From contig JAKAPT010000005.1 in assembly GCA_021806885.1 (NCBI GenBank), positions 1-48,768 on the forward strand: a stretch of 48,768 nt of DNA, read 5' to 3'. The translations under genes were made by a program, and so were the position numbers. Below are positions 1 through 48,768 of the stretch, piece after piece (positions within the stretch are counted from its first letter, which is position 1; the number at the start of each line of letters is the position of its first letter). The notes under the pieces were generated by a model. It was not told the DNA's origin. It searched no databases and saw only the letters and a list, made by a program, of their open reading frames with translations. This stretch comes from a bacterium (lineage in GTDB: Bacteria > SZUA-79 > Acidulodesulfobacterales > Acidulodesulfobacteraceae).

Positions 1-717
1 CGATCTGAGCTCCTATTTAGAGATTTTACGGTAAATAATTTTGAAACAAAAGACTTTTTTGAATTTTTTGGAAACCTGGACCCTTCGGTTCCCCATTTTG
101 AAAACATTAATGAAAAAGTTGAAGGTCTTTTGAGAAAGAAGAAAAGGTTAGAAAATATCTATATTCTTGGGCTTGCCGTTTTAATTTTATTTATTGCCGC
201 TTCCTCAAAATATATTCAAAGTAAAATAAATATTAAAAACACCGGGATTGAAAGAGTAAATAAAAAAATATTTATCATCAAAAATAAAATACGCGAATAT
301 TATTTAAGAAAAGCTTTACGCGAAAAAATAAACACCAGGAATATAGGAGCAAATCTTAAAAGGATTTTATCAATATTCCCGGATGGAGTAAAAATAGTAA
401 AAATCGAATTATCGAAATCGGACAGTAATTTTATACTATCTGGAAATGCCAGAGTGAAAGGAAATTATAATAAATTTGTTGCCGCTTATAACATGATAAT
501 TAAAAATCCTCTTGTCAGGTCTAAAACAATAAGTATTTCATATAATTTGAAAAATTTCGGCAAACCATTTTTGATTTTCTCTTCTGTTATCTCTAAAAAT
601 TCGGCCTCTCTCGCTGTCGCAGGTAAAGTCTCCGAGAGTTATTCGGGAAAAAGTCAACCGCTCCGCTCTTCCGGCCGGAGCCTTCCAGGTACAGGCTTAG
701 ATGAAAAACAGAATTAA
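1..717 (+). CDS. Type IV pilus inner-membrane protein, PilN-like (5' partial; frame is open to the left edge of the window)
   Basis: The frame of the 130..717 ORF has no stop codon back to position 1 (RSELLFRDFTVNNFETKDFFEFFGNLDPSVPHFENINEKVEGL-LRKKKRLENIYILGLAVLILFIAASS...). Single TM helix followed by a coiled-coil/ferredoxin-like region typical of PilN/GspL; followed by a PilO-like gene. Confidence 0.55.
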   Translation, partial: RSELLFRDFTVNNFETKDFFEFFGNLDPSVPHFENINEKVEGLLRKKKRLENIYILGLAVLILFIAASSKYIQSKINIKNTGIERVNKKIFIIKNKIREYYLRKALREKINTRNIGANLKRILSIFPDGVKIVKIELSKSDSNFILSGNARVKGNYNKFVAAYNMIIKNPLVRSKTISISYNLKNFGKPFLIFSSVISKNSASLAVAGKVSESYSGKSQPLRSSGRSLPGTGLDEKQN

Positions 718-1651
718 AATTATAATGATATTTATATTAACCGCTTTCTCAGCCTTTCTTTTCTTTTTTCATGAAACAACATTAATAAAAAAATATTTTT
801 ACCTCGATAAAATTTGTTTTAAAAAATCTAACGAATTGAAAAAATTAAACCACAAAGTCAATGGTTTTAAGGAATTAGAACCGTTAAAATTACGGTATGG
901 AAACCGCAGGCTTTCAACGAACCTTCTTTCCATCCTTTCCTTTATTGAATATATTAATAAAAAGAAAGGCTTGAATATAGATGTGAAGGTGCTCAGGCCA
1001 GGCGTTCCGGTAAGGGTTTCCGGCGCCGGACCGGCATCAAAAAAGCCTGATGCGTTTCCCCGCGCCGGGAAGGAATTGGCCGTTAAGTCGAAAAACTTTA
1101 AAAGCATGGGCAATATCTTTGAAATTATAAAAACCCTTCAGGAATTCCCGGTTGAAATTAAAAAAATGATTATAAATCCTGAGGAAAAATATGCCGAAAT
1201 TAACATTAAATTATTTGCCGTATTTGATAAAATACAAGGTAATAAGCCGGGTATTTCATCCGGTTTAAACTTCCTCAATGATATTTATATTCTACCGGAA
1301 GGATTTACAAGGAAATATGATAATTTTTTTGATTTCCCCCGTAATATTTCAATAAATCATTATTTTCCAGGTATGATATATCCTCCTTTTCCGGGCAGGG
1401 GATTTTCCATGGTAAATAACGCGGGGTTTGGGCCCTTAACCGGCGAATCAAAGCCCGGCCTTCTTTTTATTTCTTCTTCTTCGAAGGGCGGGACTATTTC
1501 AAGAACCGCGATTATTAAAATCAAAGGGAGGAATTATTTCGTCCATGAGGGGGATTTTATAAGCGGGCTGCGCATTTTGAAAATTTCCGCGCATAGTCTT
1601 AATTACATAAAGAACGGGGTAACGGGCAGAATTAGTTTCATGGGATTTTAG
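701..1651 (+). CDS. PilO-like protein with C-terminal PilP/GspC-like domain
   Basis: N-terminal TM plus coiled coil (PilO-like). C-terminus 'TAIIKIKGRNYFVHEGDFISGLRILKISAHSLNYIKNGVTGRISF' resembles the PilP/HR beta-domain. Overlaps the upstream PilN-like ORF. Confidence 0.5.
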   Translation: MKNRIKIIMIFILTAFSAFLFFFHETTLIKKYFYLDKICFKKSNELKKLNHKVNGFKELEPLKLRYGNRRLSTNLLSILSFIEYINKKKGLNIDVKVLRPGVPVRVSGAGPASKKPDAFPRAGKELAVKSKNFKSMGNIFEIIKTLQEFPVEIKKMIINPEEKYAEINIKLFAVFDKIQGNKPGISSGLNFLNDIYILPEGFTRKYDNFFDFPRNISINHYFPGMIYPPFPGRGFSMVNNAGFGPLTGESKPGLLFISSSSKGGTISRTAIIKIKGRNYFVHEGDFISGLRILKISAHSLNYIKNGVTGRISFMGF

Positions 1652-3195
1652 ACGTTTTCACTGTCATAATGTATTTTATTTTTAAGCAGGAGGGAAGGAA
1701 TGACCCCGAGGAAGCAGATAACCCCCGCAAGGATAAACACCGCGTCGTAGGCCTGGATCAGGGCGAAGCTTTTCACCAGGCCGTTAATCATGCCAAGACC
1801 AGGATTTACCCTTGCGGAATTAGTAATGATTCCCTTGTTTGCCCTGAATTGCCCGCTTAGATTAAATATGGATTCCATTTTCCGGAACAAGAAATTCTTA
1901 TTGTTTATCTTTCCGGCGTACCTTGAAAGGTAATAGGCTTGTTTCGTAGTAAGATAATTGGCGAAAAGCGCAATCCCGAAACCGGCCGAAAGCCTCATTG
2001 TTATAGGGAGTAGTCCGGAAGCCTCAGGTATCTGCTCCCTTTTAACGGAATTTAGGCCGCTGCTCATGATGGGAGAATACATCATTCCGAGCCCTATTCC
2101 CCTTAAAATTGAAGGAAATATTATATCCCAAAGGCTTGACTGCCTTGATAGATTCCAGTACATAATAAGGGAAATTCCGGTCATGAGCATACCGAAAACA
2201 ATGAAGTATTTAGGTCCAAACCTGTCGGTTCCTTTTCCGAACAACGGCGCGGATATGGATACCATTATGGCCGCGGGCATCATTATAAGACCTGTCGTGA
2301 AAGGAGTATAGTTCATTATATTTTCTAGAAAAACCGGTATTATGAAGAGGGAACCGAACAGAGAAATGGCCCTTATGGCGTTTATGGATGATATAAGCGT
2401 GAAATTATAATTTTTAAAGATATTGAAATCTATCAGGGGGTGCCTTATAAACTGTTCAAAAAGAAGGTAAAGGATAAAACCCGCCGCGGCGAGTATTTCA
2501 AAGGCGTGGATGTAACTTGACGACCATCCTTTATTTTGCCCTTCGTTAAAAACTATAAGTATGCAGGCCACGGCCATGGAGAAAAATACAAATCCAATAA
2601 AGTCGAAGTTTGCTTTAAAGTGCTGCTCATTCCGGTCATTTTCCAGGATTATCCAGATTCCTATAAGGGTAATAATTGCGACCGGGACATTGACGAAAAA
2701 TATCCATCTCCAGGAGAGATTATCGGTTATCCATCCGCCTATTGTCGGACCTATGGCGGGGGCCACCATTGCGCCAACCCCCCATACCCCCATCGCCTTA
2801 CCTCTTTCATGGGGCTCGAAAACCTTTCCTAAAAGAGAAAGCCCAAGGGGCGCGATCCCCCCTCCCGATAAGCCCTGGATAACGCGGAAAAATATAAGCA
2901 TATTTATCGAGGTTGAAAGGCCGCACGCGATGGAGGAGATCGTAAAAAATATTATACTAAGAATAATGGGGATTTTAAGTCCAATTTTTTTTAAAACGAA
3001 AGTTATCGGTATTATAATAATGGCGGTCGCGACGTTATACGCGATCATTATCCAATCCACGTCTTCCAGGTTTACCCCCAGCTCCGACATTATCTTAGGT
3101 ATGGCAATGGTAACGACGCTCATATCGAGCATGACCATGAAAAAAAACGCGACAAGGAGCACGAGGACCCAGTTTTTATATTCTTTTGAATACAT
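1648..3195 (-). CDS. MFS transporter, DHA2 family (EmrB/QacA type)
   Basis: 515 aa, about 14 TM; 'LDMSVVTIAIPKIMSELG', 'RVIQGLSGGGIAPLGLSLLGKVFEPHERGKAMGVWGVGAMVAPAIGPTIGGWI' match DHA2 motifs. Confidence 0.9.
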   Translation of the reverse strand: MYSKEYKNWVLVLLVAFFFMVMLDMSVVTIAIPKIMSELGVNLEDVDWIMIAYNVATAIIIIPITFVLKKIGLKIPIILSIIFFTISSIACGLSTSINMLIFFRVIQGLSGGGIAPLGLSLLGKVFEPHERGKAMGVWGVGAMVAPAIGPTIGGWITDNLSWRWIFFVNVPVAIITLIGIWIILENDRNEQHFKANFDFIGFVFFSMAVACILIVFNEGQNKGWSSSYIHAFEILAAAGFILYLLFEQFIRHPLIDFNIFKNYNFTLISSINAIRAISLFGSLFIIPVFLENIMNYTPFTTGLIMMPAAIMVSISAPLFGKGTDRFGPKYFIVFGMLMTGISLIMYWNLSRQSSLWDIIFPSILRGIGLGMMYSPIMSSGLNSVKREQIPEASGLLPITMRLSAGFGIALFANYLTTKQAYYLSRYAGKINNKNFLFRKMESIFNLSGQFRANKGIITNSARVNPGLGMINGLVKSFALIQAYDAVFILAGVICFLGVIPSLLLKNKIHYDSENV

Positions 3196-3864
3196 CTATA
3201 GGCTTTCGGGGATGTTAAAAATATTAAGAACGATTATTTCGAGGTGGGAAACGATAGCTCCATAATATACCGAGTGGTTTTTTCCATGGTTGTCCTCGAC
3301 ATTCCTTTCGGAAATACTATGAGACAGGTCGGATAAAATGTCGCTGCACCGGTTCAAAATTTTATTGAATTCTTCGGGCGGCTCATTTGTCATGGTCAGC
3401 TCCTCTAAATCCTTTTTTTGGAAAAAAAGGTCAAGTTTTCTCTTAAAAAGGGTGCTGATAGTAAGTATAAGGTCGGGAATTAAAGCCTGTTTATTATGAG
3501 GACGCTTATAAATCTCGTTAATGTTCATCCTTATTAAACCGGTAGATCTGTATATGTTATCCATACACGAAGTAAAGGACATCATTTGAAGGGAATTGTG
3601 ACCGGATACCCTTTTTTTCTTTCCGGGTAAATTGAAATTAATTATCCCCTGCCCCATGTTTTCATCTATTTCTTTTAATAGGGCAAGGTTTTTAATCTCC
3701 GCGGATATTTCCGTTACCTCATTTCTAAATATTTTCCCGAATGAAACATTGTGAAGTTTAAAATTGTTGGAGATAAGTTCATTAAGGGTTTTTTCGAGAG
3801 ATTGTTCAATTATCCCTGTATAATATGCTATTTTTTCGATCAATATATCGGGTTTTTTTATCAT
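3196..3864 (-). CDS. Uncharacterised all-helical protein directly upstream of the DHA2 exporter
   Basis: 222 aa ORF whose TAG stop directly abuts the ATG of the exporter (translational coupling likely); no recognised motif. Confidence 0.6.
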   Translation of the reverse strand: MIKKPDILIEKIAYYTGIIEQSLEKTLNELISNNFKLHNVSFGKIFRNEVTEISAEIKNLALLKEIDENMGQGIINFNLPGKKKRVSGHNSLQMMSFTSCMDNIYRSTGLIRMNINEIYKRPHNKQALIPDLILTISTLFKRKLDLFFQKKDLEELTMTNEPPEEFNKILNRCSDILSDLSHSISERNVEDNHGKNHSVYYGAIVSHLEIIVLNIFNIPESL

Positions 3865-3955
3865 TGTTTTTTAAAATTTCAAATAATTTCATTCTTTTTA
3901 TGTTAAAATGGGTTTATTATATTTCGTTCAAAATTAAAACAATGTTTAATTTTTT

Positions 3956-4032
3956 GTGTCCGTAGCTCATCTGGATAGAGTTCAGGACTCCGACTCCTGA
4001 GGCAGAGGGTTCGAATCCCTCCGGACACACCA
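3956..4032 (+). tRNA. tRNA-Arg (anticodon CCG)
   Basis: Acceptor stem GTGTCCG/CGGACAC, encoded 3' ACCA, anticodon stem CAGGA/TCCTG with loop CTCCGAC (anticodon CCG), T-arm AGAGGGTTCGAATCCCT. Confidence 0.95.
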
Positions 4033-4124
4033 GTTAAAAGCTATATTATACATTATATAATATATATGATATTCCTTATATATAAAATATACCATAGTTA
4101 GCCTGACGGATATTTTCGGACAAA

Positions 4125-5576
4125 ATGAGAAAAACTCAAATCAGGATTAATTTTGGTACCGACGGCTTCCGCGGCGTCATCGGGGACAGTTTCACTTTTG
4201 ACGCGGTTAAGCGCGTCAGCGCGTCCCTTGCCGCCTTTATAAAAGGAAAATCCCCCGCGGGGTCAGGCAATTCATATTCCTCTTCAATCGCGATAGGATA
4301 CGATACCAGGTTTCTTTCAAAGGAATTTGCCTTGAGTGCCGCGACAGCCATTAATTCAGCCGGCATAAAAGTTATTTTCAGCCGGGATTTTTGCCCCTCT
4401 CCCGTGTTATCCTATTTTGTAAAGAAAAATAAATGCGAGGCCGGGGTCATGGTCACCGCGAGCCACAACCCTTTTATGTTTAACGGCATTAAGTTTAAAA
4501 GCCCGTATGGCAGCTCCATGCTCCAGAAAGACGTAAGGATTATTGAAAAGATAGCTAACGGTGATTCTCCGCTTTCCGGTGAAGGCAAATCCCGGGATGT
4601 TATAAATATTAAAGATTTCAAGAAAGATTACGTAAGGCATTTAATAGATTTTACAGGCCTGGAAAACAAAAAGGGGGCAGCGGGAAGGATTGAGGTTGTT
4701 TTCGACCCTATGTTTGGGGCAGGAATAGGATATCTCCCCGCCATTCTGAAAAAGACAGGCATAAGGCATACTTCTATTAATAATAAGTTAAATCCATTGT
4801 TTCCTGGAATAAATCCCGAGCCGATAGATATAAATTTATCACGACTAAAATCCATCGTTAAAATGAAAGGAAAAGAGAACAGGTTCGCGGTCGGTTTTGC
4901 AATGGACGGGGATGCCGACCGAATCGGGGCCGTTGACTCAAGCGGCAATTTTATGGATTCGCACAAGATATTCTCCATAATCCTTTACTACCTTCTAAAA
5001 AGCGGAAAATCCGGAAATGTGGTGAAAACGGTTTCCGTTTCAAATTCAATAAACGATATATGCGAAAGGTTCAACGTAAAACTCTTTGAGGTTCCCATAG
5101 GTTTTAAGAATGTGGCCGAGCTTATGATCGGGAATAAAAATAATATCTTGATGGGCGGGGAGGAATCGGGAGGCATAGGCATTGCCTCTCATATGCCCGA
5201 AAGGGACGGGATATTAATGTCGCTCATGCTTATAAAAATAATGAAGGAATGGAATAAAAATTTAAGTGAGTTATTGAACGAGGTTTTTGGAAGGCCATAT
5301 CCATATGTGTACATAAGAAAAGACCTGCATTTAAGCGAAGAAAAAAAAGATATTTTAATAGGAAAATTGAAAAAAAGTGTCTTTAACCTTCCCTTTAAGT
5401 CCGAAATTGTTTCCCGGAATTTTATAGACGGATTCAAGTATATATATAAGGACGGTTCCTGGCTTCTCATAAGGCCCTCAGGAACAGAGCCGCTTCTTAG
5501 GGTTTATGCCGAGAGTGCCGATAAAAACAAGCCGGAAAAGCTCATCCTCGCGGTTGAGAAAGAACTTGAAACCTGA
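4125..5576 (+). CDS. Alpha-D-phosphohexomutase (phosphomannomutase/phosphoglucomutase family)
   Basis: Active-site 'VTASHNP', metal loop 'MDGDADRIG', sugar loop 'GGEESGG', phosphate loop 'RPSGTEPLLRVYAE', N-terminal 'TDGFRGVIG'. Confidence 0.9.
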   Translation: MRKTQIRINFGTDGFRGVIGDSFTFDAVKRVSASLAAFIKGKSPAGSGNSYSSSIAIGYDTRFLSKEFALSAATAINSAGIKVIFSRDFCPSPVLSYFVKKNKCEAGVMVTASHNPFMFNGIKFKSPYGSSMLQKDVRIIEKIANGDSPLSGEGKSRDVINIKDFKKDYVRHLIDFTGLENKKGAAGRIEVVFDPMFGAGIGYLPAILKKTGIRHTSINNKLNPLFPGINPEPIDINLSRLKSIVKMKGKENRFAVGFAMDGDADRIGAVDSSGNFMDSHKIFSIILYYLLKSGKSGNVVKTVSVSNSINDICERFNVKLFEVPIGFKNVAELMIGNKNNILMGGEESGGIGIASHMPERDGILMSLMLIKIMKEWNKNLSELLNEVFGRPYPYVYIRKDLHLSEEKKDILIGKLKKSVFNLPFKSEIVSRNFIDGFKYIYKDGSWLLIRPSGTEPLLRVYAESADKNKPEKLILAVEKELET

Positions 5577-5674
5577 AAAAGGTTTCCCGAAAAATTTTCT
5601 GTTAAAATTGTTTATAAGGTGATATAATCCAAAATGCTTTTTTAGAATTTTCATTTTAAATCCGGGGTAACTTT

Positions 5675-6976
5675 ATGAGCGAGATCGTCGATATAAAAGG
5701 CAGGCAGATACTTGATTCAAGGGGAAACCCGACCATCGGGGTAAGGATGACCCTTGAAAGCGGGGTATCGGGCTACGCGTGCGTTCCATCCGGAGCCTCA
5801 ACCGGTGAATACGAGGCCTATGAAAAACGGGACAACGACGCTTCCCATTATGGCGGCAAATCCGTAAACTCCGCCGTTGAAGGAATAAACGACATTATAG
5901 CCAAGTCCCTGAACGGCGTCGAAAGCTCTTCCCAGAGGCTCCTGGACGATATCATGATTAACCTGGACGGCACTCAGAACAAGTCTAATCTTGGGGCAAA
6001 CGCCATACTCGCCGTTTCCCTTTCCGCGGCGGCGGCGACCGCAAATGAACTGGAAATTCCCCTGTATCGCTACATCGGAGGATTGAATTCCCACGTGCTT
6101 CCCGTTCCGATGATGAATATTCTTAACGGCGGAAAGCACGCGAATAATATGCTCGATTTTCAGGAATTCATGATAGTTCCCGCGGGGGCAAAGTCTTTTG
6201 AGGAAGCATTAAGGATGGGGGCCGAGGTATACCAGAAATTAAAAAAGGTGCTCGATGATAAAAAAATGCCGACCAGCATAGGGGATGAAGGAGGGTTCGC
6301 TCCAAATCTTCAAAATAACATGGCGGCAATTATTTTGATAATGGAAGCGATAGAGAAGGCGAGGTACCAGCCCGGGAAAGATATCTTCATAGCCCTTGAC
6401 CCTGCCGCCAGCGAGTTTTATTCCAACGGAAAATATGTTCTTAACGAGGCGGGGAAGAAGACCGTTCTGGATTCGGGCGAGATGGCCGAGATGTACGCGG
6501 GTTATGTCGAGAGGTTTCCAATTATTTCCATCGAAGACGGCATGGCGCAGGACGATTTCGAAGGCTTTTCCCTGTTGCTGAAAGAGCTTGGGGACAGGGT
6601 TCAGATTGTCGGAGACGATTTAACCGTCACGAATTCCAACAGGATAATGAAAGCCATTCTTTCGCATTCGATAAACTCCGTGCTTATAAAGCCAAACCAG
6701 ATAGGGTCCCTTTCTCAGACGCTCGACGCCATCGAATTAACCCAGAAAAACAATATGAGCGCGGTAATTTCCCACCGTTCGGGAGAAACCGAGGACACCT
6801 TTATCGCCGATCTTTCCGTGGCGGTCAATTCGGGCATGATTAAAACGGGCGCCCCTGCAAGGTCGGAAAGGGTGGCAAAATACAACAGGCTCCTCCAGAT
6901 AGAGGAGGAATTAGGCCCCAATTCTTATTTTCCGGGCCTTAAAGCTTTTAAAGGAGCTGGAAGCCGTTTAAATTAA
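5675..6976 (+). CDS. eno: Enolase
   Basis: '[11 protein letters not shown]', 'GASTGEYEA', '[15 protein letters not shown]', '[10 protein letters not shown]', '[15 protein letters not shown]'; 433 aa. Confidence 0.98.
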
Positions 6977-7004
6977 TAAATAAAAACTAAAAATAAGCTG
7001 ATAA

Positions 7005-7277
<273 letters not shown>

Positions 7278-7283
7278 ACCGAG

Positions 7284-7380
7284 CGGCGGGCGTTAGCCCG
7301 CCGGGCAATACATTGCCTTTCCGACACGGCGGAAGGCGAGCTCAGCAAAAGCTACAAGCTTTCGCGTAACTAGAAGTTAC
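7284..7380. repeat. Cluster of short near-perfect inverted repeats in the ferredoxin-LOG intergenic region
   Basis: CGGCGGGC-GTTA-GCCCGCCG (7284-7303), GGCAAT-AC-ATTGCC (7304-7317), GCCTT(T)CCG-N6-CGGAAGGC (7315-7337, mutually exclusive with the preceding one), AAAGCT-ACA-AGCTTT (7348-7362), GTAACT-AGA-AGTTAC (7366-7380). Confidence 0.75.
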
Positions 7381-7411
7381 AAAATTTATTAAGAAAGAAC
7401 CATTACTATAT

Positions 7412-7430
7412 AATTTCTACCATTGTAGAT
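7412..7430 (+). other. Solitary hairpin resembling the core of a Cas12a (type V-A) CRISPR direct repeat
   Basis: AATTTCTAC-CATT-GTAGAT; the Cas12a repeat core is AATTTCTAC-N4/5-GTAGAT. Single copy, immediately before the ATG at 7431. Confidence 0.4.
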
Positions 7431-8126
7431 ATGCCGGTAAATAGAGAAAATCTGGATGAAAATTCATATTATTATGAATTAAATGCCCTTAACAAAGGCG
7501 AGCCCTGGCGGATGTTCAGGATTATAGGGGAGTTTGTGGACGGGTTTGACGTCCTCCCCTCCATTTGCCCCGCCGTTACTATTTACGGCAGCGCCAGGAT
7601 TGATGAGAACAGCGATGTTTATCTGAAGACAAGGGAGGTCGCGCGCAAACTTGCGCTGCACGGATTTTCTATTATTTCTGGAGGCGGTCCCGGAGTAATG
7701 GAGGCGGCGAACAGGGGTTGCAGGGAGGCGAAGCAGGAAGCCAGTTTAAATGTCAGCTCCGTAGGTCTTAATATCAAGCTCCCCAAAGAACAGGTAATCA
7801 ACAAATACTCCGACGTTACGCTGGAATTCAGATACTTCTTCGTCCGGAAGGTAATGCTGGTAAGATATGCCTCCGCGTACATTATGATGCCCGGGGGGTA
7901 TGGAACCCTGGACGAGCTCTTTGAAACGGTGGAATTAATTCAAACGAATAAGACTAAACCGTTTCCGGTTATTCTTGTCGGCTCGGATTACTGGAAAGGG
8001 CTGTTGGATTGGCTTAAAAATACCACCCTTAAAAACTCCTATATTTCAAAAAAGGATTTTGATATCATCAGGGTTATAGACGACGTCGATGAAATTGTCA
8101 AATATATTATATCTTTTAATTTATAA
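7431..8126 (+). CDS. LOG-family (TIGR00730) Rossmann-fold protein, lysine decarboxylase-like / cytokinin nucleotide phosphoribohydrolase family
   Basis: 'ISGGGPGVMEAANRG' and 'MMPGGYGTLDELFE' match the LOG-family motifs PGGxGTxxE and GGGxxGxM. Confidence 0.92.
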   Translation: MPVNRENLDENSYYYELNALNKGEPWRMFRIIGEFVDGFDVLPSICPAVTIYGSARIDENSDVYLKTREVARKLALHGFSIISGGGPGVMEAANRGCREAKQEASLNVSSVGLNIKLPKEQVINKYSDVTLEFRYFFVRKVMLVRYASAYIMMPGGYGTLDELFETVELIQTNKTKPFPVILVGSDYWKGLLDWLKNTTLKNSYISKKDFDIIRVIDDVDEIVKYIISFNL

Positions 8127-8140
8127 CATAATTTAAAAAA

Positions 8141-8689
8141 ATGATTAGAAACGACAAATGGATTGAGAAAATGGCCAAAGAACACGGCATGATTCACCCC
8201 TATGAAAACTCGCAGGTGAGGGAAGGGGTTATATCGTACGGTGTGTCTTCATACGGCTACGACTTGAGGATTTCCAACGAATTCAAGATTTTTACCAATA
8301 TTAATAATAGCATAGTGGACCCCAAACGGTTCAGCGCCGGTTCATTTGTCGACCTCGTGGCCGAAGAATGTATTATTCCTCCAAATTCCTTTGCCCTTGG
8401 CAGGTCTGTGGAATACTTCAAGATCCCCAGGAACGTCGTAACCATATGCGTCGGGAAATCCACCTACGCCAGGTGCGGTATCGTCGTCAATGTTACTCCG
8501 TTCGAGCCGGAATGGGAGGGCTTCGTAACCCTTGAAATCTCCAATACCACCCCTCTCCCCGCGAAGATTTATGCCAATGAGGGCATAGCCCAGGTTCTTT
8601 TTTTTGAGGGAGAAGAACCAAGGATTTCATACAAGGATAAAAAAGGCAAATACCAGGCGCAGACTGGTATTACCCTACCCCGCCTTTAA
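8141..8689 (+). CDS. dcd: dCTP deaminase
   Basis: '[20 protein letters not shown]', '[69 protein letters not shown]', '[12 protein letters not shown]'. Confidence 0.97.
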
Positions 8690-8715
8690 AGACAGCTTTA
8701 TAGTTTTCCTTTCGC

Positions 8716-9432
8716 ATGGATATAATCCAGATAGAAAATTTATCCAAAAAATTTGACGGGTTTGCCGCTCTTAATAATGTCTCTTTCAATATAACCCGGG
8801 GAGATTTTTTCGGCCTTATCGGCCCGAACGGTGCCGGCAAAACAACGCTTTTAAGGATTTTATACAGCATGGTTGTTCCCTCGTCCGGAAATATCCGTAT
8901 TAAAGGCCTTGACCTGAGAAAAGATTATAAGAAAATCAAATATATTCTTGGCATTGTTCCGCAGGACGATAATCTTGACGCGGATCTCAGCGTTTTAGAT
9001 AATTTAACCATTTATTCCATGTATTTTGGACTTTCGAAAAAAGAATCATTGAAAAGGTCCGAGGAGCTTTTAGGTTTTTTTGACCTTTCTGACAGGAGAA
9101 ATTCCAAGGTTATGGATTTATCGGGGGGCCTGAGAAGACGCCTTATGATAGCCAGGGCTTTGATAAATAACCCGGAGATTATTATGCTCGATGAGCCAAC
9201 TTCGGGCCTCGACCCCGAATACAGGCATAATATATGGAATAAGCTTGTTTTGTTGAACAAGGAAGGATCCACAATCCTCATGTCCACTCATTATATGGAA
9301 GAAGCAGAGAGGCTGTTTAAAAATATGGTAATATTAAATCACGGCGAAATTGTGGTCAGAGGCAAAACTGAAGATATTACGAGAAATAAGAAATCCCTTG
9401 AGGAAATCTTTCTTGACATCGCAAGGAAATAG
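8716..9432 (+). CDS. ABC transporter ATP-binding protein (NodI/DrrA-like)
   Basis: Walker A 'GPNGAGKTT', signature 'LSGGLRRRL', Walker B 'IIMLDEPTSGLD'. Confidence 0.93.
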   Translation: MDIIQIENLSKKFDGFAALNNVSFNITRGDFFGLIGPNGAGKTTLLRILYSMVVPSSGNIRIKGLDLRKDYKKIKYILGIVPQDDNLDADLSVLDNLTIYSMYFGLSKKESLKRSEELLGFFDLSDRRNSKVMDLSGGLRRRLMIARALINNPEIIMLDEPTSGLDPEYRHNIWNKLVLLNKEGSTILMSTHYMEEAERLFKNMVILNHGEIVVRGKTEDITRNKKSLEEIFLDIARK

Positions 9433-10227
9433 ATGAAATTTATTGAAAAAATCAAGGATATAAACCACAACCTGTCCCTTAGGGCTCTTGCCGTTCTTTA
9501 CAGGAATTTCCTTGCCTGGCTCAAGATCTATAAGCCAAGCATAATCGGAGACGTCCTTGAGCCGCTCCTTTTCCTTGCCGCCCTGGGTCTGGGGGTAGGG
9601 AAGTTTATCCATAATATAGACGGAATTTCATATATAGAATTCATAGTCCCGGGAATAATAGCCTCTTCATCCATGTACGCCGCGGCTTTTGAATCCACCT
9701 TCGGTTCTTACACGAGGATGGTGACATACAGGACCTTCGAAGCAATACTTCTTACCCCGGTTACGGTGGAAGAAATAGTTCTCGGAGAAATCTTCTGGGG
9801 GACATCAAAGGCATTCATGAGCGGTATCGCGGTCCTTATAGTAGGCCTCGTGTTCGGGTGGATAATTTCTCCGCTTGCCTTATTTATCCCCGTGTTTATA
9901 TTGCTTAACGGGGCCATTTTTTCATCTCTTTCGCTTCTAATAACCTCGTTTTCCCCTTCTTATGATTTTTTTTCCTATTACTTTACGATTGCCATATCAA
10001 CGATGTTTCTTTTCTCGGGCGTTTTTTACCCGGTCTCTTCCCTGCCGCATATTCTAAGCTATTTTGTCTTCGTAATGCCGCTTTATTACTCCGTGCACGT
10101 AATGAGGCTCCTTGACCTGGGAATCCTTTCCCCCGCTATTTTTTATTATTTCATAATATTATCATTCATTTCTATCATACTGTTTTATCTCACGGCATTT
10201 TTTATTAGAAAAAGGGTTATAAAATAA
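9433..10227 (+). CDS. ABC-2 type permease (NodJ/DrrB-like)
   Basis: About 6 TM helices, 'RTFEAILLTPVTVEEIVLGEI...FLFSGVFYPVSSLP'; starts directly after the ATPase stop codon. Confidence 0.9.
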   Translation: MKFIEKIKDINHNLSLRALAVLYRNFLAWLKIYKPSIIGDVLEPLLFLAALGLGVGKFIHNIDGISYIEFIVPGIIASSSMYAAAFESTFGSYTRMVTYRTFEAILLTPVTVEEIVLGEIFWGTSKAFMSGIAVLIVGLVFGWIISPLALFIPVFILLNGAIFSSLSLLITSFSPSYDFFSYYFTIAISTMFLFSGVFYPVSSLPHILSYFVFVMPLYYSVHVMRLLDLGILSPAIFYYFIILSFISIILFYLTAFFIRKRVIK

Positions 10228-10252
10228 ATTTCTAAAAAATTTTACAAAACAG

Positions 10253-10281
10253 TTGACACCGGCAAAATATAAGTGTATTAT
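10253..10281 (+). promoter_or_regulatory. Sigma70-type promoter for groESL
   Basis: TTGACA (10253-10258), 17-nt spacer, TATTAT (10276-10281), immediately upstream of CIRCE. Confidence 0.8.
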
Positions 10282-10289
10282 TTAAAAAG

Positions 10290-10316
10290 TTAGCACTTGG
10301 GCTCTTAGAGTGCTAA
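10290..10316 (+). promoter_or_regulatory. CIRCE element (HrcA operator)
   Basis: TTAGCACTT-GGGCTCTTA-GAGTGCTAA; 9-bp spacer, one mismatch from TTAGCACTC-N9-GAGTGCTAA. Confidence 0.95.
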
Positions 10317-10362
10317 TATTTTTTATAAATTAAAAAATATTAATAATAAGGAGAGGTTATCT

Positions 10363-10656
10363 ATGAAAGTCAGGCCGTTGCAGGACAGAATTCTAGTTGA
10401 AAGGCTTCAGGAAGAAGAAAAAACCAAGGGAGGGATAATTATCCCCGATTCCGCGAAGGAAAAACCGATGCAGGGAAAGGTCGTAGCCGCCGGAAGCGGA
10501 AGGCTCACGGAAGATGGAAAGAAAATCCCCATGGATGTTAAAGTAGGGGATATTGTTTTATTTGCCAAATATTCCGGAAATGACGTTAAAATCGACAACA
10601 AGGAATATCTTATTATGAAGGAAGACGATGTTTTGGCAATAGTGGAAAGTAAATAA
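10363..10656 (+). CDS. groES: Co-chaperonin GroES
   Basis: '[46 protein letters not shown]...'; followed by groEL. Confidence 0.98.
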
Positions 10657-10672
10657 AACTTTTAAAAATTAA

Positions 10673-12343
<1,671 letters not shown>

Positions 12344-12372
12344 TCCATCCTTTAAAAAGTAACGAGTGAAAT

Positions 12373-12423
12373 AAAATGCCGGTTTTGCTGGATGAAAAAT
12401 AGTTCAGCAACCGGCATTTTTGT
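12373..12423 (+). terminator. Rho-independent terminator after groEL
   Basis: AAAATGCCGGTTTTGCTG-loop-CAGCAACCGGCATTTTTGTT: long GC-rich stem followed by T-rich tract. Confidence 0.85.
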
Positions 12424-12536
12424 TAATTGGCGTTGAACTTCGTTTTGCCCGCGACCCGGTTTGATTTTTGGCCGGAAATAGTTTAAAATTCTAATGTTAA
12501 AGGAATTTTTTATAATATCGAAGAATTGAATAATAT

Positions 12537-15500
12537 ATGAAAAATAATCTGTCTTTAGGGCTCGACATCGGCTCCACCACCGTCAAATATGCCATTCTTG
12601 ACCGTGATTTTAACGTTATAGAGAAAAATTATGTAAGGTCTAACGGAGAATCCATAAAGACCGTATATAATGTCCTTGAAGATATCTTCAGCAGGTACAA
12701 GGAAGATTCGTTCCGCTCCATAGGAGCTACAGGATCAGGCTCAAAAACCGTGGGAGAGGTCCTGGGGATTCCAAACATTAACGAGCTTGTCGCCCAGGCT
12801 GAAGCGGTAAAATACCTCTATCCAGGGGCAAGAACGATAATAGAAATGGGCGGGCAGGATTCCAAATTTCTTATCCTTAATAAAAACAGGGAAACAGGGG
12901 AATTTTTTCTTGAGGATTTCGGCCTTAACGATTTATGCGCCGCGGGCACGGGTTCTTTTCTTGATCAGCAGGCTGAAAGGCTCAATATTAATATCGAGGA
13001 AGAATTCGGCCGACTCGCGCTCGAGTCGAAGAACCCATCGAAGATAGCTGGGAGATGCACCGTGTTCGCGAAGTCCGACATGATACACCTCCAGCAGGTG
13101 TCCACCCCTATACCTGATATCGTGGCAGGTTTATGCTACGCTGTCGCTAGAACGTTTATCGGTACGATAGCCAGGGGGAAAAAGTTTGAAAAGCCCATAA
13201 TTTTTCAGGGCGGAGTGGCATTTAACATGGGCATGGTGAGGGCATTTGAAGACATCCTCGGTTTAAAAAAAGGGGAGCTTATCATTCCTGAACACCATAC
13301 GGTTATGTCCGCGATAGGCATAGGCATAATTTCCAGGAGAGAGAAGAAATTTACATTCTACGGCCTGGGCGCCCTTAAGGATTTCATAGAAAGAAATAAA
13401 CAGACAGGCAGGTACAAAGAAAGGCTTTTGGATTCCAATAACCTCTCCGGAGGAAATGCCGATTTTGACGAAATTAAATCCTTAAAGAGATATGCCGGTC
13501 AGAGCGTGCCTGTTTATATCGGGGTTGATACCGGCTCTGTTTCCACGAACGTCGTTCTCCTCGACAAGGACAGGAACCTTTTAATAAAAAAATATAAAAA
13601 GACCAACGGAAGGTCGATAGAAGTGGTAAGGGATACCCTGTTAGAGATACACCTTACGCTTAAAAATTTAAATATTAATCCAGAGGTAATGGGGGTTTCG
13701 ACCACAGGGTCCGGGAGGTATTTGATAGCGGATTACATAGGGGCCGATATCGTAAAAAACGAAATCACCGCGCAGGCGACCGCTTCCGTTTTTATTGATG
13801 AAAGCGTAGACACGGTTTTCGAGATAGGCGGACAGGACTCAAAGTATATAAGGGTTAAAAACGGCGTAGTAGTGGATTTCGAGATGAACAAGGCCTGCGC
13901 CGCGGGAACAGGTTCATTTCTCGAGGAGCAGGCCCAGAAACTCGACATTGAAATCGTTGAAGATTTCTCAAGGAGGGCCTTTAGCGCCAGCGCTTCCTGC
14001 AGCCTTGGGGACAGGTGCACGGTTTTTATGGAGTCGGACCTTGTTTCGCATCAGCAGAAAGGGGCGGACAAGGACCAGCTGATAGCAGGGCTTGCGTATT
14101 CTATCGTTGAAAACTATTTAAACAAGGTTGTGCTTGGAAAGCCTGTCGGCGAAAGGATACTTTTTCAGGGCGGCGTTGCCCTGAACAAGGCGGTGGTCAG
14201 CGCGTTCGAGTCCGTCCTTAACAAAAAAATAATAATCCCGTCCCATAATGAGGTAACGGGGGCCATAGGAAGCGCACTCATCGCCTTCAAACATACGGGC
14301 CCTTCGAGGTTCGTAGGTTTTGACCTGAGGGAAAGAAAATATGAGGCTGAATCTTTTGAATGCCAGAAATGTTCGAACCTTTGCGACGTGAACAGGGTAA
14401 GCGTCGAAAACGAACCTTCCCACTATTACGGGGCAAGGTGCGATATATTTGAAATTGACAAGGACAAGAAGAAAAAAGGGGAGAACTTTTTCAAATATAG
14501 AAAAGAACTTCTTTTAAGCGGCTATGACAGGGAAAACGAAAAGGATTTTTCCAGGCCGAGGGTAGGAATACCGTTTTGCCTTGAGACATATGACCTTTTT
14601 CCTTTTTATAATGAGTTCTTCAATAATCTGGGCTTCAACGTCATTCTCTCCGACGAGACAAACAGGAATATTGTAAATATTTCCAATACCCTGTCGGTCA
14701 CCGACACATGTTTCCCCGTAAAGGTTGTCCTTGGCCACGTGAAAAATGTTATCGATAAGAAAATAGACGCCCTTTTTCTTCCCGCGCTTATAAACAGGGA
14801 AAAGAATCATGATTTTCAGGCAAATACCTATCAATGCCCATATATACAGGGCATACCTTTTATGTCGGGCTCCCTGCTGGAATTTAAAAATTTGAGGATT
14901 ATATCCCCAAAGATCCGGCTTCTTGAAGGGGAGAAAAATTACGAATCAACCATAAAAGAGCTTGAAAAGAGCTTTAAAAAATTCCATATTTCCAGGAACA
15001 AAATCATTTCCGCCTTTAATTCCGCCGTGGTTAGGCAAAGGGAATTTGTTGAAAAGCTGAAAATGAAGGGCAGGGAGGTATTGGAAAACTATGATAACTT
15101 GACCGTCCTCGTCGGCAGGCCTTACAATACCCAGGACGACGGAATAAACCTATCCATGTCCTCGAAGATATCCAGTCTCGGCGCGAACATAATTCCGATG
15201 GATTTTCTCGACTTCAGCGAGGTTTCGATATACGGAGAACACGACAACATGTTCTGGCATTCCGGGCATAAAATACTTTCTTCGGCGAAGATAATAATGG
15301 ATAACCCGAAGCTTAACGCGGTCTATGTTACAAACTACGGGTGCGGCCCAGATTCGTTCATCAAAACCTTTTTTTCCGATTACATGAAAAATAAACCCTA
15401 CCTTGAGATAGAAATCGACGAGCATAGCGCCGATGCCGGCTATGTAACCCGGCTCGAGGCATTTTACGACAGCCTCGGGGATTTTGCGCTCCATGTTTAG
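12537..15500 (+). CDS. BcrA/BadF/BadG/HgdC-type CoA dehydratase activase, two ASKHA domains plus DUF2229-like C-terminus
   Basis: Duplicated 'LGLDIGSTTVKYAILD'/'IGVDTGSVSTNVVLLD', 'EMGGQDSKF'/'EIGGQDSKY', 'CAAGTGSFLDQQAERL'/'CAAGTGSFLEEQAQKL'. Confidence 0.93.
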   Translation: MKNNLSLGLDIGSTTVKYAILDRDFNVIEKNYVRSNGESIKTVYNVLEDIFSRYKEDSFRSIGATGSGSKTVGEVLGIPNINELVAQAEAVKYLYPGARTIIEMGGQDSKFLILNKNRETGEFFLEDFGLNDLCAAGTGSFLDQQAERLNINIEEEFGRLALESKNPSKIAGRCTVFAKSDMIHLQQVSTPIPDIVAGLCYAVARTFIGTIARGKKFEKPIIFQGGVAFNMGMVRAFEDILGLKKGELIIPEHHTVMSAIGIGIISRREKKFTFYGLGALKDFIERNKQTGRYKERLLDSNNLSGGNADFDEIKSLKRYAGQSVPVYIGVDTGSVSTNVVLLDKDRNLLIKKYKKTNGRSIEVVRDTLLEIHLTLKNLNINPEVMGVSTTGSGRYLIADYIGADIVKNEITAQATASVFIDESVDTVFEIGGQDSKYIRVKNGVVVDFEMNKACAAGTGSFLEEQAQKLDIEIVEDFSRRAFSASASCSLGDRCTVFMESDLVSHQQKGADKDQLIAGLAYSIVENYLNKVVLGKPVGERILFQGGVALNKAVVSAFESVLNKKIIIPSHNEVTGAIGSALIAFKHTGPSRFVGFDLRERKYEAESFECQKCSNLCDVNRVSVENEPSHYYGARCDIFEIDKDKKKKGENFFKYRKELLLSGYDRENEKDFSRPRVGIPFCLETYDLFPFYNEFFNNLGFNVILSDETNRNIVNISNTLSVTDTCFPVKVVLGHVKNVIDKKIDALFLPALINREKNHDFQANTYQCPYIQGIPFMSGSLLEFKNLRIISPKIRLLEGEKNYESTIKELEKSFKKFHISRNKIISAFNSAVVRQREFVEKLKMKGREVLENYDNLTVLVGRPYNTQDDGINLSMSSKISSLGANIIPMDFLDFSEVSIYGEHDNMFWHSGHKILSSAKIIMDNPKLNAVYVTNYGCGPDSFIKTFFSDYMKNKPYLEIEIDEHSADAGYVTRLEAFYDSLGDFALHV

Positions 15501-15515
15501 GTGAGACGACTTTGT

Positions 15516-15560
15516 TTGACAACGCCCCATTTTTATATTATCATATAATAAACATTATTA
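15516..15560 (+). promoter_or_regulatory. Promoter with Fur/PerR-box-like inverted repeat
   Basis: TTGACA (15516-15521), 17-nt spacer, TATCAT (15539-15544), then TAATAAACATTATTA (15546-15560), a 7-1-7 palindrome with 6/7 pairs matching, upstream of a Fur-family gene. Confidence 0.5.
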
Positions 15561-15592
15561 AATTGTAATTGGTTTATTTGAGATAATATATT

Positions 15593-16045
15593 ATGGAAAA
15601 TAAAAGGATTAAGGCGGTAATACGCAAGATAAGGGAGAAGGGCTATAGTATCACTCCACAGAGGGTCGAGATAATAAAGGCCGTTAAGGAGGATAAAACC
15701 CATCCGTCGGCCGCGGATATTTATAACAGTGTAAAAATGGTATATCCCATGATTTCCCTTAATACCGTTTATAAAAATCTTGCCCTGCTTTCGGAATTAA
15801 GAGAGGTCAGGGAGATAAAGACGCGCCAGGACGCCATTCGTTTCGACGGCGATATACATCCCCATGGACACATAATATGCGAGGGGTGTGGAAAAATAGA
15901 GGACCTTATGATAAACGAGGAAGATATAAAGGGCTTACTCAAGTCAAAAGAAAAGGGCATAGGCACCTTTGGCGTAATCAACGGCTTGAGCGTTGAACTT
16001 CACGGCCTTTGCAGCAATTGCTCGGCTCCCCCCTCGTTTAAATAA
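15593..16045 (+). CDS. Fur-family transcriptional regulator (PerR-like)
   Basis: 'KGYSITPQRVEIIKAV', 'ISLNTVYKNLALLSEL', 'HPHGHIICEGCGKIEDL', C-terminal 'HGLCSNC'. Confidence 0.93.
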   Translation: MENKRIKAVIRKIREKGYSITPQRVEIIKAVKEDKTHPSAADIYNSVKMVYPMISLNTVYKNLALLSELREVREIKTRQDAIRFDGDIHPHGHIICEGCGKIEDLMINEEDIKGLLKSKEKGIGTFGVINGLSVELHGLCSNCSAPPSFK

Positions 16046-16620
16046 TCGTAACCCGCAAGAAGCGCTTTTATGTTGTTTTCCTTCTCCCGGTCGTTTCTTG
16101 AAAAGAGGGCGGCCTGCCCGCAAATCGAACCGATATCAAGTATGCCGCCTTTCGCGGCGAACGCCCCTATCAGCGAAATAAACGGACTCACCCTTTCTTT
16201 CCCCATAGTTTCTTGTTCTACAAGGTTCGAAGCCGGGATTCTGTAAATATAATCCGTTTTTCCTTTCAATTTTTCATACACGCTTTCGTTGTCGGCGAGA
16301 AAAAAATTGCACGCGTTAAAACTTGAATAGTTGGAAATAATGAGGGTTTCCCTGCCGATTAAATGAATAAAGTTAAGGATTGATTGAAAATCGAGGCTGA
16401 TTATCGCATTTATATCGTATGAACAGCTGAAGGAATTGTATTTTCCTACCTTAATAAGCGAGTGGGTCAGGCTGAAATTCGATATGTTTGACATAGGTTT
16501 TATTAACAACGAGGCGTCGAATCCCTCTGCTTTTAAGGATATATACAAAAGCTTGCTTAAATGTTTTATTTCTTTGAAATCGTTGCCTATAAGAACAAGG
16601 CTGTAATTAATATTTTCCAT
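16000..16620 (-). CDS. Divergent IorB-like protein (indolepyruvate:ferredoxin oxidoreductase beta/gamma-like)
   Basis: Downstream of and overlapping the IorA-like ORF (GTG/ATG region 16607-16620); C-terminal 'NLVEQETMGKERVSPFISLIGAFAAKGGILD' resembles the IorB C-terminus. The canonical N-terminal GVGGQG motif is absent. Confidence 0.5.
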   Translation of the reverse strand: MENINYSLVLIGNDFKEIKHLSKLLYISLKAEGFDASLLIKPMSNISNFSLTHSLIKVGKYNSFSCSYDINAIISLDFQSILNFIHLIGRETLIISNYSSFNACNFFLADNESVYEKLKGKTDYIYRIPASNLVEQETMGKERVSPFISLIGAFAAKGGILDIGSICGQAALFSRNDREKENNIKALLAGYDYLNEGGAEQLLQRP

Positions 16621-18346
16621 ATTTTATATCTATCCTGTTTTCCAGGGATTTCCTTTTCTTTATTTCCTTCCTTTTTCTTAATTTTATTGCCCGGTGCGGA
16701 CATATGTCCACGCATAAATAACAGATATTGCAGATGGCTGGTTCTATTACGAGCTTTCCGTCACTATCCGCGACTATTCCCGGACATTTAGTTTCCTGTA
16801 CGCATAGCTTGCATTCGTATTTATCGCAGACCGTGCTTTTTATTTCCAGGTATTTAGTATAATCCAGATCCCTTCCCCTTTTCGCGAAAGCTGAACAGTC
16901 GTTGTCGATAAATATGAGCCGGGCCCCTTTTTTCTTTATATCTTTTAGCCTTGCCCTGCCCCTTATTATCGTGTTTTTTAAGGATTTTAGGGAAGGGTTA
17001 AAGGTGGCTTTATGAAAATTCCCTTCATAATCAAAAATTGATTTGTAGATAATGAAGCTTACGTTTGACGAACCGTTAAGCTTTTCAAGGACTATGTCAA
17101 TCTGGCCTGATAACTTTGAAGATGGAATAACCATAAAGAGCCTTTTGCCCGAGTTTGCAGGCTCAAGATTTAAAACAAAATAAAGCGGGTTTTCAACTGT
17201 AAAAACATTAGGGAAATTGTATTTTAACGCACTCGATTTAAGCAAGGAGAAACAAATATCGTCTCCGATAAATATATCATTTTTTACCGATTCGTCATTT
17301 TTATGCCCCTGCAAAAAGGCATAAAGGTTACAGCCGGGGCAAAATGAAGGGGAAACGCTTATTTCACCGGGCTCGAAATATTCAAAGCACAATCTCTTAT
17401 TGTTTTTGCCTCCCAGGGTACTGAAATTATCATATTTCAATTGGGAATCCAGGGAATTTTTTATCTCGGAGAGATTGGAATCCAGGAATGAATAATCGTC
17501 GAAAATAAATAAATTCTTATAATATCCCCTGCAGTTATTTTCGAGTATCCTGTTAAATTCATCGGTAAAAAAGGGGTTAAGCAGGTTAAATAGAATTATA
17601 TCCGAGCTTTTGGATATATGGGGGTTTTCTATCAGCCACTGAAAATTATCCGAGTCGGTAAGTATCAGGTTTTCATGGGTTTCGCCCGAAAAGAATTCGA
17701 CAAGGCTGCCCGTGTTTTTAAATAAAGACAGGTCGCGTCTCATATCCACAGGGAGGGAGGGTTTATTGTTGTTCATCCCCTCCATCACGTTCAGGTCCGG
17801 TTTTATTTCGGTCCTCTGGGCCGTTTTTAAATCATCTTCTGCCGTGAATTCATTGAAAATGGAGTTATTCGCAAGGATAAGAACCGGAAGCTTAAGCCTT
17901 TCCGAAAGATCGAAGAATTGAGGCAATATGTGGATAAAATCATCCTGCCGGTGGAAATTATATACCGGAAAAATATTTTTTATTTCGCCGGGCAGAATTT
18001 TCTCTCCGCTTTTTTTAATGATGAAGGTTACAACCCCGCCCCTCAATGAACCACTTGATAGATATTTTTCAAGATATGAAAAATTAAGGAGGGACTGGTC
18101 GTTTATTAGCGCCATAACCCGCTGGTTGGTAATGCTCAGAGAATATACCGAGGTCCAGAGAATTTCCGAGTCCGGATAAAATTTCAGCCCGGAGGGGTCT
18201 TGAAGCTCAGGAATGACCGGAAGAAGGGCTTTGTCAAGAAATATGCTTTTTATTCCAAGAAATCTTGCGCTCCTGAGAAGGCGGTCTCCCCCGCTTATTA
18301 ATTCGTAAAAAGGATTTTGAGCCGTCTTATTTTTTTCCCCAAACAC
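16607..18346 (-). CDS. Divergent IorA-like protein (indolepyruvate:ferredoxin oxidoreductase alpha-like) with C-terminal 2[4Fe-4S] ferredoxin domain
   Basis: 'CPGCNLYAFL' at the position of CPGCPHR; C-terminal 'CDKYECKLCVQETKCPGIVADSDGKLVIEPAICNICYLCVDICPHRAI'. GTG start preceded by GGAG. Confidence 0.6.
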   Translation of the reverse strand: MFGEKNKTAQNPFYELISGGDRLLRSARFLGIKSIFLDKALLPVIPELQDPSGLKFYPDSEILWTSVYSLSITNQRVMALINDQSLLNFSYLEKYLSSGSLRGGVVTFIIKKSGEKILPGEIKNIFPVYNFHRQDDFIHILPQFFDLSERLKLPVLILANNSIFNEFTAEDDLKTAQRTEIKPDLNVMEGMNNNKPSLPVDMRRDLSLFKNTGSLVEFFSGETHENLILTDSDNFQWLIENPHISKSSDIILFNLLNPFFTDEFNRILENNCRGYYKNLFIFDDYSFLDSNLSEIKNSLDSQLKYDNFSTLGGKNNKRLCFEYFEPGEISVSPSFCPGCNLYAFLQGHKNDESVKNDIFIGDDICFSLLKSSALKYNFPNVFTVENPLYFVLNLEPANSGKRLFMVIPSSKLSGQIDIVLEKLNGSSNVSFIIYKSIFDYEGNFHKATFNPSLKSLKNTIIRGRARLKDIKKKGARLIFIDNDCSAFAKRGRDLDYTKYLEIKSTVCDKYECKLCVQETKCPGIVADSDGKLVIEPAICNICYLCVDICPHRAIKLRKRKEIKKRKSLENRIDIKYGKY

Positions 18347-18355
18347 CTTTACTCC

Positions 18356-19849
18356 TTACATCAGATCGATAGGCTCCGCGCCTTCGATTTTTTTTCCTTT
18401 AACGCTCTTTTTTGAGACCGATATGGCTGTCGCGATTATATTTAAAATAAGAAGGGTTATCATCACCACCATAAGTCCGCGAATAAACGCGGCCCCGGCA
18501 ATATGGGACGGGGCGTAGGAAATGTTTTTATAACCGCGCGCAGATACATATTGGTCTTTAAACAGGGTCAATATCAGCCCGGAAATATCTACGCCGAATA
18601 TAAGCCCAAGGGCCCTCATCATATTCAGTATGCCTCCCGCGACCCCAAGTCTTTCCGTCGGAGCCGATAGCATTATCGCGCTGTTATTTGGGGGAGTGAA
18701 TATGCCCATTCCGACTCCCAGGATGACAAATTCCGCCACGAGCATGTAAATATTAACCGATGTCCCCAGAAAAGAAAGAAAAAGCGTGGCGACAGCGCAT
18801 ACGGACATTCCCATAGTGGTCATAATCCTTGAGCCTATCTTGTCGGATATCGCCCCGGCAAAAGGGGCTATTATTGCCATAGACAGGGGTATAGGAGTCA
18901 AAAGGGTGCCGGTTAACGCGGCATTATAGTGGAGCACCCCCTCCATGTAAAACGGCATAAGGAATAAAACGGCGAACAAAACGTAATACGAAAGAAGGCC
19001 GGTCGTGTTACCCGTGCAAAAGTCCCTCGCGTTAAAAAGCTTTAGGTCAATCATGGGATACTTGACCTTTAGTTCGTTATACACGAAAAGGGGAAGCAGA
19101 ATCACCCCTATCGCCAGGTAAAAAATAATAATTGGAGACGTCCAGCCCAATTCATGCCCTTCATTCAGTCCGAGCACAAGGAATGCAAGGCCTATAGCGA
19201 ATAAAGATATTCCAAGGAAATCTATTTTTTCTTTTTTGTGATCTTTCGAGCCTGCTCCCGGCAATATATATAGCGCCATAATAGTCCCTATTATTCCGAT
19301 GGGAACGTTGACGTAGAAGATGAAGCGCCAACCGATGGCTGCAATGATAATCCCCCCAACGAAAGGTCCTATGGACATCGCGATAGCCTGGATGGAACCC
19401 TGAAGTCCTATGGCCCTTCCCAGTTCGTTAGACGGAAAGGCCTGCGTGATTATCGCGACCGAGTTTGCCTGAAGAAGCCCAGCTCCGACGGCCTGCAATA
19501 CGCGCGAAAATATGATAAACCCGGCGGAAGGAGCAAATCCGCAGAGCGCGGAACCGATGGTAAATACGATGAATCCCGTGTTATACAGTCTTGTTCGCCC
19601 AAACATATCGGCCAGTCTGCCGAAGAGGGGCAAAAAAACCGTAAGGGTAAGCATATACGCCATGGCTACCCATTCAATGACCGCCATACGGACCGAGAAG
19701 CTTTTTTCCATCGTAGGCATTGCTACGTTTACGATGCTGACGTCTAAGGCGGACATTGTGGCACCCACGAGGACCGTTGAAAGAATAAACCACTTCCACT
19801 TGGGGCTTGAGGAAAAAAAGGGATGGGGAAAAGTAAATGTTTTGCTCAA
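18356..19849 (-). CDS. MFS transporter, DHA2 family
   Basis: 'LDVSIVNVAMPTMEKSFSV', 'RVLQAVGAGLLQANSVAIITQAFPSNELGRAIGLQGSIQAIAMSIGPFVGGII'; 14-TM pattern. Confidence 0.9.
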   Translation of the reverse strand: MSKTFTFPHPFFSSSPKWKWFILSTVLVGATMSALDVSIVNVAMPTMEKSFSVRMAVIEWVAMAYMLTLTVFLPLFGRLADMFGRTRLYNTGFIVFTIGSALCGFAPSAGFIIFSRVLQAVGAGLLQANSVAIITQAFPSNELGRAIGLQGSIQAIAMSIGPFVGGIIIAAIGWRFIFYVNVPIGIIGTIMALYILPGAGSKDHKKEKIDFLGISLFAIGLAFLVLGLNEGHELGWTSPIIIFYLAIGVILLPLFVYNELKVKYPMIDLKLFNARDFCTGNTTGLLSYYVLFAVLFLMPFYMEGVLHYNAALTGTLLTPIPLSMAIIAPFAGAISDKIGSRIMTTMGMSVCAVATLFLSFLGTSVNIYMLVAEFVILGVGMGIFTPPNNSAIMLSAPTERLGVAGGILNMMRALGLIFGVDISGLILTLFKDQYVSARGYKNISYAPSHIAGAAFIRGLMVVMITLLILNIIATAISVSKKSVKGKKIEGAEPIDLM

Positions 19850-19904
19850 TTAAAAACCTCCAGGTAAAAAGACTTTAAATTATTTAACATCCGAAAGTCC
19901 ATTT

Positions 19905-21689
19905 TTAATCCTTTTTAATTAATCTTATTCCTAGTTCTTTTAGCTGCGCCTCGGTTACTCCCGATGGGGCTTCGCTCAAGGGGCAATATGCCTTCTGGGT
20001 TTTCGGGAAGGCGATTACGTCCCTTATGGAATGCTCATTTCTTAAAAGCATTAATATTCTGTCTATCCCGAATGCGATTCCCCCGTGAGGCGGAGCCCCA
20101 AAGCTTAAAGCGTCGAGAAGAAAACCAAATTTTACCTTCGCGTCTTCAGGAGATATTGAAAGAATTTTAAATATCCTTTCCTGGAGCGAGGCATCATGTA
20201 TCCTTAAACTTCCCCCGCCTATTTCCTCCCCGTTAAGGACAAGGTCATAGCTTTCTGATTTCACGGAAAGGGGTTCGGTTTCAAGATATTTAAGGTCGTT
20301 CATCGCGGGAGCCGTAAACGGGTGATGGACCGAAACGATCCTTTTTTCTTCTTCGGAATATTCGAATAGCGGAAAATTAACTACCCATAGCATATCAAGT
20401 TTTTCCCCGGGGATAAGATTGTATTTTTTAGCGAGGTAAAGCCTTAGCCTTCCCAAAACGTTATTCGAGGTTTTGTTGGAATCGGCCTGAAAGAATATGA
20501 TATCCCCCGGCTTTCCCCCGGTTTTGGTTAATAGTGAATTTTTCTCTCCGGCATTTATAAACTTGGAAATTCCTCCTTCAAGAGAACCGTCCCGAGAAAC
20601 TTTTGTCCAGGCAAGCCCTTTCCCCCCAAAATCTTTTACGACGGCGAGCAGTTCGTCTATGTCCTTTCTTGAGACGATGTCATAGCCGCCCGGAAGGCAT
20701 ATCGACTTTATAACGCCCCCCTTCGACAGGGTGTCCCTGAACAGGTTCATCGATGAATCTTTAAAGATATCTGAAAGGTTTGCGATCAGGAGGTTAAATC
20801 TTGTATCGGGTTTATCGCTTCCGTACGTATTCATCGCCTCGTCGTAATCCAGCACCCTGAAAGGGGTCGCAAGCTCTGCTCCAAGGACTTTCTTAAAGAT
20901 ACTCTCGAAAAGCTCTTCGGAAAGCCGGATAACATCCTTCATTTCCACAAACGACATTTCCATGTCTAGCTGTGTAAACTCCGGCTGTCTGTCTGCCCTA
21001 AGGTCCTCGTCCCTGAAACACCTTACTATCTGGTAGTATCTTTCAAAGCCGCTTACCATAAGGATTTGCTTGAACAGCTGGGGTGACTGGGGAAGGGCGT
21101 AAAAATGCCCCTGGTTGAGCCTCGAAGGAACAAGAAAATCCCTTGAGCCCTCAGGCGTGCTTTTGGTGAGAAAAGGCGTCTCTATATCGTAAAAACCCTT
21201 TTTACCCAGGAAATCCCTTACTGCATGCGCGAAATCGGATCTGAATATTATATTTTCCCTGAGCCTTTTACTCCTTAAATCAAGATATCTGTATTTAAGC
21301 CTTGTCAGCTCGTTAACATCTGTCTCTTCGTCAATTTGAAATGGAAGCGTTTCGCATGTATTGAGGATTGAAACCGACGCGGCCAGGATTTCGAGGTTTC
21401 CAGTTTTAAGATTGGAATTTTCGGTCCCTGCCGGCCTGCGCCTTACAACGCCTGTAACGGAAATTACGTATTCGTTTTTTAATTTTTTTGCGGATTTAAA
21501 TGATTCATTTTTTTCATTCTCGTCGAAAACCACCTGTATTATTCCCGAATAGTCCCTTAAATCTATAAAAATTAGGCCCCCGTGGTCCCTGAAGTGCATT
21601 ACCCATCCCTTGAGGGTGTATTCTCTTCCGGCTGCCTCTTCGCTTATTTCCCCCGAGAGGGTTCTTGAACTTGCGCCACTATACGTCAC
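19905..21689 (-). CDS. aspS: Aspartyl-tRNA synthetase (bacterial type)
   Basis: 'GWVMHFRDHGGLIFIDLRDYSGIIQVVF', 'FLTKSTPEGSRDFLVPSR', 'FRDEDLRADRQPEFTQLDMEMSF', 'GGIAFGIDRILMLL'; GAD insertion domain. Confidence 0.97.
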   Translation of the reverse strand: MTYSGASSRTLSGEISEEAAGREYTLKGWVMHFRDHGGLIFIDLRDYSGIIQVVFDENEKNESFKSAKKLKNEYVISVTGVVRRRPAGTENSNLKTGNLEILAASVSILNTCETLPFQIDEETDVNELTRLKYRYLDLRSKRLRENIIFRSDFAHAVRDFLGKKGFYDIETPFLTKSTPEGSRDFLVPSRLNQGHFYALPQSPQLFKQILMVSGFERYYQIVRCFRDEDLRADRQPEFTQLDMEMSFVEMKDVIRLSEELFESIFKKVLGAELATPFRVLDYDEAMNTYGSDKPDTRFNLLIANLSDIFKDSSMNLFRDTLSKGGVIKSICLPGGYDIVSRKDIDELLAVVKDFGGKGLAWTKVSRDGSLEGGISKFINAGEKNSLLTKTGGKPGDIIFFQADSNKTSNNVLGRLRLYLAKKYNLIPGEKLDMLWVVNFPLFEYSEEEKRIVSVHHPFTAPAMNDLKYLETEPLSVKSESYDLVLNGEEIGGGSLRIHDASLQERIFKILSISPEDAKVKFGFLLDALSFGAPPHGGIAFGIDRILMLLRNEHSIRDVIAFPKTQKAYCPLSEAPSGVTEAQLKELGIRLIKKD

Positions 21690-21739
21690 GATATCTCCAG
21701 TTATAAATATAATCCTAAAGTTTAATATTATAGCAGGTT

Positions 21740-22552
21740 CTATGTCAATAAAAAATTATCGATTTCCCCGGAAAGCATTATGTCTTTCAGAATAATATCC
21801 ATATGATTTTTTGAATCAACTTTGGTAAGCCTCGCCTTATCAATCATTCCCCCAAGTTCCCGGACGCAATCCGCGTCAATGATTCTGTCATTTTCAGTAT
21901 AGGCGATATCAAAAAATAAATTATTCAGATTTATTTTGCTCACAATTTTATTGATGCCGGTAAAATCCCTCACAAACTTGAAATCATTTATGACCGATTT
22001 GGGCGTTGATCTTTTTATATCCGCAAGCGCCTTTCCAATGATGTTTTCGTCACGGGAACCATAGGCGTCTGATAAAAACAACGAAATGGTCTTCTCGAAT
22101 GATTTTTCAAGGCTTTTTATAAAGCGGTCCGTAATCCCCGTTTTATAGCATCCCGCTATCATCAAGACTTTCGCGGTTTTCTTCGGGAACATCGACGCAA
22201 ATTTGAGGCATATCTGAGCCCCCATGGAATGTCCTATGAGGACGATACCGGAAGTCCCGCATTGCATTTTTTCTAATAAGGCGTTAATTATTTCGCAATA
22301 GTTTTCTTTTCCGTGAACGAAATCTTCCGGAGTCTGATCCCCCATGGACCGGAAATGGAACGGCAGGTCAAAAACAACCATGTTAAAGCTGTCACCGTGG
22401 TTTTTCTTAATATAATCCCACAGCGGAATCATGGATAGATGGTTTCCCCCGGCGCCGTGGATAAGGACTATGGTTTGAGAACTTTTCGGATTTGGGGAAT
22501 AGCGCGATATATAAAAAATATTTATATTATCCCGAAGGAGGGCGAGGGGCAT
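21740..22552 (-). CDS. Alpha/beta hydrolase
   Basis: 'VLIHGAGGNHLSM', nucleophile elbow 'GHSMGA', C-terminal 'KNHMDI'. Confidence 0.85.
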   Translation of the reverse strand: MPLALLRDNINIFYISRYSPNPKSSQTIVLIHGAGGNHLSMIPLWDYIKKNHGDSFNMVVFDLPFHFRSMGDQTPEDFVHGKENYCEIINALLEKMQCGTSGIVLIGHSMGAQICLKFASMFPKKTAKVLMIAGCYKTGITDRFIKSLEKSFEKTISLFLSDAYGSRDENIIGKALADIKRSTPKSVINDFKFVRDFTGINKIVSKINLNNLFFDIAYTENDRIIDADCVRELGGMIDKARLTKVDSKNHMDIILKDIMLSGEIDNFLLT

Positions 22553-22640
22553 ATTAAAAAATATGGTTAATTGTGATATTATATGAAATCAATAGAAATC
22601 ATTATAACATAAAAATTTTTAACCGAACCAGCGATTAAGA

Positions 22641-23414
22641 ATGTTTAAAAAAATAATCTATTATTTTTACCAGAAAAAACTTGAGAAAGAAATCTCCGGC
22701 AGAAAAGTCCCGGCGCATATTGGAATCATCCTCGACGGCAACAGAAGGTACGCGGAAAAGCGCCGTCTTGATAGTATTTCCATGGGACATGAAGAAGGGG
22801 CGGGGAAGCTTGGAGAGGTTTTAAAATGGTGCGCCTCTCTCGGGATTAAATACGTGACCGTGTGGGCCCTTTCAACGGATAACATGAAAAGAGAGAGGGA
22901 CGAACTAGAGAGGCTTTTAGAAATAATACAATCCCAGCTTCAAAACTATATCGATTCAAATTTTATCAAAGATAACGATATAAAGGTTAAAATAATAGGG
23001 AAGAGGGACCTTCTCCCCGAGAGCCTTCTTGCCACCATAGACACGCTCGAGGAAAAAACATCGTCTCATTCGGGTCTCACCCTGCATGTTGCCCTGGGTT
23101 ATGGCGGAAGGCAGGAAATATGCGACGCGATTATAAATTTTGTTTCCGATAACATGGAAGATTTGAATAACTCCCTCCTTCCGGATATCATAACGGTCGA
23201 AAATATTTCAAAATACCTCTACGTCAAGGATGCCCCCGACCCGGACCTTATAATAAGGACAAGCGGGGAGATCAGGCTCTCAGGATTTCTTTTGTGGCAG
23301 AGCGCCTACAGCGAGTTCTATTTCTGCGACGCCTATTGGCCCGAGTTCAGGGAGATAGACTTTCTGAGGGCAATAAGGAGCTACCAGTTAAGGCGTATCC
23401 GTCTCGGGAAATGA
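22641..23414 (+). CDS. uppS: Undecaprenyl diphosphate synthase (cis-prenyltransferase)
   Basis: 'HIGIILDGNRRYAEKR', 'GMEEGAGKL'-like region, 'LIIRTSGEIRLSGFLLWQSAYSEFYFCDAYWPEF'. Confidence 0.95.
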   Translation: MFKKIIYYFYQKKLEKEISGRKVPAHIGIILDGNRRYAEKRRLDSISMGHEEGAGKLGEVLKWCASLGIKYVTVWALSTDNMKRERDELERLLEIIQSQLQNYIDSNFIKDNDIKVKIIGKRDLLPESLLATIDTLEEKTSSHSGLTLHVALGYGGRQEICDAIINFVSDNMEDLNNSLLPDIITVENISKYLYVKDAPDPDLIIRTSGEIRLSGFLLWQSAYSEFYFCDAYWPEFREIDFLRAIRSYQLRRIRLGK

Positions 23415-23426
23415 GGGAGAGAATTC

Positions 23427-24584
23427 TTGGCATTCAATAAATCCCAGAAAAAAACGATTTTCGCGATGAGCATGGTTGTCGGGACAAGAATGCTCGCCGT
23501 ATTCCTTATTCTGCCCGTTTTTACGCTGTTCGGGCGCGAGTTTACGGGAAGCCTTCTTTTAATAGGTTTAGCATTCGGGATTTACGGCCTTTCAAGGGCG
23601 ATTTTCCAGATTCCTTTCGGTTTTCTTTCAGATAAATTAGGAAGGAAAAATATCCTGTTCTACGGCATGCTTCTCTTTGGGATTTTTACGGTTATTATCG
23701 GATTTGCTTCCAATATATACGAACTTATCGCTTTAAGGTTCCTCCAGGGCGTTGCCGCGGAAAGCTCCGTCGCCTTTGCCCTTGTGTCCGACACCGTTTC
23801 CGAAAACGACAGGGTAAAAGCGCTCGCCTTCCTGGGCATGCCCATAGGGTTAAGTTTTGTGGCCGGAATAGTTCTGGGGCCTTTATTTTCCTATTATTTC
23901 GGTTACCCTTTTTTGTTTTACCTCTCGGGGGCTTTAGGCATATTTTCGGCCATCCTTGTCCTTGGATTTGTCGAGGAGCCTGAAAAGAGGGAGATGCTGA
24001 AGGAAATAGAGATTAAATTTAAAGATATCGTCACGGCCCTTAAAAACAAAACGCTTGCCAATCTTTCGATACAGGGATTCCTGCTTTCTTTTTTTATGAC
24101 GATATTTTTTTTCAGCATGCCGTTGATTGTAAAACACGAACTTGGAATAGGATATTACTATAAAATTTTAATCCCCATGGTGATTTTTTCCCTGTTCGCG
24201 ATGATGAAAGCCTCTAAAAAGGCAGATTTAGGACATGAAGTACACCTTTTAAAATTGAGTTTTGCCCTCATGGCGGTTTCAAGCATTTTCCTGTTTTCAA
24301 ATCCGCAAGGCTACTCTTTTCTGGTAATTCTTATAGGCGGGGTCCTCTTTTTTACGGGGTTTTCCATCACCGAGCCCATAATGCCTTCGCTAGTCTCGGG
24401 AAGTTCCGATAAATCCTTTGTCGGCACGTCCATGGGGGTTTATAACACCCTTCAGTTCACCGGAAGCTTTGTCGGTGGTTCTCTCGCAGGCCTTTTGTTT
24501 AGTAGTTATTACCGATACATTCCGATTATCCTCATTGTTTCATCGGTTACATGCTACCTTTTAATAATGAGGGTGAGGAAGTAG
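23427..24584 (+). CDS. MFS transporter (YajR-like)
   Basis: 12-TM pattern; 'QIPFGFLSDKLGRK', 'LRFLQGVAAESSVAFALVSDTV'. TTG start with an upstream GGGAGAG Shine-Dalgarno. Confidence 0.87.
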   Translation: MAFNKSQKKTIFAMSMVVGTRMLAVFLILPVFTLFGREFTGSLLLIGLAFGIYGLSRAIFQIPFGFLSDKLGRKNILFYGMLLFGIFTVIIGFASNIYELIALRFLQGVAAESSVAFALVSDTVSENDRVKALAFLGMPIGLSFVAGIVLGPLFSYYFGYPFLFYLSGALGIFSAILVLGFVEEPEKREMLKEIEIKFKDIVTALKNKTLANLSIQGFLLSFFMTIFFFSMPLIVKHELGIGYYYKILIPMVIFSLFAMMKASKKADLGHEVHLLKLSFALMAVSSIFLFSNPQGYSFLVILIGGVLFFTGFSITEPIMPSLVSGSSDKSFVGTSMGVYNTLQFTGSFVGGSLAGLLFSSYYRYIPIILIVSSVTCYLLIMRVRK

Positions 24585-24649
24585 CTATGGAATTAAAGGT
24601 AATTAATGCTGTATAATATTAATATAACGTTATATGGAGAAAAGCTTAT

Positions 24650-25027
24650 ATGGCAAACAAGCTTATTATGATCCTTCAAAACACGACCCCGAAGGAGCTA
24701 CACGCGCTTGGAGCGCCCTTTTTTCAGGCGGCTGCCGCGGCGGTGATGGAATATGAGGTAGAAGTTGTTCTTACGGCCGACGCCGGGCTCTTAATGAAGA
24801 AGGGCGTCGCAGAGAAATTAACGGTTTTAGAGGGAAGCTCCAAAACCGTATATGATTTCATAAAAGACGCCAAAAATGCCGGGGTTGTATTTAAAGTATG
24901 TACGCCTTCTTTGGAATTAAATAATTTTACTAAGGAGGACCTCATTCCCGAATGCACGGGAGTTGTGGGAGGCGCGTATGTTATTGAAAAAGTGATGGAC
25001 GACGATTATAAAGTGCTCTCTTATTAA
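24650..25027 (+). CDS. DsrE/DsrF-like family protein
   Basis: 125 aa 'MANKLIMILQNTTPKELHALGAPFFQAAAAAVMEYEVEVVLTADAGLLMKKG...VVFKVCTPSLELNNFTKEDLI'; DsrE-like fold with Cys in the expected strand. Confidence 0.8.
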   Translation: MANKLIMILQNTTPKELHALGAPFFQAAAAAVMEYEVEVVLTADAGLLMKKGVAEKLTVLEGSSKTVYDFIKDAKNAGVVFKVCTPSLELNNFTKEDLIPECTGVVGGAYVIEKVMDDDYKVLSY

Positions 25028-25036
25028 AGCTTTCCA

Positions 25037-25951
25037 TTAGCATACGTCGCATACGAATTCTATCGCGGCGGTGGCAGCCAGGGCACCCTCGCCGACAGCC
25101 GTCGCAACCTGGAGAAGCTTTTTTGAATGGGCGTCCCCGGCGCAGAACACTCCGGGCATGGATGTCATAAGGGTGTAATGGTCTGTTTTTATAAAGCCGT
25201 TTTCGTCCTTTTCCAAATTTTTTAAAAATGAGGTCTGGGGGTTTATTCCCACAAATACAAAAACGCCCTTCACCGGTATTGTTTTCCTTTCGCTTGTCTT
25301 CACGTTCTCGATCGTTATGGATTCAACGGATTTTGTCCCGTTAATCGAAATAGGCGTATGCTCAAGTTCAAGGGTAACATTCGCCGCGTTATGAAGTCTT
25401 TCCTGAATAATTTTTTCCGCCCTGAACTCCTTCCTTCTGTGGATTAATACAATGGATTTTACTATTTTGGTAAGATAATTCGCTTCTTTAACGGCTGTAT
25501 CTCCTCCCCCGACAACCGCTACATCCGAATCCTTAAAAAAGGGGCCGTCGCATGTGGCGCAGTATGAAACCCCTTTCCCGATGAATTGCCTTTCACCGGG
25601 TATATTCAGTCTTTTTGGCGATGCTCCGACGGCTATAATTACCGTTTTTGCCTGATAGGTTCCTTCCAAACCCTTAAGAAGTTTATATTGTCCCTGGTCG
25701 CTGACGTCCGATATCTCGTCATAAACTATGTTTAAGCCGAGCCCCTTGGCATGCTCTTCAAATTTTTGCATAAGTTCGATGCCGGACAAGGAAGGAAAGC
25801 CGGGATAATTTGAAATATCGTCTGAAAGCGCGATCTGCCCGCCGGTCGCTATTTTTTCGATGAGGATAAGATTCATGCGGGCCCTAAGGCCATATATAGC
25901 CGCGGATAAGCCGGCCGGTCCGCCGCCTATGATTATTATATCGTAAACCAT
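25037..25951 (-). CDS. trxB: Thioredoxin reductase
   Basis: 'IIIGGGPAGLSAAIYGLRA', redox motif 'CATCDG', 'VVGGGDTAVKEA', 'GVFCAGDAH'. Confidence 0.95.
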   Translation of the reverse strand: MVYDIIIIGGGPAGLSAAIYGLRARMNLILIEKIATGGQIALSDDISNYPGFPSLSGIELMQKFEEHAKGLGLNIVYDEISDVSDQGQYKLLKGLEGTYQAKTVIIAVGASPKRLNIPGERQFIGKGVSYCATCDGPFFKDSDVAVVGGGDTAVKEANYLTKIVKSIVLIHRRKEFRAEKIIQERLHNAANVTLELEHTPISINGTKSVESITIENVKTSERKTIPVKGVFVFVGINPQTSFLKNLEKDENGFIKTDHYTLMTSMPGVFCAGDAHSKKLLQVATAVGEGALAATAAIEFVCDVC

Positions 25952-26066
25952 TTTGCCTCCCGGGTTTAAGAGAATTTATGCAGTTGTTTTAATGACGCGC
26001 AATCTATATAATAATATATTCATATTTAAACATATATAATTTTTTTATTCAAACGGGAAAACTCAG

Positions 26067-27638
26067 GTGAGAAAATCGCTTGGTCTTTTACAGCTTATAT
26101 TTCTATCCACAAGCTCAATTCTCGGTTCCGGATGGCTCCTGGGGATTTACGCCAGCGCGAAATACGCAGGGCCGTCCTCCGTGTTATCATGGGTTTTTAG
26201 CGGCTTCGCGATACTATTGATAGCCCTGGTTTATAGCGAGCTTGGGGGCATGCTTCCCGCGGCGGGAGCCCTGGCCAGATACCCTAAGTATACCCACGGG
26301 GCTTTTCTTGGATTTATCACAAGCTGGATACTGATTATCGCGGGAGCTGCGGTAAGCTCTATCGAGACGGAGGCAACCGTCCAGTACCTTAATTCATCCT
26401 TACATACTCTTTTTTCGTACCATACTTTAACGCCCGAGGGCCTTTTCCTTTCATTTTTTATCCTTCTGGCTTTCTTCATTATAAATCTTTTCGGAGCAAG
26501 GATTTTCGCGGAAACCAACACTTTTCTTACCTATTTTAAGATTCTAATTATATCGGTTACGGGGATAGCCCTAATATACCTCTCCATTAAAAGCGGGAAT
26601 TACAAAAATATTTTTAGCTACCACATCGCTCCTTATGGTTACGATGGTTTCCTGAAGAGCATTTCCCTCGGCGGCATAATATTTTCCTATCTCGGTTTCA
26701 GGCAGGCGATAGATATGTCCGGTGAAGCCAAGAATCCTGGCAGGAATGTCCCCCTGGCGACGGTTCTGTCCGTAATAATTGCAATGGTGATATACGCGCT
26801 TCTTTCGCTCGGTTTTATCATGTCCATCCCTTTTGTGAAAAATAACGCGTGGAGCGGGATAAACTATTCCTCCCCATTCGTTCGCCTGTTCAATTTTTAC
26901 GGGGTTTCGGGCCTTGCCGCCCTAATAATAATAGGGGCAATAATCTCTCCCTTCGCGACGGGCCTCGTATACATGGGAAGTACCTCAAGAGTTACTTATG
27001 CAATGTCCAGGATGAAATTTCTCCCCAGGAGCTTCCATTCCTATTTCAACCGCCATGGAATTCCATATATTTCGTTGATTTTCACTTTTTTCCTCTCGGC
27101 CCTTTATCTTCTTCCCTTTCCCAGTTGGGAGTCCCTTGTCGGGATAATAACATCCGGAATGATTTTCACTTATATTTTGGGGCCGGTTGGCCTTATGGTT
27201 TTCCGCAGGCATGACCCGCATAGAAAGCGCCCGTTCAATCTTCCCATGGCAAATATTATCTCTCCCTTAGCCTTCGTTGTCGGGACCCTCATAGTTTATT
27301 GGTCGGGATTCGCCGTTTTATGGAAGCTTGAAATTGGAATTTTCGCTGGGGTTTTAATTTTTATTTTTACCAATTCCGAAAAGATTAGAAATAATTTTAA
27401 AAAAACTGTCGCTCCGGGTCTCTGGTTTATTTTATACGTAGTATCAATCCTCTTTTTGTCATTCCTCGGCGATAAAAATTTCGGAGGGATCGGCCTGATC
27501 AGGTCTCCATATGATTTAATAGTCGTCGGGGTTACCGCCCTGCTTTTTTATTTTTTAGCGGTCAATACCGGAGTGTCGAAAGAGGAGATGAAGATGATAA
27601 TAGAAGAGGAATTTATAGGAGAGGAATTAGAGGTTTAG
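26067..27638 (+). CDS. APC-family amino acid permease
   Basis: 12-14 TM; 'SILGSGWLLGIYASAKYAGPSSVLSWVFSGFAILLIALVYSELGGMLPAAGALARYP', 'SYLGFRQAIDMSGEAKNPGRNVPLA'. GTG start. Confidence 0.9.
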   Translation: MRKSLGLLQLIFLSTSSILGSGWLLGIYASAKYAGPSSVLSWVFSGFAILLIALVYSELGGMLPAAGALARYPKYTHGAFLGFITSWILIIAGAAVSSIETEATVQYLNSSLHTLFSYHTLTPEGLFLSFFILLAFFIINLFGARIFAETNTFLTYFKILIISVTGIALIYLSIKSGNYKNIFSYHIAPYGYDGFLKSISLGGIIFSYLGFRQAIDMSGEAKNPGRNVPLATVLSVIIAMVIYALLSLGFIMSIPFVKNNAWSGINYSSPFVRLFNFYGVSGLAALIIIGAIISPFATGLVYMGSTSRVTYAMSRMKFLPRSFHSYFNRHGIPYISLIFTFFLSALYLLPFPSWESLVGIITSGMIFTYILGPVGLMVFRRHDPHRKRPFNLPMANIISPLAFVVGTLIVYWSGFAVLWKLEIGIFAGVLIFIFTNSEKIRNNFKKTVAPGLWFILYVVSILFLSFLGDKNFGGIGLIRSPYDLIVVGVTALLFYFLAVNTGVSKEEMKMIIEEEFIGEELEV

Positions 27639-28714
27639 TCGCCATAAATTATTCTCATCGATTTTTTTGCCTCGTTAATCGTTTGCTCCGCGATAAGCCG
27701 GGCCTTTTTTGTTCCTTCATAAAGAACGTCCCAGACCTCGTCCTTATTATTTGAATAATAAGCCCTTTTTTCATACATCGGTTCAAGTATATTTTTTATC
27801 GAACCAAAGACATTATCCTTGCATTGAACGCAGCCGATTTTTCCGTTTTTACAGTTGGCTTCCGTTTCTTTTATGAGGGTTTCACTGGAAAATGCCGTAT
27901 GGTATTTGAAGATGGTGCAGATATAGGGATTTCCCTTGTCGGTCGGGTGTATCCTGTTCTTGTCGGTAAGGGCGGTCCTTATCTTGCCCTTAACGACGCC
28001 TTCACTGTCGGAGAGGTTAATCGAGTTTCCGTAGGATTTACTCATTTTAAGCCCGCCGTCAAGCCCTACCAGCCTTGGAAACTTATCTATAAGGGCGAAA
28101 GGCTCTATAAGCTTTCCGCAATAAAGCTCGTTAAATTTCCTTATTATTTTTCTTGCAAGCTCGACATGCGGCAACTGGTCTATTCCAACCGGCACAAGGT
28201 CCGCCTTGAATATCGCGATATCGGCCGCCTGGCTTACGGGGTAACCCAGAAATCCGTACGTCAGCTCCTTGTAGCCCCTTTCTTTCGCCTCCGTTTTGAT
28301 AGTGGGGTTATGCCTCAGGGGGTTTATGGAAATAAGCATGGAGAAAAAAGCCGTCAGTTCCGCTATTTCGGGAACCATGGATTGAACGATTATAGTGGAT
28401 AATTTTGGATCTATTCCCGAAGAAAGGTAGTCGAGCGCCGCAAGGAATATATTTTCCCTAAGCATCTCAGGGTGTTCGAAGTTTGTGGTAAGCGCCTGAA
28501 TGTCCGCTATCAGTATAAAAGTCTCGTATTTATCCTGAAGCCTTATCCTGTTTCTTAAGGAACCGGTATAATGCCCCAGATGCAAGGGCCCCGTCGGGCG
28601 GTCCCCCGTCAGTATCCTTTCGTATTTGAATTTTGTCTCATCGGCTATCGCGGGATTTACCCCTTTTCCGTGTTCGTCCATTGAGTTTTCCTGTAGGGCT
28701 TTCCTGTTAACCAC
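27635..28714 (-). CDS. trpS: Tryptophanyl-tRNA synthetase
   Basis: 'RILTGDRPTGPLHLGHYTGSL', 'GYPVSQAADI', 'GLDGGLKMSKSYGNSI'. Confidence 0.97.
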   Translation of the reverse strand: MVNRKALQENSMDEHGKGVNPAIADETKFKYERILTGDRPTGPLHLGHYTGSLRNRIRLQDKYETFILIADIQALTTNFEHPEMLRENIFLAALDYLSSGIDPKLSTIIVQSMVPEIAELTAFFSMLISINPLRHNPTIKTEAKERGYKELTYGFLGYPVSQAADIAIFKADLVPVGIDQLPHVELARKIIRKFNELYCGKLIEPFALIDKFPRLVGLDGGLKMSKSYGNSINLSDSEGVVKGKIRTALTDKNRIHPTDKGNPYICTIFKYHTAFSSETLIKETEANCKNGKIGCVQCKDNVFGSIKNILEPMYEKRAYYSNNKDEVWDVLYEGTKKARLIAEQTINEAKKSMRIIYGD

Positions 28715-28788
28715 CAGGCTTTATATGATTTTAAACCTAATTATAATATGTTATAATATTATAAACAAGCGCAATTTAATTTAATCCG

Positions 28789-29736
28789 GTGGTTTTTATG
28801 GCTCGTAATTTAGCTGAAAACAATAAGAATGAAGATATAAAATTAAAACAGGGGATAATAAGGAACCTATTAAAGGAAAAAAACGCCGTATTGCTCGCCC
28901 ACAATTACCAGAGGGGGGAAATCCAGGAAATCGCCGATTTTCAGGGGGATTCGCTGGAGCTTTCGATTAAGGCTAATAAAACAGAAGCCGACATTATAGT
29001 TTTTGCCGGGGTCAGGTTTATGGCTGAGAGCGCGGCAATAATGAACCCCGAAAAAATCGTGATTCTTCCAAATGGCGGAGCCGGCTGTCCCATGGTTGAT
29101 ATGATAACCCCTGAAGATATACTCAACCTTAAGGAAGAATATCCAGGCTCTCCGGTCGTCGCCTATGTTAATACCTCGGCAAAATGCAAGGCGGTGTCCG
29201 ACATATGCTGCACTTCCGCCAACGCTGTCAAAGTGGTAAATTCACTCCCCGCGAAAAGGGTCATAATGGTTCCGGATAAAAACCTCGGAAGCTATGTCCA
29301 GAGATACACAATCAAGGAAATTATAAACTGGCCCGGCTTTTGCCCGCCGCATCAAAGGACGACGCCTGAGAATATCAAGACCCTCAAGAAGAGGTTCCCG
29401 GATTCCGTATTTGTGGCCCACCCCGAATCCTCTCCCGAAACCATTAATGTGGCGGACCACGTATCCTCAACCTCCGGAATGTATAAATTCGTAAAGGAAT
29501 CCAGGGCAAAATATTTCATTATAGGCACTGAAAGAGGGATAATATATAAAATGGAAAAAGAAAACCCTGGCAAGGTTTTCATTTCCTCAAATCCGGGGCT
29601 CGTGTGTCCCAACATGAAAAGAACCCATCTGGAGGACATTATAGACTCGCTCTCGAATCTTAAGAACGTTATAAAAATACCTGAAGAAATTAGACTCAAG
29701 GCAAGAAGGGCTATTGAAAATATGCTTGCCCTTTAG
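28789..29736 (+). CDS. nadA: Quinolinate synthase
   Basis: 'NAVLLAHNYQRGEIQEIADFQGDSLELS', 'VVAYVNTSAKCKAVSDICCTSANAVKVV', 'CPPHQRTTPENI'. The ATG at 28798 is an alternative start. Confidence 0.96.
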   Translation: MVFMARNLAENNKNEDIKLKQGIIRNLLKEKNAVLLAHNYQRGEIQEIADFQGDSLELSIKANKTEADIIVFAGVRFMAESAAIMNPEKIVILPNGGAGCPMVDMITPEDILNLKEEYPGSPVVAYVNTSAKCKAVSDICCTSANAVKVVNSLPAKRVIMVPDKNLGSYVQRYTIKEIINWPGFCPPHQRTTPENIKTLKKRFPDSVFVAHPESSPETINVADHVSSTSGMYKFVKESRAKYFIIGTERGIIYKMEKENPGKVFISSNPGLVCPNMKRTHLEDIIDSLSNLKNVIKIPEEIRLKARRAIENMLAL

Positions 29737-29771
29737 TATAATAAAAGGCTCTTAAAAGAGGGCAAGACGCC

Positions 29772-30635
29772 ATTAAAACCAAGAATCTCGATTTTCAGCA
29801 TCTGATATTTCAACTCCAAAATTTCTGGTCTGATTTTGGATGCGTAATTCTCCAGCCGTACGATATGGAAGTTGGGGCGGCGACCTTTGCGCCTTACACT
29901 TTCCTAAAATGTCTTGAAAACAGTGATTGGCGCGTGGCCTATGTTCAGCCCTCGAGGAGGCCCGGCGACGGAAGATATGGTCAGAACCCCAACAGGCTTG
30001 GCCGCTATTACCAGTTCCAGGTCATTATTCAGCCTTATATAAACGATATACAGGATATTTACCTTGACAGCCTCAGGTTTATTTCGATAGACCCCTCTCT
30101 TCATGATGTAAGGTTTGTTGAAGATGACTGGGAATCCCCGACGCTAGGTGCGTGGGGGCTTGGGTGGGAGGTCTGGCTCGACGGCATGGAAATTACCCAG
30201 TTCACCTATTTTCAGCAAATAGGGGGGGTGCCACTGGAGAAGCCCGCGATAGAAATCACCTACGGGCTTGAAAGAATAGCCATGTACCTTCAAAATAGGG
30301 ACAACGTTTTTGAAATAGACTGGAACGATAAGCTAAAGTACGGCGACGTTCACAGGGACGACGAGTTGCAGTTTTCAAGATATGGATTCGAATTCGCCTC
30401 CGAGGAAGCCCTCTTCAATCTTTTCGACATTTATAAAAAAGAGGCGGAAGCGCTTCTCGCTAATAAAGACCCTGAGCTTGTCAAACCAGCGTATGAATGC
30501 TGCCTTAAGTGCTCCCATATTTTTAACCTGCTTGACGCAAGGGGGCTTATCAGCGTATCGGAAAGAATGAACTACATACTCAGGGTGAGGAGCATTGCAG
30601 AGGGTTGCGCGAGGCTTTATTCTTATAAAAAATGA
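29772..30635 (+). CDS. glyQ: Glycyl-tRNA synthetase alpha subunit (probable ATT start)
   Basis: Extending the 29865 ORF upstream gives [46 protein letters not shown], the conserved GlyQ N-terminus. The frame is open only back to 29745 (TAA at 29742) and holds no ATG/GTG/TTG; ATT at 29772 has AGAGGG 9 nt upstream. Confidence 0.85.
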
Positions 30636-32776
30636 GCGAATATATTCTTGAAATCGGTTCGGGGGAATTGCCTTATTCCGAGGTAAAAGCCATACCTCTT
30701 TTTTTAAAAAAATCATTTGAGGATTTTTTTGAAGGCGGCCTGGGGCTTTCCAGAAAGCCCGTTATTCTGGCCTACTCAACCCCAAAGAGAATTTTTGTAT
30801 TAATTAAAGACCTGCCCGGGAAAACTGACGGGAGGGAGGAGGAAATTTTAGGTCCTCCGGTTGCCATTTCTTATCATGACGGTCGTCCCGCGGTTCCCCT
30901 GCTCCAGTTTATGAAAAAAAACGGCGTTGAAAATATTAAAAAAATTTATACGGTTAACCAGAAAAAAGGGGCTTATACCGCGTATAGAAAGATTATTAAG
31001 GAAGTCCTCCTTAAAAATATTATAAAAGAGAAGGTACCTGAAATAATTAAAAACATCCCTTTTAAAAAATCCATGTTCTGGATGGACAGGGATATCCGAT
31101 ACCCCAGGCCCGTATTGTGGATCCTTTCCGTTTTCGACGGGAAACCGCTTCCATTTAAATACGGCAATATAAAAGCGTCTGACAGCACCCGCATTTTCGG
31201 GCAGGGTAAAATATTAATTGAAAAAATCGAGTCGGGAGAAAACTATTTCAGGCTTCTTTCAAAAAAAGGGATTGTTCTGAAAAATGAAGCCAGAAAGGAT
31301 TTTATTGAAAAAGAGATAGGCAGGCTATCGAAAAGCATCGGCTCTTTTGTTCCTGAATATGATGATGAATTCATGGACGAGATTGTCGGCTTGACCGAGA
31401 CTCCTTATCCGGTGTTATGCGATTTCGAGGAGAAGTTCCTTTCCATCCCCGAAGAGATCCTTTCCGTAGTCATGAAGAAACACCAGAGATTTTTCCCCCT
31501 CAGGAATAAAAAGGGGATGGCGTCTTCCTTCATAGGGGTAGCCGATTCCAATACAAAGGCGTTGAATCCAAAAAACCTGGCCGTTCTCAATAAAAACATC
31601 CGTTACGGCTATACGAGGGTCTTAAGGGCAAGGCTTTCGGATGCCGATTTCTTTTTTACGGAGGATAAGAAAAAGCCTCTTTCATATTTTACGGAAAGAA
31701 CAAAAGGCATAATGTTTTATGAGGGTCTGGGTTCATACTACGATAAAACGGAAAGAATTCAAGAAACAGGTATTTTTATTGCCGGGCGTCTTAATTTTGG
31801 GCAAGAAATTATAGATGACTGCAAAAAAGCATCCTCGTTATTGAAATTTGACCTTGGGACTCACGTTGTTTATGAATTTCCCGAGATGCAGGGCGTCATG
31901 GGAAGAATTTATGCTAAACATGCCGGGGAGAATGAACCTGTTTCAAGGGCAGTGGAAGAACATTATTGTCCCGTTTCCATGGGCGGGAAAAGAATTTTAC
32001 CTTCAAGCGACCTGTCGGCCTTGTGCGCCCTTTCCGACAAATTAGATACGGTATTCTCGTTTGTAATGCTTAAAAAGCTTCCTACGGGGGAAGCCGACCC
32101 GTTTTATCTAAGAAGGGCGATGATAGGGATAATAGAGATAATACTTAACAGAAAATATATTATAAAACTGGAAGAAATATTTGACCATTATTTTGAAAAT
32201 ATTATAAAAACGGGACATAATTTTGGTTTTTCGGAAAAATTATGCCTCTCAAGAAAGGACGAATTAAAACCGTTATTTGAGAATTTCGCGGTAACGAGGT
32301 TCAAAAACCATCTTCTGAGCGAAGGCTATAGGCCGGACGAAATTTCCTCTATCCTTGAAGACGGCGCGGGACTTGATTTCTATTCCCTTAAACTAAGGAT
32401 CGATTTCGTTTCAAGGTACAGAATTCATGAGGAATTTTTCGAGCTTGCCCAGGCCTACAAGAGGATAAGAAATATCACCATTAACTTCCCGGAACTGGTT
32501 TATTACGATATTGAAAAGCTTACTTTAAAAGAAGAGTTGAGCCTTGAGAATAAATACGCTGAAATAAAAGATACAGCGTTGGCCTTTGTCCATAAAGGCG
32601 ATTATCTGAAAGCAATGAATTTACTCTATAGACTAAAGGAGCCGGTAAACCTGTTTTTTGATAAAGTGCTTATAATGGCGGAAGATAAGGACCTCAGAAA
32701 TTCCAGGCTGGGATTATTAAATAATATTCTATTATTATTAAAAAATATTTGCGATTTTTCGGCTCTTTCATATTAA
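30632..32776 (+). CDS. glyS: Glycyl-tRNA synthetase beta subunit
   Basis: '[27 protein letters not shown]', '[17 protein letters not shown]', '[18 protein letters not shown]'; ATGA overlap with glyQ. Confidence 0.96.
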
Positions 32777-32818
32777 GACAAAAATATAAAATATATAAAA
32801 TATCTTCGGAGGATTAAA

Positions 32819-35470
32819 ATGGCAAAATATGTGTATTTTTTTGGAAACAAGGACGCCGATGGAAACGGAACCATGAAAAATCTCCTTGGCGGAAAAGGAG
32901 CGGGCCTTGCTGAAATGACAAACATAGGGATAAGAGTCCCGGCCGGTTTTACCATTACCACCGAGGTATGTTCATATTATTATAATAACGGGAAAAAATA
33001 TCCGGAGGAGTTGAAAGAAGAGGTAAATAAGAATTTAAGAATAGTGGAAGAAGCAATGGGGGCTAAATTTGGGGATTCCAAAAATCCCCTTCTTGTTTCC
33101 GTCAGAAGCGGAGCGAGGATTTCAATGCCCGGGATGATGGATACCGTTCTTAACCTGGGGCTTAACGATGAAGCGGTTAAGGGCCTTATAAAAAAATCCG
33201 GGAATGAGAGATTTGCTTACGATACCTATAGAAGGTTTATTCAAATGTTTTCAAACGTGGTGCTTGGGCTGGATGCCTCTTTGATGGAATCCGCCCTTGA
33301 ACAGAAAAAATCAGAAAAAGGCGCGAGAAACGACAACGAATTAACGGCTGAAGACCTGAAAGACCTTGTCAAAAAATTTAAAGGCATAGTAAAAAAGGAA
33401 AAGGGATTTTCTTTTCCGGATAACCCCGTGGAGCAATTGTGGATGGGGATATCCGCCGTATTCGAATCATGGAACGTCCCGAGGGCGATTACCTATAGAA
33501 AGCTCAACAAGATTCCGGAAGACTGGGGAACAGCCGTGAACGTCGTTTCCATGGTATACGGCAATATGGGGAATTCCTCTGCCACGGGGGTTTCGTTTAC
33601 AAGGAATCCCTCTACGGGCGAAAATGGTTTTTACGGGGAATACCTTATAAACGCTCAGGGAGAAGATGTCGTCGCGGGGATAAGGACCCCTCAGCCGGTC
33701 AACGAATTTTCAAAGAAAAACCCCGGGGATATTTCCCTTGAAAAGGTCATGCCGGAGGCATACAAGGAGCTCCTTGATTACGCCCGTCTCCTCGAAAATC
33801 ATTATAAAGACATGCTTGACCTTGAATTTACCATTCAGGAAGGGGTTCTTTACATGCTCCAGGTAAGAAGCGGCAAGAGAACGGCCAAGGCAGCCGTTAA
33901 GATAGCGGTGGACATGGTAAACGAGGGTCTTATCGATAAAAAAACGGCCGTAAAAAGGATAGACCCGAACGGGGTAGCCCAGCTTATGTATCCTACTGTC
34001 GATACAAAATCCAAAAAGGACGTTATCGCGGCGGGACTTCCCGCGTCTCCCGGCGCGGCGAGCGGGGAAATAGTTTTCTCCGCCGAGGAAGCCGAGGAAG
34101 AAGTAAAGAAAGGCAAAAAGGTTATTCTCGTAAGGATGGAAACCTCCCCGGAGGATATCCACGGCATGGCTGTTTCCGAAGGAATACTAACCGCAAGGGG
34201 AGGGATGACCTCCCATGCCGCCGTCGTGGCAAGGGGTATGGGCAAGTGTGCCGTGACCGGGTGTTCATCAATCGAGATAAATGAAAAAAATGGGGAATTA
34301 ACCGCCGGAAACAGGAAATTCAAGAAAGGAAGCGTAATCACCCTTAACGGTTCAACCGGAGAAGTATATAACGGACAGGTAAAAATGGTTACCCCTGAAT
34401 TTAACGAGGATTTCTTAAAAATAATAAATTATGCGGACGAATTCAGAAAGTTACGGGTAAGGGCAAATGCGGATACCCCGGAAGACGCGCGGGTCGCGAG
34501 AAAATACGGCGCGGAAGGAATAGGGCTTTGCCGTACGGAGCATATGTTTTTTAAGGGCGACAGGATAAAAGCGGTAAGGGAGATGATCCTTTCCGACACT
34601 CCCGGGGAAAGACAGGTGGCTCTCGCAAAGATCCTTCCAATGCAGAGGTCCGATTTTCTTGAGTTATATTATGAAATGAAGGGTTATTCCGTAAATATCC
34701 GGCTTCTTGACCCGCCGCTCCACGAGTTTTTGCCAAAGACCGAAGCGGACATAAGGGAGCTTTCCGCGATTATGAAGGTCCCTTACGAAAGATTAAAATC
34801 CAAGGTGGTTTCGCTTCACGAGGTTAATCCCATGCTGGGCCACAGGGGGTGCAGGCTGGGCGTAAGTTATCCCGAAATTTACGAGATGCAGGTTCAGGCG
34901 ATAATGGAAGCGGCCTGCGAATTCCATAAGAAAGGAAATTCTATAACTCCCGAGATTATGATTCCGGTTGTGGGAATTTATGAGGAGATAAAGCTTCTTA
35001 AAGAACTTGTTTATAAAAAAGCAAATGAAACAATGTCCAAATACGGGATTAATTTTAAATTCCTTGTCGGAACGATGATAGAGCTTCCGAGGGCCTGCAT
35101 GGTCGCCGACGAAATCGCCAAAGAAGCGGAGTTTTTCTCTTTCGGGACGAATGACCTTACCCAGACTACATTCGGATTTTCGAGGGACGATATAGGCGCC
35201 TTCCTGCCCGATTACATCGGTAAAAATATCCTTAAGGTGGACCCTTTTGTCGAGCTTGACAGAAGCGGGGTGGGCGAATTAATGAAGATAGCCGTCAACA
35301 AGGGGACTAAAACCAGGCCGGATATTAAGCTTGGAATATGCGGGGAGCACGGGGGAGACCCATCGTCCATAGAATTCTGTCATAATCTTAATCTAAATTA
35401 TGTAAGCTGTTCCCCTTACAGGGTGCCTGTGGCCATAATCGCGTCGGCTATAAGCGCCCTTAAAGATTGA
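32819..35470 (+). CDS. ppdK: Pyruvate, phosphate dikinase
   Basis: 'LLGGKGAGLAEMTNIGIRVPAGFTITTE', 'ILTARGGMTSHAAVVARGMGKCAVTG', 'LGICGEHGGDPSSIEFCHNLNLNYVSCSPYRVPVA'. Confidence 0.98.
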   Translation: MAKYVYFFGNKDADGNGTMKNLLGGKGAGLAEMTNIGIRVPAGFTITTEVCSYYYNNGKKYPEELKEEVNKNLRIVEEAMGAKFGDSKNPLLVSVRSGARISMPGMMDTVLNLGLNDEAVKGLIKKSGNERFAYDTYRRFIQMFSNVVLGLDASLMESALEQKKSEKGARNDNELTAEDLKDLVKKFKGIVKKEKGFSFPDNPVEQLWMGISAVFESWNVPRAITYRKLNKIPEDWGTAVNVVSMVYGNMGNSSATGVSFTRNPSTGENGFYGEYLINAQGEDVVAGIRTPQPVNEFSKKNPGDISLEKVMPEAYKELLDYARLLENHYKDMLDLEFTIQEGVLYMLQVRSGKRTAKAAVKIAVDMVNEGLIDKKTAVKRIDPNGVAQLMYPTVDTKSKKDVIAAGLPASPGAASGEIVFSAEEAEEEVKKGKKVILVRMETSPEDIHGMAVSEGILTARGGMTSHAAVVARGMGKCAVTGCSSIEINEKNGELTAGNRKFKKGSVITLNGSTGEVYNGQVKMVTPEFNEDFLKIINYADEFRKLRVRANADTPEDARVARKYGAEGIGLCRTEHMFFKGDRIKAVREMILSDTPGERQVALAKILPMQRSDFLELYYEMKGYSVNIRLLDPPLHEFLPKTEADIRELSAIMKVPYERLKSKVVSLHEVNPMLGHRGCRLGVSYPEIYEMQVQAIMEAACEFHKKGNSITPEIMIPVVGIYEEIKLLKELVYKKANETMSKYGINFKFLVGTMIELPRACMVADEIAKEAEFFSFGTNDLTQTTFGFSRDDIGAFLPDYIGKNILKVDPFVELDRSGVGELMKIAVNKGTKTRPDIKLGICGEHGGDPSSIEFCHNLNLNYVSCSPYRVPVAIIASAISALKD

Positions 35471-38400
35471 TGATTTCAGAAGACATAGAGCCTTATTCCC
35501 TGGCCTCCTTCTCGCTGGAGGCCTCTTTTTTTCTGGAAGGGGGAATTCCTGAATGGATTTCTCAAGGCCCGGCGGTATTTTTGTGTTCGGATTACTCTAC
35601 CGCGAAGGGAATTTACGACGCTTTTTCTTTTTTTCAGAATATCCTTAAGAAATCAAACCCCCTGTTCAACCAAAAAAGTGTCTTTTTTTGCGAAGACATA
35701 ATCCCGTTAAGCATTTTATATGACATTAGAAATAATCATAATTCCGCTATAATACTCACTCCTTCATCATTTTTCTCCGGCGTGCCGGATTATGAAAATA
35801 TTGAGAGGTCCTTCCTGAGCTTTAAAAAGGGTTCGGCGTTTTCCATGGATAAATTAACCAAGACCCTTCTTGGTTTTGGCTACGAGAGGGTCAACCAGGT
35901 TGAGAATTATAATGAATTTGCGGTAAGGGGGGGGATAGTCGACATTTATGCTCCCGAAAGCCCGTTTCCTGCAAGGATGGATTTCTTTGACGAGATAATA
36001 GAATCCATCAGGTATTTTAACCTTAACTCACAGAGGAGCTTCCAGGATATTAACAGCTTTGCCGTTTTCCCCGAAAACCAGGATTTTATTGAAAGAAGGC
36101 TTAACCTTTTAAACGTTCTTGAGAAACCGGTTTTATTTTTTGAAAACCCCCTGGAGGGCTTTAAGGGGTTCCTTGAGAGAGGGGGGAACAGTTCATTTTT
36201 TCTTAAGGGATTGGAAAACGCCTTCAAAATTTTCAGCTTCGACGCAAGAAAATCGGAAATATTGTCCTGCAAAAAAGGCAGTATCGATTCATGCGATACG
36301 CTCTTTAAATACACTGGTAATTTTAAAAGGCCTTTATTTATAAAAAATTTTAAATATGAAAACGGGGAGCTGAACCATAATTTGATCAGGAAGACTTTCC
36401 TGAAGCTTTTTGAGAGGAAATACCGCGTTGTCCTTTCCGTAAAAAACGAGGTTCACCGGGAAAGAATGAAAGGAATATTTTCCTCGGCCGGCATTGAAGA
36501 GGGGGATGGATTTTCTATAGAGACGGGAGGAATTTCTTCAGGATTGATATCAAGAAAATATCGTCTTCTTGTTTTTACGGGCGAAGAGCTTTTCAGGCAG
36601 CATTTAGATATCCTTGATTATGAGGGAATAAAGCAACCCGCGGGGATTGATTATTTTGAGCCTTTAAGGGATATATCGCCCGGGGATTTTGTGGTCCATG
36701 ATGAATTCGGCATAGGTAAATTTAAGGGAATTAAAAGAATTTCCGCCAACAGGACCGAATCGGATTATTTCGAACTGGTTTTCGAGGGGGGCGACAAAGT
36801 TTATCTTTCCGCCGAGAAGATTTATTTAATGCATAAATATATTTCCTCTTCAGCAGAACACGAGCCTAAATTAAGCAGGCTCGGAACGAGTATATGGAAA
36901 AAGCATAAAAGGACCGCTAGGGAAAGGATTAACGGAATAGTGGAAGATTTAAAGGTGTTGTACGCTAAAAGGGCAACCCGGAGGGGGTTTGCCTTTTCAA
37001 CGGACGACGAGCAGTTAAGGGAATTTGAGGAAGATTTTCCCTTCGAGGAAACCATGGACCAGGCAAAGGCCATAAATGAAGTCCTTTCCGATATGCATCT
37101 TAACAAGCCGATGGACAGGCTGATATGCGGGGATGTGGGTTTCGGTAAAACCGAAGTTGCCCTGAGGGCAGCCTTTAAGGCGGCAATGGACGGAAAACAG
37201 GTGGCCTTTCTCGCTCCCACGACCATACTGGTTGAGCAGCATTTTAATAATTTCGAAAAAAGGCTTGAAAAATATCCCCTGAGGGCAGCTTATTATTCGA
37301 GATTTATGAACCGCGCCGAGGAAAAGGCCGTCCTTGAAGGGTTGAAAAACGGCGGTATAGACATAGTAATAGGCACTCATAAACTGCTTGGAGACAAGAT
37401 AAAGTTCCATGACCTCGGGCTTCTCATTATCGACGAAGAACAGAAATTCGGGGCGCTGCAGAAGGAAAAAATAAAAAAGATGCGCATGGACGTGGACGTG
37501 CTTGCAATGAGCGCGACCCCCATTCCCAGGACCCTTTATCTTTCCCTTTCTGGTATCAGGGACTTAAGCATAATAGGAACCCCTCCCGCGGGCAGGAAAA
37601 ATGTAATTACGACTATAATGGAATATGACGCGCAGACAATAAGACAGGCGATATTAAGGGAGACCAAAAGGGGCGGCCAGACTTATTTTATTACAGGGAA
37701 AATTTCGGAACTCGAAGAAATTTATAAAAGATTATCCGCCCTTATACCCGACATAAAAATAGGAATCGTTCACGGAAGATTAAACGCTTTTGAAATTGAA
37801 GACATAATGCATCGGTTTTACCGAAAGGGATATGACCTTTTATTAAGCACATCGATTATAGAATCAGGTCTTGATAACCCGAACGTGAATCTTATCGTTA
37901 TTAATAACGCCGAAAACTTTGGGCTTAGCACCCTTTACCAGCTAAGGGGCAGGGTGGGAAGGTCCCATATACAGGCATACTGCTACCTTATAGCGGGGGT
38001 TGGACTGAATAACCTTACGGGAGAGCAGAAAAAGAGGCTGAATTCGCTTAAGGAATACAGCGAGCTCGGTTCGGGATTCAGGCTGTCCATGGCGGATCTG
38101 GAAATCAGGGGGGCGGGAAATATCCTTGGAGGCGCTCAATCAGGGCACATCGACGGGGTCGGCCTCGAGATGTGCATGCAGATGCTTAATGAAGAAATTG
38201 ATAAAATGAAAGGAATAGCGCTCCCTCGCAATATAAATCCCGAAGTAAAAACAACCCTCCCCGTCTTCCTGCCGGATTCTTATATTGAAGACAACAAAAC
38301 CAAACTCAATATATACAGGAAACTTTCTAACTGCGTTGACATTTCCAAAATCGAGGACCTCAAAAAAGAGCTTAAAGACAGGTTCGGGAAACCCCCCGCG

Positions 38401-38721
38401 GAGGTTGAAAATCTCATTTATATCGAAGCACTCAAGGTATATATGAGAAATTTAAGGATTAATGTTATAGACATGATGGACCCTCAAGCGATAATGTTCA
38501 ATTTCCATGATGCCGCGGCCGGTTTTCCGGAAAAGATAATAAAGTTTGTGAACGACCCTGAAATCGCAAGGCATTTTACCGTGAATTTAATAGAGGGGAA
38601 CGATTCCCGGGAAGGGTCTTTTTTTATAAGGTTCAGGCATAAGGGTAACAGGGAGGCCGGGACCAGGAATGACGCCAAATTTATCTTGCAACGGCTGGAT
38701 AGCTATGTTAATATTAAATGA
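35470..38721 (+). CDS. mfd: Transcription-repair coupling factor
   Basis: 'GDFVVHDEFGIGKFKGI' (RID), 'RLICGDVGFGKTEVALRAAFKA', 'IIDEEQKFGALQKEKIK', 'LYQLRGRVGRSHIQAYCYL'. ATG at 35470 overlaps the ppdK stop; the ORF track uses TTG at 35467. Confidence 0.97.
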   Translation: MISEDIEPYSLASFSLEASFFLEGGIPEWISQGPAVFLCSDYSTAKGIYDAFSFFQNILKKSNPLFNQKSVFFCEDIIPLSILYDIRNNHNSAIILTPSSFFSGVPDYENIERSFLSFKKGSAFSMDKLTKTLLGFGYERVNQVENYNEFAVRGGIVDIYAPESPFPARMDFFDEIIESIRYFNLNSQRSFQDINSFAVFPENQDFIERRLNLLNVLEKPVLFFENPLEGFKGFLERGGNSSFFLKGLENAFKIFSFDARKSEILSCKKGSIDSCDTLFKYTGNFKRPLFIKNFKYENGELNHNLIRKTFLKLFERKYRVVLSVKNEVHRERMKGIFSSAGIEEGDGFSIETGGISSGLISRKYRLLVFTGEELFRQHLDILDYEGIKQPAGIDYFEPLRDISPGDFVVHDEFGIGKFKGIKRISANRTESDYFELVFEGGDKVYLSAEKIYLMHKYISSSAEHEPKLSRLGTSIWKKHKRTARERINGIVEDLKVLYAKRATRRGFAFSTDDEQLREFEEDFPFEETMDQAKAINEVLSDMHLNKPMDRLICGDVGFGKTEVALRAAFKAAMDGKQVAFLAPTTILVEQHFNNFEKRLEKYPLRAAYYSRFMNRAEEKAVLEGLKNGGIDIVIGTHKLLGDKIKFHDLGLLIIDEEQKFGALQKEKIKKMRMDVDVLAMSATPIPRTLYLSLSGIRDLSIIGTPPAGRKNVITTIMEYDAQTIRQAILRETKRGGQTYFITGKISELEEIYKRLSALIPDIKIGIVHGRLNAFEIEDIMHRFYRKGYDLLLSTSIIESGLDNPNVNLIVINNAENFGLSTLYQLRGRVGRSHIQAYCYLIAGVGLNNLTGEQKKRLNSLKEYSELGSGFRLSMADLEIRGAGNILGGAQSGHIDGVGLEMCMQMLNEEIDKMKGIALPRNINPEVKTTLPVFLPDSYIEDNKTKLNIYRKLSNCVDISKIEDLKKELKDRFGKPPAEVENLIYIEALKVYMRNLRINVIDMMDPQAIMFNFHDAAAGFPEKIIKFVNDPEIARHFTVNLIEGNDSREGSFFIRFRHKGNREAGTRNDAKFILQRLDSYVNIK

Positions 38722-38776
38722 TGTAAATTTTCCGATTCAGTAATTTATAACTATTTTTTAAAACAAAGAGGCAAAA

Positions 38777-39733
38777 ATGAAAACAAGAGTAGAAGAAAGT
38801 AAGTCCGCGAGGACCGTAAAAATAGGAACAAGGTTATTTGTAGCCTTGTGCGCCGTTGCTTTGTCGGCGGGATTATACGGATGCGCGAAAAAGGGCCCTT
38901 CATCGGATGTTATAGCGACTGTCAACGGTAAACCCATAACGGTAAAAAGGTTCAAAACTGAGATGGCCAAGCTTCCGCCGCAGCTCCAGTCTTATATACA
39001 AACCCCTGAGGGCGAGAAAAAATTTATAACCAGCCTTGTCGAAAGGCAGATACTGGTAAATGAAGCTATTAAAGAAGGGATCAATAAGACGGACGCCTAC
39101 AAGGACCAGGTGTCCGATTTCAAAAAAGGCATGCTTGTTCAGCTTCTTTTGAAGAAAGAAGTGGCAGACAAGATAAATGTTACGGACGCCCAGGCGGAGG
39201 CATTTTATAAGAGCCACTATTTAAGCTTTAACCTTCCCTCGATGATTAACGTGAGCTACGTACAAACCAACTCCATGAAGCAGGCGGAAGCGGTGTACGC
39301 ACTCCTTCAGAAAGGCGAGCCGTTTGCCTCGGTGGCTGAAAAGTATTCCACCGCCCCGAATAGGAAAAGCGGGGGTGTTCTTGGCTGGATAAAGTTCGAA
39401 CAGACGACGCCTTCTTTTAACAACGCAGCGTTCAGTATCCCTAAGATCGGGGATTATTCCAAAATAGTAAAGGTGGGGGGGAATTTCGATGTAATCCGTC
39501 TTAACAACGCCCGGACCGGCAAACCCAAACCTTTCGAAACCGTTAAGAATGAAATTATAATGATAATGAAGCAGCAGGAAGGCACCAAGATGCTCAAGGA
39601 CTTTGTAGACGGTTTAAAATCCAAGTCGAAAATTAAGTATTTTTATGGGAATTTACCGTCATTTCCGGCAGTTGCCGCGCCCGGCTCAAATCCATCAGCC
39701 CCGGAGGCTCAGGGAAAGGCACAGGCGAAATAA
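38777..39733 (+). CDS. Parvulin-type peptidyl-prolyl isomerase, probable lipoprotein (PrsA/PpiC-like)
   Basis: Lipobox-like 'LSAGLYGC', 'VIATVNGKPITVKRF', parvulin core 'FASVAEKYSTAPNRKSGGVLGWIKFEQTTPSF'. Confidence 0.88.
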   Translation: MKTRVEESKSARTVKIGTRLFVALCAVALSAGLYGCAKKGPSSDVIATVNGKPITVKRFKTEMAKLPPQLQSYIQTPEGEKKFITSLVERQILVNEAIKEGINKTDAYKDQVSDFKKGMLVQLLLKKEVADKINVTDAQAEAFYKSHYLSFNLPSMINVSYVQTNSMKQAEAVYALLQKGEPFASVAEKYSTAPNRKSGGVLGWIKFEQTTPSFNNAAFSIPKIGDYSKIVKVGGNFDVIRLNNARTGKPKPFETVKNEIIMIMKQQEGTKMLKDFVDGLKSKSKIKYFYGNLPSFPAVAAPGSNPSAPEAQGKAQAK

Positions 39734-39747
39734 AACATAAGATCCAG

Positions 39748-40770
39748 ATGGATATTAAAAAAGCAAAAAGATTTCTTATATATTCGGTTGCAGGGATATT
39801 ATTCGCAATCCTTCTTGTATTTCCCTTAAAAAGGGCAAATGCCGTAATTGTAGACCAGGTTATCGCGATTGTGGATAATACCCCCGTAACCCTTTATGAT
39901 TTCGCGAAATTCAACCCGAATTCCTTCAGAAGCTACGAAGCCGTCCAGGAGCAGGCGTCCCAGGGCATTTTCACCTCAGGGGACGCCCAGGCCATTTCAG
40001 AAACCAGGGTGGTTATCACCGCGCTGATAAACAAAATACTTCTCGAGCGCGAAGAGGAAAAGGCCGGCATCTATATTCCAGATAAAAGCCTTAATCTCTA
40101 CGTCAAAGATATTGCCCTTTCCAATAATCTTACGGTTGACGGCTTTTTCGCTCTCCTAAAAAGCAAAGGCATTAGCAAATCTCAATATATAGCCCATCTT
40201 CGGGAACACTTTATGAAGCTCAACCTTTTAAGAAAGGTTTACGGGAACAAGATGATAGTTACCGACAAGGAAATGCGGAATTATTACAGGGCCAATATAG
40301 AAGAATTCAGGGGAATGCCCATGGTGGATTTAAAACTTATATTCTTGTCCGTTCCCCCGGGGGCGTCTAAGACACAGTGGGACAATACATACAAGTTGAT
40401 GGAAAAAATAAGGGGATTAGCGCTTAGCGGAAATGAAAGCTTTTCTTCGCTGGCCAAAAAATATTCCGAGGACCCGTCGGAGAAAAACGGTGGACGCCTT
40501 GGGTATGTTTATAAAGATAAACTCTCCCCGTCATTTTCAGATTACGCTTTCAGTCTTTCTGTCGGAGATGTCAGTAAAATTATAAAATCCCAGTTTGGAT
40601 ACAGCCTTATTAAAACGGTCGGGAAGAAAATGGGGAAATTTGAAACCTATAAGATGGTTAAGCAACAAATATTTTCCGTTCTTGAAGGTAACAGGGTTAA
40701 AAGATACACTGACAGGCTTTTGAAAAAGCTTCGAAAAAACTCCTACGTTAAGATCTTAATCCCTGTTTGA
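39748..40770 (+). CDS. SurA-like peptidyl-prolyl isomerase
   Basis: 'VDQVIAIVDNTPVTLYDF', 'SSLAKKYSEDPSEKNGGRLGYVYKDKLSPSFSDYAFSLSVGDVSKIIKSQFGYSLIK'. Confidence 0.88.
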   Translation: MDIKKAKRFLIYSVAGILFAILLVFPLKRANAVIVDQVIAIVDNTPVTLYDFAKFNPNSFRSYEAVQEQASQGIFTSGDAQAISETRVVITALINKILLEREEEKAGIYIPDKSLNLYVKDIALSNNLTVDGFFALLKSKGISKSQYIAHLREHFMKLNLLRKVYGNKMIVTDKEMRNYYRANIEEFRGMPMVDLKLIFLSVPPGASKTQWDNTYKLMEKIRGLALSGNESFSSLAKKYSEDPSEKNGGRLGYVYKDKLSPSFSDYAFSLSVGDVSKIIKSQFGYSLIKTVGKKMGKFETYKMVKQQIFSVLEGNRVKRYTDRLLKKLRKNSYVKILIPV

Positions 40771-40783
40771 TAATTAAGTAAAA

Positions 40784-41818
40784 TTGGTTAAGGAAAATAG
40801 TTTCATAGGAATAACAATGGGGGATCCCGGCGGCATAGGCCCCGAGATTACCGTAAAATCCTCGCTTCATCTCGTTAAATCCGGAAGCCCCATAAGACCT
40901 GTCATAATCGGCTCCCAGGAATGCGTATCCGGCGTCTTAAAAAGCCTTAATTCAAAAACCGGGCTAAACGTAATTGATTTGAATTCTTTCTCCGAGGCAC
41001 GGTATAATCCTGCCCTCCTTAATATTATAGATACTTCGAAAGAATCGTACAGGCACGTAAAATCTGGAAAGATTAACCCCCGCTACGCGAAAGACACGGA
41101 GTCCTTCATTTCCACCGCCGTGGACCTATCCCTGAGGAATAAAATTGCCGGATTTGTCACGGCGCCCATTAACAAGGAGATGATGATAGAGGGAGGAGCA
41201 AGGTTCGGAGGGCACACGGAACTCCTTGGGCACCTGTTAAATTCGGAAAATTACGCCATGCTCTTTTATTCTAAAAAAATAATTACAGTGCTTGCCACTA
41301 TTCATGTTCCTTTAAGAAATGTGCCGGGGAATATTTCAAAAGGGCTTATTAAAAGAATAATCGAAATTTCTTTTAAATCCATGTCAATTGATTTCGGAGT
41401 AGGCAAACCCCGGATCGCCCTTCTTGGTTTGAACCCCCACGCCGGAGAAAATGGAAACATGGGTTCCGAGGAAAGAGATGTAATAATTCCAGCGATGAGC
41501 GAATTAAAGAAAAAAGGGATAGACGTTCACGGCCCCTATCCCTCTGATAGCTTTTACGCCCGCAGGTACAGGGATTATGACCTTGTGGTATCAATGTACC
41601 ATGATCAGGCCCTTATCCCGTTCAAACTTTTATCGTTTGACGGGGGCGCTAACGTCACCATAGGGCTTGAAGTAGTCAGGACATCCCCCGTTCACGGAAC
41701 GGCTTACGATATCGCGGGGAAAAACATCGCGAGCACAGCCAGCATGCTGGAAGCGATAAGACTTTCAAGCCGGATTTCAAAGAACAGGCGGAAACACAAA
41801 GTATGGAAAGAAAAATAA
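40784..41818 (+). CDS. pdxA: 4-hydroxythreonine-4-phosphate dehydrogenase
   Basis: 'IGITMGDPGGIGPEI', 'FVTAPINKEMM', 'FGGHTELL', 'GLNPHAGENG', 'SMYHDQALIPFKLLSFDGGANVTIGL'. TTG start in the ORF track. Confidence 0.95.
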   Translation: MVKENSFIGITMGDPGGIGPEITVKSSLHLVKSGSPIRPVIIGSQECVSGVLKSLNSKTGLNVIDLNSFSEARYNPALLNIIDTSKESYRHVKSGKINPRYAKDTESFISTAVDLSLRNKIAGFVTAPINKEMMIEGGARFGGHTELLGHLLNSENYAMLFYSKKIITVLATIHVPLRNVPGNISKGLIKRIIEISFKSMSIDFGVGKPRIALLGLNPHAGENGNMGSEERDVIIPAMSELKKKGIDVHGPYPSDSFYARRYRDYDLVVSMYHDQALIPFKLLSFDGGANVTIGLEVVRTSPVHGTAYDIAGKNIASTASMLEAIRLSSRISKNRRKHKVWKEK

Positions 41819-44610
41819 TCATAAAGGGCGCAAGGCAGCATAACCTGAAAAATATCAATATCGAGATTCCCAAAGACCGGCTTATCGTCATAACGGGCCT
41901 TTCCGGGTCGGGAAAATCTTCGCTCGCGTTCGATACGATATTCGCCGAAGGCCAGAGAAGATATCTGGAATCTTTATCCTCATACGCGAGGCAATTCATG
42001 GAACAGATGGAGAAGCCGGACGTAGATTCCATTGAAGGGCTCTCTCCCACCATTTCAATAGAACAGAAATCCGTAAGTAAAAATCCCCGTTCAACCGTCG
42101 GCACCATAACGGAAATATATGATTACCTGCGGGTTCTTTTTGCCAGGATAGGCGTTCCATATTGTTATAAATGCGGGAAAAAAATCGAGCCTAAAACCAT
42201 AGACCAGATGGTCGAGTCCGTGTTTTTTAACAACACCGGGGAGAAATTAATCGTACTGTCCCCTGTCGCGATAGGAAGGAAAGGGGAATTCAGAAGCAAA
42301 TTCGAAGATTATTTAAAGCATGGGTTTTACAGGATTTATGTTGACGGAGCGGAATACAGCCTCGAGGACAGGATTCCGCTCGACAAGAAAAAAAAGCATA
42401 ATATAGACCTTGTCATCGACAGGATAATAGTCAAAGAGGAAAATAGAAAAAGACTTTTCGACGATGTCGAACTTGCCCTGAAATTGTCCCAGGGCATTTT
42501 AAAACTAAAATATGAGGACAGGGAGGAATTTCTTACCGAAAATTCCATTTGTCTGGAATGCAATATAAGCTACGGTAAACCCGAGCCCGCTTTTTTCTCT
42601 TTTAACAGCCCCCAGGGGGCCTGTTCGTTTTGCGGAGGCCTTGGTTTCAAGGAATACTTCGATGAAGACATTATAGTGCCCGAAAAAAACCTTTCGTTAA
42701 GAGAGGGAGCAATCGCGGTTTTTATTAATTCAAGCCCGGTTTACAAAAATCAATTAATCCAGGCGCTTTCCCTGCATTACGGTTTCGATCCCTTCGTTCC
42801 GTATAAAGACCTGCCAGATAATGTCAGGAGCGCGATTTTATATGGCTCCGGGGAAGAAAAAATAAAATTTTATGACCCGATGTCGGGAAAAGAACCGTTT
42901 CACCTTAAGAAATGGGAAGGGGTAATACCCTTGCTTGAAAAAAGCATGAATTCCCCGAATTACATAATAGATCCCCGCAAGTTTATCAGCGAAAAAGCAT
43001 GCCCTGAGTGCTTCGGCTTCCGGCTGAAAAAAGAGTCCCTTGGATATAAAATCAATGGAAAATCAATAATGGACATATCGAATCTAAGCATTAAAGAATC
43101 CTTAAGATTTTTTGAAAACCTCGAGCTGGACGAATATGAGCAAAACGTAAGCTCAAGATTGATAGGGGAGATAAAGGAAAGGTTGAATTTCCTCGTAAAC
43201 GTGGGCTTAGATTACCTCACGCTCTCCAGGGCGGCCCAGACCCTTTCGGGAGGCGAATCCCAGAGGATAAGGCTTGCCTCGCAGATAGGTTCCGGTCTGA
43301 CGGGGGTTTTATATGTCCTTGATGAGCCGAGTATAGGCCTTCACATGAGGGACAACGAGCGCCTCTTGAAAACCATTATGGGCTTGAGGGACAAAGGAAA
43401 CACGCTTTTAGTGGTGGAGCATGATATGCTTACGATGCTCGAATCGGATTATATTATAGATATGGGTCCCGGCGCCGGCAAAAACGGCGGATATATCGTA
43501 GCGAGCGGAACCCCGTCGCAGATCATGAATAACAGGGATTCATTGACCGGGAAATATCTCTCGGGCAGGCTTTCCATCCCCATGCCCGAAAAGAGAAGAA
43601 CCCGGGACCGGGGCATTATTAAGATAACAGGCGCAAGGAAGAACAATCTAAAAAATATAGACGTTGAAATTCCCCTTGGTAATATTGTCTGCATTACCGG
43701 CGTATCGGGTTCGGGAAAAAGCACTCTTGCCATAGACACTTTCTATCAGGCTGTTTTTGCGTATAAAAACGGCTCCGCGAGGGATTTTATGAAATGGGGC
43801 ATAAGCGGCATTTCAAACCTTCATCTTATAGACAGGATTATAGACATAGACCAATCCCCCATAGGAAGGACTCCCCGTTCCAATCCTGCCACCTATACGG
43901 GCGTTTTCACGCTGATAAGGGATATTTTCGCCGGAACTAAAGAGGCAAGGTCGAGGGGTTACAGTCCCGGCAGGTTCAGCTTCAACGTAAAGGGGGGAAG
44001 ATGCGAGGCCTGCGGGGGGGACGGGGTGAAGAAAATAGAAATGCTTTTCATGCCCGATATTTACGTGGTGTGCGATGTGTGCAAGGGGAAGAGGTATAAC
44101 CAGCAAACCCTTGAGGTCACATATAAGAACAAGAATATATATGATGTTCTTAACATGACGGTAAAAGAGGCCCATGAATTTTTTGAAAAAATTCCTGCGC
44201 TCTCCCACAAGATAAAATTCCTGATGGACGTAGGGCTGGATTATATAAACCTGGGGCAGATAGCGACAACTCTTTCCGGAGGAGAGGCGCAGAGGATAAA
44301 GCTTTCAAAAGAACTCTCGAGGCCAGGGCAATATAAAACGCTCTACATCCTTGACGAACCTACGACAGGCCTTCATTTTGAGGATATAAAAAAACTCCTC
44401 GGCATATTAAACCTGCTTGTTGATTCCGGAAATACAGTTCTTGTCATAGAACACAACATCGATGTAATTAAATCCGCCGACTATATTATAGACATGGGGC
44501 CGGAAGGCGGAGAAGACGGTGGAAATATAGTCGCGACAGGCACCCCCGAGGAAATAATGGCCGACAAGGATTCCGTCACGGGAAGATATCTCCTTAATTC
44601 CCTTATATAA
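41803..44610 (+). CDS. uvrA: Excinuclease ABC subunit A
   Basis: 'ITGLSGSGKSSLAFDTIFAEGQRRYLESLSSYARQF', 'LSGGESQRIRLASQIGSGLTGVLYVLDEPSIGLH', 'FNVKGGRCEACGGDGV'. Confidence 0.99.
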   Translation: MERKIIIKGARQHNLKNINIEIPKDRLIVITGLSGSGKSSLAFDTIFAEGQRRYLESLSSYARQFMEQMEKPDVDSIEGLSPTISIEQKSVSKNPRSTVGTITEIYDYLRVLFARIGVPYCYKCGKKIEPKTIDQMVESVFFNNTGEKLIVLSPVAIGRKGEFRSKFEDYLKHGFYRIYVDGAEYSLEDRIPLDKKKKHNIDLVIDRIIVKEENRKRLFDDVELALKLSQGILKLKYEDREEFLTENSICLECNISYGKPEPAFFSFNSPQGACSFCGGLGFKEYFDEDIIVPEKNLSLREGAIAVFINSSPVYKNQLIQALSLHYGFDPFVPYKDLPDNVRSAILYGSGEEKIKFYDPMSGKEPFHLKKWEGVIPLLEKSMNSPNYIIDPRKFISEKACPECFGFRLKKESLGYKINGKSIMDISNLSIKESLRFFENLELDEYEQNVSSRLIGEIKERLNFLVNVGLDYLTLSRAAQTLSGGESQRIRLASQIGSGLTGVLYVLDEPSIGLHMRDNERLLKTIMGLRDKGNTLLVVEHDMLTMLESDYIIDMGPGAGKNGGYIVASGTPSQIMNNRDSLTGKYLSGRLSIPMPEKRRTRDRGIIKITGARKNNLKNIDVEIPLGNIVCITGVSGSGKSTLAIDTFYQAVFAYKNGSARDFMKWGISGISNLHLIDRIIDIDQSPIGRTPRSNPATYTGVFTLIRDIFAGTKEARSRGYSPGRFSFNVKGGRCEACGGDGVKKIEMLFMPDIYVVCDVCKGKRYNQQTLEVTYKNKNIYDVLNMTVKEAHEFFEKIPALSHKIKFLMDVGLDYINLGQIATTLSGGEAQRIKLSKELSRPGQYKTLYILDEPTTGLHFEDIKKLLGILNLLVDSGNTVLVIEHNIDVIKSADYIIDMGPEGGEDGGNIVATGTPEEIMADKDSVTGRYLLNSLI

Positions 44611-44721
44611 TCTCTTCTCAAATTATCTCAAATTATTTCATTTTATTTCATAATATTGCATATTGCAAATTCATGAATTATACTAAACCTTATGTTTCCT
44701 GTATTTATGAATTTTTAAATT

Positions 44722-44737
44722 TGGCATAGAATATGCA
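44722..44737 (+). promoter_or_regulatory. Candidate sigma54 (-24/-12) promoter upstream of the H+-ATPase gene
   Basis: TGGCATAGAATATGCA: GG-N10-GC spacing, close to TGGCAC-N5-TTGCA. Confidence 0.5.
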
Positions 44738-44816
44738 TATTCATACTTTCGTGTGTAAAATTTCCATTTATCTATTAGTTTATTTATAAATTAAATTAAA
44801 AAGGGGGAAGAGTTAA

Positions 44817-47252
44817 ATGGCAGAAAAGAAAAATATCGTTTGCGAATATGTGTGCCTGACCACGGAGCAAGCAAACCAGAAAATCGAAGTATGCGGCCTT
44901 AACTGCGTCGAAGAGGAAAAAAAGAATCCCGTCAAGGAGTTTCTCAAGAGGTTCTGGGGTCCCATTCCATGGATGCTGGAAGCCGCGGCAATACTTGAGG
45001 TCATAGCCGGGATTGCCAGTAATAAACCGGTAAAATATATCGAGGCGAGCGTAATAATCGCCCTCCTCGTATTTAACAGCATAATGTCGTTTTTGCATGA
45101 AGGAAAGGCGCAACAGGCGCTGGAGCTTTTAAAACAGAGGCTTGCCGTCAAGGCAAAGGTCATGAGGGACGACAAATGGACGATACTTGACGCCAAGTAT
45201 CTTGTCCCGGAGGACGTCGTCCATTTAAGGATGGGCGATTTTGTTCCGGCCGACATTAAAATCTTAGACAGCAACATTCAGCTCGACCAATCTGCCCTTA
45301 CGGGGGAATCCCTTCCGGTTGAGGCAGAGGCCGGTACCGTCGCCTATTCCGGTTCAGTGGTAAAAAGGGGAGAGGCGACAGGAATAGTTGTCGGAACAGG
45401 TAAAAACAGCTTTTTTGGGAAGACCGCCGAACTCGTGAAGATTGCGAAAACCAAGAGCAATCTTTCTAAGATGATTTTCAAGATCGTTAAATACCTTATG
45501 GCCATAGATTTTGTCCTTCTGGCTTTCTTCCTGGTTTACGGTATTTTCTTTCACTTTCCTATCATCGATACAATCGTTTTCATATTGGTCATACTGATAG
45601 CGGCTATTCCCATAGCGCTGCCGGCGACGTACACCCTTTCGACCGCCCTTGGCGCCGTCGAGCTTTCCAAAAAGGGCGTTTTGACGACCAAGCTTTCGGC
45701 AATAGAGGAATCCGCTTCTATGACAATTCTCTGCTCCGATAAGACGGGCACGCTTACCGCGAACAAGGTCATACTGGAGGACGTTACCCCGGTTGAAGGG
45801 CATTCAAAAGAAGAACTATTGAAATACGCCGTAATGGCAAGCGACTCAAGGAGTCAGGATGCCCTTGATGACGCAATCTTCAAGGTTTCTGAACCTTTAA
45901 ACATAAAAGAGGAAGGAACCAGGGTTTCCTTCACGCCGTTCGATCCAGCGACAAAAAGAACGGAAAGCAAATACAACGTAAACGGTCAGGAAGTCCAGGT
46001 TTTCAAAGGCCAGCCCAAGACCATCTGGGGGCTTACCCAGGGAGGGAAAGACGCCGGGTATAAGCACGAAGACATAGAAAGAAGCTTGGCGACCAAAGGC
46101 GAAAGGGTTCTTGCCGTCGCAAACAAGAAAGGAGATAAATTCGAGTTTTTAGGGTTTCTTGGATATATGGACCCGGAAAGGGAAGACTCAAAGCCCCTCG
46201 TTCACGAGCTGCGTAAACTCGGCGTGCGTACGATCATGCTTACCGGCGATACCGCCATTACGGCAAGAACAATAGCAAACAGGCTTGACATCGGTGACAG
46301 GGTATGCGAGAGGAAAGAACTTATCGAGCTTAGCAAAACAAAGGCGGGCGAAAAGAAGCTCGCGGATTACGACGTATTCGGCGGAATCTATCCCGAAGAC
46401 AAATACGCGATTGTCAAGGCATTGCAGGACGACGATTATATTGTAGGAATGACCGGCGACGGCGTTAACGATTCCCCGGCGTTAAAACAAGCCGAGGTTG
46501 GAATAGCGGTTTCAGGTTCTACCGACGTCGCTAAGGCCGCGGCCAGCGTTGTTCTTACTGACCCCGGGCTTTCCGATATCGTGTCAGCCGTTAAGACAAG
46601 CAGGGAGATATTCCAGAGGATGGCCACATGGGTTCTAAACAAGATAGCTAAAACCATAGAGATTTCTTTCTTTACCGTTCTCGGAGTCGTCCTCATGAAC
46701 TTTATATACCACAAGGATCCGGCCCATTCGTTCGTTATAACGCCGCTCCTCGTTATTCTCCTTCTTTTTACAAACGACTTCGTAACGATGTCCATTTCAA
46801 CGGATAACGTGAAATACTCCATGAAGCCGAACGACTGGAAGATAAAGAACATGATCATGGGCTCCGTTCCCATGGGCGTATTCCAGCTTATTTTTTCATT
46901 TGGCGCCCTTGTGCTGCTTATGCATTATAATTATCCGTTAGGAAAGATCCAGACCATAGTATTTTTAATAATGGTCTTTACGGGCCAGGCAGTTCTGTAT
47001 TTAGTCAGGACGGGAGGATTATTCTTTAAATCCATGCCCTCGAAGTACATGTTGATTGCCACCATAGGGGATTTTATTCTGGTTTCCCTGCTTGCGCTTC
47101 ACGGGGTTCCGTCACCCACCGGAGGCATGCCTTTAATGACCGCTATTTCGGTAAGGGACCTTTTCTGGCTGCTCGGCTTCGGGGTGATTTTCATATTCCT
47201 TGCGGACTTCGCGAAGATCTGGATATTCAAGAAGTTTGACGTCAGGCCGTAA
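44817..47252 (+). CDS. Plasma-membrane-type P-type H+-ATPase (P3A, PMA-like)
   Basis: 'FLKRFWGPIPWMLEAAAILEVIAG', 'DQSALTGESLPVE', 'CSDKTGTLTANKV', 'GMTGDGVNDSPALKQAEVGIAVSGSTDVAKAAASVVLT', 'LFTNDFVTMSISTDNV'. Confidence 0.95.
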   Translation: MAEKKNIVCEYVCLTTEQANQKIEVCGLNCVEEEKKNPVKEFLKRFWGPIPWMLEAAAILEVIAGIASNKPVKYIEASVIIALLVFNSIMSFLHEGKAQQALELLKQRLAVKAKVMRDDKWTILDAKYLVPEDVVHLRMGDFVPADIKILDSNIQLDQSALTGESLPVEAEAGTVAYSGSVVKRGEATGIVVGTGKNSFFGKTAELVKIAKTKSNLSKMIFKIVKYLMAIDFVLLAFFLVYGIFFHFPIIDTIVFILVILIAAIPIALPATYTLSTALGAVELSKKGVLTTKLSAIEESASMTILCSDKTGTLTANKVILEDVTPVEGHSKEELLKYAVMASDSRSQDALDDAIFKVSEPLNIKEEGTRVSFTPFDPATKRTESKYNVNGQEVQVFKGQPKTIWGLTQGGKDAGYKHEDIERSLATKGERVLAVANKKGDKFEFLGFLGYMDPEREDSKPLVHELRKLGVRTIMLTGDTAITARTIANRLDIGDRVCERKELIELSKTKAGEKKLADYDVFGGIYPEDKYAIVKALQDDDYIVGMTGDGVNDSPALKQAEVGIAVSGSTDVAKAAASVVLTDPGLSDIVSAVKTSREIFQRMATWVLNKIAKTIEISFFTVLGVVLMNFIYHKDPAHSFVITPLLVILLLFTNDFVTMSISTDNVKYSMKPNDWKIKNMIMGSVPMGVFQLIFSFGALVLLMHYNYPLGKIQTIVFLIMVFTGQAVLYLVRTGGLFFKSMPSKYMLIATIGDFILVSLLALHGVPSPTGGMPLMTAISVRDLFWLLGFGVIFIFLADFAKIWIFKKFDVRP

Positions 47253-47280
47253 AATCGAAAAAAAAGTGTCAGCATTTACG

Positions 47281-47316
47281 AAAAAGAGGGCAGAATTTAA
47301 ATTCTGCCCTCTTTTT
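47281..47316. terminator. Bidirectional intrinsic terminator between the convergent H+-ATPase and bEBP genes
   Basis: Perfect 36-nt palindrome AAAAAGAGGGCAGAATTT/AAATTCTGCCCTCTTTTT. Confidence 0.93.
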
Positions 47317-47373
47317 CTTTATTTGGCGATGATTTCCGTCCGCATTTTTAAACAAGGAGATAAAGGGGAAGGC

Positions 47374-48453
47374 CTACCGGAGTTTTTCGTATATGTCGTA
47401 TTGCTTCAACTTTCTCCAGAGGGTGGAATATGATATATCGAGGATCCTGCATGCCTCGCTTCTTTTGTACCGTGCCTTTTTGAGGGCGTGCATAATCCGG
47501 TTTTTTTCGGAAGTGATATCGAAAATATCTTCGTTTGAGCTCCGCAGCGTCTCGGTGAACTGCGCTGAACCCTGCTTTGGTTCGGTTCCAAATCTGTTCT
47601 GGCCGGAATTATTTTTTTCGTTTCTTACGAGATAAGGCTGGTAAGGGGTCCTTAAGCCCTGGGACTGGGGCCGGACCAGGGATATTTTCGGTCCCGGATT
47701 TATGCCACACTCCGTTAGCGAACTGACCTTTTTGAATCCCTCCCTGTTAAGTATCTGTATTCTGTCAAGGGCGGACGTCAACTCCCTTATGTTGCCGTGC
47801 CATGGATATTCCAGACATTCGTTAATGAACCTGCTGCCGCATGAAATATCCAGCCTTTCCAGGTAATTTTTTATAAAGTACTTTATGAAATTGGGTCTTT
47901 CCCTTAAAGGAGGGACATTTACCTTTATGGTAGAAATCCTGTAGTAAAAATCCTCCCTCATAAACCCATCCCTTATTTTTTCCTGCAGACAGGAGTTTGT
48001 GGAGAAAGCGGTCCAGAGGTCAAGGGCCTCGGATATAGTGCTTCCCACTTTTTCGCAGACGCGGTAATCCAGGAAATAAAGGAGCTTTGACTGGTCTTCG
48101 GTTGTAAGGGTATCCACGTCGTCAAAGAACAAAGCGCCGTTATTTGCCGCCTGCGCCTTTCCCTCGGTTGTTTCGACGGCGCCTGTAAACGCTCCCTTAA
48201 GATGTCCGCATAAAACGGACTGGAAAAGGTCTCCCGATAAGTTAAAACACGAAACGGTTATTAAAGGCCTTTTTTCGAACAACTTTTTTGACACGAGGTT
48301 AATAAGAGTGGTTTTCCCGGTCCCCGTTTCACCCTGAATGAGAATGTTTATCTTCTTGTGGGCGGCCCTTTCTATCGTCCTTAAGCACTTTCCAATTTCG
48401 GAATTAGGAAATTGCAGAACATATCGTTCTATCAGCTCGTTTTGCAGATTCAT
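47374..48453 (-). CDS. Sigma54-dependent enhancer-binding protein without N-terminal regulatory domain (PspF-like layout)
   Basis: AAA+ 'GETGTGKTTL', 'GHLKGAFTGA', 'GALFFDDVDTL', 'MREDFYYRIS', 'YPWHGNIRELTSALDR', C-terminal Fis-type HTH 'RSEACRILDISYSTLWRKLKQYDI'. Confidence 0.93.
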   Translation of the reverse strand: MNLQNELIERYVLQFPNSEIGKCLRTIERAAHKKINILIQGETGTGKTTLINLVSKKLFEKRPLITVSCFNLSGDLFQSVLCGHLKGAFTGAVETTEGKAQAANNGALFFDDVDTLTTEDQSKLLYFLDYRVCEKVGSTISEALDLWTAFSTNSCLQEKIRDGFMREDFYYRISTIKVNVPPLRERPNFIKYFIKNYLERLDISCGSRFINECLEYPWHGNIRELTSALDRIQILNREGFKKVSSLTECGINPGPKISLVRPQSQGLRTPYQPYLVRNEKNNSGQNRFGTEPKQGSAQFTETLRSSNEDIFDITSEKNRIMHALKKARYKRSEACRILDISYSTLWRKLKQYDIYEKLR

Positions 48454-48650
48454 TTTATTAAATAAAACGCCTTTTTGTTTTTTAAATTTATTATTATTAT
48501 TCCAGATTCGAAGATAAAAATCAAATATTAATTTTTAAATAAGGGTAGACAGGTATGAATTTAAAAATTCCGCGCGATATGATATTATAAAACATTATTT
48601 AATCCATCCTCTTGAATTAAATATATTTTGATACCGAGGAGAAAAGCAAG

Positions 48651-48768
48651 GTGGGCTTCCTTAAAAGTTTTTTGGGGGTTTCTTTCAGGATTAAGCTGGT
48701 CGGGCTTTTTATTTTCTTTACATTCCTTTGCGGGATTGCCATTTTATACTTTGTTTTCTCGATTTACT
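48651..48768 (+). CDS. N-terminus of a membrane protein (3' partial; possibly a sensor kinase or chemoreceptor)
   Basis: GTG start with GAGGAG Shine-Dalgarno; (M)GFLKSFLGVSFRIKLVGLFIFFTFLCGIAILYFVFSIY: a cytoplasmic stub followed by a TM helix, open to the window edge. Confidence 0.5.
   Translation, partial: MGFLKSFLGVSFRIKLVGLFIFFTFLCGIAILYFVFSIY

Follow-up and report, generated by a model that had tools for sequence, protein, structure and literature searches.

Two overlapping genes appear to encode a three-cluster electron relay, free of thiamine pyrophosphate (TPP), that derives from the 2-oxoacid:ferredoxin oxidoreductase (OFOR) superfamily. The pair is best read as a neofunctionalised paralogue of indolepyruvate:ferredoxin oxidoreductase (IorAB) specific to Ca. 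Acidulodesulfobacteriota. Judged from sequence, this reading has a probability of about 0.6. It draws on homology to IorA/IorB, loss of catalytic motifs with 12 cysteines kept, purifying selection, an occurrence close to fixation across the phylum, and the existence of canonical IorAB alongside. The genes lie in a window of 48,768 nucleotides (the whole stretch of DNA that was analysed), which belongs to a 1.38 Mb genome in 82 contigs that is 99.6% complete. The relevant genes of the window are:

16607..18346, minus strand: IorA-like alpha subunit without a recognisable TPP site (579 aa, GTG start)
16000..16620, minus strand: IorB-like beta subunit, POR-gamma fold without GxGGQG (206 aa)
18356..19849, minus strand: DHA2/EmrB-type MFS transporter, ending 9 bp upstream of alpha
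15593-16045, convergent to beta: Fur/PerR-type gene, overlapping beta by 46 bp
12537..15500, plus strand: 987-aa double BcrAD-type activase with a DUF2229 domain, beyond the Fur/PerR-type gene

The alpha-like and beta-like reading frames, both on the minus strand, share 14 bp and are full-length; an earlier note on this DNA had described them as overlapping and full-length. The MFS transporter gene is a probable operon mate of alpha. Among the loci of the phylum, the order AspS-MFS-alpha-beta, followed by convergent PerR and the activase, is nearly constant, and the activase is close to the pair at every locus that reaches that far. Synteny runs across the whole AspS-to-GroEL block, UppS included, and genomic adjacency is thus a weak guide to the function of the pair. 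By inspection, the C-terminal part of the 987-aa activase is cysteine-rich and could carry a cluster-binding domain of its own.

Searches with family models placed alpha only by its ferredoxin part. Its match to TIGR03336 (IOR_alpha) reaches 32.1 bits at positions 516-595, confined to the C-terminal ferredoxin part, against an equivalog cut-off of 650.9 bits; the earlier note had proposed a comparison with this model. Canonical IorA copies of the phylum also fall under the cut-off (up to 643 bits), so the cut-off is strict, yet the shortfall of alpha is of another order. Pfam and NCBIfam gave nothing convincing for alpha besides Fe-S domains, and no recognisable cofactor motif. Beta matches POR (PF01558) weakly, with an E value of 9e-4 in the window and values down to 2e-10 for the betas of relatives. 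A search of PDB sequences with the profiles of alpha and beta gave ferredoxin-type or chance matches and nothing else.

Evidence for a wider relationship came from profile-profile comparison with hhalign, with the canonical IorA/IorB reference taken from the same phylum. Significant alignments to canonical IorA were obtained for the N-terminal region of alpha (E 1.2e-9), its CxGC domain (E 2e-5) and its ferredoxin domain (E 5e-16), and there was no significant alignment for the middle domain (E 0.72). Beta aligned with IorB at an E value of 6.5e-6. When the ferredoxin domain was removed, alpha still scored 43.5, and none of 30 column-shuffled controls scored above 22.7; the score of beta against IorB was 42.2, versus at most 16.2 in 15 shuffled controls. 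On the evidence of these profiles, the pair is related to the OFOR alpha and gamma domains, and for alpha the relationship also holds outside the ferredoxin domain. Identity between alpha and canonical IorA is approximately 18%. The domain order of alpha and beta is that of IOR, not that of PFOR.

Structure prediction was informative mainly for beta, whose model (pLDDT 82) adopts the POR-gamma fold, with PorC/OorC as top Foldseek matches (probability 1.0, E down to 1.3e-9). The AlphaFold model of alpha, built from 15 alignment rows, is weak (pLDDT 59, pTM 0.34) and too poor for cluster geometry. In Foldseek, this low-confidence model has alpha subunits of OFORs along with ThDP enzymes as its best matches, which is supportive only; by the model, the ThDP-enzyme fold of alpha is probably intact.

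The strongest argument for a relay comes from the residues that were kept and lost. A MAFFT alignment of 25 alpha homologues and 16 canonical IorA sequences of the phylum contains 149 columns that are invariant in the canonical proteins, consisting of 12 cysteines and 137 other residues. Every one of the 12 cysteines persists in 25/25 alpha homologues, as do just 13 of the 137 other columns. Even at the level of 23 of 25 homologues, none of the canonical invariant Asp (0/9), Asn (0/7), Ser (0/10), Thr (0/7), His (0/4) or Gln (0/3) residues survives. The hypergeometric chance that the 25 kept columns would include all 12 cysteines is approximately 3e-11, a value that is descriptive only, since the sequences are related and the cysteines help to anchor the alignment of alpha with IorA. 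Beyond these 12, no cysteine column is invariant among the 25 alpha homologues. The positions concerned are:

17330..17341, minus strand: CxGC of alpha (C336 and C339), predicted to ligate the proximal cluster, invariant across all 25 homologues
17252..17254, minus strand: alpha C365 (in G..CFSL, which aligns with GDIGCYTL of canonical IorA), third of the predicted proximal ligands, placed by hhalign and by the alignment
16895..16897, minus strand: alpha C484 (in the column of C575 of canonical IorA), fourth of the predicted proximal ligands, placed by MAFFT and not by hhalign, invariant in both families
16700..16828, minus strand: C-terminal double [4Fe-4S] ferredoxin domain with eight invariant cysteines (C507, 512, 515, 521, 539, 542, 545 and 549)
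17117..17125, minus strand: alpha residues 408-410, in the place of the GDS of canonical IorA (Mg/TPP motif), motif lost
16423..16425, minus strand: beta C66, invariant in 25/25, not invariant in canonical IorB
16309..16311, minus strand: beta C104, invariant in 25/25, not invariant in canonical IorB

The residue aligned with canonical E72, which we take from family knowledge to be the TPP-activating Glu of the N-terminal domain, is changed in 25/25 alpha homologues. The G and D of the GDS are likewise gone in 25/25, and the Asp-Asn of the Mg/TPP motif GD(S/G)...(D)N is not kept together at the aligned place. The substrate-region motifs (HSSQ)NEQD and TGHQ are mostly deleted, and they are missing from all 25 homologues or almost all; the PGTP of canonical IorA has also disappeared. 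GxGGQG is absent from all beta relatives and present in 12/12 canonical IorB of the phylum, in line with the earlier remark that beta lacks GVGGQG. In solved OFORs, Mg is bound near TPP by a GDG motif together with an Asn, an activating Glu is in contact with N1' of TPP, the proximal cluster has CXGC ligands, and TPP and Mg are intrinsic cofactors (PMC5020499). The earlier description of an IorA/IorB-like pair with lost catalytic motifs was thus borne out across 25 homologues, with no alignment restoring the TPP/Mg motifs. That note had also recognised an intact double [4Fe-4S] domain, to which the eight invariant cysteines belong, and a "relict CPGC"; the CxGC is there, but "relict" is too weak a word for a motif that is invariant and accompanied by two more cysteines aligned with canonical invariants. 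Given that CxGC, C365, C484 and the eight ferredoxin cysteines are all kept, the prediction is for three [4Fe-4S] clusters, one proximal and two of the ferredoxin type.

GTDB phylum SZUA-79 corresponds to Ca. Acidulodesulfobacteriota (PMC11382960), acid-mine-drainage bacteria that carry dissimilatory sulfate reduction genes (PMC6776010). Close homologues of the pair are found in metagenome-assembled genomes, including that of isolate SZUA-79 (QIJE01000028), after which the phylum is named, and it is through these relatives that the source genome is presumed to belong there. The pair is present in 25/30 genomes of the phylum, which are all 25 with the segment assembled, and the homologues are full-length. 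Of the remaining five, G003, G006 and G029 also lack AspS, which is essential and encoded on this segment, and in G010 and G013 the contigs stop just before the pair; these apparent absences are assembly gaps. Joint absence of the pair, the PerR orthologue and the activase from the five genomes had been considered as a sign of functional linkage and was rejected as an assembly artefact, given the missing AspS and the contig ends. The AspS segment is missing from G003, G006 and G029 even though the completeness of two of these is put at 97-98%, and absence of a gene in MAGs calls for a segment control. A scan of 356 bacterial genomes outside the family found no relative of the pair, nor did a pattern-seeded search, not exhaustive for remote forms, of the other records in a collection of 85,000 species.

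Identity among the phylum homologues is 34-46% for alpha and 46-62% for beta; AspS over the same relatives is 67-76% identical, and alpha ranks with the most rapidly evolving proteins of the block. In the closest pairs, alpha has a dN/dS (pairwise Nei-Gojobori) of 0.11-0.18 and beta one of 0.03-0.15, compared with approximately 0.05-0.12 for canonical iorA by the same method. By these ratios, both genes are under purifying selection. The earlier note had argued for selection rather than decay, and the ratios, the 25 intact homologues and the conserved synteny bear it out; it had named frameshifted relatives as the observation that would point the other way, and none of the 25 copies carries a frameshift or an internal stop. 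Two loci are unusual in copy number. At L049 (G011:C51, 6991-7805), a second, partial beta C-terminus (profile residues 161-196) lies just downstream of the intact beta and is either a local duplication or an assembly artefact. Genome G024 has two diverged copies of the pair (L059 and L048) in one MAG, on separate low-coverage contigs, and bin contamination is more likely than a true duplication.

The earlier note had suggested a search for canonical iorAB elsewhere in the genome, and such genes were found. A canonical IorA match of full or near-full length occurs in 29/30 phylum genomes, the exception being a genome that is 59% complete, so the ordinary function of IorAB is covered. Canonical IorA in the phylum (L031 and L068-L093) falls into two groups that are approximately 37% identical, one with HSSQNEQD and the other without. 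The source genome shows the second group only, and its copy reads SSSNEQD.

The earlier note had left the role of the pair between an electron transfer scaffold, a sensor and a new oxidoreductase. That the role is non-canonical stands, and the choice is partly settled, with electron transfer fitting best. A new oxidoreductase, in which a different cofactor or substrate would occupy the emptied TPP pocket and the clusters would work for its reaction, is doubtful. It would account for the new lineage-specific invariants in the former catalytic domains of alpha (for example W64, G103, F126, P127, N130 and S372) and for the two new invariant cysteines of beta, but the profile searches of alpha, convincing for Fe-S domains only, do not reveal a cofactor motif. 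It is also unlikely that the pair acts as a pseudoenzyme subunit, with alpha-prime/beta-prime replacing half of the canonical IorAB dimer to regulate it, scaffold it or add an electron exit. OFORs are dimers of protomers (PMC5020499), and canonical iorAB is nearly always in the same genomes. However, the low identity of alpha to canonical IorA leaves little sign of a shared dimer interface, and the pair includes a beta partner of its own and is located away from iorAB.

Quite improbable is an Fe-S redox or oxygen sensor partnered with the neighbouring PerR/Fur-type regulator. The PerR/Fur gene is convergent to the pair at nearly all loci, and C66 and C104 of beta, which sit in low-confidence loops of its model, could be redox-active. 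However, neither protein has a domain for DNA binding or signalling, the seeming joint loss with PerR reflects assembly gaps, and L047 in G002 has alpha, beta and the activase but neither the MFS nor the PerR gene next to the pair. A working TPP-dependent oxoacid oxidoreductase with motifs diverged past recognition is very improbable: G361 and, in part, D362 of GDIGC persist and the ThDP-enzyme fold is probably intact, but 25 species, with few or no exceptions, have lost the Glu, GD, NEQD and GHQ, and the GxGGQG of beta is gone as well. Decay of a pseudogene pair, which the rapid evolution of alpha might suggest, is already refuted by dN/dS far below 1 and by 25 intact copies with invariant cysteines.

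An electron relay would have originated as follows. An ancient IorAB paralogue may have arisen in Ca. Acidulodesulfobacteriota or been kept only there, giving up TPP-dependent oxoacid chemistry and being retained for electron transfer. Alpha-prime and beta-prime would form an OFOR-like complex, in which the cysteines of CxGC, C365 and C484 would bind the proximal [4Fe-4S] cluster and the C-terminal domain two more. Electrons would enter at one end of the three-cluster chain and leave at the other, passing between ferredoxin or another partner and a client. The adjacent ATP-dependent activase is a possible, speculative client. PF06050, the usual dehydratase partner of such activases, had no match above cut-off in the 30 phylum genomes, so the pair and the activase would form an ATP-driven Fe-S reductase system. 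This more specific proposal, that the TPP-free OFOR complex is the dedicated low-potential electron donor of the double-activase/DUF2229 protein in a system of an undescribed kind, is unlikely to hold as worded.

OFORs are central to anaerobic carbon metabolism. In the pair, nearly every invariant residue has been removed except the cluster-binding cysteines, which would separate the electron wire from the catalytic engine and provide a natural experiment on whether three clusters in a chain can work alone. The two proteins would be signature proteins, close to core genes, of one uncultivated candidate phylum that cycles sulfur and iron. IorAB itself is known; what is new here is a phylum-wide, presumably non-thiamine paralogue of it, and no description of a TPP-less OFOR was found in the open-access literature. 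Beyond the first reading of this DNA lie the phylum-wide spread, the retention of every cluster-ligand cysteine with nearly all other invariants lost, and the two cysteines gained by beta.

Of the known systems, IorA/IorB (TIGR03336, POR PF01558) is the closest comparison. The pair shares its two-gene layout, the POR-gamma fold of beta, all 12 cysteines, and the order of alpha domains, namely TPP-type domains, the CxGC domain and the C-terminal double [4Fe-4S] domain. It differs in lacking the TPP-activating Glu, the Mg/TPP GD motif, NEQD/GHQ and the beta GxGGQG, in being only about 18% identical, in its two new invariant beta cysteines, and in scoring 32 bits versus the 650.9 cut-off. With the wider OFOR superfamily (PFOR, OGOR and KOR; e.g., 6n2n, 5b46 and 8ys5) it has in common the fold, by top Foldseek matches, and a predicted proximal [4Fe-4S] cluster; unlike the pair, these enzymes have TPP and Mg as intrinsic cofactors (PMC5020499), and the domain order of the pair is that of IOR and not PFOR. 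Polyferredoxins and Fe-S relay subunits of the RnfB, MvhB and FwdF type resemble the pair in sequence matches within the ferredoxin domain and in the predicted role as a multi-cluster electron wire, whereas the wire of the pair would be carried on a full-length former ThDP enzyme scaffold with a POR-gamma partner.
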